This document shows positions 1-64,000 of a stretch of 64,000 bases of DNA, one piece after another. Origin of the DNA: Arenibacter echinorum (GTDB lineage: Bacteria; Bacteroidota; Bacteroidia; Flavobacteriales; Flavobacteriaceae); contig NZ_QLLN01000003.1 of assembly GCF_003259375.1 (NCBI RefSeq), positions 548,955-612,954 on the forward strand, written 5' to 3'. Position 1 is the stretch's first letter; every line of letters begins with the position of its first letter. Position numbers and translations under genes: made by a program. The notes beneath the pieces are model-generated. The model ran no database searches. It worked only from the letters and a program-made list of their open reading frames with translations, and was not told where the DNA came from.

Positions 1-16
1 CTATCTAAAATCAAAA

Positions 17-583
17 TTACAATAATTTTTCTTTTGCCATTTCGTCTTTTTGTAGACGCTCTTTTTCTTTAAGTTCTTTTTCCTTATAAGCCTTTAATTC
101 ACGGTCCATGGCCTCCAAATCAATACCTAGAACATGCTTGTCAAACAACTTTAGACGAATAAAATAAACAAAGGGCATTATGACAATCATTATAGGCAGC
201 AACCAAAATATTTCTACCTCGTCTATAAACCGATCTTCATAAATAAGGGACACAACCTGAAAAACATACATGGCTATTGGAATCAACAACACGTGATACC
301 ACCAGTGTTTACAGGTAAAAAACCATAAGACCAAGAGCAATAGGGGTACAAATTTGGCCATAAACAGCCACATTACGGTAATAATACTTAACTGATATTT
401 ACTTTCATACGTGTAAAAATAAAGATTCAATGTACTACCGGAAGGGAAGAACTTATAGGAATAAAATATTAAGGGGGTCAAGGCAACGATAACCGCCACA
501 ATACTTCCAATCAGAAGACTTCTCGACTTTTTAGTTTTGTTGCTTTGGTCGAGTTTGCGGAACGGTTTGAACATTTTGGTCAA
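17..583 (-). CDS. Four-TM membrane protein of unknown function
   Basis: A 188-aa protein that I do not recognise. It has a basic N-terminus and four likely membrane segments (about residues 23-45, 64-89, 94-114 and 125-144). The C-terminal tail from about residue 150 is highly charged, rich in Lys and Glu, and probably a cytoplasmic helix or short coiled coil. Such small integral membrane proteins with a charged tail are common in flavobacteria and usually have no assigned role. The start at residue 1 is used, but Met4 is an equally good alternative. It runs in the same direction as the small gene, tsaE and porX that lie upstream, but a strong terminator at 611-645 separates it from them, so it is probably transcribed separately. 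Confidence 0.75.
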   Translation of the reverse strand: MTKMFKPFRKLDQSNKTKKSRSLLIGSIVAVIVALTPLIFYSYKFFPSGSTLNLYFYTYESKYQLSIITVMWLFMAKFVPLLLLVLWFFTCKHWWYHVLLIPIAMYVFQVVSLIYEDRFIDEVEIFWLLPIMIVIMPFVYFIRLKLFDKHVLGIDLEAMDRELKAYKEKELKEKERLQKDEMAKEKLL

Positions 584-610
584 TTGGGTAATTGTTTACT
601 CCTATTATAA

Positions 611-645
611 CAAAAAAAAAGGGCTTCTAGTATATAGATGCCCTT
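611..645 (-). terminator. Rho-independent terminator of the small lipoprotein gene
   Basis: Read on the minus strand, the arms AAGGGC and GCCCTT (plus an inner TCTA/TAGA pairing after one mismatch) form a hairpin that is followed by a run of about nine T. It lies about 20 bases past the stop of the 62-aa gene at 666-854 and separates it from the membrane protein at 17-583. Confidence 0.85.
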
Positions 646-665
646 CTAAATATGCAAAATATGCC

Positions 666-854
666 TTAACCGTTCTTAGGCACTTTTACCTTCAAAATGT
701 CTATACCGTTCGCTGGTACCTTAATTTTTAATATGTCGATATTTTGTTCGTATAATGAATCGTCTTCAGCAGTGCTGTTAGGGGTACAGGAGAAACTCAT
801 TAATGAAATACTTGCCGCAAGGGCAAAGCCTAGGGTAACTTTTTTAATCTTCAT
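666..854 (-). CDS. Small secreted/lipoprotein-like peptide with a tandem C-terminal repeat
   Basis: A 62-aa protein with a clear export signal: a basic start (MKIKK), a hydrophobic core, and a Cys in LMSFSC that could be a lipobox. The rest is acidic (AEDDSLYEQ) and then ends in two near-identical 12-residue units of the form IDILKxKVPxNG. No known domain is recognised. Short secreted proteins ending in Lys/Val/Pro/Asn/Gly-rich units seem familiar from flavobacteria, but I cannot name a family. It has its own strong terminator (611-645) and a TAnnTTTG-like box upstream on the minus strand (898-905), so it looks like a monocistronic gene that is genuinely expressed. Confidence 0.7.
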   Translation of the reverse strand: MKIKKVTLGFALAASISLMSFSCTPNSTAEDDSLYEQNIDILKIKVPANGIDILKVKVPKNG

Positions 855-937
855 GGTTTTTAAATTTTAAGTTCGATAAAGGGGTTTACTATAAAAACAA
901 AAATATAAAAAAAAACCACATAGCATGCATTACATCG

Positions 938-1060
938 ATGAAATCACGCATTTTATCGGAACCGATCAGATTTGCTCCTTTGTCCTATGTATACAAGTGG
1001 GTCAACAGCAATGTGGAATTTACCTTGACTATAGTTCCTAAGGTTGAAAAACCATACTAA
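938..1060 (+). CDS. Possible 40-aa small ORF
   Basis: In the 213-base gap between the small lipoprotein and tsaE there is an open frame from an ATG at 938 to a TAA at 1058. The predicted 40-residue peptide is basic and mixed hydrophobic (it begins MKSRILSEPIRF and ends VPKVEKPY). There is no recognised domain, no convincing ribosome-binding site and no clear promoter on this strand. It could be a chance frame or a remnant. It is listed only because it fills most of an otherwise empty gap. Confidence 0.15.
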   Translation: MKSRILSEPIRFAPLSYVYKWVNSNVEFTLTIVPKVEKPY

Positions 1061-1067
1061 ATAGCAA

Positions 1068-1478
1068 CTATATAAGTGATAGTTGGCGGGTTTTTTCGTC
1101 CAGGATTTCTATTCTAATTTCAGTTCTATTAGCAGGAAGTAATCCTTCTATTTTTTCTGGCCATTCCATAAAAATCCATTTATCACTACTAAGGTATTCT
1201 TCCAAGCCAATATCCCAGGCTTCGGATTCGTCATTTAAACGGTAAAAGTCGAAATGATACCCCAACAACTCCCCATTCTCCCTATGGTATTCGTTTACAA
1301 TACCAAAAGTTGGACTGCTTGTTGAGCCACCACCTTCCAATTCTTTCACCAAGGCTTTAATCAATGTAGTCTTACCTGCCCCCATCTCCCCATAAAAACA
1401 AAGTGTTTTTGAAGGAACCTTGGCAATCAACTGTTGGGCCACATTGGATATTTGGGAAATGTTATAGGAAATAGTCAT
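1068..1478 (-). CDS. tsaE: tRNA threonylcarbamoyladenosine biosynthesis ATPase TsaE
   Basis: TsaE is the small P-loop ATPase that works with TsaB and TsaD to place the threonylcarbamoyl group on A37 of ANN-decoding tRNAs. The 136-aa protein shows Walker A GEMGAGKTT near residue 30, the family switch region SSPTFGIVNEY, the HFDFYRL motif and the late MEWPEKI segment, all in the usual order and at normal family length. It lies 84 bases downstream of porX on the same strand. A porX-tsaE pairing is common in flavobacteria and does not by itself imply a functional link. Cytoplasmic. Confidence 0.95.
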   Translation of the reverse strand: MTISYNISQISNVAQQLIAKVPSKTLCFYGEMGAGKTTLIKALVKELEGGGSTSSPTFGIVNEYHRENGELLGYHFDFYRLNDESEAWDIGLEEYLSSDKWIFMEWPEKIEGLLPANRTEIRIEILDEKTRQLSLI

Positions 1479-1562
1479 TTTAAAAAATTAAAATTTGCGC
1501 AAGTTAAATCCTATTCCCCATTTATTAAAATAGAAGTTCTATTTGTGTCTTGGAAACTACGA

Positions 1563-3107
1563 TTACCTTGGTTCCAAAACCACAAAAGGAATTATCATTT
1601 CCTCCATTGACACCCCACCGTGCTGATAGGTATTCCTATAATAACTAACATAGTGGTTATAATTGTTGGGATAGGCAAAGAACAGATCATTTTTAGCAAA
1701 TATATATGAACTACTAACATTTATATTGGGCAAGAATATTTTCTTTGGATCTTTTGCTTCCAGCACATCCTTTTCCTCATAAGTCAGGCTCCGTCCCGTT
1801 TTGTAACGGAGATTTAGACTCGTTTCCTTATCACCGATTACCTTGGAAGGCTGTTTAACATTAATGGTGCCGTGGTCTGTAGTAATGATCAATTTTAATC
1901 CCAGCCCCTGTGCTTGCTGTATAATTTCCAGTAAGGGAGAGTTTTTAAACCAACTCTGTGTAAGGGAACGGTAGGCCTTATCATTGGCCGCCAATTCCTT
2001 AACCACATCCATTTCCGTTTTGGAGTGGGAAAGCATGTCCACAAAATTGTAAACTATTACCGTAAGATCGTTGTCCTTCTGGGACCTGAAATTTTGGGAA
2101 AGGTGTTTCCCTTGTTTCAAGCTGCTAATTTTATGGTATTCCCATTTCAATTCCAGCCCCAACCGCTTTAGCTGGGCCTCTAGGAACTCCGCTTCAAAAA
2201 GATTCTTGCCGCCTTCCTCGGTATCATTTCTCCACCATTGTGGATATTTTTTTTCCATATCCAATGGCGTAAGCCCTGAGAAGATGGCATTCCTTGCATA
2301 TTGGGTAGCCGTAGGCAAAATACTGAAATACGGCACTTCTTTGCGTTTCCTATAAAAAGAATTTAAGGTGTCTTCAAAAGCTAACCACTGATCGTATCGC
2401 AAATTGTCTATGACCACCAATAATGTTTTGTTATCCTTCAATTCTGGTTTAACCAATTGCCCAAAGAGGGTGTGGGACATAATGGGACCATCTTTATCGA
2501 TAAACCAACTGGGATAATTTTTTTCCACAAATTTTCCAAACTGCTGGTTCGCCTCCGTTTTTTGTGACTCCAATATTTCAAACATTCCGGAATCCTCTAT
2601 TTCCTCCAATCTCAATTCCCAGGAGATAAGCTTTTTATATAGTTCCGCCCATTCCTCATAGCTGTTTACCATAGATAATTCCATGGCAATTTTCCGGAAT
2701 TCCTGCTGATAGTTGGCGGTAGTCTTTTCTGAGACCAGTCGAGAATGGTCCAGGTTCTTTTTTAGGGAAAGTAGAATTTGATTGGGATTTACCGGCTTAA
2801 TTAAATAATCCGCTATTTTGGAACCAATTGCCTCCTCCATAATCAACTCCTCCTCACTTTTGGTTATCATAACCACTGGAAGCGAATTATTGATCACCTT
2901 TATTTCGTTCAATGTTTCCAAGCCGGAAATGCCGGGCATGTTTTCATCCAAAAAAACAATATCTACATGTGTTTCCTTTAATTCATCCAAAGCCTCCCGG
3001 CCACTTAGACATGTAATAACTTTATAATTCTTGCCTTCTAAAAATAAGATGTGGGGTTTTAATAAATCTATTTCATCATCTACCCAAAGTATTGTTATCT
3101 TGTTCAT
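1563..3107 (-). CDS. porX: Type IX secretion regulator PorX (receiver plus PglZ domain)
   Basis: A 514-aa response regulator. The N-terminal receiver domain (about 1-120) has the acidic pair D10/D11, the phospho-acceptor D54 in FLDENMPG, and the conserved Lys in IKPVNP. The C-terminal half is a PglZ domain of the alkaline-phosphatase superfamily, with metal-binding motifs VIDNLRYDQW, TTDHGTINV and HGGVSMEEM. In known homologues PorX, activated by PorY and acting with SigP, controls expression of type IX secretion genes, and the PglZ domain is a zinc-dependent phosphodiesterase on oligonucleotides. The presence of PorX implies that the organism secretes proteins through T9SS and probably glides. 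It is divergent from the HD gene at 3145, with only 37 bases between them. Confidence 0.95.
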   Translation of the reverse strand: MNKITILWVDDEIDLLKPHILFLEGKNYKVITCLSGREALDELKETHVDIVFLDENMPGISGLETLNEIKVINNSLPVVMITKSEEELIMEEAIGSKIADYLIKPVNPNQILLSLKKNLDHSRLVSEKTTANYQQEFRKIAMELSMVNSYEEWAELYKKLISWELRLEEIEDSGMFEILESQKTEANQQFGKFVEKNYPSWFIDKDGPIMSHTLFGQLVKPELKDNKTLLVVIDNLRYDQWLAFEDTLNSFYRKRKEVPYFSILPTATQYARNAIFSGLTPLDMEKKYPQWWRNDTEEGGKNLFEAEFLEAQLKRLGLELKWEYHKISSLKQGKHLSQNFRSQKDNDLTVIVYNFVDMLSHSKTEMDVVKELAANDKAYRSLTQSWFKNSPLLEIIQQAQGLGLKLIITTDHGTINVKQPSKVIGDKETSLNLRYKTGRSLTYEEKDVLEAKDPKKIFLPNINVSSSYIFAKNDLFFAYPNNYNHYVSYYRNTYQHGGVSMEEMIIPFVVLEPR

Positions 3108-3115
3108 TTAGTCCT

Positions 3116-3123
3116 TATATTTG
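3116..3123 (+). promoter_or_regulatory. Bacteroidota -7 promoter box upstream of the HD gene
   Basis: TATATTTG matches the -7 consensus TAnnTTTG exactly. A TTG about 21 bases upstream (3092-3094) could be the -33 element. The predicted start of transcription is about 14 bases before the TTG start codon of the HD phosphohydrolase, in the short divergent gap with porX. Confidence 0.55.
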
Positions 3124-3144
3124 CCTGCGTAAAGAATTCTGGTT

Positions 3145-4374
3145 TTGATAAAATCAAATAAGCTCAAAATTTTCAATGATCCAATTTACGGATTTATCGG
3201 AATACCCAATGCACTAATCTTTAATCTAATTGCTGAACCCTATTTTCAGCGCTTAAGGAGAATCTCCCAAATGGGGTTATCCTATTTAGTTTATCCAGGT
3301 GCCCACCATACCCGTTTCCACCATGCTTTGGGAAGCATGCACCTAATGCAACAGGCCATTCAGGTCCTGCGCTTTAAATCCATCGAAATCACAAGGGAAG
3401 AGGAGGACGGACTCTTGTGTGCCATATTATTGCATGATATTGGACACGGCCCTTTTTCACACGCCATGGAGCACAGCATTGTGGAAGGAGTTAATCATGA
3501 ACATATATCCTTACTGTTCATGGAGGCCCTCAACAAAAAATATAAAGGAAAATTAAATACGGCCATTGACATTTTTAAAGGGCAATATCCAAGGAAATTT
3601 TTAAACCAATTGGTCTCCAGTCAACTCGATATGGACAGGATGGATTATTTAAAAAGGGATAGTTTCTACACTGGCGTTGCCGAAGGTAATATAAATTCAG
3701 AAAGGCTCCTTACCATGTTAAATGTTCTAAATGGAGAGTTGGTGATAGAGGAGAAGGGGATATATTCGGTCGAAAAATTCCTGATGGCGAGACGCTTTAT
3801 GTATTGGCAAGTTTATTTGCACAAAACCGGATTGGTAGCTGAACAGCTTTTGATAAAAATATTGCAAAGGGCCAAAGAATTGTTGGCCAAGGGTGAAAAT
3901 GTTCAATTTAACGGTGCCCTCAAGTTCTTTATGGAAAATAAAATTCCTAAAGAAGAATTTTCCCAGGATAAGCTGGAATTGTTTGCCCAATTGGATGATG
4001 TAGATATTTTATGGGCCATCAAAAGTTGGCAAGATCATGACGATTTTGTGTTGTCAAAACTATGTAAAATGATCATTAATCGTAGGTTGCTACACGTAAA
4101 ACTGAAGAACAAGCCTATTAATAAAGATAAACTGAACAGACACTTTTTAAGCTTCAAAAACAAACATCAATTAACGGATGAAGAAACGGCCTATTTTGTG
4201 TTTTCCGGGGAGATTAAAAACCAGGCGTATAACTCCAAAAGTCAGAATATAAACATTCTGCGTGGTAATGGTAGAATTACGGATGTAGCCAAGGCCTCCG
4301 ATCAACAATATTTGAAAACGCTGTCCAAGACCGTTACCAAATATTATATGTGCTATCCTAAAGTTTCCGTTTAA
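3145..4374 (+). CDS. HD-domain phosphohydrolase (SAMHD1/dGTPase-like)
   Basis: A 409-aa protein of the HD superfamily related to dGTP triphosphohydrolases. The metal-binding signature is intact: H in HTRFHH, HD in LLHDIGHGPFSH, and the late D in SQLDMDRMDYL. The opening stretch KLKIFNDPIYGFI is typical of the Bacteroidota members, whose substrate has not been firmly established; hydrolysis of a (d)NTP is an inference from the family. The start must be TTG at 3145, because an in-frame stop lies at 3130 and there is no ATG before the conserved N-terminal motif. It lies just upstream of lpxD, which has its own -7 box. Confidence 0.88.
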   Translation: MIKSNKLKIFNDPIYGFIGIPNALIFNLIAEPYFQRLRRISQMGLSYLVYPGAHHTRFHHALGSMHLMQQAIQVLRFKSIEITREEEDGLLCAILLHDIGHGPFSHAMEHSIVEGVNHEHISLLFMEALNKKYKGKLNTAIDIFKGQYPRKFLNQLVSSQLDMDRMDYLKRDSFYTGVAEGNINSERLLTMLNVLNGELVIEEKGIYSVEKFLMARRFMYWQVYLHKTGLVAEQLLIKILQRAKELLAKGENVQFNGALKFFMENKIPKEEFSQDKLELFAQLDDVDILWAIKSWQDHDDFVLSKLCKMIINRRLLHVKLKNKPINKDKLNRHFLSFKNKHQLTDEETAYFVFSGEIKNQAYNSKSQNINILRGNGRITDVAKASDQQYLKTLSKTVTKYYMCYPKVSV

Positions 4375-4384
4375 CTATTTTTCT

Positions 4385-4392
4385 TACTTTTG
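4385..4392 (+). promoter_or_regulatory. -7 promoter box immediately upstream of lpxD
   Basis: TACTTTTG fits TAnnTTTG and ends only five bases before the lpxD ATG at 4398. If it is used, the mRNA would be leaderless or nearly so. It marks a likely internal promoter for the lipid A cluster. Confidence 0.5.
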
Positions 4393-4397
4393 TCCAC

Positions 4398-5414
4398 ATG
4401 ATATTTACAGCAAGCCAAATCGCGGGTATATTGGAAGGGGATGTTGAGGGCAATCCAGAGATAGCTGTACATAAATTAGCGAAGATAGAAGAAGGTGAAA
4501 AAGGAGCACTTACGTTTCTGGCCAACCCAAAATACACCTCGTTTATTTATACTACAAAAGCATCTATAACCATTGTAAACAGGGACTTTGTTCCTGATCA
4601 TCATTTGGAAACCACCTTGATAAAAGTGGATGATGCCTACAAGTCCTTTTCCAAACTTTTGGAATATTACAATCAAGTTAAAAATAACAAAGTCGGCATT
4701 GAGGAACCTGTTTTTAGATCGGATACCGCTACACACGGCACTGATTTTTATTTAGGAGCCTTTTCCTATTTGGGCAATAACGTGAAGATTGGGGACAATG
4801 TAAAAATATATCCCAATGTCTATATAGGTGACAACGTTTCCATAGGCAATAATGTGGTCATCTTTGCAGGGGCCAAAATATATTCCGAAACCCTTATCGG
4901 CAACAATTGTGTGGTTCATAGTGGAGTTGTTTTGGGAGCAGATGGATTTGGATTTGCTCCTTCAGAAAATGGAGAATATATAACTGTTCCACAGACAGGA
5001 AACGTGATTCTTGAAGACAATGTAGATATAGGGGCGGGTACCACCATTGATCGTGCCACCTTGGGCTCTACCATTTTGAGGAAAGGAGTAAAATTGGACA
5101 ATCAAATTCAGATAGCCCACAATGTAGAAATCGGGGAACATACCGTAATTGCCGCGCAGACCGGGATAGCCGGATCCACTAAAATTGGAAAGTACTGCAA
5201 AATAGGGGGACAAGTAGGTATTGTTGGTCATATTATAATAGGGGACAGGGTGAAAATACAGGCCCAGTCCGGTATTGGAAGAAATGTTAAGGATGATGAA
5301 ATATTGCAGGGCTCCCCAGCATTGAATTATGGGGATTACAATAAATCCTATGTACATTTTAAAAATCTGCCCAAAATAGTAAATAGATTAGAACACATTG
5401 AAAAAAAGGATTGA
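4398..5414 (+). CDS. lpxD: UDP-3-O-(acyl)glucosamine N-acyltransferase LpxD
   Basis: LpxD adds the second hydroxyacyl chain to UDP-3-O-acyl-glucosamine, the third step of lipid A synthesis. The 338-aa protein has the N-terminal uridine-binding domain (about 1-100), followed by a left-handed beta-helix of hexapeptide repeats (IGDNVKIYPNVYIGDNV and similar) and a short C-terminal helical end. The catalytic His lies in DNQIQIAHNVEIG. Its stop overlaps the start of lpxC/fabZ, so the two are translationally coupled. A second LpxD-like gene lies at 8231. Confidence 0.96.
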   Translation: MIFTASQIAGILEGDVEGNPEIAVHKLAKIEEGEKGALTFLANPKYTSFIYTTKASITIVNRDFVPDHHLETTLIKVDDAYKSFSKLLEYYNQVKNNKVGIEEPVFRSDTATHGTDFYLGAFSYLGNNVKIGDNVKIYPNVYIGDNVSIGNNVVIFAGAKIYSETLIGNNCVVHSGVVLGADGFGFAPSENGEYITVPQTGNVILEDNVDIGAGTTIDRATLGSTILRKGVKLDNQIQIAHNVEIGEHTVIAAQTGIAGSTKIGKYCKIGGQVGIVGHIIIGDRVKIQAQSGIGRNVKDDEILQGSPALNYGDYNKSYVHFKNLPKIVNRLEHIEKKD

Positions 5415-6817
5415 CGGTGAGTAATACAACTACAAAACAACGGACAATTGCAAAGGAAATTACACTAAAAGGTGTAGGATTGCATACAGGGGAAAATGTA
5501 ACATTGAAGTTTGTTCCTGCCCCTGAAAATTTTGGTTATGCTTTTAAGCGTGTGGATCTGGAAGGTGAACCCATCATAGAAGCAGATGCCAATTATGTAG
5601 TAAATACCCAACGGGGTACCAATCTGGAAAAACGCGGGGTAAAGATTCAAACCTCAGAGCATGTCTTGGCCGCCTTGGTAGGCTTGGAAATAGACAATGT
5701 CCTTATAGAGTTGAATGCCCCTGAACCTCCAATTATGGACGGGTCATCCAAGTATTTCGTAGCAGCACTTGAAGAGGCAGGAATCGTTGAGCAGAACGCC
5801 TTGCGGGATGAGTTTGTAGTAAAGGACGTTATATCATACAAAGATGAGGAAACCGGTAGTGAAATCACTATTATCCCATCGGATACCTACCAGATAACTA
5901 CCATGGTAGATTTTGGCACCAAAGTGCTTGGCACCCAAAATGCCACTTTGGAGAATTTAAGCGAGTTTAAGTCGGAAATAGCGGACGCCAGAACTTTTAG
6001 TTTTTTACACGAACTTGAAATGTTGTTGGAAAACGGCTTGATAAAAGGTGGCGATTTAAATAACGCAATTGTCTATGTGGACAAAGAGATTTCCGATTCA
6101 ACTATGAAAAAGTTGGAAAAGGCTTTTAACAAGAAGAAATTATCGGTAAAGCCCAACGGAATATTGGACAACCTAACGTTGCACCAGCCCAATGAAGCTG
6201 CCAGACATAAGCTATTGGATGTTATTGGTGATCTTGCCTTGACCGGAACAAGGATAAGAGGGAAGGTAATTGCCAATAAGCCTGGACATTTTGTGAATAC
6301 ACAGTTCGCCAAAAAATTGTCCAAAATCATTAAAATGGAAAAGAGGAACCATGTACCTCAATATGATTTAAACAAACCGCCTCTGATGGATATCCATCAA
6401 ATTATGGACATGTTGCCCCACAGACCTCCTTTCTTGCTTATAGACAGGATATTGGAACTGTCCGACCAACATGTGGTAGGAATGAAGAATGTGACCATGA
6501 ACGAACCATTTTTTGTGGGTCACTTCCCCGGAGCTCCTGTTATGCCCGGAGTACTTCAGGTTGAAGCAATGGCGCAAACTGGAGGTATATTGGTTCTGAG
6601 TACCGTTCCAGATCCCGAAAATTACCTTACACTTTTCATGAAAATTGATAATGTAAAGTTTAAGCAAAAGGTACTTCCCGGAGATACCCTAATTTTCCAC
6701 TGTAGTTTAATTACACCTATTAGAAGAGGTATATGTCACATGCAGGCCTATGCCTACGCCAATAGTAAATTGGTATGCGAAGCTGAAATGATGGCTCAAA
6801 TAGTTAAAAAGAAATAA
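5411..6817 (+). CDS. lpxC/fabZ: Bifunctional LpxC deacetylase / FabZ dehydratase
   Basis: A fusion typical of Bacteroidota, 468 aa. The N-terminal LpxC part (about 1-310) removes the acetyl group from UDP-3-O-acyl-GlcNAc and shows GVGLHTGE, the zinc His in SEHVLAAL and the HKLLDVIGDLAL motif. The C-terminal FabZ part (about 325-468) dehydrates 3-hydroxyacyl-ACP and shows HRPPFLLIDRI and the active-site stretch GHFPGAPVMPGVLQVEAMAQ. The fusion joins the enzyme that commits to lipid A with the one that diverts the same acyl-ACP pool to phospholipids. The start given is TTG at 5411, overlapping the lpxD stop; the in-frame GTG at 5417 sits at a better distance from the AAGGA at 5406 and is just as likely. 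Confidence 0.97.
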   Translation: MTVSNTTTKQRTIAKEITLKGVGLHTGENVTLKFVPAPENFGYAFKRVDLEGEPIIEADANYVVNTQRGTNLEKRGVKIQTSEHVLAALVGLEIDNVLIELNAPEPPIMDGSSKYFVAALEEAGIVEQNALRDEFVVKDVISYKDEETGSEITIIPSDTYQITTMVDFGTKVLGTQNATLENLSEFKSEIADARTFSFLHELEMLLENGLIKGGDLNNAIVYVDKEISDSTMKKLEKAFNKKKLSVKPNGILDNLTLHQPNEAARHKLLDVIGDLALTGTRIRGKVIANKPGHFVNTQFAKKLSKIIKMEKRNHVPQYDLNKPPLMDIHQIMDMLPHRPPFLLIDRILELSDQHVVGMKNVTMNEPFFVGHFPGAPVMPGVLQVEAMAQTGGILVLSTVPDPENYLTLFMKIDNVKFKQKVLPGDTLIFHCSLITPIRRGICHMQAYAYANSKLVCEAEMMAQIVKKK

Positions 6818-6822
6818 GAAGG

Positions 6823-7608
6823 ATGAATCAACCACTGGCTTACATTCACCCTGGAGCTAAAATTTCCAAAAATGTTGTAGTAGAACCATTTACAACTATT
6901 CACAATAACGTAGTAATTGGAGATGGTACATGGATAGGTTCCAATGTTACCATTATGGAAGGGGCACGTATAGGAAAAAATTGTAATATTTTCCCGGGCG
7001 CCGTCATATCTGCACCACCTCAGGACCTAAAGTATGAAGGCGAAGAAACCACGGTCATAATCGGTAACAACACCACTATAAGGGAATGCGCTACCATACA
7101 CAAGGGCACATCCGATAGGATGAAAACGGTAATTGGGGATAATTGTCTTATAATGGCTTATTGTCATGTTGCGCATGATTGTCTGGTAGGCAACAATTGC
7201 ATTTTTTCCAACAATTCCACTTTGGCCGGACACGTAACCATTGGGGATAATGTAATATTGGCCGGCTTGGTAGCCGTACATCAATTTGTATCCATTGGTC
7301 GCCACGCCTTTGTAACTGGCGGTTCTTTGGTAAGGAAAGATGTACCTCCATTTGTAAAAGCGGCGCGGGAACCCTTATCTTACGTAGGTATAAATTCCGT
7401 AGGATTGAGAAGAAGAAACTTTGATTCCGATAAAATCCGGGAGATACAGAATATTTATCGAATACTATATCAAAAGAATTATAATAATACCCAGGCTGTT
7501 CAAATTATTGAAGCAGAAATGGAGGCTACTCCTGAAAGGGATGAAATTTTACAATTTATAAGGGATTCCCAAAGAGGAATCATGAAAGGTTATTTCAGTA
7601 CTAATTAG
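6823..7608 (+). CDS. lpxA: UDP-N-acetylglucosamine acyltransferase LpxA
   Basis: LpxA transfers a hydroxyacyl chain from ACP to the 3-OH of UDP-GlcNAc, the first step of lipid A synthesis. The 261-aa protein is a beta-helix of hexapeptide repeats, with the catalytic His in CHVAHDCLVGNN and the family marker GVNSVGLRRR (here GINSVGLRRR) before the helical C-terminus. It starts 5 bases after lpxC/fabZ and is followed 6 bases later by efp, so it is clearly part of the operon. Cytoplasmic trimer in the family. Confidence 0.97.
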   Translation: MNQPLAYIHPGAKISKNVVVEPFTTIHNNVVIGDGTWIGSNVTIMEGARIGKNCNIFPGAVISAPPQDLKYEGEETTVIIGNNTTIRECATIHKGTSDRMKTVIGDNCLIMAYCHVAHDCLVGNNCIFSNNSTLAGHVTIGDNVILAGLVAVHQFVSIGRHAFVTGGSLVRKDVPPFVKAAREPLSYVGINSVGLRRRNFDSDKIREIQNIYRILYQKNYNNTQAVQIIEAEMEATPERDEILQFIRDSQRGIMKGYFSTN

Positions 7609-7614
7609 AATTTT

Positions 7615-8181
7615 ATGGCATCAACATCAGATATTAGAAAAGGATTGTGCATTAGGTACAATAACGACATTTACAAAATAATTGAATTTCTACATGTAAA
7701 ACCGGGAAAGGGTCCTGCTTTCGTAAGGACCAAACTTAAAAGTGTAAGTTCTGGCAAAGTACTGGACAATACATTTTCCGGAGGATCAAAAATTGAGGAT
7801 GTACGCGTAGAAACCCGCTCCTATCAGTTTTTGTATGCGGAGGGCGAAAACTACCACTTTATGAACACGGACGACTATAACCAAATTACACTTCAAGAAA
7901 GCTCTTTGGACGCGCCAGATTTATTGAAGGAGGGCGAAGTGGTGACCATACTTTTCAACACAGAGGACAGCATGCCACTTTCTGTAGATATGCCCGCAAG
8001 TGTTATTTTAGAGGTTACTTATGCCGAACCAGGAGTAAAAGGCAATACGGCGACCAATGCAACCAAACCTGCCAAAGTTGAAACAGGAGCCACTATAAAC
8101 GTTCCTTTGTTTATCAATGAAGGCGATAAAATAAAAATTGACACGGAAAAAGGCGCTTATATGGAGCGTGTAAAGGAATAA
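7615..8181 (+). CDS. efp: Translation elongation factor P
   Basis: EF-P relieves ribosomes stalled at consecutive prolines. The 188-aa protein has the three-domain layout: the KOW-like N-terminal domain with the loop KPGKGPAFVRTKL carrying the lysine that is modified in many bacteria, the central OB domain, and the C-terminal OB domain ending in KIDTEKGAYMERVKE. It is embedded in the lipid A operon between lpxA and the second lpxD-like gene, a placement that is conserved in flavobacteria. Confidence 0.97.
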   Translation: MASTSDIRKGLCIRYNNDIYKIIEFLHVKPGKGPAFVRTKLKSVSSGKVLDNTFSGGSKIEDVRVETRSYQFLYAEGENYHFMNTDDYNQITLQESSLDAPDLLKEGEVVTILFNTEDSMPLSVDMPASVILEVTYAEPGVKGNTATNATKPAKVETGATINVPLFINEGDKIKIDTEKGAYMERVKE

Positions 8182-8230
8182 TACAGTTTACAATACGCTT
8201 TTAGCTGCTTAATGGCATAAGATTCTTATT

Positions 8231-9163
8231 ATGAAATTTCCATCTCCTTATACGCTTAACCAGATTGCGACCATAATCAACGCTAAATATGTGGGTCACG
8301 ATGATTTTCCTGTGTTGGGCATGAACGAAATCCATGTTGTGGAGCCAGGTGATATCGTTTTTGTAGATCATCCCAAATACTACGATAAAGCTCTAAGTTG
8401 TGCAGCTTCCATTGTTTTGATCAATAAAAAAGTGGACTGCCCTGAGGGGAAGGCTTTATTAATTTCAGACGACCCATTTAGAGATTTTAACATCCTCACT
8501 CTTTTTTTCAAGCCTTTTTTAAAGGCCCAAAACAACATTTCCAGTTCGGCCAAAATTGGTAAGGATACTATAGTACAACCCAATTGCTTTATTGGAAACA
8601 ACGTAGTAATAGGGGATAACTGTCTTATTCATTCTAACGTATCCATTTACGACAATTGTGTAATAGGAAACTATGTTACCATTCATTCCGGATCGGTATT
8701 GGGGTCGGACGCCTTTTATTATAAAAAAAGACCTGAAGGATATGACAAATTGATCTCTGGCGGAAGGGTCGTTATTGAAGACAACGTGGACATAGGTGCT
8801 CTTTGCACTATAGATAAGGGTGTTACAGGCGATACCACTATAAAAAAAGGTACAAAGTTGGACAACCAAGTGCAAGTGGGCCATGATACGGTAATTGGGG
8901 AGAAATGCCTAATAGCCTCCCAAACCGGTATTGCGGGTTGCGTCATCATCGAAGATGAAGTTACCTTATGGGGACAAGTTGGCGTAACAAGTGCTGCTAC
9001 CATTGGAAAAAATGCAATGGTTAGTGCACAATCAGGAGTTTCAAAATCGCTCGAAGGAGGAAAAAAATATTTTGGTAGCCCGGCGGAGGAAATGAGGGAA
9101 AAATTGAAAGAGCTGGCTTATGTTAAGCAAATCCCTTTCATATTAAAAAAATTAGAAAAATAA
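8231..9163 (+). CDS. Second LpxD-like N-acyltransferase
   Basis: A 310-aa paralogue of LpxD with the same N-terminal domain (about 1-95, containing DIVFVDHPKYYDKAL) and a hexapeptide beta-helix. The family catalytic His is kept in DNQVQVGHDTVIGEK, so it should be an active acyltransferase. It is shorter at the C-terminus than the lpxD at 4398 and clearly diverged in sequence. It may prefer a different acyl chain or act on a different nucleotide sugar; the sequence does not decide. It lies 49 bases after efp, upstream of sucD, which has its own promoter box. Confidence 0.85.
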   Translation: MKFPSPYTLNQIATIINAKYVGHDDFPVLGMNEIHVVEPGDIVFVDHPKYYDKALSCAASIVLINKKVDCPEGKALLISDDPFRDFNILTLFFKPFLKAQNNISSSAKIGKDTIVQPNCFIGNNVVIGDNCLIHSNVSIYDNCVIGNYVTIHSGSVLGSDAFYYKKRPEGYDKLISGGRVVIEDNVDIGALCTIDKGVTGDTTIKKGTKLDNQVQVGHDTVIGEKCLIASQTGIAGCVIIEDEVTLWGQVGVTSAATIGKNAMVSAQSGVSKSLEGGKKYFGSPAEEMREKLKELAYVKQIPFILKKLEK

Positions 9164-9202
9164 ATATGCAGGAGAATAGTTTAGAATTCCTTTTCAAAAC
9201 TT

Positions 9203-9210
9203 TATTTTTG
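9203..9210 (+). promoter_or_regulatory. -7 promoter box upstream of sucD
   Basis: TATTTTTG matches TAnnTTTG, with a TTTAG at about 9180-9184 as a possible weak -33 element. The leader to the sucD ATG would be about 20 bases. Confidence 0.5.
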
Positions 9211-9236
9211 CAAGAATCATTTAAACCAAATATATA

Positions 9237-10109
9237 ATGAGCGTTTTAGTAAATAAAGATTCCAAAATTATTGTTCAAGGTTTTACAGGTAGCGAAGGTA
9301 CTTTTCATGCTGAACAGATGATCGAATACGGCACCAATGTGGTTGGTGGGGTAACACCGGGAAAAGGTGGGCAAGAGCATTTGGGAAAACCTGTATTCAA
9401 TACAGTTGAAGAAGCCGTTCAAAAAGTTGGGGCCGATACCACCATCATTTTTGTACCACCAGCTTTTGCTGCAGATGCAATTATGGAAGCTGCTAGCGCT
9501 GGAATCAAGGTAATAATTACAATTACAGAAGGTATTCCCGTAGCCGATATGGTGAAGGTATATGACTATATTAAACATATGGACTGCCGATTGGTAGGTC
9601 CAAACTGTCCAGGAGTAATTACTCCAGGAGAAGCCAAGGTAGGTATTATGCCAGGCTTCGTCTTTAAAAAGGGAACTGTAGGAATTGTTTCCAAATCAGG
9701 AACTTTAACCTATGAGGCCGCAGATCAGGTCGTACGCCAGGGTCTTGGGATTACCACTGCTATCGGAATTGGTGGGGATCCAATAATTGGCACTACTACA
9801 AAAGAAGCTGTGGAGTTATTGATCAATGATCCGGAAACCACATGTGTGGTAATGATCGGTGAAATAGGTGGACAATTGGAAGCTGATGCCGCTCAATGGT
9901 ATAAGGCAAGCGGAAGCAAGAAACCAATCGTTGGATTTATTGCAGGTGAAACAGCTCCAGCAGGAAGAACTATGGGGCATGCCGGTGCTATAGTGGGTGG
10001 TAGTGATGATACGGCCCAAGCCAAAAAAAGAATTATGAGGGAATGTGGTATCCACGTTGTTGATTCTCCTGCCGAAATTGGTTTAAAAGTAAAACAAGTA
10101 TTGGGATAA
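9237..10109 (+). CDS. sucD: Succinate-CoA ligase (ADP/GDP-forming), alpha subunit
   Basis: The alpha subunit of succinyl-CoA synthetase, which converts succinyl-CoA to succinate with substrate-level phosphorylation in the TCA cycle. The 290-aa protein has the N-terminal CoA-binding Rossmann domain ([12 protein letters not shown]), [21 protein letters not shown] and the phospho-His in [13 protein letters not shown]. The length is normal for the family. The beta subunit gene is not next to it, as is usual in flavobacteria. It has its own promoter box (9203-9210) despite following the lipid A genes. Confidence 0.97.
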
Positions 10110-10264
10110 CCCCCACATTCAATAAATTTAATTCCGTTTATACTGTGCCGATTAGCTCGGAATTTTTCAGGATAAGCGGGATTTTTTTTGCCTCGAATTA
10201 GCACGATCTTAAAATTTTATACCAGCATTTAGGGTAAAAATTTTAAAACAGCTAAAACATAACT

Positions 10265-10272
10265 TATATTTG
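10265..10272 (+). promoter_or_regulatory. -7 promoter box upstream of fabG
   Basis: TATATTTG is a perfect TAnnTTTG, 26 bases before the fabG ATG. I see no good -33 TTTG at the right distance. Confidence 0.5.
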
Positions 10273-10298
10273 ATTATCAACTAAGAAACTAAAAACAG

Positions 10299-11048
10299 AT
10301 GAAGTTACTAGAAGGAAAAAATGCAATAATCACCGGAGCAAGCAGGGGAATAGGAACCGGAATAGCGCAAGTTTTTGCAAAACACGGTGCCAATGTTGCC
10401 TTTACATATAGTTCCAGTGAAGCCCCGGCTTTGGCCTTGGAAAAAGAGTTGAGTGCCTATGGAATAAAAGCTAAGGCATATAAAAGTAATGCGGCCAGTT
10501 TTGAGGATTCAGAAAAATTGGTATCCCAAGTATTGGAAGATTTTGGAGGTGTAATCGATATTCTGATCAATAATGCCGGTATTACCAAAGACAATCTATT
10601 AATGAGAATGAGCGAAGATGATTTTGATTCTGTCATAGAAATAAATTTAAAATCGGTTTTTAATATGACAAAGGCCGTTCAGCGAACCATGCTCAAACAA
10701 AGAAATGGCTCTATCATAAATATGAGCAGTGTGGTAGGGGTAAAAGGTAACGCGGGCCAGGCTAACTATGCTGCGTCCAAAGCCGGAATGATCGGGTTTA
10801 CAAAATCCATTGCCTTGGAACTTGGTTCTAGAAATATAAGATGCAATGCTATTGCACCAGGCTTCATTGAAACAGAAATGACAGATAAGTTGGATGCCAA
10901 AGTAGTACAGGGATGGAGAGATGGAATTCCATTAAAAAGAGGGGGTCAACCAGAAGATGTTGCCAATGCCTGTCTGTTTTTAGCTTCGGACCTCTCGGCC
11001 TATATTACGGGACAAGTTTTAAATGTTGATGGCGGAATGCTCACCTAG
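10299..11048 (+). CDS. fabG: 3-oxoacyl-ACP reductase FabG
   Basis: NADPH-dependent reduction of 3-oxoacyl-ACP in type II fatty acid synthesis. The 249-aa short-chain dehydrogenase has the nucleotide-binding GASRGIGTG at residue 12, the NNAG motif (LINNAGITKDN), the catalytic Ser in NMSSVVG, YAASKAG with the Tyr/Lys pair, and the C-terminal VDGGM. These features, with KDNLLMRM, fit FabG rather than a general SDR. It is followed by a 144-base gap and then the VWA/prohibitin pair. Confidence 0.94.
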   Translation: MKLLEGKNAIITGASRGIGTGIAQVFAKHGANVAFTYSSSEAPALALEKELSAYGIKAKAYKSNAASFEDSEKLVSQVLEDFGGVIDILINNAGITKDNLLMRMSEDDFDSVIEINLKSVFNMTKAVQRTMLKQRNGSIINMSSVVGVKGNAGQANYAASKAGMIGFTKSIALELGSRNIRCNAIAPGFIETEMTDKLDAKVVQGWRDGIPLKRGGQPEDVANACLFLASDLSAYITGQVLNVDGGMLT

Positions 11049-11192
11049 GTGTAATTTTTGGCCAGATAGGCCTTGAACTAGCTGTAAAAATACTAATTAT
11101 AGGTTACGGCATGGCACGTAGCTGAACAAGCGCCACGCTGCATACCAAGTTCTCAAGTATATAGTTCAAAGCAATAATTCCAACGATCTTAA

Positions 11193-13229
11193 ATGATGCA
11201 AATACAAACAGTACTCTTTATATTGCTCGCAGCCATTGTGGCACTGGCACTAGTACTGTTTCAGTATTACTATAAAAGCAAAAGGAAGGGAAAACTTCAG
11301 GTAATCCTTTCCTTTTTGCGTTTTTTGGCCATATTCGGAACCCTTTTGCTTATTATAAATCCAAAATTCACCAAGCACGAATACTCCCTGGAAAAGACCA
11401 ATTTGGTGCTGCTGGCAGACAATTCATCTTCAATGAAGTCAGAGGATAAGCTTCAAGTAATCTCCGACTTGTCTTCATTGAAGAATAAAATTGAATCCTC
11501 ATCGGAAAGTTTCAACATACTCAATTACAGATTTGGAGCGGATTTATCCAATTCCGATAGTCTAGCTTTCACAGAAAAAAGCACCAATATTTCTAAGGCC
11601 CTGGCTGGTTTAAACGAAATATTGACCGGCACCAATACGGCAGTAGTGCTGTTTACCGATGGCAATCAGACCATAGGGGAAGATTATGAATTTTATGGGA
11701 AACGACAAAAGTTACCTATTTACCCTGTAGTTGTGGGGGATACCACCAAATATGATGATATATTAATAAGCCAAATAAATGCCAATAGATATGCCTTTTT
11801 AAAGAACAAATTCCCCTTGGAAGTTTTTATTTCTTATGACGGCAAGAAAGATGTCTCTTCGGAATTACAAGTTTTTGTGGACGAAAAGTTGTTATACAAG
11901 GAAAAAGTTGCGCTGTCCAATATTTCCAACGCTAAGATTGTCAGCACACACATAGAGGCCAGTACCGTAGGGATTAAAAATATTAAGGTGATTATTGCTC
12001 CACTACCAAATGAAAAAAATAAGGCTAACAATGAAAAACTATTGGCCGTGGAAGTATTGGATGAAAAAACAAATGTGGCTATCATTTCCACTGTCCAACA
12101 CCCGGACATTGGAGCTCTTAAGAAAGCTATTGAGAGTAACGAGCAAAGATTGGTCTCCATTTATAGACCCGACACCGATTTAAGTAAATTGCAGGAGGTT
12201 GACGTTTATGTACTTTATCAACCCGATGCATCCTTTGATAAGGTTTACAAACAAATTCAATTGCGAAATTCCAATTCCTTTACCATCTTAGGCACTTATA
12301 CCGACCTGAATTTCGTAAACAAAATTCAAAATAACTTCTTAATAGAAACAGGTTATCCTGTGCAGGAATTATTTGCCAGCCCTAATGCCGCATTTTCAAA
12401 ATTCGATATTTCAGATTTCGACCTGGAGGGTTTTCCGCCCCTTGTATCCGATGCAGGGCCAGTGAATATTTTGAGCAGGGGGGAACCCTTGTTAAAAGTC
12501 CGTATCAAAGGGGTGGATATGGATCAACCCCTTTTAACCACTGTAGAGGAGGAGACGGCAAAACATTCCATCCTGGTTGGGGAAAACATATGGAAATGGA
12601 GGGTTCAAAATTACCGGAACGATCAAACATTTAAGAATTTTGATGCTTTTCTAGGAAAACTGATTCTTTACCTTTCGACCACCAGAGGTAAAAATAGATT
12701 TGTATTGGATTATAGAACTATATACAATAACAGTAGCGAAACAAAAATAAAGGCCAATTATTTTGATGAGGCTTTTGCTTTTGATTCCAATGCGTCCATC
12801 AACATAAAAGTGGGGAATAAATCCGCCAATACCTCCATAGAAGTTCCAATGCTTTTAAAAGACGGCTACTACGAGGCTGACCTAAGCAATATATCCCCAG
12901 GGAAATATGATTTTGTCGCTACTGCTACCAAAGAGAACCTGAGCAGGTCAGGTAGCTTTACCATATTGGATTTTGATGCCGAAAAACAATTTTCTTCCAG
13001 CAATTATGGCAAACTGAATCGTTTGGCAAACAATACAGCAGGAAAACTTTACTTTCCGGATCAAATGGACTCCTTGGTAAAGGCATTGGAAACCAATCCT
13101 AAGTTTGTACCTGTTCAAAAAAGCAAACAAATTGTCGTACCTTTAATCGATTTTAAATTTCTTTTGGGTATTATCATTGCAGCGCTATCGCTGGAATGGT
13201 TTATCAGAAAGTATAACGGATTAACTTAA
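11193..13229 (+). CDS. Membrane-anchored VWA-domain protein
   Basis: A 678-aa protein with two N-terminal membrane segments (about 6-26 and 38-58), a VWA domain starting at about residue 68, a long beta-rich middle, and a last membrane segment at about 650-672. The MIDAS metal site is intact: DNSSS at D76 and FTDGNQT later. Most of the protein between the second and last membrane helices should face one side, probably the periplasm. The function is unknown; BatA/BatB-like and other VWA membrane proteins are the nearest idea. It is followed 12 bases later by a prohibitin, so the two are probably co-expressed and may act at the membrane together. Confidence 0.85.
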   Translation: MMQIQTVLFILLAAIVALALVLFQYYYKSKRKGKLQVILSFLRFLAIFGTLLLIINPKFTKHEYSLEKTNLVLLADNSSSMKSEDKLQVISDLSSLKNKIESSSESFNILNYRFGADLSNSDSLAFTEKSTNISKALAGLNEILTGTNTAVVLFTDGNQTIGEDYEFYGKRQKLPIYPVVVGDTTKYDDILISQINANRYAFLKNKFPLEVFISYDGKKDVSSELQVFVDEKLLYKEKVALSNISNAKIVSTHIEASTVGIKNIKVIIAPLPNEKNKANNEKLLAVEVLDEKTNVAIISTVQHPDIGALKKAIESNEQRLVSIYRPDTDLSKLQEVDVYVLYQPDASFDKVYKQIQLRNSNSFTILGTYTDLNFVNKIQNNFLIETGYPVQELFASPNAAFSKFDISDFDLEGFPPLVSDAGPVNILSRGEPLLKVRIKGVDMDQPLLTTVEEETAKHSILVGENIWKWRVQNYRNDQTFKNFDAFLGKLILYLSTTRGKNRFVLDYRTIYNNSSETKIKANYFDEAFAFDSNASINIKVGNKSANTSIEVPMLLKDGYYEADLSNISPGKYDFVATATKENLSRSGSFTILDFDAEKQFSSSNYGKLNRLANNTAGKLYFPDQMDSLVKALETNPKFVPVQKSKQIVVPLIDFKFLLGIIIAALSLEWFIRKYNGLT

Positions 13230-13241
13230 TAAATATAATAA

Positions 13242-14057
13242 ATGGATAAATTACCAAAAATTGCATTACCGGCCATATTCGGCTTAATAGTTCTTGTAAT
13301 ATTAATTTCAAAATCGGCCGTTACCATTGGCTCAGGTGAAGCCGGAGTGTTATATAAAACTTTTGCTGGCGGTGTGGTGACAGATGAACCTCCTTTAGGT
13401 GAAGGATTCCATCTTGTAGCGCCTTGGAACAAGGTTTTTATATATGAGGTTAGACAGCAAGAAGTCTTGGAAAAAATGCAGGTATTGTCCTCCAACGGAC
13501 TTGAGATTAAATTGGAAGCTTCTGCCTGGTTTGAGCCTAAACGAGAATTTATAGGAAAATTGCACCAGGAAAAAGGCACGGAATATATTCAACGTGTATT
13601 ATTGCCTACCATTAGATCTGCTGCTCGTAGTGTTGTAGGAAGATATACCCCGGAACAACTGTATTCCAGTAAAAGGGATGCCATACAGCAAGAAATTTTT
13701 GAAGAGACCCAAAAAATTGTAGATGGGCAGTATATTCAACTCAACGAAATATTGGTTAGGGATGTAACCCTGCCAGCTACCATTAAGGAGGCTATAGAGC
13801 GAAAACTTAAGCAGGAACAGGAATCCTTGGAATATGAATTTCGATTGGTTACTGCACAGAAGGAAGCCCAGAAAGTAATTATAGAGGCTCAGGGTAAGGC
13901 AGATGCCAACACCATACTAAGTGCCTCTTTGACCGATAAGATATTAAGGGATAAAGGTATTGATGCTACCATTAAATTGTCGGAATCTCCCAATGCCAAG
14001 GTAATCGTTATTGGAAGTGGGGAATCAGGAATGCCGATTATACTAGGGAATCAATAA
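13242..14057 (+). CDS. Prohibitin/SPFH-domain membrane protein
   Basis: A 271-aa band-7 protein. An N-terminal membrane segment (about 8-26) is followed by an SPFH domain (PPLGEGFHLVAPWNKVFIYEVR) and a Gln/Glu/Lys-rich coiled coil (EAIERKLKQEQESLEYEFRL onward in part) that would drive ring assembly. In known prohibitins this gives large membrane-organising rings that influence proteases and membrane-domain structure. It is paired with the VWA protein upstream. The next element is the his attenuator. Confidence 0.9.
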   Translation: MDKLPKIALPAIFGLIVLVILISKSAVTIGSGEAGVLYKTFAGGVVTDEPPLGEGFHLVAPWNKVFIYEVRQQEVLEKMQVLSSNGLEIKLEASAWFEPKREFIGKLHQEKGTEYIQRVLLPTIRSAARSVVGRYTPEQLYSSKRDAIQQEIFEETQKIVDGQYIQLNEILVRDVTLPATIKEAIERKLKQEQESLEYEFRLVTAQKEAQKVIIEAQGKADANTILSASLTDKILRDKGIDATIKLSESPNAKVIVIGSGESGMPIILGNQ

Positions 14058-14118
14058 TAATTTAACAATTTTAAAATAAATTGTTCCGTATAAATTTTCC
14101 AAGGTTGAAAAATAGTTT

Positions 14119-14126
14119 TAATTTTG
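14119..14126 (+). promoter_or_regulatory. -7 promoter box of the his operon
   Basis: TAATTTTG matches TAnnTTTG. Transcription would begin about at the leader-peptide ATG (14134), giving a leaderless or nearly leaderless leader peptide. No clear TTTG is seen at the -33 position. Confidence 0.6.
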
Positions 14127-14133
14127 CCTTATC

Positions 14134-14190
14134 ATGAAAAATAACAGGACACATCATCATCATTTCTTCACTTGCAATCAAGCGAGCTAG
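14134..14190 (+). CDS. hisL: his operon leader peptide (HHHH)
   Basis: An 18-residue open frame, MKNNRTHHHHFFTCNQAS, with four consecutive CAT His codons at 14152-14163. It sits between the his promoter box and an intrinsic terminator upstream of hisG. This is the layout of a classic amino-acid leader peptide: a ribosome stalls on the His codons when charged tRNA-His is scarce. It is about the same length as the enterobacterial HisL but has a different sequence. No other role for such a short His-rich frame here is plausible. Confidence 0.9.
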   Translation: MKNNRTHHHHFFTCNQAS

Positions 14191-14254
14191 GAATGTATTG
14201 TTGTATCTAAACTATATTCTAACCCGTTTGAGCAATCAAACGGGTTTTGTATTT
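14171..14254 (+). promoter_or_regulatory. Transcription attenuator of the his operon
   Basis: Three mutually exclusive pairings can be drawn. 1:2 is CTTG (14171-14174) with CAAG (14179-14182). 2:3 is TCAAGCGAGCTA (14178-14189) with TAACCCGTTTGA (14220-14231): ten of twelve positions pair, counting one G-U. 3:4 is the terminator at 14221-14246. Ribosome stalling at the His codons would leave arm 2 free to pair with arm 3 and prevent termination; a ribosome reaching the stop codon covers arm 2 and allows termination. The geometry fits attenuation well. Confidence 0.85.
14221..14254 (+). terminator. Attenuator terminator upstream of hisG
   Basis: An 11-bp perfect stem, AACCCGTTTGA (14221-14231) with TCAAACGGGTT (14236-14246), closed by the stable GNRA-type tetraloop GCAA and followed by a T-rich tail. 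It lies between the leader peptide and hisG, so it must be read through for his expression. Confidence 0.92.
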
Positions 14255-14298
14255 AACAACCTGTTAGATTTGTTCAGGCCAAAAACAAAATACCAAAA

Positions 14299-15156
14299 AT
14301 GAAAAAAATTAGAATTGCGATCCAAAAAAGCGGCCGATTAAACGAAGACTCACTTCAAATATTAAAAGACTGTGGTATTTCCATAGACAATGGAAAAGAC
14401 CAGCTTAAGGCTTCTTCCAGAAATTTTCCTTTAGAGGTTTTCTATCTTAGAAATGGAGATATCCCCCAATATCTTAGGGATGGGGTCGTAGATATTGCCA
14501 TTATTGGCGAAAATGTCCTCATAGAAAAAGGTGAGGATATTTCCATTGCCGAGAAACTGGGTTTTTCCAAATGCAAAGTATCCTTGGCGGTACCCAAATC
14601 GGTCAAGTACAAATCGGTGGCAGATTTTGAAGGTAAAAGGATTGCTACTTCCTATCCCAATACCGTAAAGAATTATTTGGATAGCAAGGGCGTAAAAGCA
14701 GATCTTCACATTATAAACGGTTCTGTAGAAATTGCCCCAAATATTGGATTGGCAGATGCCATATGCGATATTGTTTCCAGCGGCAGTACGCTGTTCAAAA
14801 ACAATTTAAAGGAAGTTGAAGTAATGTTGACCAGTGAAGCCGTACTGGCCGTTTCTCCACAAATTTCCCAAGAAAGAACGGTCTTATTGGAAGACTTAAG
14901 ATTTAGGATCCAGTCCGTATTACGTGCCAGACAGTCCAAATATGTGCTTTTAAACGCACCAAACGAAAAGCTAAACGAGATTATTGGACTATTGCCGGGT
15001 ATGAGGAGTCCAACCGTACTTCCTTTGGCCGAAGAAGGCTGGAGTTCCGTACATACCGTAATTAATAAGGACAAGTTTTGGGAAGTAATCCAGGAGCTCA
15101 AAAAAGCAGGAGCAGAGGGAATACTGGTTTGCCCTATAGAAAAAATGGTATTGTAA
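14299..15156 (+). CDS. hisG: ATP phosphoribosyltransferase HisG (long form)
   Basis: First enzyme of histidine synthesis: it condenses ATP and PRPP and is feedback-inhibited by histidine. At 285 aa this is the long form. Residues about 1-205 are the catalytic periplasmic-binding-like fold (IQKSGRLNEDSLQILKDCG, and the PRPP-binding stretch DAICDIVSSGSTL). The C-terminal 75 residues form the ACT-like regulatory domain (LPGMRSPTVLPLAEEGW and KKAGAEGILVCPIEKM). Long-form HisG does not need HisZ, and none is seen. First structural gene of the operon. Confidence 0.97.
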   Translation: MKKIRIAIQKSGRLNEDSLQILKDCGISIDNGKDQLKASSRNFPLEVFYLRNGDIPQYLRDGVVDIAIIGENVLIEKGEDISIAEKLGFSKCKVSLAVPKSVKYKSVADFEGKRIATSYPNTVKNYLDSKGVKADLHIINGSVEIAPNIGLADAICDIVSSGSTLFKNNLKEVEVMLTSEAVLAVSPQISQERTVLLEDLRFRIQSVLRARQSKYVLLNAPNEKLNEIIGLLPGMRSPTVLPLAEEGWSSVHTVINKDKFWEVIQELKKAGAEGILVCPIEKMVL

Positions 15157-15163
15157 TAGTGCT

Positions 15164-15595
15164 ATGGTCAATGAAATTCAAATAGGGTTTATTCCAAAGG
15201 AGAATATGAATGAAATTTTGCCTTTGGTACAAATGCTCAACAACTATAAAGTTCCTGTCGAAACCCTTAAAAAACGATTGCAGGATATGCTATTGGACGG
15301 ATATCAATGTTTGGGCGCTTATAAAAAAGAAGAATTAATCGGTATTTGTGGTATTTGGGTTTTAAATAAATTATATGTAGGCAAACATCTGGAACCGGAC
15401 AATGTATTCGTATTGCCGGAATATAGAAGTGCTGGGGTTGGAAAATTAATGTTGGACCATGTTTTGAACTATGCGTTGGAAATTGGATGCAATGCCACTG
15501 AGATCAACTGCTATATAAATAATACGAAAGGAATTCAGTTTTGGAACAACCAAGGATACAAGACCATAGGTTACCACATGCAAAAAGTATTATAG
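15164..15595 (+). CDS. GNAT acetyltransferase inside the his operon
   Basis: A 143-aa GNAT-fold protein. The acetyl-CoA-binding motif is present as VLPEYRSAGVGKLML (the R/Q-x-x-G-x-G/A signature) at about residue 85, with the late beta-strand/helix pair NATEINCYINNTKGIQFW and NQGYKTIGYHM. It starts 7 bases after hisG and ends 2 bases before the hisD start, so it is fully integrated in the operon. The substrate is unknown. A link to histidine or its intermediates is an inference from position only. It could equally be a housekeeping acetyltransferase carried along. Confidence 0.85.
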   Translation: MVNEIQIGFIPKENMNEILPLVQMLNNYKVPVETLKKRLQDMLLDGYQCLGAYKKEELIGICGIWVLNKLYVGKHLEPDNVFVLPEYRSAGVGKLMLDHVLNYALEIGCNATEINCYINNTKGIQFWNNQGYKTIGYHMQKVL

Positions 15596-15597
15596 TA

Positions 15598-16881
15598 ATG
15601 AACAAGATATACAATCCGGAAAGATCACAATGGAAGGCCGTTTTAAAACGGCCAACACAATCTGTCTCCGATGTCGAGGATATTGTCAATGCCGTTTTTA
15701 GTGAAATTAAGGCTGGTGGGGATAGCGTGGTGAGCAATTACACCAAAAAATTTGATGGTGTGGTCTTGCAGGAAGCTTTGGTATCATCCAAGGAGATAGA
15801 GGAATCCATTAAATTGATTTCCAATGATTTAAAATCGGCTATTCAACAAGCTAAAAACAATATTGAAAAATTTCACAAGGCCCAAAAAACCGAAAAAATT
15901 ACGGTAGAGACTGCAGATGGCGTACTTTGCTGGCAAGAAAAAAGGCCTATACAGAAAGTAGGATTATATATTCCAGGAGGTACCGCCCCTTTGTTTTCGA
16001 CCATTTTAATGTTGGCCATTCCTGCCAATATTGCTGGATGTAAGGAGATTATTCTTTGTACCCCTCCCAATAAGGAAGGGAAAGTACACCCGGCCATATT
16101 ATATGCAGCCAACCTATGCGGGGTTACCAAAATATTTAAGGTGGGAGGTATCCAAGCTATTGCCAGTATGACTTTTGGAACAGAAACCATTCCTCCCGTC
16201 TATAAAATATTTGGGCCAGGAAATCAATTTGTAACCGTTGCCAAACAAATAGCCACAAAATATGGTGTAGCCATTGACATGCCTGCAGGTCCCAGTGAAC
16301 TTTTGGTGATGGCCGATGATACCGCCAATGCAGCATTTGTAGCCTCTGATCTCTTGAGCCAGGCAGAACATGGTGTGGACAGTCAGGTTATTTTAGTATC
16401 CACTTCCAAAAATTTTATAGATGCCGTTGAAGCGGAGGTAGCTGAGCAAATTAAGGATTTGCCGAGAAAAGAAATAGCCGAAAAGGCTATAGCCAATAGT
16501 AAATTAATTTACGTGGATAGCCAACAGACGGCTGTAGATTTAATCAATGAGTACGGTCCGGAACATTACATTCTATGTGTTAAAAATGAAGAATTTTTCC
16601 TAAGACAAACCTATAATGCCGGTTCTGTTTTTATTGGGAATTACACTCCGGAAAGTGCAGGGGATTACGCATCTGGAACCAATCATACGCTACCGACCAA
16701 TGGATATGCGAAACAGTATAGTGGCGTAAACCTGGATAGTTTTATGAAGAGCATGACCTTTCAAAAAATATCTAAAAAAGGAATCCAGGAAATTGGTAGG
16801 ACCATAGAATTGATGGCCGAAGCCGAAGGGCTACAGGCGCATAAAAATGCAGTTACCCTTAGATTGGACAGTTTAAAATAA
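15598..16881 (+). CDS. hisD: Histidinol dehydrogenase HisD
   Basis: Catalyses the last two steps of the pathway, oxidising L-histidinol to histidine with 2 NAD. The open frame extends back to 15541, but the ATG at 15598, just after the GNAT stop, is the better start and gives the normal length of 427 aa. Visible signatures are GLYIPGGTAPLFST, the GPGNQFV and PAGPSELLV segments, the zinc and catalytic region SQAEHGVDSQ, and the catalytic Glu/His in YGPEHYIL, with the end GDYASGTNHTLPT. Confidence 0.97.
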   Translation: MNKIYNPERSQWKAVLKRPTQSVSDVEDIVNAVFSEIKAGGDSVVSNYTKKFDGVVLQEALVSSKEIEESIKLISNDLKSAIQQAKNNIEKFHKAQKTEKITVETADGVLCWQEKRPIQKVGLYIPGGTAPLFSTILMLAIPANIAGCKEIILCTPPNKEGKVHPAILYAANLCGVTKIFKVGGIQAIASMTFGTETIPPVYKIFGPGNQFVTVAKQIATKYGVAIDMPAGPSELLVMADDTANAAFVASDLLSQAEHGVDSQVILVSTSKNFIDAVEAEVAEQIKDLPRKEIAEKAIANSKLIYVDSQQTAVDLINEYGPEHYILCVKNEEFFLRQTYNAGSVFIGNYTPESAGDYASGTNHTLPTNGYAKQYSGVNLDSFMKSMTFQKISKKGIQEIGRTIELMAEAEGLQAHKNAVTLRLDSLK

Positions 16882-16928
16882 TGGGATCCGTGTATTGAGG
16901 TAAAACACCGTTAAACCCTTGATACCAA

Positions 16929-18008
16929 ATGGCGAAAAGCATAAAAAAAATGAAAACGAAAATATTCAATATCAACAATATAGTACGGGAAAACGTAAAG
17001 GGGTTGAGTCCCTATTCTTCTGCAAGGGACGAATATGTTTCGGACGGTTCCAAGATGGTTTTTTTGGATGCCAATGAAAACCCTTTCGAAACTGGTGTAA
17101 ATAGATATCCGGATCCACATCAAAGACGCTTAAAAGAAGTCTTGGCAGAAAAAAAGGGAGTTTCCACACAACAACTTCTTTTAGGGAATGGTAGTGATGA
17201 GGTGTTGGATTTAATTTTTCGGGCCTTTTGCGAACCCAAAGAGGACAATATTATCTCCTTACCACCCACATACGGTATGTATAAGGTACTTGCAGGAATA
17301 AACAATGTGGAGAATAGAGAGGTATTATTGACAAAGGAATTTGAACCCAATGTAGCAGAAATACTGAAAGTAGCTGATGGTAAGAGTAAATTACTATTTC
17401 TCTGCTCGCCAAACAATCCCACCGGAAATAGCTTTTCCAGTAGCAGCGTTAGGGAGTTGTTGGACAATTTTAATGGATTGGTAGTAGTAGATGAGGCTTA
17501 TGTCGACTTTTCAAGTGAAAAAAGCTGGATTACGGAATTATCCAACTATCCCAATCTGGTGGTTACCCAAACCTTATCCAAAGCCTATGGAATGGCCGGA
17601 ATACGATTGGGAACATGTTACGCTTCTGAAGAAATTATCTCGATATTGAATAAAATTAAACCTCCATACAACGTAAATGAATTGACACAGCAAAGAGCGC
17701 TGGAAAGGGTTTTGGACGCAAATGCAGTTAATTTGGAGGTATCGGATATTTTAACGGAACGGGAAGCTCTTGTCAATGTATTGGGTCAAGTAGACTTCGT
17801 GGACAAGATATACCCTTCCGATGCCAATTTTGTATTGGCCAAGGTGGATGATGCTACCAAAAGATATAATCAATTGCTAAAAAAAGGTATCGTTGTCCGC
17901 AACAGAACAACCCAACCCCTTTGTGAAAACACCTTGAGATTTACTGTAGGTACCAAGGAGGAAAATAAGATATTAATAAGTGCATTGCAGAATATAACAA
18001 CCATATAA
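16929..18008 (+). CDS. hisC: Histidinol-phosphate aminotransferase HisC
   Basis: PLP enzyme that converts imidazole-acetol phosphate to histidinol phosphate with glutamate. The 359-aa fold-type I aminotransferase shows [36 protein letters not shown] and the PLP lysine in [14 protein letters not shown]. The start at 16929 gives a short extra N-terminus; Met8 (16950) is a possible alternative. It follows hisD by 47 bases and is 4 bases from hisB. Confidence 0.96.
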
Positions 18009-18012
18009 TACT

Positions 18013-19191
18013 ATGAGTCCGGATACAAATATAAATTCCCCACAAGGGAAGCAAAAGGGGAAAAAAGTGCTCTTTATAGACAGGGACGGCACTATTATCA
18101 AGGAAACCGTAGATGAACAAATCGATTCTTTTGAAAAAATGGTGTTCTATCCCAAGGCCTTTACTTTTTTAGGTAAAATAGCCAAGGAATTGGATTATGA
18201 ATTAGTGATGATTACCAATCAGGATGGATTGGGGACCGATATTTTTCCTGAGCATACCTTTTGGCCGGTACATAATTTTATATTGAAATCGTTCGAAAAT
18301 GAGGGTGTAGTTTTTGACAAGGTATTTCTTGACAGGACATTTCCCCACGAAAATGCCAATACCCGAAAACCGGGAACTGGATTGCTTACCGAGTATTTTT
18401 CAGAAGAATACGACCTGGCCAATTCCTTTGTAATAGGCGACCGTTTGACCGATGTGGAACTCGCAAAGAATTTAGGGGCCAAAGGAATCTTTATCAATGA
18501 CAATACCAATTTAGGGACCGGGGAAATATCCGTTAAAAGGGAGGAACTGGATAATTATATAGCCCTTGAAAGCAATGACTGGGAGAAAATTTATGAGTTT
18601 CTAAAACTGAACGACCGGTTATCTGAAATAACTCGCAAAACCAATGAAACCGATATTTTTATAAAACTCAATTTAGACGGTACCGGCAAAAGTGATATCA
18701 GCACCGGATTGGACTTCTTTAATCATATGTTGGATCAATTGGCACGTCATGGCCAAATGGACCTGGAAATAAAGGTTAAAGGAGATCTGGAAGTGGATGA
18801 ACACCATACCATTGAGGATACAGCCATAGCGCTGGGAGAGGTATTCCATAAAGCCTTGGGCAACAAATTGGGGATAGAAAGGTACGGTTTCTGTTTGCCT
18901 ATGGACGACTGTCTGGCACAGGCAGCTATTGATTTCGGCGGGCGCAACTGGTTGGTATGGGAAACAGAATTTAAAAGGGAAATGATAGGTAAAATGCCTA
19001 CGGAAATGTTTTATCATTTTTTTAAATCGTTTACAGATGGGGCAAAGGCCAACCTAAATATCAAGGCCGAAGGCCAGAACGAACACCATAAGATCGAGGC
19101 CATTTTCAAGGCGTTTGCCAAGGCCATTAAGATGGCCGTTAAACGCGATGTAGAAAAAATGGTGCTGCCAAGTACCAAAGGTGTATTATAG
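18013..19191 (+). CDS. hisB: Bifunctional histidinol-phosphatase / IGP dehydratase HisB
   Basis: A 392-aa fusion. The N-terminal HAD phosphatase (about 15-180, FIDRDGTII with the nucleophile Asp, TNQDG, and the late [10 protein letters not shown]) removes phosphate from histidinol phosphate. The C-terminal imidazoleglycerol-phosphate dehydratase (about 200-392) has both metal-binding HHxxE-type motifs, [10 protein letters not shown] and [10 protein letters not shown]. The fusion is known from enterobacteria and many Bacteroidota and supplies two pathway steps. Confidence 0.97.
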
Positions 19192-19222
19192 AAGAAATAA
19201 ATAAATCCTAGGGACAAAGAAA

Positions 19223-19819
19223 ATGAAAATAGTAATTATAGATTACGGAGCTGGAAATATACAGAGCATTAAATTTGCCTTTCAACGCTTGGGATACGAA
19301 GCTATCTTGAGCAAGGCTGCAGATGAGATCATGGCAGCGGATAAAGTTATTTTTCCGGGTGTGGGAGAAGCCAGCAGTGCCATGAAAAAATTACGCGAAA
19401 GTAAATTGGACCAAATCATACCCAAATTAACACAGCCGGTATTGGGAATTTGCCTCGGGATGCAATTAATGTGTCATTCCTCGGAAGAAGGAGATACACA
19501 GGGCCTTGGTATTTTTGATGTAGATGTGATTAAATTTTCCAAAGAGGTAAAAGTTCCACAAATTGGATGGAATCAAATTACCAATTTGAAATCCGATTTA
19601 TTCAAGAACGTCAAAGAAAAAGAGCATATTTATTTAGTGCACAGTTTTTATGCCCCATTATGCGAAGAGACCATAGCCGAAGCAGAATATGGTTTGGGAT
19701 ATAGTGCCGCTTTAAAAAAAGATAATTTTTATGGAACTCAATTCCACCCGGAAAAGAGCAGTGAGGTAGGGGAGCAGATTCTTAGAAATTTTATCGAAAC
19801 TATAGAGACCCCAGTATAA
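19223..19819 (+). CDS. hisH: Imidazole glycerol phosphate synthase, glutaminase subunit HisH
   Basis: Supplies ammonia from glutamine to HisF. The 198-aa class I glutamine amidotransferase has the nucleophile Cys in LGICLGMQLM, the ring-forming GAGNI near the start, and the His/Glu pair in GTQFHPEKS. The end is followed by a 20-base perfect palindrome before hisA. Confidence 0.97.
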   Translation: MKIVIIDYGAGNIQSIKFAFQRLGYEAILSKAADEIMAADKVIFPGVGEASSAMKKLRESKLDQIIPKLTQPVLGICLGMQLMCHSSEEGDTQGLGIFDVDVIKFSKEVKVPQIGWNQITNLKSDLFKNVKEKEHIYLVHSFYAPLCEETIAEAEYGLGYSAALKKDNFYGTQFHPEKSSEVGEQILRNFIETIETPV

Positions 19820-19820
19820 A

Positions 19821-19840
19821 TAAATACCAATTGGTATTTA
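19821..19840. repeat. 20-base palindrome between hisH and hisA
   Basis: TAAATACCAATTGGTATTTA is a perfect palindrome. In RNA it would be an 8-bp stem with an AATT loop; no T-run follows on the + strand, so it is not a standard terminator. It could be a processing or stabilising hairpin, or a protein-binding site. Confidence 0.6.
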
Positions 19841-19852
19841 ATAAAAACAAAA

Positions 19853-20581
19853 ATGAGAATAATACCTGCAATAGATATCATTGAAGGAAAATGTGTTAGA
19901 CTTTCCAAGGGAGATTACGATACCAAGAAGATTTACAATGAGAATCCCTTGGAGGTGGCAAAGGAGTTTGAAGCCCATGGGATAGAATACCTACATTTAG
20001 TAGATTTGGACGGTGCCAAATCCAAGCACATTGTAAATCATAAAGTGCTGGAAAAAATAGCCTCCAATACCAACTTAAAAATTGATTTCGGGGGTGGACT
20101 TAAGACCGATGTAGATCTAAGGATAGCGTTTGAAAGTGGAGCCAATCAAATTACAGGAGGAAGTATTGCTGTAAAAGACAGGGAAACCTTTATCTCTTGG
20201 ATCAACAAATACGGTCCGGAGAAAATTATTCTAGGAGCAGATGCCAAGGATGAGATGGTGGCTGTATCCGGTTGGATGGAAGAATCCAAGGAGGAGCTGG
20301 TTCCCTTTATCCAAGGGTATCAAAAAGAAGGAATCAGAGGGGTTATCTGTACCGATATCAGCAAAGATGGTATGTTGGAAGGCCCTTCCTTTAATTTGTA
20401 CCGTAAAATTTTAGAAGAATGCGGGCCTAAATTATTGTTGATTGCCAGTGGCGGTATTTCAACTTTTGAGGAACTCCCTAAATTGGCCGAGTTGGGTTGT
20501 GAGGGAACCATAATTGGGAAGGCCATTTATGAAAATAGAATTAGTTTAAAACAGTTGGAAAAATTTATTCTCGATATTTAA
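19853..20581 (+). CDS. hisA: Phosphoribosylformimino-AICAR-phosphate isomerase HisA
   Basis: Isomerises ProFAR to PRFAR. The 242-aa TIM barrel opens with [16 protein letters not shown], contains DLDGAKS, the FGGGLKT phosphate-binding turn and the second half catalytic region [14 protein letters not shown], and ends with ASGGIS and IIGKAIYE. It is related to HisF downstream by ancient duplication. Fourth-from-last gene of the his operon. Confidence 0.97.
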
Positions 20582-20677
20582 CCAATAAATCCTGTTGTAG
20601 TATAATGGGGACAAGCTAGTAATAGCATTGAAGATATTAACTGGATTCATCTCCAAAGACACAAATAAAAGTACCCA

Positions 20678-21433
20678 ATGTTAACAAAAAGAATAATCCC
20701 TTGTTTGGATATTAAAAACGGTAGAACGGTAAAAGGGATAAACTTCGTAGATCTGCGAGATGCAGGAGACCCTGTGGAACTAGCAGAAATCTATGCCAAA
20801 ACCGGAGCTGACGAGCTTGTTTTCCTTGATATTTCCGCTACCGAGGAGAGGAGGAGAACATTGGCCGATTTAGTGCTGCGCGTTGCTGAAAAAGTCAATA
20901 TTCCGTTTACTGTAGGAGGTGGTATTTCTTCCGTGGAAGATGTAGATATTTTGCTACACAACGGAGCGGATAAAGTATCCATAAATTCATCGGCTGTAAA
21001 AAATCCTCAATTGATCAATGACCTCGTAGCCAAATTTGGCTCCCAATGTATAGTTGTAGCCATAGATGCCAAACAAATAGATGGGGAATGGATAGTACAT
21101 TTGGTAGGAGGGAAGGTCCCCACAGAACTAAATCTTTTTACCTGGGCAAAGGAAGTGGAAACTCGAGGGGCAGGAGAAATCCTGTTTACTTCCATGAACC
21201 ATGATGGCACTAAGGACGGATTTGCCAACGAAGCTTTGGCCAAATTATCCACCGAATTGAATATTCCAATAATAGCATCGGGCGGAGCAGGAAATATGCA
21301 ACATTTCACGGATACATTTATAGAAGGCAAGGCAGACGCTGCTTTGGCGGCAAGCGTTTTTCACTTTAAGGAAATCGAAATTAAAGACTTGAAAGAAGAG
21401 TTAAAAAGAAATAATATACCGGTTAGATTATAA
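20678..21433 (+). CDS. hisF: Imidazole glycerol phosphate synthase, cyclase subunit HisF
   Basis: The cyclase partner of HisH: it uses the ammonia channelled from HisH to form imidazole glycerol phosphate and AICAR. The 251-aa TIM barrel has the catalytic Asp in [14 protein letters not shown], the phosphate loops VGGGISS and ASGGAGN, and [12 protein letters not shown] with the second catalytic Asp. It is separated from hisA by 96 bases with no clear terminator, and is 6 bases from hisIE. Confidence 0.97.
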
Positions 21434-21439
21434 AACCTT

Positions 21440-22075
21440 ATGGAATCCAAAATTATGAACATAGACTTTAATAAAAATAACGATGACCTTGTCCCGGCCA
21501 TAGTACAGGATGCAATTACCAAAAATGTACTAATGCTCGGGTATATGAACCAAGAAGCTTATCAAAAAACATTAGATAGCCGTAAAGTAACCTTCTTTAG
21601 TCGCACTAAAGAAAGATTATGGACCAAAGGGGAGGAAAGCGGAAATTTTTTGAATCTAGTGGATATTAAACTCGATTGTGACAATGACACCCTATTGATC
21701 ATGGTAAATCCTGTTGGGCCAACATGCCACAAAGGAACCGATACCTGTTGGGGCGAAGATAACAATACTTCCTTTGGGTTTATTTCTGAATTGGAAAATA
21801 TTATTCAAAACAGAAAAGAACAAGCTGAGGGAAAAATAGAGATTCCAGAAGGAACAAAACCTAGCTATGTTTCCTCTCTATTTAAGAGCGGCATCAATAA
21901 AGTTGCCCAGAAAGTAGGGGAAGAGGCCGTAGAGGTCGTAATTGAAGCCAAAGACGATAACGACCAGCTGTTTAAGGATGAAAGCGCCGATCTTTTGTTC
22001 CATTACCTAATATTGCTGCAGGCCAAGGGATTTAAACTTCAGGACATTGTTAATGTTCTGAAGTCTCGGCATTGA
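21440..22075 (+). CDS. hisIE: Bifunctional PR-AMP cyclohydrolase / PR-ATP pyrophosphatase HisIE
   Basis: A 211-aa fusion that performs steps 2 and 3 of histidine synthesis. The N-terminal HisI domain (about 1-110) shows MLGYMNQEAYQKT, SRTKERLWTKGEESGN and the metal/catalytic region DCDNDTLL and GPTCHKGTDTCW. The C-terminal HisE domain (about 120-211) shows VAQKVGEEAVEVVIEAK and the DESADLLFHYLILL helix. Met6 (21455) is a possible alternative start. Last gene of the his operon. Confidence 0.97.
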   Translation: MESKIMNIDFNKNNDDLVPAIVQDAITKNVLMLGYMNQEAYQKTLDSRKVTFFSRTKERLWTKGEESGNFLNLVDIKLDCDNDTLLIMVNPVGPTCHKGTDTCWGEDNNTSFGFISELENIIQNRKEQAEGKIEIPEGTKPSYVSSLFKSGINKVAQKVGEEAVEVVIEAKDDNDQLFKDESADLLFHYLILLQAKGFKLQDIVNVLKSRH

Positions 22076-22203
22076 TTTACGGATATTTTTCATATGCCTT
22101 AAAATTTGTGTAATTTCCAAATTGGTTTTTTTTTGTAAAAAAAATTAACTTATCTTCAAAAATCACAAGGATTAATCAATTAACATTAATAAGAGCATAG
22201 GCT

Positions 22204-23616
22204 ATGAAATCAAATAGGAGAGATTTTCTGAGAAAAACATCCATTGCTGGTATGGGTTTGGCAATGACCCCGGCATGGTCAAATTCAATCATTGGCAACA
22301 ACCCGCATAATATTCTAGCACCTTTATCTAACGCCAACTATATGGGCGGATTTTCTGCTCCTAAATTGGAGACTGTAAAATGCGCTTTCATTGGTGTAGG
22401 TGCCCGGGGGTCTGGGCATGCACAACAGATTGCGGCCATTGAGGGAACAGAAGTAGTAGCAATCAGTGATTTGTACCAAGATCTCGCCGAAAAATCGGCA
22501 AATATATGCAAGGAGAACGGTGGGGGTACTAGACATAAGAAGATAAACCTGTACACCGAGGGGGAGAACGACTGGAAAAAGATGTTGAAAAAGGAAAAGC
22601 CAGATGCCGTTTTTGTTTGTACCCCATGGAAATTGCATGCGCCTATGGCCATTGAAGCTATGAATAGCGGGGCCCATGTTTTTGTTGAAGTTCCTCTGGC
22701 ACTTACCATCCAGGAAATGTGGGATATTGTGGATACCTCCGAAAAAACCCAAAAGCATTGTATGATGATGGAAAACGTCAACTACGGCAGGGAAGAACTA
22801 CTCTACCTAAATATGTGCCGAAAAGGTGTTATTGGGGAGTTGCTGCACGGGGAAGCGTCCTATATACATGAGTTAAGAGGGCAAATGAACGAAGTTGAGC
22901 GTGGCACGGGTTCATGGCGCACCTATCATTATGCAAACCGCGATGGCAATCTATATCCTACACATGGATTGGGACCGGTTGCCCAGTATATGAATTTAGC
23001 CAGAGGAGAAGATAATTTTAAATTCATAAACTCCTTTTCTTCTCCTGGCAAAGGACGAAATCTATACGCCGCCAAGAATTTTCCAGCAGACCACAAATGG
23101 AATAAGTTGGACTTTAAAGGAGGGGATATAAATACATCCATTGTAAAAACAAACATGGGTAGGACTATTATGGTACAATGGGACGAAACAAGCCCCAGAC
23201 CCTATACCAGACACAATATGATTCAAGGAACAAAAGGAATTCTGGCAGGTTTCCCGACCAGAATTGCCTTGGAAGGCGGGGTAGAAGGCGGTCCGGATAG
23301 CCACCACGAATGGGCAGAAGGCGAGCAATTGCAAAAGATTTATGAAAAATACGAACATCCATTGTACGTGCGCTTGGGAGAATTGGCTACCAAAATGGGC
23401 GGACATGGTGGAATGGACTTTATAATGAGGTACCGAATCATCGAGTGCCTACGCAATGGCCTACCATTAGATCAGAACGTATACGAAGGTTGTTATTGGA
23501 GTGCTGTAGGTACTTTGAGCGAGGTATCCGTAGCTCAAAACGGTGCTCCTCAAGAGTTTCCGGATTTTACCAGGGGCAATTGGAAAACCACTGCGCCTTT
23601 GGATATTGTCAGCTAA
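22204..23616 (+). CDS. Gfo/Idh/MocA oxidoreductase, GH109 glycosidase type
   Basis: A 470-aa NAD-dependent protein exported by the Tat system (twin Arg in SNRRDFLRKTSIAGMG). The N-terminal Rossmann fold has GVGARGSGHAQ; the catalytic and substrate regions ENVNYGREELLY, GSWRTYHYANRDGNLYPTHGLGP and the late HGGMDF are characteristic of family GH109, whose founding members remove alpha-N-acetylgalactosamine using bound NAD. The substrate here is not proven; other activities occur in the family. It stands alone between the his operon and a convergent gene and has a strong structured terminator. Confidence 0.88.
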   Translation: MKSNRRDFLRKTSIAGMGLAMTPAWSNSIIGNNPHNILAPLSNANYMGGFSAPKLETVKCAFIGVGARGSGHAQQIAAIEGTEVVAISDLYQDLAEKSANICKENGGGTRHKKINLYTEGENDWKKMLKKEKPDAVFVCTPWKLHAPMAIEAMNSGAHVFVEVPLALTIQEMWDIVDTSEKTQKHCMMMENVNYGREELLYLNMCRKGVIGELLHGEASYIHELRGQMNEVERGTGSWRTYHYANRDGNLYPTHGLGPVAQYMNLARGEDNFKFINSFSSPGKGRNLYAAKNFPADHKWNKLDFKGGDINTSIVKTNMGRTIMVQWDETSPRPYTRHNMIQGTKGILAGFPTRIALEGGVEGGPDSHHEWAEGEQLQKIYEKYEHPLYVRLGELATKMGGHGGMDFIMRYRIIECLRNGLPLDQNVYEGCYWSAVGTLSEVSVAQNGAPQEFPDFTRGNWKTTAPLDIVS

Positions 23617-23636
23617 AAGCACTTCAGAATAATAAT

Positions 23637-23698
23637 AAAAAGTCATTCTATACCAGATCAACCCAATATTATTTGGTCCAAGTATACAATGACTTTTT
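23637..23698. terminator. Bidirectional terminator between convergent genes
   Basis: The arms AAAAAGTCATT (23637-23647) and AATGACTTTTT (23688-23698) pair perfectly, with a further inner pair TATAC/GTATA. It ends in T-runs on both strands and lies between the GH109 gene (+) and the secreted-protein gene (-). Confidence 0.8.
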
Positions 23699-23732
23699 CA
23701 TTGATATAGGGAGGGGTACTAGACCCAAAAAG

Positions 23733-24122
23733 TTACTCTGTACTGTCTATTCCTGCAACCTCGGTCCTACCATCCATATAGCTGATCAGGTCCTGGGTAC
23801 TTGTGAATACTTTTTTACTGTAATAACGTCCTCTATCCCAATCCGCAGGGTCCGCAGCCTTTAAGGCATCGGCTATAATGTCCTGCACTTTTTCCGAAAG
23901 GCCTTCACATTGACTGCCTTCCAATAGCTTAAAAAGTTTTTCATAGGACTCCAAGGCCTTACCTGAATAGAATTTCTGATGATCATAGTTATTCGCCTTC
24001 AATGCGCTTTTGGCATGATTAAGGGCATAGGAAGCGGTAGAATAAACTAATTCACAATCGTCCTTTGCCTGGGCTATGGAATAAACAAACAATGAAAAGA
24101 ACAACAAATAAACTTTTTTCAT
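23733..24122 (-). CDS. Secreted alpha-helical protein of unknown function
   Basis: A 129-aa protein with a standard signal peptide (MKKVYLLFFSLFVYSIAQA, cleavage after AQA). The mature part is predicted to be helical, with several Tyr, Lys and Ala (YSTASYALNHAKSALKANNY) and the segment DPADWDRGRYY. There are two Cys in the mature region that could form a disulfide. I recognise no family. It uses the shared terminator at 23637-23698. Confidence 0.7.
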   Translation of the reverse strand: MKKVYLLFFSLFVYSIAQAKDDCELVYSTASYALNHAKSALKANNYDHQKFYSGKALESYEKLFKLLEGSQCEGLSEKVQDIIADALKAADPADWDRGRYYSKKVFTSTQDLISYMDGRTEVAGIDSTE

Positions 24123-24249
24123 AGGTGCGGGATTTTTAGATTTGTTTAAAGAAAACGAAACTTTAATCCCAATATTGCTGGCCTATTTCATTTCTATTAT
24201 TTTTACACAGGTTATAGCCTCCCTTATTTCCTTCAAATTTTCATAGGTT

Positions 24250-25065
24250 TTACCACCAAACAATGAAAAGTTTTTCAATGGTAAAATCAGATGATTTCAT
24301 CCATAATAATGGCGAGTTTTTATTTTCCAATCCAATCGAAATCAAATCTAGTATATCATTATGGCCTAGCCAATTAACCCTATGATGTGGCTCTAGAAGC
24401 CATTCCTGCTTGGTCGGTAAATAATATTGGTTTTCAAAAAACAAAGGGGACTTAAATTTTCGGAAAGGCATCCACCTGCCACTAATACAATTGGAATTAA
24501 AAGGGGCCAGATCCATATTCTGCTTCATAAAAGGGACAAATAATTGGGATTTAAAACAGACCTGATGCAATAGTTCCGAAGGCGTTATATTAAACCCTTG
24601 TAATACAGTTGAGGCTTCAGGTGTCTTTAAAAGTGGAATTTGATGATTTATAATCCTTTTCTTCTTGGCTTGAAAAGAATCGCGTTGGTTGGGGCCTATC
24701 AATTGGCTCGCAATATTTGTTGCCTCCTCAGATATTACATAAAACTTATAGGTAAGTTCAATATGTATAAATCGTTTACTATCAATATCTTGCAATAAGA
24801 AATCTATTTCTCCTAAACTTACTTTTTCTTTCCTTATGGGAATGTTGTGCGCTATAACTTTGTATTGCCTTGAATGTTGGATCAGCTTTAGAAAAATATG
24901 CTCTATTTTATGTCCTAACCGTACATTTGAGGGTATGGACCCCATATCCAAATTTTCAAAATATATTTCTGGAAATACAAATTGCTTCAAACCGTCCAAT
25001 TCCCCGGTCCAAAGTGAAGGAGTTTTAAAAAATGCGTTGTAATATGAAAGGTTTTTATGATCCAA
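24250..25065 (-). CDS. DUF1853 family protein
   Basis: A 271-aa protein. The core GEIDFLLQD followed by FIHIELTYKFYV is the conserved pattern of DUF1853; its E-x-D and E-x-K spacing resembles the PD-(D/E)XK nuclease fold, but catalytic activity is not shown for the family. The C-terminus (WLGHNDILDLISIG onward) is aromatic-rich. It lies on the opposite strand from both neighbours. There is no signal peptide, so it is probably cytoplasmic. Confidence 0.8.
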   Translation of the reverse strand: MDHKNLSYYNAFFKTPSLWTGELDGLKQFVFPEIYFENLDMGSIPSNVRLGHKIEHIFLKLIQHSRQYKVIAHNIPIRKEKVSLGEIDFLLQDIDSKRFIHIELTYKFYVISEEATNIASQLIGPNQRDSFQAKKKRIINHQIPLLKTPEASTVLQGFNITPSELLHQVCFKSQLFVPFMKQNMDLAPFNSNCISGRWMPFRKFKSPLFFENQYYLPTKQEWLLEPHHRVNWLGHNDILDLISIGLENKNSPLLWMKSSDFTIEKLFIVWW

Positions 25066-25142
25066 ACGGTACTAAGATAGGTAAAGCGTTAAGTTTTCTT
25101 TAAAATGGAAATGGTCTAGACCAAATTAAGTAATTTTATAGT

Positions 25143-26285
25143 ATGGCTATTAATAAAAGAAAAGGGTTTCGATTTTCCAACTATGAAGCCCCCGAGCAAA
25201 CTCCTTTCGAAAAGCTTTTTGATATTTTCAAGGAACTGATTACGCATACTTCGGGAGATGTGGATGAGGCTTTGGATTGGTTAAGGGAGTTGGACAAGGA
25301 GTACGAACTTACTGATGAGAATTATACCATTGATGATTTTATAGAAGATCTTAAAGCCAAAGGGTTTCTGAGAGAGGAACCAAAAGAAGGTGATAGTGAT
25401 GGTTCCGGCGGACAAAAGGCGGATTTGTCCATAACTGCCAAAATGGAACGGATTATTAGGCAAGCGGCCCTGAATCAAATTTTCGGCAAGATAAAGCGCA
25501 GTGGTTCGGGCAATCATAAAACCGGCTTATCGGGCAGGGGGGATGAACATATGGGAGAATTCAGGGAATATAGATTTGGCGATAGTTTAGAGCGAATTTC
25601 CATGACCGAGAGTTTAAAAAATGCCCAGATAAACCATGGAATCGGTAATTTCCATTTAAGCGAAGAGGATTTGGTGGTAGAGGACACCCAATTCAAAGCT
25701 CAAATGAGCACGGTCTTAATGATCGATATTAGCCATAGTATGATACTCTATGGTGAGGACCGCATTACGCCTGCCAAAAAGGTAGCTATGGCCTTGGCAG
25801 AACTTATTACCACCCGATATCCGAAAGACACTTTGGAGATTCTGGTTTTTGGCAACGATGCCTGGCCCATTCCAATAAAGGATCTGCCTTATCTAAAAGT
25901 AGGGCCCTATCATACCAATACCGTTGCCGGATTGCAATTGGCAATGGACATGCTCCGTAGAAAGCGAAATACGAACAAACAGATTTTTATGATAACCGAT
26001 GGCAAACCCAGTTGTATTAGATTGGCTGATGGCACCTATTATAAAAATAGTGTGGGCTTGGATGATTATATCGTAGAGAAATGCTACAACATGGCCAGAC
26101 AGGCCAGAAAGCTCCATATCCCAATAACCACTTTTATGATTGCCAAGGACCCGTATTTAACGCAATTTGTGAGGCATTTTACGGAAGCCAATAAGGGAAA
26201 GGCCTTCTTTACCGGCTTAAAGGGACTTGGTGAAATGATTTTTGAGGATTACGAACAAAATAGGAGAAAAAGATTAAAGGGATAA
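25143..26285 (+). CDS. VWA-domain protein, partner of AAA+ ATPase
   Basis: A 380-aa cytoplasmic protein. The first 130 residues are charged and partly disordered (a Gly/Ser linker near 85-92). The VWA domain starts at about residue 188 and has a full MIDAS: DISHS at D195, the Thr region TNTVAGLQ and MITDGKPS. It is 83 bases upstream of an AAA+ ATPase of the magnesium-chelatase/MoxR type. VWA plus AAA+ pairs in this group act like metal-insertase or co-chaperone machines (MoxR, CoxD/E and ChlI/ChlD are examples), but the client here is unknown. Confidence 0.88.
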   Translation: MAINKRKGFRFSNYEAPEQTPFEKLFDIFKELITHTSGDVDEALDWLRELDKEYELTDENYTIDDFIEDLKAKGFLREEPKEGDSDGSGGQKADLSITAKMERIIRQAALNQIFGKIKRSGSGNHKTGLSGRGDEHMGEFREYRFGDSLERISMTESLKNAQINHGIGNFHLSEEDLVVEDTQFKAQMSTVLMIDISHSMILYGEDRITPAKKVAMALAELITTRYPKDTLEILVFGNDAWPIPIKDLPYLKVGPYHTNTVAGLQLAMDMLRRKRNTNKQIFMITDGKPSCIRLADGTYYKNSVGLDDYIVEKCYNMARQARKLHIPITTFMIAKDPYLTQFVRHFTEANKGKAFFTGLKGLGEMIFEDYEQNRRKRLKG

Positions 26286-26368
26286 ATAACAAAAAAAGGC
26301 ACAAGCTGTTAGGCACCATTCCCTGATAAACTATATAAACAGGGAGACCAAAATATAAATATTTACAG

Positions 26369-27838
26369 ATGAAATTGAATCATAAGGAAATTACCAATCT
26401 AGGGGAACTTAGAAAGGCAGGATACAAAACAATAAAAATAAAGGATGAGTTAAGGGCAAATCTTATTGACAAAATAAAGTCGGATGAAATTACATTTCCC
26501 GGGGTTTGGGGCTACGAAAATTCTGTAGTGCCGGAACTGGAAAGAGCTATATTATCCAGGCACAACATTAATCTACTGGGGCTTAGGGGCCAAGCTAAAA
26601 CGCGTTTGGCAAGGCTAATGGTAAATTTATTGGACGAGTATATTCCAATAGTCACCGGTTCGGAAATAAATGATGACCCCTTAAGCCCAATCTCACGCTT
26701 TGCTATAGAAACCATTAAGGAACACGGTGACCTAACACCCATTTCCTGGCTGCACAGAAGTGATCGATTCTATGAAAAATTGGCTACACCGGATGTTACG
26801 GTAGCCGATTTAATTGGTGATGTTGATCCTATCAAAGCTGCAAACCTAAAGCTGTCCTATGCAGATGACAGGGTTATACACTTTGGAATGATCCCCCGTG
26901 CCAACCGTTGTATTTTTGTAATCAATGAACTACCGGATCTACAAGCAAGGATACAAGTCTCCCTTTTTAATATCTTACAGGAAGGGGACATTCAAATCAG
27001 GGGTTTTAAGCTTCGATTGCCTTTGGACCTACAATTTGTATTTACAGCGAACCCTGAAGATTATACCAATAGGGGTAGTATTGTAACCCCATTAAAAGAT
27101 AGGATAGGGTCCCAGATTTTAACGCACTATCCCGAGGACATTGAAACCGCGCGTAAAATTACTGAACAGGAATCCAAATTGGACAAACGCCAAACTGAGG
27201 CCATTTATGTCCCGGATTTGGCAAAAGATCTTTTGGAACAAATAAGCAGGGAAGCAAGGGAAAGTGAATATGTAGATGCCAAAAGTGGTATTAGCGCCAG
27301 GATGAGTATAACTTCATTCGAAAATCTAATGAGTACCGCTGAGCGAAGGGTGCTGAAGAATGGTCAAGAAACAACAATGATAAGACTGAGCGATTTTATG
27401 GGGGTTATTCCCTCTATTATCGGTAAGATAGAATTGGTTTATGAAGGGGAACAGGAAGGTTCCGGCAGTGTTGCAGAGATATTGATAGAAGATGCAGTGA
27501 AGTCCCTCTTCCTAAATTATTTCCCAAAGATAGATAAATTGGAACGCAAGGATGCCGAAGGTCCTTATGATGAATTGGTAAGTTGGTTTTTTGATGGGGA
27601 AGGCTTTGATTTGTTGGATGATGCTACCGACAAGGAATATAAGGAAAAGCTGGATAGTATTATCCCACTTCAACAATTGGTGGTAAAACACCAACCTGAT
27701 ATTAAAAAGGAAGACACTTATTTTCTAAAGGAATTGCTGTTGTGGGGACTTGTTGCCCATAAAAAATTAAGTAAGCAGCGATATACTACAGGGTATCAGA
27801 TAAAAGACGTTTACGGCAGTTTTATAAGAGGATTGTAA
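26369..27838 (+). CDS. AAA+ ATPase, magnesium-chelatase ChlI-like
   Basis: A 489-aa ATPase. The Walker A motif is GLRGQAKTR at residues 71-79, with Ala in place of the third Gly. Walker B reads CIFVINELPDL, with Asn where most AAA+ proteins have Asp. Sensor 1 is seen in FVFTANPEDYTNRG and the arginine-finger region in PLKDRIGSQI. The rest, up to residue 489, is a C-terminal helical domain with an acidic stretch. Pairs with the VWA protein upstream. The function is probably remodelling of some protein substrate; no chlorophyll-type role is expected in this organism. Confidence 0.88.
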   Translation: MKLNHKEITNLGELRKAGYKTIKIKDELRANLIDKIKSDEITFPGVWGYENSVVPELERAILSRHNINLLGLRGQAKTRLARLMVNLLDEYIPIVTGSEINDDPLSPISRFAIETIKEHGDLTPISWLHRSDRFYEKLATPDVTVADLIGDVDPIKAANLKLSYADDRVIHFGMIPRANRCIFVINELPDLQARIQVSLFNILQEGDIQIRGFKLRLPLDLQFVFTANPEDYTNRGSIVTPLKDRIGSQILTHYPEDIETARKITEQESKLDKRQTEAIYVPDLAKDLLEQISREARESEYVDAKSGISARMSITSFENLMSTAERRVLKNGQETTMIRLSDFMGVIPSIIGKIELVYEGEQEGSGSVAEILIEDAVKSLFLNYFPKIDKLERKDAEGPYDELVSWFFDGEGFDLLDDATDKEYKEKLDSIIPLQQLVVKHQPDIKKEDTYFLKELLLWGLVAHKKLSKQRYTTGYQIKDVYGSFIRGL

Positions 27839-27851
27839 AATATAGCTTTTT

Positions 27852-28334
27852 TTACTCCCAGGCATCAATGTGATTATTTAAGTAATCAAAATCATATATG
27901 CCTACTATCCGTTTTCTAATGACAAAGGACCAAACAGTTAGTAGGACCAATAAGGTTTGTAGCGCAATAATCAAGATACCCATGGGAACGAAAGAACTTG
28001 GAATAACATGGTCCTGAAATTCATTTTGGGAACCAAGTATTAAAAAAGTTTCATAAATATTATATCCATAAACCAATAAGATAGCGTACATGACATACTC
28101 AATATTTTTCATGATCATATCAGGATATTCCATTTCCGTTATCTTAAACCATAGTACATACAAATAAAGAAAGTGGATCATTGTCAAAAATGGAAAAATA
28201 TAACTCTCGAACCTATTGAATATAAAGGTATTTCCATACATGCTATAAAAACCAAGGATTATTAAGGATAGCATTGATACAATGGTAAGGACAATAATAA
28301 GTTTAGGAGTGGTTCTTTTAACGGAATTTTCCAT
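27852..28334 (-). CDS. Four-TM membrane protein of unknown function
   Basis: A 160-aa protein with four likely membrane helices (about 12-32, 44-64, 78-98 and 113-138), aromatic-rich, with charged ends (start MENSVKRTTPK). I do not recognise a family. It is convergent with the AAA+ gene, only 13 bases away, and is followed upstream by a 232-base gap before truA. Confidence 0.65.
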   Translation of the reverse strand: MENSVKRTTPKLIIVLTIVSMLSLIILGFYSMYGNTFIFNRFESYIFPFLTMIHFLYLYVLWFKITEMEYPDMIMKNIEYVMYAILLVYGYNIYETFLILGSQNEFQDHVIPSSFVPMGILIIALQTLLVLLTVWSFVIRKRIVGIYDFDYLNNHIDAWE

Positions 28335-28516
28335 AATTACGGTTTAAGATTATAGGACAATTTTCAACATAATTACAACTTAATTCTTGAACCTCGGTGA
28401 AATTTTCGTTGAATATATAGAAATATAAGATAGAAAAAAGGCGGCTTGGACGAAGTACCTAAAAGCACGATGAACTTATAACAATCCCATTTTAAAATAC
28501 GTTCTAGGACCAAACA

Positions 28517-28566
28517 TAAATCCGACCTTCCCTATACTTGCTTAGTTTAGGGTTTGTTCGGATTTA
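28517..28566 (+). promoter_or_regulatory. Nested hairpin directly before the truA start
   Basis: TAAATCCGA (28517-28525) pairs with TCGGATTTA (28558-28566), and inside it CCCTA (28530-28534) pairs with TAGGG. The outer stem ends on the base before the first ATG of truA. There is no T-run, so it is not a terminator for the + strand. It could control access to the start codon, or it could be the end of an unseen upstream transcript. Confidence 0.4.
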
Positions 28567-29373
28567 ATGATAAAAAATATAAACCAGATGCAAACACCTC
28601 GTTTTTACTATTTAATTCATGTTCAATTTTTGGGCTTTCGCTATAGCGGCTGGCAAAAGCAACCAAATCAAAAAACGGTGGAGGGTATGCTGGTAAAGAC
28701 CTTAAAATTTGTTTTGCCCAATTCCAAATTCAAGATCCTGGGAGCCGGACGTACAGATGCTAAAGTATCTGCCTTAAACACGGCCTTCGAATTATTTGTG
28801 GATAAGGAACCTCTAGAAGACCTTCAGGTATTTATGCGCGATTTTAATGCAAACCTACCCCCGGATATTCGTATCATCAGTATAGATCAGGTCAATGAAA
28901 ACTTCAATATCATACAAGAAAGCAAACTGAAGGAATACGTATATCTTTTTTCCTTTGGTCAAAAAAACCACCCCTTTTGCGCGCCGTTTTTGGCAAACAT
29001 CATAGACGAATTAGATGTCGATTTAATGACTAATTGTGCCCGACTTTTTATTGGCACCCATGATTTTTCATCCTATACGGCGCGACTTCAGCCCAATACA
29101 AAAGTGCTCAGGACTATAGAATCATGTGAAATAAAAAGAAACGAAATATTGACGGCTAATTTTTTTCCGGAAGTAAGTTACGCCCTGCATATTACGGGAG
29201 AAGGCTTTATGAGATATCAGATTAGGATGATAATGGGGGCTTTGATTCAAGTGGGCAAGGGAGAACTTACAGTAATGGACATTAAAGAATCATTGAAAAA
29301 GGAAAACAATACTGTATTGACATATGTTGCCCCAGGCTCTGGGCTATTGCTAAATCATCTACAGTTCCAATAG
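28567..29373 (+). CDS. truA: tRNA pseudouridine synthase A
   Basis: Converts uridines 38-40 of the tRNA anticodon arm to pseudouridine. The 268-aa protein has the family start YLIHVQFLGFRYSGWQKQPNQKTVEG, the catalytic Asp in GAGRTDAKVSAL, and the late segment GEGFMRYQIRMIMGALIQVGKG. The first Met is at 28567; Met8 (28588) is a possible alternative that would leave a short leader containing the hairpin before it. Confidence 0.93.
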   Translation: MIKNINQMQTPRFYYLIHVQFLGFRYSGWQKQPNQKTVEGMLVKTLKFVLPNSKFKILGAGRTDAKVSALNTAFELFVDKEPLEDLQVFMRDFNANLPPDIRIISIDQVNENFNIIQESKLKEYVYLFSFGQKNHPFCAPFLANIIDELDVDLMTNCARLFIGTHDFSSYTARLQPNTKVLRTIESCEIKRNEILTANFFPEVSYALHITGEGFMRYQIRMIMGALIQVGKGELTVMDIKESLKKENNTVLTYVAPGSGLLLNHLQFQ

Positions 29374-29512
29374 TAGCAATCCCATTACCTATGAGTAAAA
29401 ATTCAAAAAAAATAACATAAATTTTCCAGGAGTTGATTCTTGGACGGTCTGGAATGTATAAATTAGTGCAAATAACAGAATTAAAGCAAGAGTATTCTTA
29501 AGATTCCAACCA

Positions 29513-30607
29513 ATGGCCAAAAAAAAATCCACACACAGAAGACAATCAAAAAGACTCGCCAAAACCGGGAAGGCTCCCGGAACAGTAACCTACCTAGGAA
29601 ATAGGGAAGGAGCCAAGAGTACGATCAATGTTCTAGAGTATGATGAAAATGGGGTAATAGAATCGGGCTTTGATGTATACACTTCAGAGAACTTTGATAA
29701 AATCGTTGCCTTCCAAGCTTCTCCTTCAATTTCCTGGATCAATGTAATCGGAATAAGTGACGAGAAATTTATAGAAAATCTAGGCAGGGCCTTTTCTCTT
29801 AACCCCCTGACTATTGAGGATGCTGTAAACACACATCAACGGGCAAAAATAGACGAATACAGTGACTATATTTTTGGGGCATTTAAAATGCTCTATTTGG
29901 ATGAGAACAATGAATTGGTTGCGGAACATGTGGCCATTGTTTTAATGAAAAATACTGTTCTTGTTTTTCAGGAAATGCCTGATGATGTTTTCAATAGTAT
30001 TAGGGAAAGGGTAAGGGCCAAAACTGGGCGAATAAGAAGCAAGCCCGCCGACTACCTATTTTTTACACTTCTGGACGCCATAATAGATAATTATTTTGTG
30101 GTGCTCGAAAATATTAATCACAAAATAGACCTTCTGGAGGAAGAAGTATATGAAAACCCAAGTCCCAAAACGGCCCATGCCATCCAAGACCTGAAAAAGG
30201 AAGTCCTAAGGATTAGAAGGTATATCTATCCTATGAAGGAGTTGGTCCACAAATTAATAGATAGTGAACATGACCTAATAACGAAAGACACCAAATTATT
30301 TTTAAGGGATGCCTTGGACCATTGTATAGAAATAAACGAAAGCCTAAATATTTTAAGGGAAATGTCCATGAGCCTCATGGAGATGTACATGAGCAACATT
30401 AGCAATAAAATGAACGAGGTAATGAAAGTACTGACCATTATGGCCACTATTTTCATCCCTCTCACCTTTATTGTTGGGGTATATGGAATGAATTTTGAAT
30501 ATATCCCAGAATTGAAATACCCGAATGGATACTTCTATGTTTGGGGGCTCATGATAGCAATCTTTATCGGCCTTCTATTTTATTTTAAAAAGAAGGGGTG
30601 GCTGTAG
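29513..30607 (+). CDS. corA: CorA-type magnesium/cobalt transporter
   Basis: A 364-aa inner-membrane channel for divalent cations. Most of the length is the cytoplasmic funnel domain with long helices. Two C-terminal membrane segments follow, with the signature YGMNFEYIPELKYPNGY between them (the GMN selectivity motif). The N-terminus is strongly basic (MAKKKSTHRRQSKRLAK), which is unusual in length but not unknown. It is convergent with cysM, with 21 bases between. Confidence 0.94.
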   Translation: MAKKKSTHRRQSKRLAKTGKAPGTVTYLGNREGAKSTINVLEYDENGVIESGFDVYTSENFDKIVAFQASPSISWINVIGISDEKFIENLGRAFSLNPLTIEDAVNTHQRAKIDEYSDYIFGAFKMLYLDENNELVAEHVAIVLMKNTVLVFQEMPDDVFNSIRERVRAKTGRIRSKPADYLFFTLLDAIIDNYFVVLENINHKIDLLEEEVYENPSPKTAHAIQDLKKEVLRIRRYIYPMKELVHKLIDSEHDLITKDTKLFLRDALDHCIEINESLNILREMSMSLMEMYMSNISNKMNEVMKVLTIMATIFIPLTFIVGVYGMNFEYIPELKYPNGYFYVWGLMIAIFIGLLFYFKKKGWL

Positions 30608-30628
30608 TTTCGAACTAAATGGATACAA

Positions 30629-31513
30629 TTAATCGAACAGATCCGAGGAAAGATAACGGTCCCCACGATCGCATACAATAGAAACAATAACACCCTCCTC
30701 CAAACTTTCGGCCAATTTCACTGCGGCAGCGGCAGCGCCACCACTGCTCATACCTGCAAAAATACCTTCTTCTTTCGCCAATCGCTTGGCCATATCCCTA
30801 GCTTCCTGCTCGGTAACCTCCATAACAGTGTCCACTTTCTTGGGATTAAAAATTTTAGGGAGGTATTCTTGGGGCCATTTGCGAATACCTGGAATTTTGG
30901 CCTCATCGGCTGGTTGCACCCCAACAATTTGAATCTTGGAATTCGTTTCCTTCAAAAAAGTGGATGTACCCATTATAGTCCCAGTGGTACCCATAGACGA
31001 CACAAAATGGGTAATTTCCCCTTGGGTATCCTTCCAAATCTCCGGACCGGTACTTATATAATGTGCCTTCCAGTTATCATCATTGGAAAATTGGTTGATC
31101 ATGATGTAACCTTCTTCTTTCACCTTTAGTTCGGCATAGTCCCTAGCTCCCTCAATACCTACATCGGCAGGGGTAAGGGTTACCTTGGCCCCATAGGCCT
31201 TCATGGTCTGTACTCTTTCCTTTGTGGAATTTTCGGGCATTACCAGTTCTATATCCAACCCATAAATTCCTGCTATCATGGCCAAAGCAATACCAGTATT
31301 TCCACTGGTAGCCTCTATCAATTTGGAGTTGGCATCAAAATCACCCCTTTCCAAACCGCCTTTTATCATATTAAGGGCTGCACGATCCTTTACGCTTCCT
31401 CCGGGATTATTTCCTTCCAACTTAAAAAAAAGTTTAACCTTGGGATTGGTGTTGATTGCTTTTGATATTACCAAGGGAGTGTTCCCTATAATATCCAAAA
31501 TACTATGAGACAT
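30629..31513 (-). CDS. cysM: Cysteine synthase CysM
   Basis: PLP enzyme that makes cysteine from O-acetylserine and sulfide (or thiosulfate). The 294-aa protein has the PLP lysine in NNPGGSVKDR, the substrate loop TSGNTGIA, the GTTGTIMG phosphate-binding loop, and the PLP-facing Ser near SSGGAAAAA. Its length and the motif GNNPGGSVKDR fit the CysM branch rather than CysK. It overlaps the end of cysE upstream by 11 bases, so the two are translationally coupled. Confidence 0.93.
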   Translation of the reverse strand: MSHSILDIIGNTPLVISKAINTNPKVKLFFKLEGNNPGGSVKDRAALNMIKGGLERGDFDANSKLIEATSGNTGIALAMIAGIYGLDIELVMPENSTKERVQTMKAYGAKVTLTPADVGIEGARDYAELKVKEEGYIMINQFSNDDNWKAHYISTGPEIWKDTQGEITHFVSSMGTTGTIMGTSTFLKETNSKIQIVGVQPADEAKIPGIRKWPQEYLPKIFNPKKVDTVMEVTEQEARDMAKRLAKEEGIFAGMSSGGAAAAAVKLAESLEEGVIVSIVCDRGDRYLSSDLFD

Positions 31514-32303
31514 GCGGTAAGGTTTTTATTTTAATTATTGGAGAATGATAAACGGTGGAATTGGCAGGCACAGATTCTGTGATCCATGCATTTCCGCCAA
31601 TTATGGAATTTTCCCCGATCACGGTATCCCCTCCAAGGATAGTGGCATTGGCATATATGGTAACATTGTTTTCAATGGTGGGGTGACGCTTTGTTTTTTG
31701 CAGTTTTTTGGCAACATATAAAGCTCCCAAGGTTACCCCTTGATAGATTTTTACATTATTTTTAATTACTGCGGTTTCACCAATGACCACACCTGTGGCA
31801 TGATCAATGAAAAAGGATTTTCCTATTTGGGCCCCCGGGTTAATGTCCACACCCGTCTGTCTATGTGCATATTCCGTCATTAATCTGGGAACCAAAGGAA
31901 AGCCATCTTTATAAAGTTCATGGGCAAGCCTGTAGATAGCAATGGCATAAAAACCAGGGTAGGCCATGTACACCTCTTCTATAGATAGGGAAGCAGGATC
32001 GCAATTTACAATGGCCTCGGCATCCAAATTCAATTTTTCAAGAATTTCTGGCAGGCGCACTACAAAATTCGCCCAAACCCTTTGGCAAGGTTTGTCTACC
32101 TGCCAACAGGCCAAATTTACCAATGCATCAAATTCCTGTTCCAATAGATCCAGATTTTCATCGACCGGAGTATCTATATCGAACAGGGTATAAAACAAAC
32201 GGTTGGTAAATGATTCAGTTCTTTCCTTAAGTTCGAACCTCAGGTTGGGCTGATTTTTATGTTCCTTAATATTCTTTATTATAGATGCTTTATCCATTTG
32301 CAC
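31503..32303 (-). CDS. cysE: Serine O-acetyltransferase
   Basis: Acetylates serine to O-acetylserine, the substrate for CysM just downstream. The 266-aa protein has an N-terminal helical region and a left-handed beta-helix (IGKSFFIDHATGVVIGETAVIKNNVKIY in pieces) with the catalytic His in FFIDHATG. Upstream on the minus strand is a box CAAAATTA (32319-32326), the reverse of TAATTTTG, a fitting -7 element. The two genes form a minimal cysteine operon. Confidence 0.94.
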   Translation of the reverse strand: MQMDKASIIKNIKEHKNQPNLRFELKERTESFTNRLFYTLFDIDTPVDENLDLLEQEFDALVNLACWQVDKPCQRVWANFVVRLPEILEKLNLDAEAIVNCDPASLSIEEVYMAYPGFYAIAIYRLAHELYKDGFPLVPRLMTEYAHRQTGVDINPGAQIGKSFFIDHATGVVIGETAVIKNNVKIYQGVTLGALYVAKKLQKTKRHPTIENNVTIYANATILGGDTVIGENSIIGGNAWITESVPANSTVYHSPIIKIKTLPHVS

Positions 32304-32318
32304 TTTTGATTATACATT

Positions 32319-32326
32319 CAAAATTA
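32319..32326 (-). promoter_or_regulatory. -7 promoter box of the cysE-cysM operon
   Basis: Read on the minus strand the bases are TAATTTTG, a match to TAnnTTTG, 15 bases upstream of the cysE start. A -33 element is not clear. Confidence 0.45.
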
Positions 32327-32387
32327 ACCATTATTTCAAAATCAGCTTATGCTAAATTGGTTAACTTTAGCACAAAGATAATGTGTT

Positions 32388-33077
32388 ATGAGTCGTATAC
32401 AACAGCAGCTAATTACGAAAGATGTATTTCAATTTTTAGAAAAGCTTAAAAAAAACAACTCTAGAGAATGGTTTACGGAGCACAAAACTGAATTCAAGGA
32501 GCTGGAAACTGGGGTCAAAAGTTTTTATTCTGCCTTACTGAATAAATTAAAAGCTCATGATGATATTGAAAAATTAAAAATGTTCCGCATTTATAGGGAT
32601 ATACGTTTCTCCAAAGACAAAACTCCCTATAAGACCCATTTTGCAGGTTCCTTTTCCAGGTCCGGACAGCGATTGCGAGGAGGATACTATTTAAGGCTAA
32701 AACCCAATGAAACCTTTATTGCCGCCGGATTCTGGGAGCCTAATAAAGAAGACCTCTTAAGAATAAGGAAGGAATTTGAAACCGATGCCTCAGAAATACG
32801 TGCCATAATGAATAAGAATAGTTTCAATGAGGTATGGGGCGAAATGCAGGGTGATGAATTAAAAACTGCTCCCTCCGGATTCAACAAGGAGCACCCCAAC
32901 ATCGATCTGATCAAAAGAAAACAATTCATTTTTGTGAAAAACTTTTCAGATGAGGAAGTCATGTCGCCAGATTTTATGACGAATGTAGACCTTGCGTTCC
33001 AAGCAATACGACCTTATTTTAACCTTATGAGCGATATACTCACCACTAATCTCAATGGGGAATCACTTTTGGATTAA
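32388..33077 (+). CDS. DUF2461 family protein
   Basis: A 229-aa protein of the DUF2461 (TIGR02453) family, seen from its conserved core: the N-terminal FLEKLKKNNSREWFTEHKTEF, MFRIYRDIRFSKDKTPYKTHF and GGYYLRLKPNETFIAAGFWEP. The family is widespread in bacteria but has no established activity. There is no signal peptide. It is divergent from cysE and convergent with the next gene, 5 bases away. Confidence 0.88.
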   Translation: MSRIQQQLITKDVFQFLEKLKKNNSREWFTEHKTEFKELETGVKSFYSALLNKLKAHDDIEKLKMFRIYRDIRFSKDKTPYKTHFAGSFSRSGQRLRGGYYLRLKPNETFIAAGFWEPNKEDLLRIRKEFETDASEIRAIMNKNSFNEVWGEMQGDELKTAPSGFNKEHPNIDLIKRKQFIFVKNFSDEEVMSPDFMTNVDLAFQAIRPYFNLMSDILTTNLNGESLLD

Positions 33078-33082
33078 GAAGT

Positions 33083-33496
33083 CTATACCGGCTGAAGCGA
33101 TGCTTTTTCAAAAAATTGAACCTGATCTTTAATACGCTCAATGACCATCTGCATCATGCGTTTATTCAAAGAAGACGAATTAAGTATGTATAATTCATAC
33201 TCCTCCGTGGTAAATTGGCCTATGATAATTCCTTTTAGTGAATTTCTAAACTTAATGTCCTTTTGGATCGCATTTTCTATAAAAATCAGGCGTTTGTTCA
33301 TCCCAAGTTCATAAAAACTATTTTTATGTTTAGTGATGTAATTCTGAAAAACCAAAAGCAATAAGGAGTTTTGCATTTTAATTACAGGACGTAAGGTATG
33401 GTTTTGAAACTTCTCATCACTGCTCATATTTTCCGTTACTTTGGCTGAAGGGATTATAGGACGAATTTCCAAAAGACTATGGGACCTATCGCTCAT
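33083..33496 (-). CDS. Conserved hypothetical protein
   Basis: A 137-aa cytoplasmic protein with no recognised domain. It is mostly helical, with a central stretch of hydrophobic residues (NSLLLLVFQNYI) too short for a clear membrane helix. Related proteins in flavobacteria are sometimes labelled glyoxalase, but I see no glyoxalase metal-binding pattern here and would not assign that. It is convergent with the DUF2461 gene. Confidence 0.65.
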   Translation of the reverse strand: MSDRSHSLLEIRPIIPSAKVTENMSSDEKFQNHTLRPVIKMQNSLLLLVFQNYITKHKNSFYELGMNKRLIFIENAIQKDIKFRNSLKGIIIGQFTTEEYELYILNSSSLNKRMMQMVIERIKDQVQFFEKASLQPV

Positions 33497-33856
33497 ATCA
33501 TTGGTGTTTTTATAAAGGTAGGTATTAGGGTTTTTCCTAATTCGGTAATTCTATATAGTTTTTAACGAGGTTATGAACATTGTTATTTTTCGTTCGGAAA
33601 AAAGCCTTAATTTTCTGAGGAAACAAAAAGTTCAACTTTTTGTTTTATAAAATAGACTACAACATATTTAGGAATAATCCTACTAATATACTGCCCGTGG
33701 ATTATGGGAATCTAATTATTATTACCCCTATTAATTCCCAAATTGAACAAAAAATTATGATGTAATTTAGATTTACCTAAATCGGTTGACATTTATACCT
33801 TAAGAGTATTTTAGGGCAAATTTCTTTACTAATTTTGCAGTAAAATTTTAGATACT
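33497..33856. other. 360-base AT-rich gap without a gene
   Basis: No open frame of note. It contains an AT-rich inverted repeat AACAAAAAGTT (33622-33632) / AACTTTTTGTT (33634-33644), a smaller TTTTTC/GAAAAA pair near 33586-33602, and the thioesterase promoter box near its end. The inverted repeat could terminate transcription in either direction, but no gene ends close to it. Confidence 0.5.
33830..33837 (+). promoter_or_regulatory. -7 promoter box of the thioesterase gene
   Basis: TAATTTTG matches TAnnTTTG, 19 bases before the ATG at 33857. TTTTAG about 15 bases upstream could be a weak -33 element. Confidence 0.5.
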
Positions 33857-34252
33857 ATGAGATTTCATACAAGAAAATGGGTGAAACCAGAAGATTTAAA
33901 CGCCAATGGCACTCTATTTGGAGGCAAGTTGCTGGCATGGATAGACGAGGAAGCCGCACTATATAGCATTATACAATTGGAAAACAAAAGGGTAGTTACC
34001 AAGTATATGTCCGAAATAAACTTTATGAGCACCGCCTTAAAAGGTGACATTGTTGAAATAGGTATAGACGTGGTAAAATTTGGAAAGACCTCCTTGACAC
34101 TCAACTGTGAGGTTCGGAACAAAATGACCAGAGAAACCATTGTAACGGTAGACAATATTATAATGGTAAATCTAGGTGCGGATGGAAAACCCAAACCACA
34201 TGGAAAAACCAAAATAGAATTTGTAAGGGACCGTCTGGCTTCGGAAGTTTAG
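33857..34252 (+). CDS. Acyl-CoA thioesterase (hotdog fold)
   Basis: A 131-aa hotdog-fold protein of the YciA/acyl-CoA hydrolase type, which cleaves acyl-CoA thioesters. The signature NANGTLFGGKLLAWIDEEAAL contains the conserved Asn, Gly and Asp/Glu of the active site. The acyl-chain preference is unknown. Its stop codon overlaps the stop of the convergent dipeptidase gene by 4 bases. Confidence 0.9.
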   Translation: MRFHTRKWVKPEDLNANGTLFGGKLLAWIDEEAALYSIIQLENKRVVTKYMSEINFMSTALKGDIVEIGIDVVKFGKTSLTLNCEVRNKMTRETIVTVDNIIMVNLGADGKPKPHGKTKIEFVRDRLASEV

Positions 34253-35538
34253 TTTACGGCATAAGTTTTCGCCACTCCCTGCACCTCATCCAATACCCGT
34301 AGTAAATTGCCTCCCCAGAGTTGCGCAATTTCCTCCTCGGTATAACCTCTTTTGACCAGCTCCAGGGTTACATTAGGGGTTTCGGAAGCGTCTGTCCACC
34401 CGGCAATGCCTCCGCCTCCATCAAAATCTGAACTGATCCCCACGTGATCGATCCCTATTAAATTTACCATATAGTCAATGTGGTCTACAAAGTCGGCCAC
34501 ATCTACGGCCTGTGGCTGATCTTTCCTCTTATTTGCCTTAGCTTTGGCCAAACCCACTACTTTGGAATAATTCTCCATAAAAGTATTCTTCTTTGCCTCT
34601 GAAAGATCGGCAAGCTCATCAAAGGAATACCAATCTATCCCTAAAGAATCGGCCACCTTTCTATAGAAATTTTTTAAATAAGCGGTGTGGACCTCATCCT
34701 TTTTAGTATTCAAATAAGAACTAAAGGCAACAGTTTGCACAACGCCTCCATTTTCCTTCATAAGCAACAGTTGTTCATCGTCCAAATTCCGGCTATGGTC
34801 ACACAGTGCCCGCGCAGAGGAATGGGAGGCAATAATTGGAGCTTTGGACAAGGCTATCATTTGCTTCATGGATTCTTTGGAAACATGGGATACATCGATC
34901 ATTATCCCCAACCTATTCATTTCCTTGACGGCCATTTTACCGAGCTCGCTCAGCCCGTTATGCAACCACACCCCATCGGCCTCACCAGTATTGGAATCAC
35001 AAAACTGGCTATGCCCGTTGTGGGAGAGGGAAATATATCTTGCCCCTAGATTATAATAGTTTTCAAATTCCGAAAGATCTTCGCCTATTGGGTAGGCATT
35101 TTCAACGCCTATCATGGCCACTTTTTTACCGGAGCCCACAATTTGGCGGACATCCTTGGAGCTATAGGCCAGATCTATCTCTTCGGGCGCTATTTTCTCG
35201 CACAATCTATGAATGGCATCAAACTTTGCCATGGCATTCTCCTTGGCTTTGGCATAGCCTTCTTCGGTTAATTCGCCCTGGCCGGTATAGACTATTAACC
35301 AAGGAACATCCAAGCCTCCACTTTTAAGTTTTGGGAGATTTACCTGATTGTCCAATTTCTGGGTATAGTTTATGGTATCCGTAAAATTGGTCACATTAAT
35401 ATCTACATGGGTATCAATAGTAATAACCTCCTTGTGTATACGAACAGCTTTTTCTTCGACCGACTCCGCCAATTTTTCTTCTTTTTCCTTACAGGCCATA
35501 ATCGATAAAAGACATATAAATCCGATAAAATGCTTCAT
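34249..35538 (-). CDS. Membrane dipeptidase, peptidase M19 family
   Basis: A zinc dipeptidase of the renal dipeptidase family. The open frame runs back to 35562, but the likely start is Met9 at 35538: from there a lipoprotein signal MKHFIGFICLLSIMAC begins, with the lipobox LLSIMAC. Zinc-binding motifs are TIDTHVDIN, the bridging Glu region, SLSHNGHSQF, and DVSHVSKES / IIASHSSARAL, and the late ISSDFDGGGG. The expected role is cleavage of dipeptides outside the cytoplasmic membrane. Convergent with the thioesterase. Confidence 0.9.
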   Translation of the reverse strand: MKHFIGFICLLSIMACKEKEEKLAESVEEKAVRIHKEVITIDTHVDINVTNFTDTINYTQKLDNQVNLPKLKSGGLDVPWLIVYTGQGELTEEGYAKAKENAMAKFDAIHRLCEKIAPEEIDLAYSSKDVRQIVGSGKKVAMIGVENAYPIGEDLSEFENYYNLGARYISLSHNGHSQFCDSNTGEADGVWLHNGLSELGKMAVKEMNRLGIMIDVSHVSKESMKQMIALSKAPIIASHSSARALCDHSRNLDDEQLLLMKENGGVVQTVAFSSYLNTKKDEVHTAYLKNFYRKVADSLGIDWYSFDELADLSEAKKNTFMENYSKVVGLAKAKANKRKDQPQAVDVADFVDHIDYMVNLIGIDHVGISSDFDGGGGIAGWTDASETPNVTLELVKRGYTEEEIAQLWGGNLLRVLDEVQGVAKTYAVN

Positions 35539-35628
35539 GCTTATAGGTTTTGATACATACAAATAACGGCATTTGACAACATAAAATGAAGCCTTGATAA
35601 CATTTAATTGTAAACCGCACTTTAAAAG

Positions 35629-37452
35629 GTGAGTTTTAGACCTCAGAACCCAAACTATTTTAAATTGAAATCCAACAACCTACTATCCCATCTGACAAAT
35701 CTTGAAGGTCAACTAAATCATTTTTCATTTGAGGAATTAACCTCGGAGGAAGCTTCTTTATTAAAAAAATCCTTTATGACCTTTAAATATCGTCTGGAGG
35801 AAAAAGTATTGGGGCCAAAACCTAAAGTTTCCAACTCCAATTCACACAACAAGGATTTTGAATCGGCCATAGGGAACAAAGAATTGGCGAATCCGATAAA
35901 AAACAAACCGAACCGGGAAGAAGGTAAGCTTCTTGCCAAAATAGGGGATGAAATTAGAACCCCAATCAATGGAATAATAGAGTCTGTAGATCTACTAAAA
36001 GAAGGCAACATAAATGCTGAACAATTAGCGCAACTTAATTCCATAACGGCTACCTCCAACAACCTTTTGGATATCATTAACGAGCTGTTGGAATATACCA
36101 AGCTTACTTCGGGAAGGGAAAAATTTGAAAGCATCGATTTTAATTTTTACAGTATTGTTAGGGATACCATGTATCTATGCAATACCCTAATAATCAACAA
36201 AGATGTTACCTTAGAAGTAGATTTGGATACGGAAATTCCCGAAGTTCTATTGGGTGATCCATCCAAGTTGTCCCAAATTCTTCTTACCCTCTTGGGGAAT
36301 TCGATAAAACTTATTGATGAAGGAAGCATCCTTCTCAAAATTAAATTAAGAAGGCAGCACAACAATTACTTTGTGCTAGATTTTGAAATAAGGGATTTGC
36401 GTACAGGAGCATTAAATAACGACTTAGGTGCCAATGTGCCAACTGAAAATATAGAACCCAATACAAATGATTTGGGAATTGGTTTTGCCATGGTCAAGGG
36501 AATATTGGAAATCTTAAACGGTTCCTTGGCAACAATGGCCACCTTGGATGATGGTTGTTCTTATAAGTTCACTATCCCCTATAAAAAAGGTAAACAGATC
36601 AGAACCTCAGGTTACCAATTAGATTCCAACAATACAGGTACAACCGATAAAATTATAGAAGGTCTCCATATACTAGTTTTTGAGGACAATATTCTAATTC
36701 AAAAATTAATTGAACAGCGCTTAAAGAATTGGGGATGTACCGTTCAGGTAACGGATAATGGTCTAGTTGGAATGGATTATTTATTAAAACATAGGGTAGA
36801 CCTGGTATTGATGGACCTTAGAATGCCGGTAATGAATGGTTTTCAAATTACCCAAATAATTCGAGAATCCAGCAATAATCACGTCAAAAGCATACCCATT
36901 ATAGCCTTAACGGGCGATTTTACGATTAATGATAAAATTAAATGTAATGCACTGGGAATAGATGATTATATCCTAAAACCTTATACCCCTGATGAATTAC
37001 TGACCACTTTATATAAATACAAAAGAGATATAGGGTCCAAGCCCGTATTAGATCCCATTAAAGATCTTGCCCAATTTTCAACAAAAAAAGAATTTTGGGA
37101 GGTTAGCTTAACAGAGATACTGGAAGAGTGTATGGGGGAAATAGACCTATTGGAGGAGCTAATCGGTTTATTTAAACAAAATATGCTGGATTTCATCGGT
37201 AGGGCCAATGTCTATATCCCAGAAGGTAATTTTAATCGTTTGGGGTTTGCTGCACATAAGGTTAAATCGGGACTTTCCATGATGAAAGCGGATCACCTTT
37301 ATTCCCTTGTAGATAAAATTACGGTAGAATGTAAGACCCATAGGAATCTTCCTCAAATAGGACGGCTATATGATCAATTACTATTGGCATATCCCATGGT
37401 AGAGAAAGCCATTGATAGGGAACTGATGATATTAAAAAGCAAGGGAAAGTAA
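35629..37452 (+). CDS. Hybrid kinase with a degenerate HisKA/HATPase, receiver and Hpt
   Basis: A 607-aa protein with a GTG start. Residues about 97-160 are HisKA-like, but the usual SHEIRTP motif reads GDEIRTP, so the phospho-acceptor His is Asp107. The HATPase region (about 205-330) keeps Asn in LGNSIK but its G1 box (normally DTGIGI) reads DLRTGAL, so ATP binding is doubtful. The receiver domain (about 345-465) is intact: the acidic ED, D396 in VLMDLRMP, Thr and Lys in LKPYTP. The C-terminal Hpt domain (about 500-600) keeps H543 in AHKVKSG. It looks like a pseudokinase that receives phosphate on D396 or H543 from another kinase. It has no membrane segment. It is 29 bases upstream of the 601-aa membrane protein. 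Confidence 0.85.
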   Translation: MSFRPQNPNYFKLKSNNLLSHLTNLEGQLNHFSFEELTSEEASLLKKSFMTFKYRLEEKVLGPKPKVSNSNSHNKDFESAIGNKELANPIKNKPNREEGKLLAKIGDEIRTPINGIIESVDLLKEGNINAEQLAQLNSITATSNNLLDIINELLEYTKLTSGREKFESIDFNFYSIVRDTMYLCNTLIINKDVTLEVDLDTEIPEVLLGDPSKLSQILLTLLGNSIKLIDEGSILLKIKLRRQHNNYFVLDFEIRDLRTGALNNDLGANVPTENIEPNTNDLGIGFAMVKGILEILNGSLATMATLDDGCSYKFTIPYKKGKQIRTSGYQLDSNNTGTTDKIIEGLHILVFEDNILIQKLIEQRLKNWGCTVQVTDNGLVGMDYLLKHRVDLVLMDLRMPVMNGFQITQIIRESSNNHVKSIPIIALTGDFTINDKIKCNALGIDDYILKPYTPDELLTTLYKYKRDIGSKPVLDPIKDLAQFSTKKEFWEVSLTEILEECMGEIDLLEELIGLFKQNMLDFIGRANVYIPEGNFNRLGFAAHKVKSGLSMMKADHLYSLVDKITVECKTHRNLPQIGRLYDQLLLAYPMVEKAIDRELMILKSKGK

Positions 37453-37481
37453 ACGTTGAATAAAATTGAATGTGCGAATAA

Positions 37482-39287
37482 GTGAATATACCTCAAATAC
37501 ATACCAACCTGATATGGGATTTAACGGCCTTGTTCCTGCTTTTGACCATAGGATATTTGACCATCCTATTCTTTTTAAGAAAAACCAACACACTGTTAAA
37601 GTGGAACAATAGGGAAGAAAAAAAGAAACATTTACGTGGAATACTATGTGAGCTATTGCTTTATGAGCAAGGAAAACTAAAAATGCCAGAAAGAGAACTC
37701 ATTGACCTAAAAGTGGAATTGTGGAAGCTTTTAAGGCAGTCCAGCAACAAACGCATTATGTCCAAGATTTTGATGGAGATGAACAACGATCTCGATGATG
37801 GGGCACAACATATAATTTCAAGACTTTCCAAAGAATTTGGCCTGCAAATAAATGCCTTTGAAAATTTAGACATTGGTACCAATGGGAATAATACGCCACA
37901 GAATAAAGCTGGCAATGTAGACCATTTACCATATACAGAAACAATAATGGAAGCACCCAAAATGAATCAACCATCGAATAACAATACCAATAAGCTGGAT
38001 ACCAAAACCGATGTATTAATGGGGGAGGAGCTAGACCTTAGTTTCGTTCCTTTGATAACCAATAATGAAGATACAAATAGCGTTAGCAGTCCGGAAGTAC
38101 AGGAAGTTCTGATGATTAGCAACGATTTGGAATTCCTAACGGAATGCCTAGGTAATGAAAGTTTTGAAAGAAACCCTTATGAGGCGATATTCGAGGAAAT
38201 TTATGGGGAAAATATAATTCTCTCCCCAAACAAACCAAAGGGGAAAGACTTTTCTTTTTTAAACATAGATTTCTTGCCCTTGATAACGGAAATTGAAGAA
38301 GAGATACAAGAACCCATCACCAACATTAATGAGCTTGAAGTGGAATACGAGGTGGTTTTAGATCCGCAGTTTAAAAAACAGATCAGTGATATATTAAAGT
38401 CCCATGTAGAAGAACAAAGAAGGGTAGTGGCCATAGAGGAAGATGATAATTTATTGGATCTAGGAGAAATGGATCTTCCTGCCGCCAAATTCTACACAGA
38501 TTGGGAATTTAAAAAAGTTAAATTACTACATTCCATAGAGGAAATGGGAGATATACGGGAGGTACCCCTATTAAATGAAATGTTGGATGAGGAAGAAAAC
38601 GAATCCATTGGCAATCTCATTAAAGAAATAATTTTCAGGTTCCTTTCCGAGTATCCCATGGATATCGATGAGGAGTTCAAGGACAACAATCTCGTAGATT
38701 TCGGGGAGAATTATGTGTTCAATCATTTATTCAGCGCCTTGGATAGGGAATCACAACTGCTATTACTGCAAGAGATACAACAAATAGGGGACCTAAGTGA
38801 TCTATATTTTTTGGAAACCCTCCACAATCATTCTGATAAAGCTATAAGAGAAAAGGCAAAATTGGTTTCCTTTTATATGGAAGCGAAAATTCCGGATATA
38901 CCAACCAGCAGCATAGAAATCCTTTCAGGAGACAGCCGGGATTTAAAAAAGCAAATCAATGAACCCTCAAAGTTGCATTTGGACCCTTCGATTACTTTTG
39001 AAGTAGGAAAATCGGGCTTTATATCTACGGCCTCATCCAAGAGGGAGACCCAGGAAAATGATAAGGCGGCATCCTTGGGTCATTTTGTTGCACAGAAAGA
39101 TAAGGAGGAGGAGACTTTAGGTTATAATGACCTGTTCAACATCGATTTTGATATTACAACCTCAGAGCATATTACGTTTTACAATAATAGCTACCAGAAA
39201 GGGGAGGAGAGTTTGGAAGAATTGGAGGAAATAAAATTCTTGGATCAATTAAAGGACCTCACTAACAAAATTTTCAAGAATAAATAG
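37482..39287 (+). CDS. Membrane protein with HEAT-like repeats, unknown function
   Basis: A 601-aa protein with a GTG start and one N-terminal membrane segment (about 12-31), then a basic stretch, a helical part (about 45-135), a long acidic low-complexity region, and two HEAT-like helical repeats around 350-460 (EEMGDIREVPLLNEML and IQQIGDLSDLYFLETL, with KAIREKAKL). The C-terminus is again acidic and ends in a short amphipathic helix. No family is recognised. It follows the degenerate hybrid kinase by 29 bases, so co-expression and interaction are likely; I infer that the HEAT repeats are a docking surface. Confidence 0.75.
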   Translation: MNIPQIHTNLIWDLTALFLLLTIGYLTILFFLRKTNTLLKWNNREEKKKHLRGILCELLLYEQGKLKMPERELIDLKVELWKLLRQSSNKRIMSKILMEMNNDLDDGAQHIISRLSKEFGLQINAFENLDIGTNGNNTPQNKAGNVDHLPYTETIMEAPKMNQPSNNNTNKLDTKTDVLMGEELDLSFVPLITNNEDTNSVSSPEVQEVLMISNDLEFLTECLGNESFERNPYEAIFEEIYGENIILSPNKPKGKDFSFLNIDFLPLITEIEEEIQEPITNINELEVEYEVVLDPQFKKQISDILKSHVEEQRRVVAIEEDDNLLDLGEMDLPAAKFYTDWEFKKVKLLHSIEEMGDIREVPLLNEMLDEEENESIGNLIKEIIFRFLSEYPMDIDEEFKDNNLVDFGENYVFNHLFSALDRESQLLLLQEIQQIGDLSDLYFLETLHNHSDKAIREKAKLVSFYMEAKIPDIPTSSIEILSGDSRDLKKQINEPSKLHLDPSITFEVGKSGFISTASSKRETQENDKAASLGHFVAQKDKEEETLGYNDLFNIDFDITTSEHITFYNNSYQKGEESLEELEEIKFLDQLKDLTNKIFKNK

Positions 39288-39626
39288 ATTCAAACCCTAG
39301 GGTAAGCCAAGGCACCCTAAAGGAGACCACCACAAGGGCAGGAGGTATTGCACCATTACCCAGTCAAAAAATCGGTGTTCGTACAACTGACTCATTTCAA
39401 TTAACCACAGCTTTTTAAATACGGGTTGCAAGGATTAAGGTTTAGCAAATAATGCAACCGGAATAATCAAATTATTTACCCGTAAAAGGATTAAACTTTA
39501 TGAACTGTACATTTTACAACTAAAAAACACTTATACACAACATTTTATTGGCTCAAAAAGAGATATTAAATATGTTTACAGTATAATTATTGACCCAAAC
39601 AATAATAACCTAAACCAAGTCTTACT
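39288..39626. other. 339-base gap upstream of the microproteins
   Basis: No gene-length frame. A hairpin CTAGGGT-AA-GCC-AA-GGC-ACCCTA lies near 39298-39321, just after the membrane-protein stop; it lacks a T-run. A promoter (TTG at 39548-39550, 20-base spacer, TATGTTTA at 39571-39578) precedes the first microprotein. I see nothing else. Confidence 0.5.
39548..39578 (+). promoter_or_regulatory. Likely promoter of the twin microproteins
   Basis: TTG (39548-39550) and TATGTTTA (39571-39578) are spaced by 20 bases, close to the Bacteroidota TTTG-N19-TAnnTTTG pattern with the last base changed. The leader to the first ATG would be about 40 bases. Confidence 0.45.
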
Positions 39627-39725
39627 ATGTTATACGACACCTACGGAGAGGAATACCTAGCATTCCTACAAGATTTAAATGAAATTTTGAGTTTAAACGA
39701 ATTGGCTGAGTTGGACTACATGTAG
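39627..39725 (+). CDS. Microprotein 1 (32 aa, acidic)
   Basis: A 32-residue frame, too short for most gene finders. Its middle, YLAFLQDLNEIL, is almost the same as YLNFIEDLNEIL in the second frame 38 bases downstream, and both have the DNA run GATTTAAATGAAATT. It has eight acidic residues and no Lys or Arg. The pairing with a similar frame, a plausible promoter and a very strong terminator after the second frame argue that it is translated. The function is unknown. Confidence 0.65.
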   Translation: MLYDTYGEEYLAFLQDLNEILSLNELAELDYM

Positions 39726-39763
39726 TTCGGCCCAGAATTCAGAATCTAAAAACCCCTATTGAG

Positions 39764-39865
39764 ATGGCAAAACAAAATCCAGACAACGCAGCTTATTTAA
39801 ACTTCATTGAAGATTTAAATGAAATTCTAATCGATTTCAATATCAGTAAATTAAGTTATTCTTAA
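39764..39865 (+). CDS. Microprotein 2 (33 aa), paralogue of microprotein 1
   Basis: A 33-residue frame from ATG 39764 to TAA 39863. It shares the core pattern YLxFxxDLNEIL with microprotein 1 but has a different, slightly basic N-terminus (MAKQNPDNAA) and the end ISKLSYS. The similarity is enough to say that the two are duplicates. No export signal is seen, so a cytoplasmic regulatory or membrane-binding peptide is more likely than a secreted one. It ends 15 bases before a 21-bp terminator. Confidence 0.65.
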   Translation: MAKQNPDNAAYLNFIEDLNEILIDFNISKLSYS

Positions 39866-39880
39866 ACCCATAACTTTAGA

Positions 39881-39925
39881 AACAAAGAGGCCGAATAAAA
39901 TGCTATTTTATTCGGCCTCTTTGTT
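39881..39925. terminator. Bidirectional terminator, microproteins / rpoD
   Basis: A perfect 21-bp inverted repeat (39881-39901 and 39905-39925) with a three-base loop, GC-rich in the middle (GAGGCCG / CGGCCTC) and rich in A or T at the ends. It terminates the microprotein transcript on the + strand and the rpoD transcript on the - strand. Confidence 0.92.
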
Positions 39926-39934
39926 CTGGGTCAT

Positions 39935-40798
39935 CTATCCCAAATAGGTTTTGAGCAATTTACTCCTAGAGTTATGGCGAAGCTTTCTAATAGCTTTTTC
40001 CCTTATCTGCCTTACCCGTTCCCTTGTAAGGTCAAAAGTGAGTCCAATTTCTGCCAAGGTCATGGATTGTTGATCGCCAATACCGTAATACAATTTAACA
40101 ACATCTGCCTCCCTTTGGGAAAGCGTATCCAAAGCCCTATTGATCTCAGTATTTAAGGACTGCTGTAAAAGAAACATATCCGGTCTTGGGGACTCTCCGG
40201 AACGAATTACATCGTACAGATTGGAATCCTCTCCCTCCTTTAATGGCGCATCCATGGAAACGTGTCTACCTGAATTTTTTAACGATTGTTTTACCTCGCT
40301 AACAGACATTTCCAATTCTGTGGCTATCTCCTCGGGTGATGGTGGCCTTTGATGGGCTTGCTCCAAATATGAAAAGGTTTTTTTTATTTTATTTATTGAG
40401 CCTATTTTGTTGAGCGGTAAGCGCACAACCCTAGACTGTTCTGCCAGCGCCTGTAATATAGCTTGACGTATCCACCAAACTGCGTACGATATAAATTTAA
40501 ACCCTCTTGTTTCATCAAAACGCTTGGCCGCTTTGACCAATCCAACATTTCCTTCATTGATTAAATCAGGGAGCTTCAAACCTTGATTTTGATATTGTTT
40601 GGCAACAGAAACCACAAATCTTAAATTCGCTGTGGTAAGTTTTTCCAAGGCAATTTGATCCCCATCCCTAATTTTTTGAGCCAATTCAACCTCTTCATTA
40701 GCGGTGATCAACTCTATTTTACTGATATCCTGCAGATATTTGTCTAGTGATTTGGATTCCCTATTCGTAACCTGCTTGATAATCTTTAGTTGCCTCAT
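39935..40798 (-). CDS. rpoD: Primary RNA polymerase sigma factor (Bacteroidota type)
   Basis: A 287-aa sigma-70 factor. It has region 1.2 ([25 protein letters not shown]), the conserved region 2 ([37 protein letters not shown] in parts), region 3, and region 4 ending in [17 protein letters not shown]. It lacks region 1.1, as is usual for the primary sigma factor of Bacteroidota, which recognises the unusual TTTG / TAnnTTTG promoters seen in this window. Convergent with the microproteins, sharing their terminator. Confidence 0.95.
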
Positions 40799-41017
40799 AT
40801 ATTTTTTATTTGGATTTTGAAGTGTTAATCTCTCATTATACCTTTTTTTTGCGTCTTTTCCAAGGGAAGCGGTATTACTTATACATAATTTATGAGAAGT
40901 TTATGATATTCATTGTTTAATCCAAATATTAAAATATTAATTTACCCTCTTGTGCTATATTTTGGTTTTTTAATAAGTAATTGCAATTCTTAAGTTCAAA
41001 TCGAATTAATTTGGAGA

Positions 41018-41527
41018 ATGAGTAAAAGGGCATTGGTAAAATATTTATCGGAACTAAAAAAAAAGGAGCTAGAAGAGCAATTAATAGACTTATATCACAA
41101 ATTTCCAGTAGTAAAGGAATATTACGATTTTGTTTTCAACCCTAAGGAAGATAAGCTGGTGCAGGATGCAAAAATAAAGATTTCCAATGAATACTTTCCT
41201 TTAAAAAGAAAAAGGCCCAAGGCCAGAAGGTCCGTTGCCCAAAAATACATAAAACACTTTGTGAAATTGGGAGTAGACCCACACTTAACAGCAGATCTTA
41301 TGTTGTACAACTTGGAAGTAGCCCAATCTTTTTCACTGGAGAAAAATGTCCCGGAGACTTTCTATAAAAGTATGGGCAACTCCTTTAACGAACTGGTCCA
41401 ATTTGTTTCATTAAATGGCCTTTTAAGCGATTTTAAGGACAGAATTGTTACCTGTTATACATTTACCCAGAATCACGATTGGCCCAACAGAGAGGACTTC
41501 TCAAAGTCTTTGGACATCATAGACTAA
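41018..41527 (+). CDS. DUF6155 family protein
   Basis: A 169-aa protein that matches the conserved pattern that I know as DUF6155: MSKRALVKYLSELKKKELEEQ, KEYYDFVFNPKED, and KRPKARRSVAQKYIKHFVKLGVDP in pieces. The function is unknown. It is basic and largely helical. There is no export signal. It lies between the divergent rpoD and the SF2 helicase. Confidence 0.8.
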   Translation: MSKRALVKYLSELKKKELEEQLIDLYHKFPVVKEYYDFVFNPKEDKLVQDAKIKISNEYFPLKRKRPKARRSVAQKYIKHFVKLGVDPHLTADLMLYNLEVAQSFSLEKNVPETFYKSMGNSFNELVQFVSLNGLLSDFKDRIVTCYTFTQNHDWPNREDFSKSLDIID

Positions 41528-41645
41528 CCACTAGCTAGCTTCGTTTTATCATATTTAAACGCTTTTGACATCCCGTGCCCTTGTGAGCTATCCTCTTAAA
41601 TGTGCCCCATAAACAATTCCAAATTTCATGTTTTTACCTTATAAA

Positions 41646-41677
41646 TTTGAAACCGGCACAAAAAACTCTTAATTTTG
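41646..41677 (+). promoter_or_regulatory. Promoter of the SF2 helicase gene
   Basis: TTTG (41646-41649), a 20-base spacer, and TAATTTTG (41670-41677): a good match to both elements of the Bacteroidota consensus. The leader to the TTG start codon is about 37 bases. Confidence 0.7.
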
Positions 41678-41720
41678 TAAGGTTTGATTTTTCTTAATTT
41701 TAAAAAATTTCATTTCCCAT

Positions 41721-43232
41721 TTGGAGCTACCTAAAGAAAGTACAGAAAAAACGCTTTATGATTATCAAGAGGAAGACCTGAACACCATTTTTAAGTGTTT
41801 GGAGGAATCCCCGGACGATATGAACCTTTTATACCAATTACCCACAGGCGGAGGTAAAACGGTTGTTTTCTCGGAAATTGCCAAAAGATATATTCATAAA
41901 ACCAATAAGAAGGTAGTAGTTCTTACCCATAGAATTGAATTGAGCAGCCAAACCTCCAAGATGTTAAAGGGATTTGGCGTTAAAAACAAAATAATCAATA
42001 GCGAGGTAAAGGAATTACAGGACCAGGACCAATATATGTGCTTCGTGGCCATGGTAGAAACCCTCAACAATAGACTTCAGGATGATAAGGTAAAGATAAA
42101 TGATATTGGCCTTGTTATTATTGATGAAGCACATTACAATTCCTTTAGAAAATTATTCAAATACTTTAAAAAGTCCATTATCCTCGGTGTTACCGCAACG
42201 CCCTTAAGTTCCAATATAAAACTCCCGATGAAGGACCACTATCAAAAATTGATCGTGGGCGAATCCATATCATCGCTTATAGACAAGAATTTTTTGGCCA
42301 ATGCCAATATGTACAATTACGATGTAAGCCTTAAAAGTTTGAAATTGGGCATTAGTGGGGATTATACGGTGAAATCATCTGACGAACTATATGGCAACCA
42401 GAACATGCTTACCAAATTGGTAAATGCCTATGAAGAGATTGCAAAAGGCACAAAAACCCTTATTTTTAACAATGGTATCAATACCTCTTTATATGTTTAT
42501 GACACCTTTAAAAAAGCAGGCTACAACATTCGGCATTTAGATAATAAGAACAGTGCTTCCGAGCGTAAGGATATTTTAAAATGGTTTTCAAAAACCCCGG
42601 ATGCCATTCTCACCTCGGTGAGTATATTGACCACTGGATTCGACGAACCCACTGTGGAAACCATTATTTTAAATAGGGCTACCAAATCCCTGACCCTTTA
42701 CTTTCAGATGATAGGACGGGGTTCTAGGATATTGCCCAATAAGAATGAGTTTACAGTGGTGGATCTTGGGAACAATGTAGCCCGATTTGGTCTTTGGAAC
42801 GCTCCCATAGATTGGCAGGAGATTTTTCATTTCCCGGATTTCTTTTTGGAGAGTATAAAAAATGATGAAGATATAGAACGGGATTTTGTGTACGAGATGC
42901 CGGCCGACCTCAAGGCGTTGTTCAGCAAGTCCAAAAATATCGAATTCGACATCAAAGCAGAATACAAAAAAGTTTTTGCCCAGGGACTTAAATCCAAAAC
43001 CGTTCTGGAGAATAGTATTGAACAACACGCTACCATATGCGTGGAAAACAGTGAGGATGTATTTGACGCCCGTATTCTGGCCAAGAAATTAAAGGAAGAG
43101 ATTGCTTACAGGGTGCGCCAATATTCCTATTGCATAATGAACAATACCAAAAACTACAAGGAATGGTTGGAGGAAGATTATGAGCGCAAACTACGCTCCA
43201 AAATTAGCCAGAAATTCGCCAAGCGTTTATAG
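41721..43232 (+). CDS. Superfamily 2 DEAD/DEAH helicase
   Basis: A 503-aa helicase. Motif I is LPTGGGKTVVFSE, motif II is IIDEAHYNS, motif III lies in GVTATPL, and motif VI in QMIGRGSR. Both RecA-like domains are present, plus about 120 C-terminal residues with charged helices. It is like the helicase part of type III restriction enzymes and the RadD/YejH group, but there is no methyltransferase or nuclease gene nearby, so a repair or nucleic-acid remodelling role is more likely. TTG is the start codon at 41721. Confidence 0.9.
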   Translation: MELPKESTEKTLYDYQEEDLNTIFKCLEESPDDMNLLYQLPTGGGKTVVFSEIAKRYIHKTNKKVVVLTHRIELSSQTSKMLKGFGVKNKIINSEVKELQDQDQYMCFVAMVETLNNRLQDDKVKINDIGLVIIDEAHYNSFRKLFKYFKKSIILGVTATPLSSNIKLPMKDHYQKLIVGESISSLIDKNFLANANMYNYDVSLKSLKLGISGDYTVKSSDELYGNQNMLTKLVNAYEEIAKGTKTLIFNNGINTSLYVYDTFKKAGYNIRHLDNKNSASERKDILKWFSKTPDAILTSVSILTTGFDEPTVETIILNRATKSLTLYFQMIGRGSRILPNKNEFTVVDLGNNVARFGLWNAPIDWQEIFHFPDFFLESIKNDEDIERDFVYEMPADLKALFSKSKNIEFDIKAEYKKVFAQGLKSKTVLENSIEQHATICVENSEDVFDARILAKKLKEEIAYRVRQYSYCIMNNTKNYKEWLEEDYERKLRSKISQKFAKRL

Positions 43233-43237
43233 AACAC

Positions 43238-44500
43238 ATGCCTCCAAAAACGGACAAAAAAATATTGATCATTGGCTATGTATGGCCGGAGCCCAAAACA
43301 ACGGCAGCTGGAGGAAGGATGCTACAATTGATCCATTTTTTTTTAGCGCAGGATTACCGGATAACCTTTGCCAGTACTGCGGCAGAAAGCGAATTCTCCT
43401 TTAATCTAGACAGCCTTGGGGTTCTTAAAAAAGCCATTCTCCTCAACAATTCCAGTTTTGATACTTTTTTAAAGGATTTAGATCCGGAGATAGTTCTTTT
43501 TGATCGTTTTATGACAGAAGAACAATTTGGATGGCGCGTTGTGGAAAATGCTCCAAATGCCCTGCGTATTTTGGACACCGAAGATTTACACTCCCTTAGG
43601 ATTGCTAGACAGTTGGCTTATAAAAAATCCATTCCCTGTACCGAACAATTTTGGTTGGACCAAGACCAGACTAAAAGGGAAATGGCCAGTATTTATAGAT
43701 GTGATCTTAGTTTGATCATTTCCTTACATGAAATGGAGCTACTGACCAAGACGGTGAAACTTGACCCCAATCTACTCTTGCATTTACCAATGATGTATGA
43801 TGCCATTGATGAAGAAAAACAAAACGATTGGCTCCATTTTGATCAAAAAAAGGATTTTGTATGTATAGGCAATGGGAAACATGCACCAAATATAGACGCC
43901 GTCCAAACCCTTAAAAAAGATATTTGGCCCTTGATCCGAAAGGAATTGCCCCTGGCCAATCTATTTATTTACGGAGCTTATATGCCTGAAAGTATTAAAC
44001 AATTGAACAGTCCAAAAAAAGGGTTTTGTATTATGGGACATGCCAATAATGCGAATGAGGTTATATCCCAGGCTAGATTAAATCTGGCGCCATTAAACTT
44101 TGGAGCGGGAATAAAAGGCAAACTGCTGAGCGGTATGCTAAACGGCACCCCCAGTATTACGACAGAAATTGGTGCTGAGGGCATCTGCGAAAACTTGCCA
44201 TGGAACGGAATGATTGCCAATGATATGGAGACTTTTTCCAAGGCTGCCATTCTCCTGTACCAAAATGAAGATAAATGGTCTATTGCCAGACAGCATGGAA
44301 CAGACATTATAAACAGCTTTTATAACAAAGCCGTTTTGCAAATAAAATTAAGGGATAAAATTGAGCTGCTCACCAAGAACCTGGATGAACATAGAGCTAG
44401 CAATTTTATAGGTGCCATGCTCTTGCACCATAGCTTGGCCAGTACCAAATTTATGTCCAAATGGATCTCAGAAAAAAATAGCAAACCACAATTGGAATAA
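43238..44500 (+). CDS. Glycosyltransferase, GT4-like
   Basis: A 420-aa protein with the GT-B fold. The N-terminal part (KILIIGYVWPEPKTTAAGGRMLQL) and the C-terminal nucleotide-sugar-binding segment (ARLNLAPLNFGAGIKGKLLSGMLNGTPSI in pieces, including the Glu/Gly region) are typical of family GT4 or GT1 transferases. The sugar and acceptor are unknown. It starts 5 bases after the helicase stop, an unusual pairing that may be only positional. Confidence 0.85.
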   Translation: MPPKTDKKILIIGYVWPEPKTTAAGGRMLQLIHFFLAQDYRITFASTAAESEFSFNLDSLGVLKKAILLNNSSFDTFLKDLDPEIVLFDRFMTEEQFGWRVVENAPNALRILDTEDLHSLRIARQLAYKKSIPCTEQFWLDQDQTKREMASIYRCDLSLIISLHEMELLTKTVKLDPNLLLHLPMMYDAIDEEKQNDWLHFDQKKDFVCIGNGKHAPNIDAVQTLKKDIWPLIRKELPLANLFIYGAYMPESIKQLNSPKKGFCIMGHANNANEVISQARLNLAPLNFGAGIKGKLLSGMLNGTPSITTEIGAEGICENLPWNGMIANDMETFSKAAILLYQNEDKWSIARQHGTDIINSFYNKAVLQIKLRDKIELLTKNLDEHRASNFIGAMLLHHSLASTKFMSKWISEKNSKPQLE

Positions 44501-44534
44501 ACAAATGGTCGAAGCTTGCCAAAATAAAGAGTAT

Positions 44535-44542
44535 TATCTTTG
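44535..44542 (+). promoter_or_regulatory. -7 promoter box upstream of menB
   Basis: TATCTTTG matches TAnnTTTG, 23 bases before the menB ATG. A possible TTG lies about 16 bases upstream (44516-44518). Confidence 0.5.
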
Positions 44543-44565
44543 ATAACTGTTAAACCGTTTTTGAA

Positions 44566-45411
44566 ATGAGTAAAAAAATTGATTGGAAAGTAGTTAAGGA
44601 ATTTGAGGATATCACTTATAAGAAATGTGATGGCGTTGCTAGAATTGCCTTTAACAGGCCCAACGTTAGAAATGCCTTTAGGCCCAAGACCACAAGTGAA
44701 CTATATCAAGCGTTTTACGATGCCCAAGAAGATACAAGTATAGGTGTTGTGCTACTTTCTGCCGAAGGCCCCTCAACCAAGGATGGAGTGTATTCGTTTT
44801 GTAGTGGAGGCGATCAAAAGGCTAGGGGTCATAAGGGCTATGTTGGGGAAGATGGGATGCATCGCCTAAATATTTTGGAAGTACAACGACTAATAAGGTT
44901 TATGCCCAAGGTTGTCATTGCCGTGGTTCCAGGATGGGCCGTTGGAGGTGGCCATAGCTTACATGTGATCTGCGATCTTACCTTAGCAAGCAAGGAACAT
45001 GCAATCTTTAAACAGACAGATGCGGATGTGACCAGTTTTGACGGTGGGTACGGATCGGCCTACCTGGCAAAGATGGTGGGACAAAAGAAGGCCAGGGAGA
45101 TATTTTTCCTAGGCAGGAATTATTCGGCCCAAGACGCTTTGGAAATGGGGATGGTTAATGCGGTTATTCCCCATGAGGAACTGGAAGATACAGCTTACGA
45201 TTGGGCCCAGGAAATACTTGAAAAATCGCCAACCTCCATAAAAATGCTAAAATTCGCAATGAACCTTACCGACGACGGCATGGTAGGGCAGCAGGTATTT
45301 GCCGGGGAAGCAACAAGATTGGCCTATATGACAGAAGAAGCAAAAGAAGGAAGGAATGCTTTTTTGGAAAAACGAAAACCAAATTTCGGCAAGAACAATT
45401 GGATTCCTTAA
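44566..45411 (+). CDS. menB: 1,4-dihydroxy-2-naphthoyl-CoA synthase MenB
   Basis: Ring-closing step of menaquinone synthesis, from O-succinylbenzoyl-CoA. The 281-aa crotonase-fold protein has the oxyanion-hole segments VYSFCSGGDQKARG and VPGWAVGGGHSLHVICDLTLAS, and the MenB-typical DADVTSFDGGYGSAYLA with the catalytic Asp/Ser region. It is a normal length. The menaquinone pathway implies respiration with quinones; no other men genes are next to it. It is followed by the first copy of the repeated terminator element. Confidence 0.96.
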   Translation: MSKKIDWKVVKEFEDITYKKCDGVARIAFNRPNVRNAFRPKTTSELYQAFYDAQEDTSIGVVLLSAEGPSTKDGVYSFCSGGDQKARGHKGYVGEDGMHRLNILEVQRLIRFMPKVVIAVVPGWAVGGGHSLHVICDLTLASKEHAIFKQTDADVTSFDGGYGSAYLAKMVGQKKAREIFFLGRNYSAQDALEMGMVNAVIPHEELEDTAYDWAQEILEKSPTSIKMLKFAMNLTDDGMVGQQVFAGEATRLAYMTEEAKEGRNAFLEKRKPNFGKNNWIP

Positions 45412-45443
45412 CCAATTAGCCATAAAAGTTTCCAAAACCTTGG

Positions 45444-45510
45444 AAACTAAAAAGAGCCTTGTCTTTTGGATCAAGGCTCTTTTACGAGAACACTATATGA
45501 AAATGAAAAA
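45444..45510 (+). repeat. Copy 1 of a 67-base terminator/mini-ORF element
   Basis: Follows menB. It contains a 12-bp stem, AAAAGAGCCTTG with CAAGGCTCTTTT, a T-run, then ACGAGAACACTATATG leading into a short frame MKMKNLLLLYYVAKVV (45497-45547). About 63 of 67 bases match copy 2 at 46345-46411. Confidence 0.85.
45448..45484 (+). terminator. Terminator of menB
   Basis: The stem part of the repeated element: AAAAGAGCCTTG and CAAGGCTCTTTT, a 10-base loop, then T residues. It lies about 40 bases past the menB stop. Confidence 0.85.
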
Positions 45511-45547
45511 TCTTTTATTACTTTATTACGTAGCCAAAGTAGTCTAG
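45497..45547 (+). CDS. 16-aa mini-ORF after the menB terminator
   Basis: MKMKNLLLLYYVAKVV, starting within the repeated element. It is hydrophobic with a basic start, like a tiny membrane peptide. A related frame of 14 residues follows copy 2. It would have to be transcribed by read-through or from its own promoter, which I do not see. Kept as a low-confidence feature because the start region is conserved in both copies. Confidence 0.25.
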   Translation: MKMKNLLLLYYVAKVV

Positions 45548-45662
45548 AAAACCATGATGCCGAAACTATTGTTGTGAAGTGATCAAAAGTTGTGGTTTGG
45601 CAAGGGAAACTTGTTATTTATTAAAATAAAAAAATAAGAATTGGAGTAGTTAACACTAAAAT

Positions 45663-46280
45663 ATGGCATTCAAAAAAATACAGGAACAGTTAAAGGAGGC
45701 GTTGGAGAAGCAGGGAATTAAGGAACCGCTTCCATTTCAAAAAGCAATCCTCTCAAAATTAAAAGGGGGGTCCAGTGTTTTTGGCATAGCGCCCGACGGT
45801 GCAGGCAAAACTACCTCCATTATAATCAGTACGCTTCAAAAATTAAATTGCGCAGCTTTTGAGGAGGCTCCAAGAGCCTTGATCTTCGTTAAGGACAAAG
45901 AAGCGGCATTGGCCCTGCAAAGTGAATTTGAACGCTTTACACGAAGAATGGATCTGCGCATTTACCCAGTGTACGAGGAACACAATTTTGAGGCCCAGAA
46001 AAATGAAATTTTTGAAGGAGTGGATATTGTTATTGCCACGCCAAAAAGATTGAACAAGATCTTTTACCTCAACGGTATCAATCTAGGAAAATTAAAGTTA
46101 TTTATTGTGGACGATGCGGAGTTCCTATCCAAACCCAGCCCTTTTTCCGATGTCATCCGAATCCCTGAAAGTTTGGACAGATGTCAGTATGCCATTTTTT
46201 CCACTAAGTTCGATAGCCGCATGGAACGGATGCAGGATTTGTTTATGGCCAATGCACAGATTGTTGAGGTAGGGGAGTGA
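45663..46280 (+). CDS. Single-domain DEAD-box-like protein
   Basis: A 205-aa protein matching only the first RecA domain of DEAD-box helicases. Walker A is intact (APDGAGKTT), and motif Ib is seen in IATPKRL. Motif II reads VDDAEFL rather than DEAD, and motif III reads FSTKF rather than SAT. The second RecA domain is missing, with a proper stop codon. It could be a nucleotide-sensing regulator of an RNA helicase, or a reduced paralogue. It is flanked on both sides by copies of the same 67-base element. Confidence 0.75.
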   Translation: MAFKKIQEQLKEALEKQGIKEPLPFQKAILSKLKGGSSVFGIAPDGAGKTTSIIISTLQKLNCAAFEEAPRALIFVKDKEAALALQSEFERFTRRMDLRIYPVYEEHNFEAQKNEIFEGVDIVIATPKRLNKIFYLNGINLGKLKLFIVDDAEFLSKPSPFSDVIRIPESLDRCQYAIFSTKFDSRMERMQDLFMANAQIVEVGE

Positions 46281-46344
46281 TTTAATGTACCAATGCTATA
46301 ATAAAACAATTGCTCCTTATCTTTTAGCAATCCCAAAAGGCCTA

Positions 46345-46411
46345 AAACTAAAAAGAGCCTTGTCTTTTAGGACAAAGCTCTTTTACGAGAACACTATATG
46401 AAAATGAAAAA
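46345..46411 (+). repeat. Copy 2 of the 67-base terminator/mini-ORF element
   Basis: Follows the DEAD-like gene by 65 bases. The stem is AAAAGAGC-C-TTGTC with GACAA-A-GCTCTTTT (one mismatch), then the same ACGAGAACACTATATGAAAATGAAAAA. The copy is 901 bases from copy 1. Weaker similarity seems to continue for another 30 bases or so in both. A 14-residue frame MKMKKLLIRSLLHC begins in it (46398-46442). Confidence 0.85.
46351..46385 (+). terminator. Terminator of the DEAD-like gene
   Basis: The hairpin part of copy 2, about 70 bases past the stop of the DEAD-like gene, followed by T residues. The changes relative to copy 1 keep most of the pairing. Confidence 0.8.
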
Positions 46412-46873
46412 ATTATTAATTCGTTCTTTATTACACTGCTAAAGTATAATGGTTGTACGGTTGAAAGAAATTAATGTTGGGAAATAGGCCTATTATGTGG
46501 TGAAAGCGGCTTTTTATGATATTTTGAAAATTTACCTCTTCCACAAACAGGGCGTGATACTTAATACCTATAGTTTTTGAGGGTCATAAAATTGCCGGGG
46601 GAAATCATACTTTTCATTTGTATGCACCTTTTAACCTTATTATATTCATAAACTCTTCTCTAGATACCTAATGCTACGGGATTCCAAAATAGAAAATCTT
46701 AGAAAAACTCTTAAAAAAAGGAATTGAGTCAAAAACGTAATTGCCTTTCCAAAGTGTTCCATGACAACTGTTTTATAAGTACAAACAAACACTTTTTGCT
46801 TTTATTGAATTATCTTTAATACAAGTTATCTCCGGATTGGATTTTTTAAAACAGGTTGAATTATCTACAGCGT
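46412..46873. other. 460-base AT-rich gap
   Basis: Apart from the end of the copy 2 mini-ORF (46442), I see only very short frames (for example 18 codons near 46670) and no clear promoter consensus. It separates the terminator element from the plug-domain protein gene. Confidence 0.5.
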
Positions 46874-47740
46874 ATGAAAAATGGGTTGACGTTTTTAGTA
46901 TTATGGTTTGTATTGCCATTTTACTCGCAAACTACTGAAACGACCATTTTGGGAAGGGTGACCGATGTATGGGATACTCCTATTCCAAACGTTAATATTC
47001 TTCTCAAAGGTACTCAGCGTGGAACACAAACGGATGCAGAGGGATTGTTCTCCTTAAATGCAAATGCCAATGAGGTTTTAGTGTTCTCCTCCCTTGGCTA
47101 TGGTAGTTATGAAAGTGCTGTTCCAGAAACGGGAGAGGAACTTAAAATAGTCCTATCCCCAATGGTAACCGACTTGGACGAAGTGACCTTAACTAAAAGG
47201 AAACGAAAAACCCAAAAAGACATATTGGCCGAATTTCCCAATAACACAAATCTTGTCAAGACCTCAAGGGGCGTTTTAAATAAGGACCGTTCTTCATCGT
47301 CCTTTCAGGTTATTAATGGTAAGGATTTGGTGGCAACAGGACCAGATTTTTTAACCTCTCTGATGAATTATAGTCCTAGCATGAGGGTTGTTCGAGTGCC
47401 TGAAGTAAAGGTGTATTTGCGTAGAATAGCTTATTCCATTTATGATTCCATCGGAACACCTCCGAAAGCCATTTTTGATGTGGATGGATTTATACATGAA
47501 ACCGCACCTACGTATCTATCCTCACATGATATAGACCGTGTTGCTATTCTGGAGCGTAATGCTGCGATTTCCAGATATGGGCCTATGGGAGTTGGAGGGG
47601 TCATTGTAATTAACACCAAAGCCACGACCCAAATGGATGACAGTGGAAATGTTAAAAGGTATGATAATTCCGCGTTACGGGATAGTCTAAATGAACTGTT
47701 TATAGATGAAAGTCGGAATACTCCAATTCCACATGATTAA
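46874..47740 (+). CDS. CarboxypepD_reg plus TonB-plug protein without a barrel
   Basis: The open frame extends back to a TTG at 46856, but the start is best placed at ATG 46874, which begins the signal peptide MKNGLTFLVLWFVLPFYSQ. The mature protein has an Ig-like CarboxypepD_reg domain (ILGRVTDVWDTPIPNVNILLKG) and a plug domain (ISRYGPMGVGGVIVINTK). The outer-membrane beta-barrel is absent and the stop codon is real. The total is 288 aa. It could be a secreted module that binds a partner, or a shortened TonB-dependent receptor. Confidence 0.8.
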   Translation: MKNGLTFLVLWFVLPFYSQTTETTILGRVTDVWDTPIPNVNILLKGTQRGTQTDAEGLFSLNANANEVLVFSSLGYGSYESAVPETGEELKIVLSPMVTDLDEVTLTKRKRKTQKDILAEFPNNTNLVKTSRGVLNKDRSSSSFQVINGKDLVATGPDFLTSLMNYSPSMRVVRVPEVKVYLRRIAYSIYDSIGTPPKAIFDVDGFIHETAPTYLSSHDIDRVAILERNAAISRYGPMGVGGVIVINTKATTQMDDSGNVKRYDNSALRDSLNELFIDESRNTPIPHD

Positions 47741-47782
47741 ATAAAAACTTTTTGGAAGATTTCCTTATAAATTAGTAAGTGC

Positions 47783-49573
47783 TTATTTAATCGAAGCTAA
47801 ATTGTCAATGTTCAATTTTGCTTTTATCCGGTTGTTCCATTTAACCAAGCCCTCGTAGTCACTAACATTGCGCGTTTCCTTCTCCATTTTTTTCACTTCG
47901 GTTGAAGCCGCCTTGTACATTTCATTATAAATTAATTTTGCCTCTTCAAAGGTCGTATTCTCCATAATCCGAGAGGCGGCCAATTGTCTGTAAACTTCAT
48001 AGATATCAAAAATAATATTGAAATATACCAGCTTATTTTTTGTGCGCTCATGACTGAATTGAGAGGAATCGATATCCAACAATGTTCGGCTCACTATTTT
48101 TGTAATCCCATTTTCACCTTTATAACTATCCACCATATAGCAGATATTGATATTGTCTTTGTCATTTCGGGAAGCTTTGCTTTGCAGATGTTGAAACGGG
48201 GTATCATAAGCTTTGCCAGTTGACACATTTAATCCCCGGTTATAGCCCATGGTGTCGCTCTCATATTCTTCGGTAGTTAATCTATGCAAATGTTCCCAAT
48301 TCAACCTTCTTCCCTGCTGCCATGAAAGCACAGTGGGTCTGGTGTATTTTAGGTCGTCCAAGGGGATATAATTATTAAAATTAATCAGGAATCCATTTTT
48401 TTTCATGAAATCCATCGATTTATTTTCATTGATACTTTTGGGAAATTGGTAGTTGGTCTCCCAAAAATCATCGGATGCCTGCAAGGCGATCATTTTGTCA
48501 TAATCGTTGTTAAAAGGTATGGTCTTGGAAAAATAGGGGTCTTCAAAAAATGTATCGTAATCAAAGAAATATAGAAAAGTGCGGGAATCGATAATTTCCG
48601 AAATATTTTTAGATCTGTAACCCATCTGAAAATGAAGTTCCAAATACTGGATCTTATCTGGTTCCATAGGGTTAAATACAATATTGAGTTCAATTTCCTT
48701 AGGGGTCAGGACAACATCTTGGTTAATAGAAGCCAATGCATTTGTAATGGGATCTTTGGCCCAAAGTTCTATTTTTTTTATCATTAACAGTTGAGGGTCT
48801 ACCAACATTTTTCCATAGAACAATTTACCACTGGCCACTTTGGGGGAAAACGAAATGGAAACTTCCCCTTGGCTACAAGCGATGCAATCCTCAATTTTAA
48901 CATCGTAAATTCTTTCGATGGCATTGTAGCTCAAATTCCCGGGATAATCCGGCAATATTTGTTTGGAGGTCCCAAAAAGTTGAAAGTCACTTAAAATTTT
49001 AGTGTTGTCCAAGCTATAGTAGGGGAATGATCTATTTTGGCCAAATCGTCCACTTTTGACCCTAAGGTCCAAAATACCTTTTTCTAAATTTTGCTCGCTG
49101 TTGTAGAAGCCTTCTACTTGCTCGATCGGAATATTTCTTGTAGAGGAAATCATGGTCAGAAAGGCCTTGCTGACAGTTACATTTTCACTTTTTCGGTACA
49201 CACCTATAATTCTGTCCAATAGTTTATATGGGTACTCCTTGTCTTGCCCAGCGGTCAGCACAACTTCGTCCAAAACGGAAACATCCATTTCCAATTTAAG
49301 TTTGGATTCCTTTTCAAAATAGGATACCAATGTTTTTTTCGTTTTAAATCCCAAGTGCCTTACTTCTAAAGAATCCTTAGAGTAAATACTATCTAACGCG
49401 AACTTGCCATCCTCGTTTGTTATAGTAGAATATGCTTTTGTGCCGTAAATCCTTATAGTACAGTAGGGCAATGGGTCATTTGACATCCCGTCATAAATAA
49501 AGCCTTCTATTTTAGACTGCGCCAAACTTGTCGTACAAGTAAAGATTATCAAAAGGGAAATGATTTTTTTCAT
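47783..49573 (-). CDS. Secreted CarboxypepD_reg-domain protein
   Basis: A 596-aa protein with a signal peptide (MKKIISLLIIFTCTTSLAQ). Residues about 20-105 form a CarboxypepD_reg domain (IEGFIYDGMSNDPLPYCTIRIYGTKAY in pieces), and the rest is a large uncharacterised domain that is common in Bacteroidota with this N-terminal module. No TonB barrel. The likely location is the cell surface or periplasm. It is convergent with the plug-domain protein and may have a related role. Confidence 0.8.
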   Translation of the reverse strand: MKKIISLLIIFTCTTSLAQSKIEGFIYDGMSNDPLPYCTIRIYGTKAYSTITNEDGKFALDSIYSKDSLEVRHLGFKTKKTLVSYFEKESKLKLEMDVSVLDEVVLTAGQDKEYPYKLLDRIIGVYRKSENVTVSKAFLTMISSTRNIPIEQVEGFYNSEQNLEKGILDLRVKSGRFGQNRSFPYYSLDNTKILSDFQLFGTSKQILPDYPGNLSYNAIERIYDVKIEDCIACSQGEVSISFSPKVASGKLFYGKMLVDPQLLMIKKIELWAKDPITNALASINQDVVLTPKEIELNIVFNPMEPDKIQYLELHFQMGYRSKNISEIIDSRTFLYFFDYDTFFEDPYFSKTIPFNNDYDKMIALQASDDFWETNYQFPKSINENKSMDFMKKNGFLINFNNYIPLDDLKYTRPTVLSWQQGRRLNWEHLHRLTTEEYESDTMGYNRGLNVSTGKAYDTPFQHLQSKASRNDKDNINICYMVDSYKGENGITKIVSRTLLDIDSSQFSHERTKNKLVYFNIIFDIYEVYRQLAASRIMENTTFEEAKLIYNEMYKAASTEVKKMEKETRNVSDYEGLVKWNNRIKAKLNIDNLASIK

Positions 49574-50318
49574 ACCGCCTATTTCTCCCCTAAAAGAATT
49601 ATCACACTAAGTTAACCGTTTTATTTTTAGGAACTTGTTTCATTTTTAGTTTACTGAAAAGCCTTTATTTTAAAGAATTTGCGCAGATTTTGTTATGATT
49701 GATTTACCTTAGTTACCTTATTCGAAGTACATTATTAGTATAAAACGAACACGATGCTAAGGCAAGGATTCAGTGAAAACCTATAAAGGAGTATTTAATG
49801 CAAGAATCTCACGTTCAGTTCACAGAATCTCCATATTGACAGTAAAGAGGGGATTGAAATTGAACAACCGTGTCTATCGCACTTTGGATTAAATAATCTA
49901 AAATGAGAGTAAGGTCTTAGAAAAATAAAGTTTCACAAAAAGAACCTTTTAAAGGGCTTTACTATTCGTTAAAGTCAGCTATACCAAACGGCCATTATAC
50001 GGGATAGATGTTTATAATTTTTTCAGAATGAAACAAAAATTTAGCCAAACTCTATTCAAATGTTTTTCTGTTCAGTATATTTAAAAGGACTTCTTATCTC
50101 TAAATGTACGGAATAGAACTAATTATAACTTGTTTTATTAAAGTGAATCTAGAAAAGACAGAGATAATGTTCTTTGATAAAGAAACTTCTTCCAAGGAAT
50201 TGCCTGAGAAAAACAAATGGCTGCTTTGGCTGCGTTATTTTGAATCCTCAAGTAATTCCTATATAAAGGGTTGAATTATGCTTCCAAAGGTTCCTATTTG
50301 GGATAGAAATCTACATAT
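49574..50318. other. 745-base sparse region
   Basis: No gene of normal size. The most notable frames are 35 codons at 50167-50274 (starts MFFDKETSSKEL, with WLLWLRYF in the middle) and a 13-codon frame near 49798 preceded by AAAGGAG. Base composition is AT-rich like the neighbouring intergenic DNA. It may hold a decayed gene or an unrecognised small RNA. I see no IS ends or direct repeats. Confidence 0.45.
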
Positions 50319-50771
50319 ATGAATATGACAACCATTGTAAGAACCAATTCCGAGAATACGGAGTTTAAAGAACTTGTGAAACTACTTAATTTGGATCTCG
50401 CCGAAAGGGACGGGCACGACCATCCCTTGGCCAGGTTCAATGATATCGATGGCATTAAATATGTAGTCATGGCCTATGAAAATCAAAAACCGTTGGGCTG
50501 CGGGGCGATGAGCGAATACAACAAGGAAGATATTGAGTTAAAGAGGGTATATGTTCCTCCCGTATGCAGGGGAAAAGGAGTTGCCACTAGAATCCTGACC
50601 GAACTCGAAAAATGGGCAAAGGAACTATCCTATTCAAGTGCTATATTGGTAACGGGAACCAACCAACCGGAGGCAAACGCATTTTATCGTAAGAACGGAT
50701 ATGGAAGAATCCTTAATTACGGCGCTGCAGCCAAAATCAAGGATTGCCTGTGTTTCGCAAAAAAAATTTAA
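50319..50771 (+). CDS. GNAT acetyltransferase
   Basis: A 150-aa GNAT-fold protein with the acetyl-CoA loop VCRGKGVATRIL at about residue 88 and the late GTNQPEANAFYRKNGY segment that is usual in the family. The substrate is unknown. It is monocistronic, at the end of the sparse region, with no operon partner to suggest a job. Confidence 0.85.
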   Translation: MNMTTIVRTNSENTEFKELVKLLNLDLAERDGHDHPLARFNDIDGIKYVVMAYENQKPLGCGAMSEYNKEDIELKRVYVPPVCRGKGVATRILTELEKWAKELSYSSAILVTGTNQPEANAFYRKNGYGRILNYGAAAKIKDCLCFAKKI

Positions 50772-50887
50772 GAATTAAGTATGCATCGGCCCCATACAAG
50801 GCTAGTGCAAATCACTTAATTGGTTTACAGAATATAGATAGTATAATTAGGATTCAATTTGGATCCGCACTTAAATTATTCAGATAA

Positions 50888-51700
50888 ATGGCAGATTTTG
50901 AATTATTTGAACCTAAGAGTTGGTTGGAGCTTCAAGCTTATTTGTTTAATGAAAAAGACGATAAGATCGATAGATTTCGATCTCCGTATGCGTATAGGGG
51001 TGTCTATAATGCCCAATTTGGATTAGAGACAAGTCTTCAAAGATTGGGAAGAATACCGTCAAAGGTAGAAGCCACAATGATCAGAAACTTTAGGAAGTAC
51101 TCGCCTATTAACACTTTGATCGATGATTATAACAACCTCTGGAACTGGATCTCGTTGGGACAACACCACGGACTTCCTACAAGACTAATTGACTGGACTC
51201 ACTCTCCAAACGTTGCATTACATTTTTTAACAGAGGATATGGGCACTTATAATTTGGATGGGGCTATCTGGATGGTAAACTATGTAGCACTAAGAGAGCA
51301 TCTGCCGGATGAGCTCAAAACACCCATTTTAAGCAAAGATATTTTCTATTTTAGTTCAATGGAGCTAAAACAAACAATAGGTAATTCCTTAGAAGAACTA
51401 TATGATTTTTCAAGTCGAAACGCCAATACAATGATATTTTTCGAGCCACCCTCTCTTGATGATCGCATAATTAACCAATTTGCACTTTTTTCATTTATGC
51501 TAGATCCGGATTCCAGTCCATTGGAGTGGCTTAAAAATCATCCCAAATATTTAAAAAAGGTAATTATTCCATCAGAATTAAAATGGGAAATAAGGGATAA
51601 GCTAGATCAGGCCAACATTACTGAAAGAATCATTTATCCCGGCTTAGAGGGAATTTCCAAATGGCTAAAAAGATGGTATAGCGATAAAAACAAAATCTAA
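50888..51700 (+). CDS. FRG-domain protein
   Basis: A 270-aa protein whose core YAYRGVYN and GQHHGLPTRLIDWT is the FRG (F/YRG) domain. FRG-domain proteins are found alone or fused to others in bacteria and are often in accessory gene neighbourhoods; the biochemical activity is not firmly established. There is no signal peptide. No toxin-antitoxin partner or restriction gene is adjacent. It sits next to a gene-poor stretch and a lone GNAT, which fits an accessory origin. Confidence 0.85.
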   Translation: MADFELFEPKSWLELQAYLFNEKDDKIDRFRSPYAYRGVYNAQFGLETSLQRLGRIPSKVEATMIRNFRKYSPINTLIDDYNNLWNWISLGQHHGLPTRLIDWTHSPNVALHFLTEDMGTYNLDGAIWMVNYVALREHLPDELKTPILSKDIFYFSSMELKQTIGNSLEELYDFSSRNANTMIFFEPPSLDDRIINQFALFSFMLDPDSSPLEWLKNHPKYLKKVIIPSELKWEIRDKLDQANITERIIYPGLEGISKWLKRWYSDKNKI

Positions 51701-51764
51701 TAGTTTTCTAATTACTTAATACCAAAATCTCTATTTTGTTAGTTTAATAATCTAAATAATTGGT

Positions 51765-52226
51765 GTGAATAAATATATAGGCAAATTCGGTTTAAATAGT
51801 CGGCATCTAACACTCTGGATAGTTTTGCCAGGTATCCTTTTTTCCTTGGCCACCTGCAAGGAAAAAGTTGTGGATGATGGTTATATTTGGAAAAAACTTA
51901 GGGTAACGGCCACAGCCTATAATTCATTTCCTTCGCAAACCTCTAAAATCCATCCAGGAATTACCGCTTGGGGCGATTCGCTTAAACCTGGGATGAAAAT
52001 AATTGCTGTTTCCAAAGATTTGACTCCCTTGGGATTGGATTACAATACCCACGTAAAAATAAAGGGGGATACCAGTATTTATTTGGTGAAGGATAAAATG
52101 CATTCCAAATGGAAGAATAGGATCGACATCTATATGGGGGAGGACAAGGAGAAAGCTTTGCAATGGGGACGTAAAAAAATAACTATCCACTATAGGGTAA
52201 AAAGGGATTCTACAGAAATAAAATGA
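51765..52226 (+). CDS. 3D-domain lipoprotein
   Basis: A 153-aa secreted protein with a GTG start. The N-terminus has a hydrophobic export segment followed by ATCKE, a possible lipoprotein Cys. The rest is a 3D domain: the motif TATAYNS and the three conserved Asp in GDSLKPGM, VSKDL and NRIDIYMG. 3D domains are found in cell-wall hydrolases related to MltA and in YorM/YabE-type proteins. It is the first gene of a small envelope cluster. Confidence 0.82.
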   Translation: MNKYIGKFGLNSRHLTLWIVLPGILFSLATCKEKVVDDGYIWKKLRVTATAYNSFPSQTSKIHPGITAWGDSLKPGMKIIAVSKDLTPLGLDYNTHVKIKGDTSIYLVKDKMHSKWKNRIDIYMGEDKEKALQWGRKKITIHYRVKRDSTEIK

Positions 52227-52266
52227 TATTGTATCTTTATCGCCTAAGTATATATGCTAAAAAAAA

Positions 52267-52926
52267 ATGAAGAAGATAGTACTTTTGTGTTCATTATTTA
52301 TGACCATTTCATGTTCCGTAAACCGTGAAATAATAGACAAACCCATCATTTTTAATGAAGAGCGAAAAGATCTCACTCTGGAATATCTGTCGGACCATTA
52401 CGACCTTATCCAAGACGAACCCCTTATAGTACCCAAGATGATAGTACTGCACTGGACCGTAATTCCTACCTTGGAAAAATCGTACCAAGCTTTTGAGCTG
52501 CCCACCCTGCCCGATTGGAGGCCGGAGATAAGCTCGGCCAGTGGTTTAAATGTATCTTCCCAATTCCTTGTAGATCAAGATGGTACAATTTATAGGTTAT
52601 TGCCGGAAACTACAATGGCAAGACACGTAATAGGTCTAAACCATTGTGCTATCGGAATTGAAAATGTTGGAGGAACCGGGGATACCAAACTCACTAGGGC
52701 ACAATTAAGGTCCAACAAATGGTTGGTTAAATATTTAAAATCCAAATACGATATAGATTACGTGATAGGTCACTATGAATATACCCATTTTGAAGATCAC
52801 GAATTGTGGTTGGAGAAAGATCAAGGCTACAGGACCGTTAAGACCGATCCCGGTGAAAAATTTTTAAAAAGAGTAAAAAGAGCTACCAAAAAACTTAATT
52901 TTAAACCTACACCAATTGCAAAATAA
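52267..52926 (+). CDS. N-acetylmuramoyl-L-alanine amidase (amidase_2), lipoprotein
   Basis: A 219-aa lipoprotein (MKKIVLLCSLFMTISC) of the zinc amidase_2/AmpD family, which cleaves the bond between MurNAc and the stem peptide. Zinc-binding His are in VLHWT and in the H region of GLNHCAIGIENVGG, and the late KTDPGEKF holds the conserved Asp/Lys. The short length and lipid anchor suggest that it acts in the periplasm. It is 40 bases after the 3D-domain gene and 4 bases before the carboxypeptidase gene. Confidence 0.9.
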   Translation: MKKIVLLCSLFMTISCSVNREIIDKPIIFNEERKDLTLEYLSDHYDLIQDEPLIVPKMIVLHWTVIPTLEKSYQAFELPTLPDWRPEISSASGLNVSSQFLVDQDGTIYRLLPETTMARHVIGLNHCAIGIENVGGTGDTKLTRAQLRSNKWLVKYLKSKYDIDYVIGHYEYTHFEDHELWLEKDQGYRTVKTDPGEKFLKRVKRATKKLNFKPTPIAK

Positions 52927-52930
52927 TACT

Positions 52931-54400
52931 ATGACATCACATAAATTGGCCCTTATTCTTTGTTTGCTGATAGTATTTTCGGGCTATGGGCAGGAAAAGG
53001 ATTTTACTTCCAACCTGTACTCAACATATGGAAAATACAAGGAGCCTTCTTTGGACAAAAGAAGGATAAAACACAATGAGATTCAGCCACTGATTAACAA
53101 ATTATCTGCCAACCCCAAATTTAAGGTTACGGTTGTTGGTAAATCCATCGAAGGGCGTAACCTTTCCCTCATAAGTATTGGAACTGGTGCTACAGATGTT
53201 TTTTTATGGTCGCAAATGCACGGGGACGAACCTACGGCCACCCAGGCTATATTTGATATTTTCAATTTTTTGACAAGTGGCGATTTCAAAACTGAAAAGG
53301 AAAACATTTTAAAAAATTTAAAGTTACACTTTTTGCCTATGCTCAATCCGGATGGGGCAGAAGTATATCAAAGGAGAAATACCTTGGGAATAGATATCAA
53401 TAGGGATGCGCTTGCATTGCAATCCCCCGAGGGAAGGACCTTAAAAAGGGTACGGGATAGTTTGGATGCAGATTTCGGTTTCAATCTTCACGATCAGAGC
53501 ACTTATTACAACGCGGAAAGAACGGATAAGCCCGCTACCATCTCCTATTTGGCACCGGCCTTTAATTATGAAAAAGATATCAATGAGGTGCGCGCCAATG
53601 CCATGAAGGTCATTGTTTATATGAATAAAATAATTCAGAAATATGCTCCGGGACAGGTAGGCCGCTATAATGACGATTTTGAGCCCAGGGCGTTTGGGGA
53701 CAATATTCAAAAATGGGGCACAAGTGCCATTTTAATAGAATCTGGCGGTTATAAAAGCGATCCTGAAAAACAAGAAATCAGAAAATTGAACTATGTCTCC
53801 ATTCTATCGGCCATCTACAGTATCGCCAATGGAAACTATAAGAATATTCCCATTTCTGACTATGACAAAATTCCCGAAAATGATAGAAAACTATTTGATC
53901 TAAAACTAAATAACCTCACCTATAATTTATTGGGCAAAAATTACACTTTGGATGTGGGCATACACCAATTGGAAATTGATGGCACATCCAACAAAACCTA
54001 TTATAACAGCAGCAGGGTAGTTGACCAGGGTGATCTGTCCACCTATTATGGATATGAAACTTTGGAAGGAAAAGGCTTCTCCATGGTAGGAGGAAAGGTA
54101 TACCCAAAAATCCTAGCTTCCACCAAAGAGGTTTCACAATTAAAGCCGTTGGATCTGCTGAGATCGGGCTTCACTTACGTGCGAGTGGAGAACATTCCAA
54201 AGGGCGAAAACTATGTGACCTTTCCCATCAATATTATAGGAAAGGACTATAAAGTTCCGGAATTTAAAATGAGGGTAGGCGTTATTCCGAACTTTATACT
54301 GCAAGAAAAGGGTAAACCCCGCTATGCCGTTATCAATGGATTTCTGATCGACCTAAAGTCAGGGGAAGGGAATTTTAAAAATGCATTGATCTTACGATAG
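52931..54400 (+). CDS. Zinc carboxypeptidase, M14 family
   Basis: A secreted peptidase. The open frame starts at 52916, but Met6 at 52931 gives the proper signal peptide (MTSHKLALILCLLIVFSGYGQ), four bases after the amidase stop. The M14 zinc motif is QMHGDEPTA with a later His in FNLHDQST; the substrate Arg in RRNTLGIDINRD and the catalytic Glu in ILIESGG are present. The enzyme may trim peptidoglycan stem peptides or other peptides. It has about 200 C-terminal residues without a recognised domain. Confidence 0.88.
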   Translation: MTSHKLALILCLLIVFSGYGQEKDFTSNLYSTYGKYKEPSLDKRRIKHNEIQPLINKLSANPKFKVTVVGKSIEGRNLSLISIGTGATDVFLWSQMHGDEPTATQAIFDIFNFLTSGDFKTEKENILKNLKLHFLPMLNPDGAEVYQRRNTLGIDINRDALALQSPEGRTLKRVRDSLDADFGFNLHDQSTYYNAERTDKPATISYLAPAFNYEKDINEVRANAMKVIVYMNKIIQKYAPGQVGRYNDDFEPRAFGDNIQKWGTSAILIESGGYKSDPEKQEIRKLNYVSILSAIYSIANGNYKNIPISDYDKIPENDRKLFDLKLNNLTYNLLGKNYTLDVGIHQLEIDGTSNKTYYNSSRVVDQGDLSTYYGYETLEGKGFSMVGGKVYPKILASTKEVSQLKPLDLLRSGFTYVRVENIPKGENYVTFPINIIGKDYKVPEFKMRVGVIPNFILQEKGKPRYAVINGFLIDLKSGEGNFKNALILR

Positions 54401-54402
54401 TT

Positions 54403-54570
54403 CTAATATCCAAAAGAAATACGCATACTATCGCCGTAGGCTAGTATCCAGTAAAGCATTATAAAAAGAATGCTTACAATACAGGTGAAAATAGTTATGG
54501 CAAGGCCCTTAAACCCATTGGATAGCTCGCTGATAGCGCTATACTTAAAAATGTCGTTGATTACAACCAT
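54403..54570 (-). CDS. 55-aa single-TM membrane protein
   Basis: A 55-residue frame on the minus strand, shorter than common cut-offs. The sequence has a charged/polar start (MVVINDIFKYSAISELSNGF), one hydrophobic segment of about 23 residues (LAITIFTCIVSILFIMLYWILAY) that is given here only by its ends L23 to Y45, and a short tail ending SFGY. The composition is that of a real small membrane protein, not of a chance frame. It is convergent with the M14 gene, 2 bases from its stop. The role is unknown. Confidence 0.6.
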   Translation of the reverse strand: MVVINDIFKYSAISELSNGFKGLAITIFTCIVSILFIMLYWILAYGDSMRISFGY

Positions 54571-54921
54571 GATATTCTTTTTTTAAGTGATACAAAATTT
54601 AGTTATTAGCATTCATTATGAACTTAGGTTGATAGGGGTTGTTGTTATTAAAACAATTATCTAGCCAAAAACCCTACCTTACTTTGTATTTTTTACGATT
54701 TACCTTCTCTGAAGGTCTTTACATGCATCTTTTATAAAGGAGCTCTATTCGGGACAGTTTATTTCTTGGTTAAGTTATCTTTATGTAGCAATTTCTGCAG
54801 AAAAAATTATTTAGTTTTGTTTAAATTGGTCCTGTCCATTTTATTTCTCCGGTAATTTAATGGGCAATAAAGTTTTTTGCACCGCAAAATTTAATATCGA
54901 TAGTCATATAAATCAATTTCA
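54571..54921. other. 351-base gap
   Basis: No further genes. It contains a TAGTTTTG box at 54812-54819 that is likely the promoter of the diesterase/phosphatase gene, which would leave a leader of about 95 bases. No terminator is evident. Confidence 0.5.
54812..54819 (+). promoter_or_regulatory. -7 promoter box of the diesterase/phosphatase fusion
   Basis: TAGTTTTG matches TAnnTTTG. The rather long leader that follows (about 95 bases) could carry regulation, but I see no known riboswitch. Confidence 0.45.
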
Positions 54922-56736
54922 ATGTTTAAATCCATTCGCTTTTTTTTACTGCTTTTTTTACTGTCCCTTCAAATCGTATTGGGACAGCAAACAAATTCGT
55001 TTAAAATACATTCCCATAATGATTATCTACAAACTGCACCGTTTTGGGATGCCTATGCACACGGGGCCAACTCCATTGAGGTAGATGTATTTCTTAAAAA
55101 CGACACTTTATATGCCACCCATGACGAGGTAGACATTATAGCAAGCCACACTATAGAAAGCTTGTATCTGGAACCTATGAAAAAGGTGATAGAATTGCAA
55201 CTGGGCAAGCACCAGGAGTTACAGTTATTAATAGATATAAAATCGGAAACCTACTCGACCCTGGAGAAGATAGTAGCTGTTTTGGAAAATTATCCCAACA
55301 TCATCAACAATCCCAATATTACCATGGTCATATCCGGAAACAGGCCCAAACCAGAGGAATACAAGAATTATCCTTCCTTCATTAAGTTCGATTATCAGAC
55401 TTTGGAGGATATACCAAACAAGGAAGCTTGGGATAAGGTAGCCTTGATAAGCTTGCCATTTCATAAGTTTACCAGATGGAACGGAAAAGGAAGATTAACA
55501 GCGGAGGATTTACAAAAGGTAAAGTCCACCATAGACAAAGCGCACTCTTACCATAGGCCCTTCCGTTTTTGGGCCACTCCGGACTCCAAGACCGCATGGA
55601 AAGCCATGCATGATTTAGGAGTGGATTATATAAATACGGATATGCCGGACAAGGCATCTGTATATTTAGAAAGCTTGGGGAGTAGGGTATATTATAACAA
55701 GGCTAAATCTGATGTATATACGCCCACCTACAAGTCTGACCAAACTAAAAAGTCTGTTAAAAATGTGATTTTGCTCATTGGCGATGGCAATGGGCTGACC
55801 CAAATTTCTTCATCGGTTTTGGCCAATGGGGGCAGTCTTACCCTGACGCAGTTGAAAAGTATAGGGTTTATTAAAACCCAATCTTCGGACGATTTTACAA
55901 CAGATTCAGCTGCTGCAGGTACTGCTTTGGCCACTGGCACAAAAACCTACAACAGGTCTATTGGAATGTCTCCTAATGGGCAACCCCTAATAAATATAAC
56001 CGAATTGCTGGATAAACATCAATTTGTTACAGGATGTATCACCACCGATAAAATTGTAGGAGCTACCCCAAGTTCATTTTATGCCCATCAAAAGGACAGG
56101 GACGATACCGATGGTATTGCTAAAGATTTATTGAAGAGTAAGCTCTCACTTTTTGTTGGGGGAGGGGGATCCAGTTTTAATACAGCGGAATTACAGGGGA
56201 ACAATTTTTCTATTTTGAAGGATGTTGAAGAACTGGCAGCCAGCAAAAAAGATAAGATAGGATTGTTCATCTCGGAAAATGACGTTCCCAGCTTTTTGGA
56301 AGGTAGAGGAAATATACTTGCCGAAGCCACTAAAAATGGGCTGCAGTTCTTAAATACCAAAAAAAAGCCATTCTTTTTAATGGTGGAAGCGGCACAGATA
56401 GATTCTTACGGTCATAGGAACGAAGTAGCCGGTATAGTCACGGAGGGGATAGATTTTGACGTGGCCATAGCGGAGGCAATAAAATTCGCCGATAAAACAG
56501 GAAACACATTGGTGGTCATAACAGCAGACCATGAAACATCCGGATTTACCATGCCACAGGGGAATATGGAAAAGAGCATGGTGGAGGGCGACTTCACTAC
56601 CGATGACCATACTGCCACCATGGTTCCTATTTTTGCGTATGGGCCCCATTCACAGGAGTTTCAAGGTGTTTATGAAAACAGTGAGGTCTTTCACAAAATT
56701 CTAAAAGTGCTGAATATAAAGGAATCCGGGAAATAG
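54922..56736 (+). CDS. PI-PLC/GDPD-like diesterase fused to alkaline phosphatase
   Basis: A 604-aa secreted protein (signal peptide ending near LGQ). The first part (about 25-265) is a TIM-barrel phosphodiesterase like glycerophosphodiester phosphodiesterases and PI-PLC: IHSHNDYLQTAPFWDAYAHGANSIEVDVF is in pieces the typical H/E/D start, and LLIDIKSET follows. The second part (about 285-600) is an alkaline phosphatase: the catalytic Ser is in TTDSAAAGTALATGTKTYN, with metal ligands in IGDGNG, EAAQIDSYGHRN and TADHETSG. The fusion could cleave a phosphodiester and then release phosphate from the product. It ends with a strong terminator. Confidence 0.9.
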   Translation: MFKSIRFFLLLFLLSLQIVLGQQTNSFKIHSHNDYLQTAPFWDAYAHGANSIEVDVFLKNDTLYATHDEVDIIASHTIESLYLEPMKKVIELQLGKHQELQLLIDIKSETYSTLEKIVAVLENYPNIINNPNITMVISGNRPKPEEYKNYPSFIKFDYQTLEDIPNKEAWDKVALISLPFHKFTRWNGKGRLTAEDLQKVKSTIDKAHSYHRPFRFWATPDSKTAWKAMHDLGVDYINTDMPDKASVYLESLGSRVYYNKAKSDVYTPTYKSDQTKKSVKNVILLIGDGNGLTQISSSVLANGGSLTLTQLKSIGFIKTQSSDDFTTDSAAAGTALATGTKTYNRSIGMSPNGQPLINITELLDKHQFVTGCITTDKIVGATPSSFYAHQKDRDDTDGIAKDLLKSKLSLFVGGGGSSFNTAELQGNNFSILKDVEELAASKKDKIGLFISENDVPSFLEGRGNILAEATKNGLQFLNTKKKPFFLMVEAAQIDSYGHRNEVAGIVTEGIDFDVAIAEAIKFADKTGNTLVVITADHETSGFTMPQGNMEKSMVEGDFTTDDHTATMVPIFAYGPHSQEFQGVYENSEVFHKILKVLNIKESGK

Positions 56737-56773
56737 TATAACCTTACCTGATATTCCCAAAACCAGAGTAATA

Positions 56774-56803
56774 AAAAACCCCGATGAATGCATCGGGGTT
56801 TTT
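56774..56803. terminator. Bidirectional terminator
   Basis: AAAAACCCCGATG (56774-56786) and CATCGGGGTTTTT (56791-56803) form a 13-bp stem with loop AATG, T-runs on both strands. Serves the fusion gene (+) and the OmpA-family gene (-). Confidence 0.93.
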
Positions 56804-56836
56804 AGCTAAAACAATAATTATAGTAATGGTAGTGTT

Positions 56837-57664
56837 CTATAATGATTCAGCATCCAAAAGAGCAAAAAACTTATCCAAATTTGGAATAATTACGATTCTA
56901 GTACGTCTGTTTATGGCCATATTTTCCTTGCTGTCGTTTTCAACCAAAGGCAAATAGCTGCTTCTACCTGAAGCTATCAAATTAGCAGGATCAACATTGT
57001 ACTTATTCTGCAAAAGACGAACTATTGATGTTGCTCTTTTAACACTTAAATCCCAGTTGTCTTGAAACATTTCGGTGCTGATAGTTTTGGAATCGGTATG
57101 ACCTTCTACCATAACTTCCATACTAGGCTCGGAGTTGATAACTTCGGCCAATTTGGCCAATATAGAGTTCGCTTTGTTACTTACTCTGTAACTCCCGGAA
57201 TTAAACAATAATTTATCAGAAATATTGATCATCACAACAGTTTTGTTGATATCAACAATAACATCATCGTCCTCATCAGAAATGGATTTCTTCAAATTGT
57301 AAGAAATAGCTAGGTTCATGGAATCTTCCAAGGTTTGGGCCTTGGCTAATTCACTTGGATCAATTTTTGCCAAAGTAGCCCTCATTTTTTCCTTTGTGTT
57401 GTTGCTCATTACGGCAACATCACCAATAGAAGCATATTGGGAATCATTTATTTCCTGCAAGGAATTTATTTTTTCGTTGTATTCTGCAACTCTTGCCTCA
57501 ATTTTGGAGACTTTGGATTCCAATTCCTCTTTCTCCACTTGGGTTTTTGTCAACATACTTTTGGTATTGGACAAATCCCCTTCAAGGGCTACATATTTTT
57601 TCTTCGATACACAGGAGGCTAAAACTACCATTCCCATCAAACCAACTAACATTACTTTTTTCAT
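56837..57664 (-). CDS. OmpA-family lipoprotein
   Basis: A 275-aa outer-membrane lipoprotein (lipobox VLASC). After the Cys there is a coiled-coil segment (about 25-80, with LESKVSKIEARVAEYNEKI), then an OmpA-like peptidoglycan-binding domain (about 145-265) with the motif EGHTDS, NWDLSVKRAT and AINRRTRIV. It probably ties the outer membrane to peptidoglycan. Proteins of this type are abundant in flavobacteria. It is downstream of the VWA lipoprotein gene on the same strand, but a terminator lies between them. Confidence 0.92.
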   Translation of the reverse strand: MKKVMLVGLMGMVVLASCVSKKKYVALEGDLSNTKSMLTKTQVEKEELESKVSKIEARVAEYNEKINSLQEINDSQYASIGDVAVMSNNTKEKMRATLAKIDPSELAKAQTLEDSMNLAISYNLKKSISDEDDDVIVDINKTVVMINISDKLLFNSGSYRVSNKANSILAKLAEVINSEPSMEVMVEGHTDSKTISTEMFQDNWDLSVKRATSIVRLLQNKYNVDPANLIASGRSSYLPLVENDSKENMAINRRTRIVIIPNLDKFFALLDAESL

Positions 57665-57758
57665 TTCTTTATTGTTAAAAATTTACAAATAGTTTTCTGT
57701 AGGGTTATACGGTCATATCGCAGAAAAAGACGTTTCGCCTTGAATAAAAATTAACAAA

Positions 57759-57787
57759 AAAAAAGAGCATCAAATTAATTTGATGCC
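57759..57787 (-). terminator. Terminator of the VWA lipoprotein gene
   Basis: Read on the minus strand, GGGCATCAAATTAATTTGATGCTC followed by T residues; the stem is GCATCAAATT / AATTTGATGC, nearly self-complementary. It lies between the VWA lipoprotein stop (57821) and the OmpA-family start (57664). Confidence 0.8.
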
Positions 57788-57820
57788 CTAATCCTATGAT
57801 TTAAAGAAGTTTAACCCAGA

Positions 57821-58918
57821 TTATTCACAACCTCCCGTAAACCCTTTTGCGTTAAATTTAGTTTGTACAGCACCCTGTCTGTTGCCTTCCTTGACTTGAA
57901 TGGCAAGGTTGTTTTCACCACTTCCATCACGCTTTGGGCTACAGTATTCAAAAAGGTAAAAACTATTGGCCTGTTCCGAAACGCGGAAGGAGATATCGTT
58001 AAATGTTGTTTCCAATTGCTCCTTATTCCCAGCAAACACGCTAAAGGTCTTTCCAATTTTTCCCAAAACATCGGTATCAATTTCCGCTCCTAAACCTATA
58101 CTGAAGAAGGCAATGTTCTTATTGGCATTATCCACTTTTTTCAAGGCTGCAGATTGGGTATAACGGGAAGCCTGATCGGTACCATCGGTAAAAATAACCA
58201 CCGAAGCAGCTCCAATACGGTCATTGGTAGTACTTGCTGCCAATAATTTTTCCGCCTTATCGGTAGCTTTGATCACTGCCCCATATAAATCTGTAGACGG
58301 ATCGTTGCTAATATTGGCATTGATCCCATCAATAGAAGTTAAGAGTTCCTGTTTTACATAGGTCAACTCGTTAAGCACATGCAACTTATCCTCACCATCA
58401 AACCAATAAATGGCCATCTTAAAGGATTCCGTATCGGATGCCGGCATAACGTTGTTCACAAAACTTGCGGAAGCAGTTTTCAATTCTTCCATACTACTGC
58501 TTAGGACACTGTTACTTAAATCCAGCACCAAAATAGTGTTGTTATTGAAAATTTGTGAATTGGGGGAGATCCTGGCAAAAGACTCCGTAGTAGAAATGGT
58601 ACTGAAACAGGCATCATTTCTACCTTGCTCATAAATGGTAAATTGATTTGCCGTCAATCCTGGGACCGGATCTCCGTCCGTATCAGACACCTTAAAAAAT
58701 ATTGATACCTTTCCTGGTAGGGTTGTATATTGATCCTGAATGGACAATACCAATTCGCCATCGCCTAAATTTAGACAGTCGTCCACAGGTTTTCCAAGAC
58801 CTAGATCGCCGCCGCCATTTACGCCAAATTCCACATCGTCATCCGCATTTCCACAAGATACAAATAAGGCCAAACTGAAACAGATAGCCGCCAACTTAAT
58901 ATATAATTTCATTTTCAT
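57821..58918 (-). CDS. VWA-domain lipoprotein
   Basis: A 365-aa lipoprotein (LALFVSC lipobox). After a linker rich in Gly and Asp (about 25-55) there is an Ig-like stretch, then a VWA domain (about 125-320) with an intact MIDAS DLSNS and VIFTDGTDQ. The C-terminus carries a Cys-containing tail (EYCSPKRDG and ending in GGCE), which may form a disulfide. Likely surface- or periplasm-exposed, binding a partner through the metal site. Its start is preceded by a promoter box and an inverted repeat. Confidence 0.85.
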   Translation of the reverse strand: MKMKLYIKLAAICFSLALFVSCGNADDDVEFGVNGGGDLGLGKPVDDCLNLGDGELVLSIQDQYTTLPGKVSIFFKVSDTDGDPVPGLTANQFTIYEQGRNDACFSTISTTESFARISPNSQIFNNNTILVLDLSNSVLSSSMEELKTASASFVNNVMPASDTESFKMAIYWFDGEDKLHVLNELTYVKQELLTSIDGINANISNDPSTDLYGAVIKATDKAEKLLAASTTNDRIGAASVVIFTDGTDQASRYTQSAALKKVDNANKNIAFFSIGLGAEIDTDVLGKIGKTFSVFAGNKEQLETTFNDISFRVSEQANSFYLFEYCSPKRDGSGENNLAIQVKEGNRQGAVQTKFNAKGFTGGCE

Positions 58919-58925
58919 AATTTTT

Positions 58926-58947
58926 AACGTTCACCTAGCAGAACGTT
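58926..58947. repeat. Inverted repeat at the VWA lipoprotein promoter
   Basis: AACGTTC (58926-58932) and GAACGTT (58941-58947) are perfect reverse complements, 8 bases apart. It lies just upstream of the start codon at 58918 and next to the -7 box, so it is either an operator at the transcription start or a hairpin in the mRNA leader. Confidence 0.6.
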
Positions 58948-58955
58948 CAAAACTA
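58948..58955 (-). promoter_or_regulatory. -7 promoter box of the VWA lipoprotein gene
   Basis: On the minus strand the bases are TAGTTTTG, a match to TAnnTTTG. The inverted repeat 58926-58947 begins right at the predicted transcription start. Confidence 0.5.
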
Positions 58956-59239
58956 TTTAAAATTATAATTCAATTAAAAATAGATGTTAATATTTGTTAA
59001 AGACTTTATTCACATTTTTTAGTAGCTCCTTCATAAGGTGTTCTTAAATTAGAACGAAAGGCATTTCTCTCCATGGAGCTATCCCAATAAACATATGTTC
59101 TTCTTCAATAATTTATAATACTCCTAAACCGCAAACAACACAGAGGCCCCAATAAATAGCATAGTGGGGAATGAAAACTTTGAACCATGTGCAAGACCAA
59201 TGCTAAATTTTTGTACTTTACATATCCCTTCGAAAAATA
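58956..59239. other. Gap between divergent genes
   Basis: The 321-base gap between 58918 and 59240 holds only the minus-strand promoter and repeat already listed. A few short frames are present but none is convincing. No clear promoter consensus is seen for the + strand gene. Confidence 0.45.
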
Positions 59240-59965
59240 ATGCTTGGGCTTGTTATGAATATACACTACTGTTCAGATTATGAAGGTATGAGCCAAATGG
59301 CTTTTGATTCCTTATTGACCAATTTAAAAGCAAAACCACAGCAATTAATCTGTACGGCCACAGGTTATTCTCCCGCTAGACTTTACGAGAAATTGGCGGA
59401 ATCCTACCAAAGCGCCCCAAAGATTTTTAAGGATATAAAAATTATAAAACTGGATGAATGGGGTGGTACCAATGGAGATTATCCCAATACCAGCGACTTT
59501 TATCTTCACGAAAAACTCTTGGAGCCCTTACAAATTTCAAAATCCAATTATTTGTCATTCGATAGTAGTCCAACGGACGCGAAAAAGGAATGCGATCGTA
59601 TGGAAAACGAAATCCAGGAACACGGTCCAATAGACATCTGTATCCTCGGTTTGGGAAAAAATGGGCATTTAGGTTTCAACGAACCTTCCAAAACCCTTTC
59701 CCCGGATTGCCATATTGCGGATTTAAGTGAGTCTTCCTTAAAACATCCCATGGCCAATAAAATGAAGACCCCACCCACTTATGGCTTAACCTTGGGCATG
59801 GCCAACATTCTAAAATCAAAGAAAATTATTCTCCTGGTAACCGGACCGAGCAAGAAAAAAGCCATAAAAAAATTGTTGAGCAGGGAAATAACCACTTTCT
59901 TGCCAGCTTCCCTTTTATGGTTGCATCCCAATGTGGAATGTTATTTGGATAAAAGCTCCCTTTAG
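59240..59965 (+). CDS. Glucosamine/galactosamine-6-phosphate isomerase or deaminase
   Basis: A 241-aa NagB/AgaI-type protein. The signature LDEWGG, the catalytic region GLGKNGHLGFNEPSKTL and the sugar-phosphate-binding TATGYSPARLYEKL are present. The NagB group converts amino-sugar 6-phosphates to the keto sugar phosphate and ammonia. The sequence is a little closer in motif to galactosamine-6-phosphate isomerases than to NagB proper, but I would not insist. Met6 (59255) is an alternative start. Amino-sugar use would fit with the GH109 gene at 22204, though they are far apart. Confidence 0.82.
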   Translation: MLGLVMNIHYCSDYEGMSQMAFDSLLTNLKAKPQQLICTATGYSPARLYEKLAESYQSAPKIFKDIKIIKLDEWGGTNGDYPNTSDFYLHEKLLEPLQISKSNYLSFDSSPTDAKKECDRMENEIQEHGPIDICILGLGKNGHLGFNEPSKTLSPDCHIADLSESSLKHPMANKMKTPPTYGLTLGMANILKSKKIILLVTGPSKKKAIKKLLSREITTFLPASLLWLHPNVECYLDKSSL

Positions 59966-60083
59966 ATTAAGTGGATACTGTTTTTACCATTTTTTTTAGA
60001 ATTTATTTTAAACTATAAAACAAAAGGCCCTGATTAGAGGGAAACACCCCTTAACAAACTGTTAAAATGACATATGCTTTCCT

Positions 60084-60091
60084 TAAATTTG
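60084..60091 (+). promoter_or_regulatory. -7 promoter box of the molybdenum hydroxylase cluster
   Basis: TAAATTTG matches TAnnTTTG, 44 bases before the ATG of the 2Fe-2S subunit. Confidence 0.5.
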
Positions 60092-60135
60092 GTAACTTGT
60101 AGAGTATTAATTTTATCAACCTAAAAACATCAACT

Positions 60136-60597
60136 ATGCCAAAATACGAAATCAATGTAAATGGAGTTTCCAAAAATGTAGATGTTGCCGAAGACACCCC
60201 TTTATTATGGGTACTTCGTGATCATTTGGATTTGGTTGGAACAAAGTATGGCTGTGGTATAGCCCAGTGTGGCGCCTGCACGGTTCATTTGGACGGCATT
60301 GCGGTAAGAAGTTGTTCTTTACCCATTGCTTCGGTAGGAGGACAGCAGATTACCACAATTGAAGGACTTTCTGAAAATGGCGACCATCCTGTACAGCTGG
60401 CGTGGAAAGAAGTAGATGTTCCCCAGTGCGGTTATTGTCAGGCCGGTCAAATAATGACAGCCTCCGCTTTCTTGGACAATAATCCAAATCCAACATCGGA
60501 CGAAATAAAAACGGCCATGCACGGCAACATCTGCAGATGTGCTTCCTACACCAGAATTCACAAGGCCGTAGAAATTGCTGCTACCAAAATAGGGTAG
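60136..60597 (+). CDS. 2Fe-2S subunit of a molybdenum hydroxylase (IorA-like)
   Basis: A 153-aa small subunit of the xanthine oxidase family, with two [2Fe-2S] clusters. The plant-ferredoxin-type motif is [16 protein letters not shown] with a fourth Cys in RSC, and the second cluster motif is [12 protein letters not shown] with NICRCASY. It passes electrons from the molybdenum site. It has no signal peptide of its own, so it would be exported with its Tat-carrying partner. It is 93 bases upstream of the large subunit. Confidence 0.93.
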
Positions 60598-60690
60598 GCC
60601 ATTCCCATTTGGAAATTTCGGCTACCATATTCGCTTACCTCTAAAAAAATAAATCCTCGGAGTATTGAGGAATAAAAAACTAAATAAATT

Positions 60691-62919
60691 ATGTCAACAT
60701 CATCAATAACATTCAACAGACGGGCATTCATTAGGACATCATCCCTAGCTAGTGGTGGACTCCTCATTGGCTTTAATCTTTTTACGGCCTGTAAACCTAA
60801 AGTGCAACCCCCTGTAGATATTTCCCAGTTAAATTTTAATGATTTCAATGCCTTTATTAAAATTGCAGATAATGGTGCGGTAACCCTTTTCTCACCCAAT
60901 CCTGAAATAGGGCAGGGTGTTAAAACAGCCATGCCTATGTTGATTGCCGAAGAATTGGACGTGGCATGGAAAAATGTTTATGTGCAGCAGGGAATTTTGG
61001 ATACTGAGAATTATACCAGACAGCTAGCCGGGGGGAGTCAGTCCATCCGTTTGGGCTGGGAGCCTTTGCGACAAACTGGGGCTACGGCCCGACAAATGCT
61101 GGTTAATGCAGCTGCAGCCAAATGGGGTGTAGATCCATCTGAATGTACTACCTCGGAAGGGGTAATCACCAATGCCAAAGGAGAAACTTTGGGCTATGGC
61201 GATGTGGTTAGGGAAGCAGCAGCCTTGGAGGTGCCGGAAAACGTAACTCTCAAAGAACCCAAGAATTTTAAAGTTATCGGGACCGATGCGCCCAATGTTG
61301 ATATTGATAAAATAATAACTGGAAAACCACTTTTCGGTCTGGATTATAAGGTTGAGGGAATGGTATACGCCAGTGTTTTACGCCCTCCCGCCTTTGGTAA
61401 AATATTGGATTCTTATGACGATACCAAAGCCAAGGCCATGCCGGGTGTTTTGGATGTAATCAGAATAGGGGAGAAGGCCAAGGAACTTTCAAAAGAAGGG
61501 GTAGGCAACTGGACCGTGGCCATGGGTAAAAGCGATAAAGTGGTGGTCATTGCCAAAACAACTTGGGAAGCCCTAAAGGCAAAAGAAGCCCTCTCCGCTA
61601 CTTGGGTAGATGACAGCACTTTGGAAAGCACAGAATTTCAGGATAAGCAATTACTCGGACTTTTGGATGGAAAAGAGTTCCAGACACTAAGAAAGGACGG
61701 GGATATAATTAAAGCATTTTCCCAGGCCGATAAAATTTTGGAGCGCACCTATGAGTCGCCCTTTCTGCCACATAACTGCATGGAGCCTATGAATTTTTTC
61801 GCCAATATTACCGACGAAAAAATCCATTTGGTCGGACCTGTACAGACCCCCGAATTCGCTGCCACTGCGGTAGCGGGTATGTTGGGTAGGGACGTAAAGG
61901 ACGTTCATTTGGAAATGACCCGCATGGGAGGAGGTTTTGGAAGGCGACTTTACGGGGATTTTGTATACGAAGTTGCTGAAATTGCCGATGCTATAAAAAA
62001 ACCGGTGAAGCTGGTATTTTCCAGAGAGGACGATATGACGGCCGGTACCTATAGACCGGCAATAAAATATAGAATCAAAGCCTCCATAAAGAATGGTCAA
62101 GTAACCGGCTATCAATTAAAAGAAGCTGCCATTGGAGGCAACATGTATGGATTGATACCTAATTTCTTCCCTGCCGGGGCAATAGAAAACTATCAAGTGG
62201 ATGTGGCCAACTATCAAAGTAATATTACCACAGGGGCTTGGAGAGCTCCCTATACCAATTTCTTGGCCTTTGCCGAACAAAGCTTCTTTGATGAACTGGC
62301 AGAGACCATGGAAGTAGATCGCATACAATTACGCCTTGATCTATTGGAAAAAGTTAAGGGAACTACGGATGAGCGCATCCAGTATTCCCCGGAGCGCATG
62401 CAAAATGTTATTAAAGTGGCCGTAGACAAATCCGGATGGGGTAAAAAGCGTGATGGAGTATTTCAAGGATTTGCCGCTTATTATTGCCACAATTCCCATG
62501 TTGCTGAGGTGGCCGATGTTGAGATTGAAAATGGAATGCCTGTCGTAAAAAAAGTTACCTGTGTAGTGGATTGCGGAATTGTAGTGAATCCTTTGGGCGC
62601 CAAAAACCAAATAGAAGGTGGTGTTATAGATGGAGTGGGCCATGCCATGTACGGTGATTTTACCTTTATGGATGGACAACCTCAATCGCAGAACTATGAT
62701 AAATACCGATTGATCCGGATGGGGGAAATTCCAGTAGTGGAATCCCACCTGATACAAAATGACCTGGCACCAACGGGATTGGGCGAACCCACATTGCCTC
62801 CCGCGGGAGCAGCAGTGGCAAACGCTTTAAAAGCCGCTACTGGAAATAGATTTACCCAACAGCCATTTTCAAAATACCCAGAACTAATGCAAGTCCCAAC
62901 AAAGGCTATTATAGGATAA
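60691..62919 (+). CDS. Molybdopterin-binding subunit, Tat-exported (IorB-like)
   Basis: A 742-aa large subunit of the isoquinoline 1-oxidoreductase type. The N-terminus has a Tat signal (NRRAFIRTSSLASGGLLIG) and then a Cys (LFTACKP) that could be a lipobox. Molybdopterin contacts are in GGGFGRRL, and the catalytic Glu lies in the GLGEPTLPPAGA motif at about residue 705. Substrates of the family are N-heterocycles or aldehydes; this one cannot be named. No FAD subunit and no cytochrome gene are seen before the end of the window. Probably a periplasmic hydroxylase. Confidence 0.92.
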   Translation: MSTSSITFNRRAFIRTSSLASGGLLIGFNLFTACKPKVQPPVDISQLNFNDFNAFIKIADNGAVTLFSPNPEIGQGVKTAMPMLIAEELDVAWKNVYVQQGILDTENYTRQLAGGSQSIRLGWEPLRQTGATARQMLVNAAAAKWGVDPSECTTSEGVITNAKGETLGYGDVVREAAALEVPENVTLKEPKNFKVIGTDAPNVDIDKIITGKPLFGLDYKVEGMVYASVLRPPAFGKILDSYDDTKAKAMPGVLDVIRIGEKAKELSKEGVGNWTVAMGKSDKVVVIAKTTWEALKAKEALSATWVDDSTLESTEFQDKQLLGLLDGKEFQTLRKDGDIIKAFSQADKILERTYESPFLPHNCMEPMNFFANITDEKIHLVGPVQTPEFAATAVAGMLGRDVKDVHLEMTRMGGGFGRRLYGDFVYEVAEIADAIKKPVKLVFSREDDMTAGTYRPAIKYRIKASIKNGQVTGYQLKEAAIGGNMYGLIPNFFPAGAIENYQVDVANYQSNITTGAWRAPYTNFLAFAEQSFFDELAETMEVDRIQLRLDLLEKVKGTTDERIQYSPERMQNVIKVAVDKSGWGKKRDGVFQGFAAYYCHNSHVAEVADVEIENGMPVVKKVTCVVDCGIVVNPLGAKNQIEGGVIDGVGHAMYGDFTFMDGQPQSQNYDKYRLIRMGEIPVVESHLIQNDLAPTGLGEPTLPPAGAAVANALKAATGNRFTQQPFSKYPELMQVPTKAIIG

Positions 62920-62920
62920 T

Positions 62921-63175
62921 ATGACCATACTATTATTTGGCGTAACAAAAGATATCATAGGCTGTGCTACATTGTCCATGCCCAGCTCCAGCGAATTTGG
63001 ATCGAAAAAATCCAAGACCGTTAAGGAGCTTAAGGAGTATTTGGGCAAAATGTACCCTGAACTCAAAAAATTATCATCTTTGGCTGTCGCTGTGAACAAT
63101 TCTTATGCTAATGATGATACCATAATCGATAATTTTGATGAAATTGCACTAATTCCACCAGTAAGCGGGGGATAA
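62921..63175 (+). CDS. moaD: Molybdopterin synthase sulfur carrier subunit MoaD
   Basis: An 84-aa ubiquitin-fold protein that ends in the required Gly-Gly (PPVSGG), which is thiocarboxylated to deliver sulfur to precursor Z. It starts one base after the large-subunit stop, so it is translationally coupled. MoaD belongs to cofactor synthesis for the enzyme just upstream. It opens with a normal MTILLFG beta-strand. Confidence 0.92.
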   Translation: MTILLFGVTKDIIGCATLSMPSSSEFGSKKSKTVKELKEYLGKMYPELKKLSSLAVAVNNSYANDDTIIDNFDEIALIPPVSGG

Positions 63176-63194
63176 GTAAAAAACAAGAGGATTA

Positions 63195-64000
63195 ATGCTG
63201 ATAGACAATCACAATAGGAAAATAAATTATCTACGGTTGGCGGTTACCGATCGCTGTAACCTGCGCTGCAACTATTGTATGCCTTCGGAAGGGATAAATT
63301 TTGCAGAAAAAGACTCCCTTTTTACCATAGAGGAACTCTGTAAATTGAGCGAAATTATGGTAGGCCAGGGGATAGACAAGATAAGGATTACCGGCGGGGA
63401 ACCTTTTGTTAGAAAGGACCTAATGGTATTATTGCGCAAACTTTCGACTTTAGAAGGCTTGAACGATATTTCCATTACCACCAATGCCACTTTGATAGGC
63501 CCCTATATTCAAGAATTAAAAACCTTGGGCATCAAAAACATCAATGTAAGTTTGGATGCCATTGACAAAAACACCTTTGAACGGATCACGAGACGTAATC
63601 AATATGATACCGTATATAACAATCTAATACGATTGATAGCGGAAGGTTTCAACGTCCGTGTCAATTTTATTGCCCTCGAGAATCAGAATACCCAAGATAT
63701 AATACCCATACTCGAGGTCATGAAGCATTACCCTGTTTCCGTACGATTTTTGGAGGAAATGCCATTCAACGGCGGCTCTAAATCCTTTAATACCATAACT
63801 TGGGATTACAAAAAAATACTGGACCATATCCAATCGGAATATTCTGAAATAACAAAGCTGGAATCTCCCAAGACCTCTACCTCCATAAATTATAAGATTA
63901 AAGGTCACAAAGGAACTTTTGGACTTATTCCCTCCTTTACCCGAACCTTTTGCGGAAGTTGTAATCGACTAAGGATATCGGCCACGGGCGATGTAATCAC
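63195..64000 (+). CDS. moaA: GTP 3',8-cyclase MoaA (partial, cut by the window end)
   Basis: The radical SAM enzyme for the first step of molybdopterin synthesis, from GTP. The N-terminal [4Fe-4S] motif is CNLRCNYC (near residue 20), followed by the TGGEPF motif, SLDA and the substrate-binding EEMPF. The second cluster of MoaA shows at the end as FCGSCNRLRIS. The frame is open to the last base, so about 50-60 residues are missing. It starts 19 bases after moaD, which completes a cluster of hydroxylase plus cofactor genes. Confidence 0.95.
   Translation, partial: MLIDNHNRKINYLRLAVTDRCNLRCNYCMPSEGINFAEKDSLFTIEELCKLSEIMVGQGIDKIRITGGEPFVRKDLMVLLRKLSTLEGLNDISITTNATLIGPYIQELKTLGIKNINVSLDAIDKNTFERITRRNQYDTVYNNLIRLIAEGFNVRVNFIALENQNTQDIIPILEVMKHYPVSVRFLEEMPFNGGSKSFNTITWDYKKILDHIQSEYSEITKLESPKTSTSINYKIKGHKGTFGLIPSFTRTFCGSCNRLRISATGDVI

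Follow-up and report, generated by a model that had tools for sequence, protein, structure and literature searches.

A very probable ribosome-mediated attenuator of the histidine operon of Arenibacter echinorum, with a leader peptide predicted close to the 5′ end of the mRNA

The his attenuator of enteric bacteria combines a run of His codons, competing RNA helices and a terminator placed before hisG, and attenuation by a stalled ribosome works only when the ribosome follows closely behind RNA polymerase. To our knowledge, the phylum to which Arenibacter belongs lacks Shine-Dalgarno sequences. A comparative study of Vitreschak and colleagues, in 2004, reportedly predicted attenuators in Bacteroidetes/Chlorobi, so that attenuators in this phylum have to be regarded as known.

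Strong clues for leader-peptide attenuation have been printed for Flavobacterium psychrophilum, with amino-acid operons carrying leader peptides and promoters of the TAnnTTTG type as at the locus considered here, although the part of that account consulted names neither a his leader nor a leaderless leader ORF (PMC9723704). The statement of an earlier note on the present DNA, that it knew of no thorough account for Flavobacteriia, has to be qualified accordingly, and so has its view of a leaderless attenuator as unusual, leaderless attenuator ORFs being known in Sinorhizobium (PMC7298713) and in mycobacteria (PMC9031893). In Sinorhizobium meliloti trpL the transcript of the attenuator starts at the leader ATG, but the organism is an Alphaproteobacterium and the operon is trp, as opposed to his and a start about 3 nt before the ATG here (PMC7298713). 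The mycobacterial polycysteine attenuators also carry a short leaderless ORF that encodes a run of the regulated amino acid, but belong to Actinobacteria and respond to cysteine (Canestrari et al. 2020, via PMC9031893). The Bacteroid-trp RNA motif (RF01692) is also a candidate cis-regulatory RNA of Bacteroidetes, the table entry for which does not describe a leader peptide (PMC2864571). In the part consulted of a published overview that covers his genes across the Bacteroidota superphylum, attenuation is mentioned once, for enterics, and the word ‘leader’ is absent (PMC8305728); the consulted parts of PMC6429828 and PMC4833913 add nothing on the clade of interest. A literature search at the level of titles and abstract openings, with most subscription journals outside it, returned neither his attenuation nor leaderless leader peptides in Flavobacteriia. 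Likewise, near-leaderless leaders of several operons in Flavobacteriia and their recurrence in the class were not found in a search that had most subscription journals and supplements outside its reach.

The window, namely the whole stretch of 64,000 nucleotides analysed, belongs to a 5.2 Mb genome whose hisG gene shares 99% identity with its counterpart in Arenibacter sp. ARW7G5Y1. The upstream gene ends at 14057 and is followed by a −7 box, a leader of 18 codons, a terminator and hisG at 14299, with the following elements:

14119..14126, + strand: −7 promoter box TAATTTTG of the Bacteroidetes sigma-A type (from sequence; the TAnnTTTR box is conserved)
14131, + strand: predicted transcription start, base A (from box spacing and the pyrimidine/purine pattern)
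14134..14190, + strand: leader peptide ORF MKNNRTHHHHFFTCNQAS, ATG at 14134 and stop codon TAG at 14188-14190 (from sequence and conservation)
14152..14163, + strand: control codons, four consecutive CAT (His), read from the sequence
14161..14167, + strand: outer 5′ arm of segment 1, CAUUUCU, with partner at 14189-14195 (alignment pairing)
14171..14175, + strand: inner 5′ arm of segment 1, CUUGC, with partner at 14182-14186 (alignment pairing)
14178..14189, + strand: segment 2, 5′ partner of the antiterminator, UCAAGCGAGCUA, in the last leader codons; pairs with 14220-14231
14182..14195, + strand: 3′ side of the 1:2 hairpin, GCGAG at 14182-14186 and AGGAAUG at 14189-14195 (alignment pairing)
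14220..14231, + strand: segment 3, 3′ partner of the antiterminator, overlapping the 5′ arm of the terminator (pairing and folding)
14221..14246, + strand: terminator hairpin 3:4, 11 bp, GCAA loop at 14232-14235, then an interrupted U-tract (folding)
14299..15156, + strand: hisG, ATP phosphoribosyltransferase, first gene of the operon (TIGR00070 above cut-off)
14299..22075, + strand: his operon hisG-D-C-B-H-A-F-IE, complete (NCBIfam-confirmed)

The −7 box, the 18-residue leader and the four CAT codons described in the earlier note were confirmed in the sequence (14119-14190), as was its 11-bp terminator with GCAA loop before hisG, for which folding of the window gave −15.7 kcal/mol. The U-tract 3′ of this hairpin is short and interrupted (UUUUGUAUUU). 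The interval between hisG and hisD holds an extra ORF of 143 residues (15164-15595), which by eye would resemble a GNAT-type acetyltransferase.

The resemblance to the enteric his attenuator (RF00514, His_leader) extends to the His run, the 1:2, 2:3 and 3:4 helices, the terminator before hisG and the logic of the system; the locus differs in its near-leaderless start. The RF00514 model found no match in the window at the gathering score and exceeded the cut-off in none of 41 genomes of the family, with two sub-threshold matches in other genomes and a positive E. coli control. The locus very probably controls the his operon as a ribosome-mediated transcription attenuator, and its mRNA is predicted to begin about 3 nt upstream of the leader ATG. 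We infer where transcription starts, that ribosomes initiate at the 5′ end, that transcripts do terminate and that histidine elicits a response; these steps would be connected as follows. RNA polymerase would start about 3 nt before the leader ATG, so that the mRNA would open almost at the start codon. With His-tRNA scarce, the first ribosome would stall on the CAT run and mask segment 1; segment 2 would then pair with segment 3, the terminator would come too late and hisG would be transcribed. With His-tRNA plentiful, the ribosome would reach the stop codon and cover segment 2, the 3:4 helix would form and transcription would end. At the level of sequence and comparison, the elements of this scheme that can be taken as established are the leader ORF, conservation, the competing helices, the folding switch and the spacing of the box.

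Conservation was evaluated in a clade set of 81 sequences, made of the window and the best 80 of at least 543 hisG relatives from a scan of named genomes, to which all clade counts below refer. A short ORF with a His-codon run lies upstream of the histidine-making operon in the window, and a His-rich small ORF precedes hisG in 80/80 of these best relatives, so that its presence is no accident. Histidine attenuation by a stalled ribosome, in line with the earlier note, is the best reading of the locus. Three or more consecutive His residues are present in 77 of the 80 relatives (78/81 with the window), the exceptions being L053 (YHH), L060 (HQHH) and L080 (HRHH). At the DNA level, 72 different sequences are represented among the 81 leaders. 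The peptide has 17 or 18 residues in 78 cases and 14 in three, with eight residues after the last HH in 77. Leader indels correspond to whole codons in the clade alignment, which contains 60 sequences out of 77 prepared (81 in all) and omits near-duplicates and three sequences with an unclear terminator end. His is encoded by CAT 258 times and by CAC 32 times in the leaders, the values for hisG of the best 80 relatives being 102 and 72, respectively. A pattern search of the Arenibacter genome itself returned the his locus (twice) and one match on contig C1.

For a broader view, hisG was found in 127 of 295 genomes across the class and upstream DNA was taken for 80 of the 127; the 80 were hand-picked, favouring matches that reach the hisG start and a spread of families, and the other 47 were not included. 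Within this selection a His-rich ORF is present in 74/80 upstream regions by a loose rule, and a His-rich leader in 67/80, from 28 families, by a strict rule, which 13/80 fail. Five class hisG upstream regions (L126, L129, L147, L149 and L150) carry a different His-rich frame, ending in HHSS, with an inverted repeat of the UUCCUCCU/AGGAGGAA type at the stop codon. Four of the five are without a strong T-tailed terminator, L149 having a G+C-rich candidate, and these loci are perhaps under another kind of his control.

With respect to the RNA, the 142-nt region of the window folds far below its shuffled versions (z −3.84; none of 200 as low). By sequence and folding, an intrinsic terminator lies between the leader and hisG; a hairpin with a T-rich tail is present in 81/81 clade and 71/74 class sequences, 66 of the latter 71 at −9 kcal/mol or below. 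The antiterminator pairing of the earlier note (14178-14189 with 14220-14231) was recovered with 10 of 12 positions paired and a duplex energy of −15.2 kcal/mol (p = 0.01 versus 100 shuffles). By the same test (100 dinucleotide shuffles per sequence, p ≤ 0.05), the pairing is significant in 77/81 clade sequences and not in four, and in 46/71 class sequences and not in 25. Thus, the best 80 relatives carry the His frame (80/80) and, counted with the window, nearly always the competing arms (77/81), the absence of which the earlier note had named as evidence against attenuation.

The 8-bp core of the antiterminator is paired in 96.3% of the cells of the clade alignment of 60 sequences, with zero two-sided changes, so that covariation gives it no support within the clade. 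Between families, the arm sequences vary yet remain complementary: on cross-pairing of arms between families, mean energies were −15.4 kcal/mol for cognate and −11.2 kcal/mol for non-cognate pairs. The cognate arm ranked first in only 8/31 sets (30 families plus the window), since many families share one or the other of two common arm types, CCCGUYUGA and GGCUUACC. As for the first hairpin, the 4-bp CTTG/CAAG helix of the earlier note has to be replaced: the conserved structure is CUUGC/GCGAG inside CAUUUCU/AGGAAUG, and takes in the last His codon. In the clade alignment, its outer helix is paired in 88.3% of cells, with two-sided changes in 5/7 pairs, and its inner helix in 84.7%. The hairpin was first seen in a single-sequence fold and then tested by naming it in the alignment; its 34 two-sided-change cells, compared with 10.5 in shuffles (0/500 as high), also exceed those of slid versions, a comparison biased towards the hairpin because one of the aligned sequences was its source. 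By coarser measures the signal is weak, with six pairs showing a two-sided change (36/500 shuffles as high) and 15 further pair types (147/500). The covarying arms that the earlier note proposed to look for in relatives are found, within the clade, for the 1:2 hairpin and not for the antiterminator core. RNAalifold, applied to the clade alignment of 60, returned the terminator only. A nearly invariant stretch of the same alignment, AUGUAUUGU (14193-14201), lies 3′ of the leader stop codon, and only its first three bases fall within the tested 1:2 helix.

The effect of ribosome position was calculated for the window by folding the transcript up to the start of segment 4 after removing the RNA behind a parked ribosome. 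In such folding, as anticipated in the earlier note, competing structures appear, with an antiterminator that excludes the terminator and is switched by the position of the ribosome. With the ribosome on any His codon the antiterminator probability is 0.98, and from codon T12 onward it is 0.10 or less for footprints of at least +12, the value at T12 with a footprint of +10 being 0.62. The same contrast, His run versus stop codon, is reproduced in 80/81 clade sequences (mean pairing between arm 3 and the RNA upstream of it, 0.79 versus 0.18) and in 63/66 class sequences with strong terminators (0.71 versus 0.15). The exceptions are L050, the one clade failure, in which the terminator was miscalled, and L091, L132 and L139. 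When no ribosome is present, the antiterminator reaches 0.75 in the window (mean arm pairing, 0.63 in the clade and 0.38 in the class), so that the model predicts no clean termination of an untranslated leader. For the complete window transcript at equilibrium, the terminator has a probability of 0.96-0.97 whatever the position of the ribosome; antitermination must then be kinetic, which is the general view for such attenuators.

The predicted start of the transcript is what mainly sets the locus apart. A TAnnTTTR box lies 6-8 nt before the leader ATG in 75/81 clade sequences (gap of 7 nt in 59, 8 nt in 15 and 6 nt in one); among the 59 with a 7-nt gap, there is a purine at the predicted +1 in 55 and a pyrimidine at −1 in 57. 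The flavobacterial −7 box has been placed at −12 to −5 (PMC9723704), and probable promoters of F. johnsoniae have 4 or 5 nt from box to start (PMC6847099). By combining these distances with the box spacing, a 5′UTR of about 3 nt is obtained, predicting a near-leaderless his mRNA that would start about 3 nt before the leader ATG, and the near-leaderless start of the earlier note is to this extent supported. As a background in the window, a box at 3-9 nt was found before 2 of 63 ORFs (ATG, at least 120 aa) and 32 of 2247 ATGs. Published shares of short leaders are small: in F. psychrophilum 5.5% are leaderless (PMC9723704), in B. thetaiotaomicron about 3.7% are shorter than 10 nt (PMC7366714), and the predicted leaders of F. 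johnsoniae exceed 10 nt in 87% of cases (PMC6847099).

In the class, the gap is 8 nt or less in 15 of 67 leaders (from 11 families; the start codon is TTG or GTG in two of the 15), between 9 and 12 nt in 14 and larger in 23, whereas another 15 have no matching box. The box lies exactly 4 nt before the ATG in the his leaders of L117, L121, L137, L143 and L145, in which the predicted start would be the A of ATG, giving a truly leaderless mRNA. On the hisG tree the near-leaderless label requires four changes and is clustered (5/500 shuffles as low), a distribution with which a single origin would be compatible.

Other amino-acid leaders bear on the same question. The Arenibacter genome carries a trp leader MKNMVSNTWWWSNLRKTS, with box TATATTTG and a gap of 7 nt to the ATG, and an ilv leader MKINRSIIKLVIVVPQMG, with box TAATTTTA and a gap of 5 nt; trp leaders contain WWW and this ilv leader an Ile/Val run, each matching its own pathway. 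In 30 loci of the family, ilv leaders gave too irregular a picture for a tally, and the claim on ilv is confined to the Arenibacter genome. A candidate thr leader MTFNHTDNKLLNTPFIDGCIAITVISTTTPLG (L171, contig C1) lies 5′ of an aspartokinase/homoserine dehydrogenase gene, and its gap of 16 nt after the −7 box indicates that the near-leaderless arrangement does not extend to every leader. Of 30 genomes (this one and 29 family relatives), 29 have a trp leader. In the 26 genomes where a his and a trp leader are both present, the near-leaderless form is shared by the two leaders in eight, absent from both in 15 and limited to trp in three, and none has it in his only (Fisher p = 0.0001, n = 26, uncorrected for kinship and with a rule set after the first table). 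This rule calls a leader near-leaderless as soon as one in-frame ATG 5′ of the Trp or His run qualifies; in the first table, of 12 genomes, those without a matching box had been dropped (p = 0.24).

Other explanations of the locus were weighed against these data. Leader-peptide attenuation could be real and yet use an ordinary 5′ leader transcribed from a promoter farther upstream, the close box being unused, a reading that is considered improbable. The six clade sequences without a close box (L067, L070, L074, L075, L078 and L080, from two Aquimarina, Kordia, Leeuwenhoekiella, a Flavobacteriaceae and Spongiivirga) lend it some substance, because leadered versions seem to exist among them: in four a looser box lies at 17-19 nt, another has no box nearer than 41 nt and L080 has a loose TACTTTGT at 8 nt. 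The 16-nt gap of the candidate thr leader, a second TAnnTTTA at gap 13 in the window and the lack of a clearly established −33 element point in the same direction. However, 75/81 sequences of the clade set retain the close box at 6-8 nt, a pyrimidine/purine start is present at the expected place, and the gap-13 box has a G where F. johnsoniae promoters almost never do (PMC6847099).

Control of the terminator by a riboswitch, a T-box or an RNA-binding regulator, with an incidental peptide, is given very little credence. It would account for the near invariance of AUGUAUUGU in the clade, but Rfam gives no match for the window at the gathering threshold (at a relaxed E-value, 15 matches, all below the gathering score, lowest E 0.084), the His runs persist although the arm sequences change between families, and the WWW of trp and the Ile/Val run of the Arenibacter ilv leader follow their respective pathways. 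Equally hard to credit is a constitutive terminator with an inconsequential His-rich frame and hisG driven mainly by an internal promoter, since the −7-like box TAGATTTG (14265-14272) that would serve it, which precedes hisG by 26-27 nt in the window as well as in L002 and L004, has a G at the disfavoured position (PMC6847099), the interval between terminator and hisG lacks TAnnTTTR in 75/81 clade sequences, and the His leader and the competing arms are conserved. In these three sequences, the TAGATTTG box could act as a promoter that bypasses the attenuator.

Returning to attenuation by the ribosome on a near-leaderless mRNA, the mechanism is that of ordinary ribosome-mediated attenuation, and the new part is the predicted near-leaderless arrangement, with the −7 box 6-8 nt before the ATG. 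It is tentatively suggested, as a possibility with less than even chances, that in this clade and repeatedly elsewhere in the class several amino-acid leaders are placed at the 5′ end of the mRNA for immediate ribosome loading, so that leaderless initiation would time the arrival of the first ribosome and keep it coupled to RNA polymerase. Elsewhere in flavobacteria, only a small minority of mRNAs are leaderless. The occurrence of near-leaderless and leadered versions in related genera would offer a natural contrast for relating leader length to attenuation. The attenuator anatomy found in 67/80 class upstream regions would imply tight coupling of transcription and translation in a phylum that initiates translation without Shine-Dalgarno pairing.
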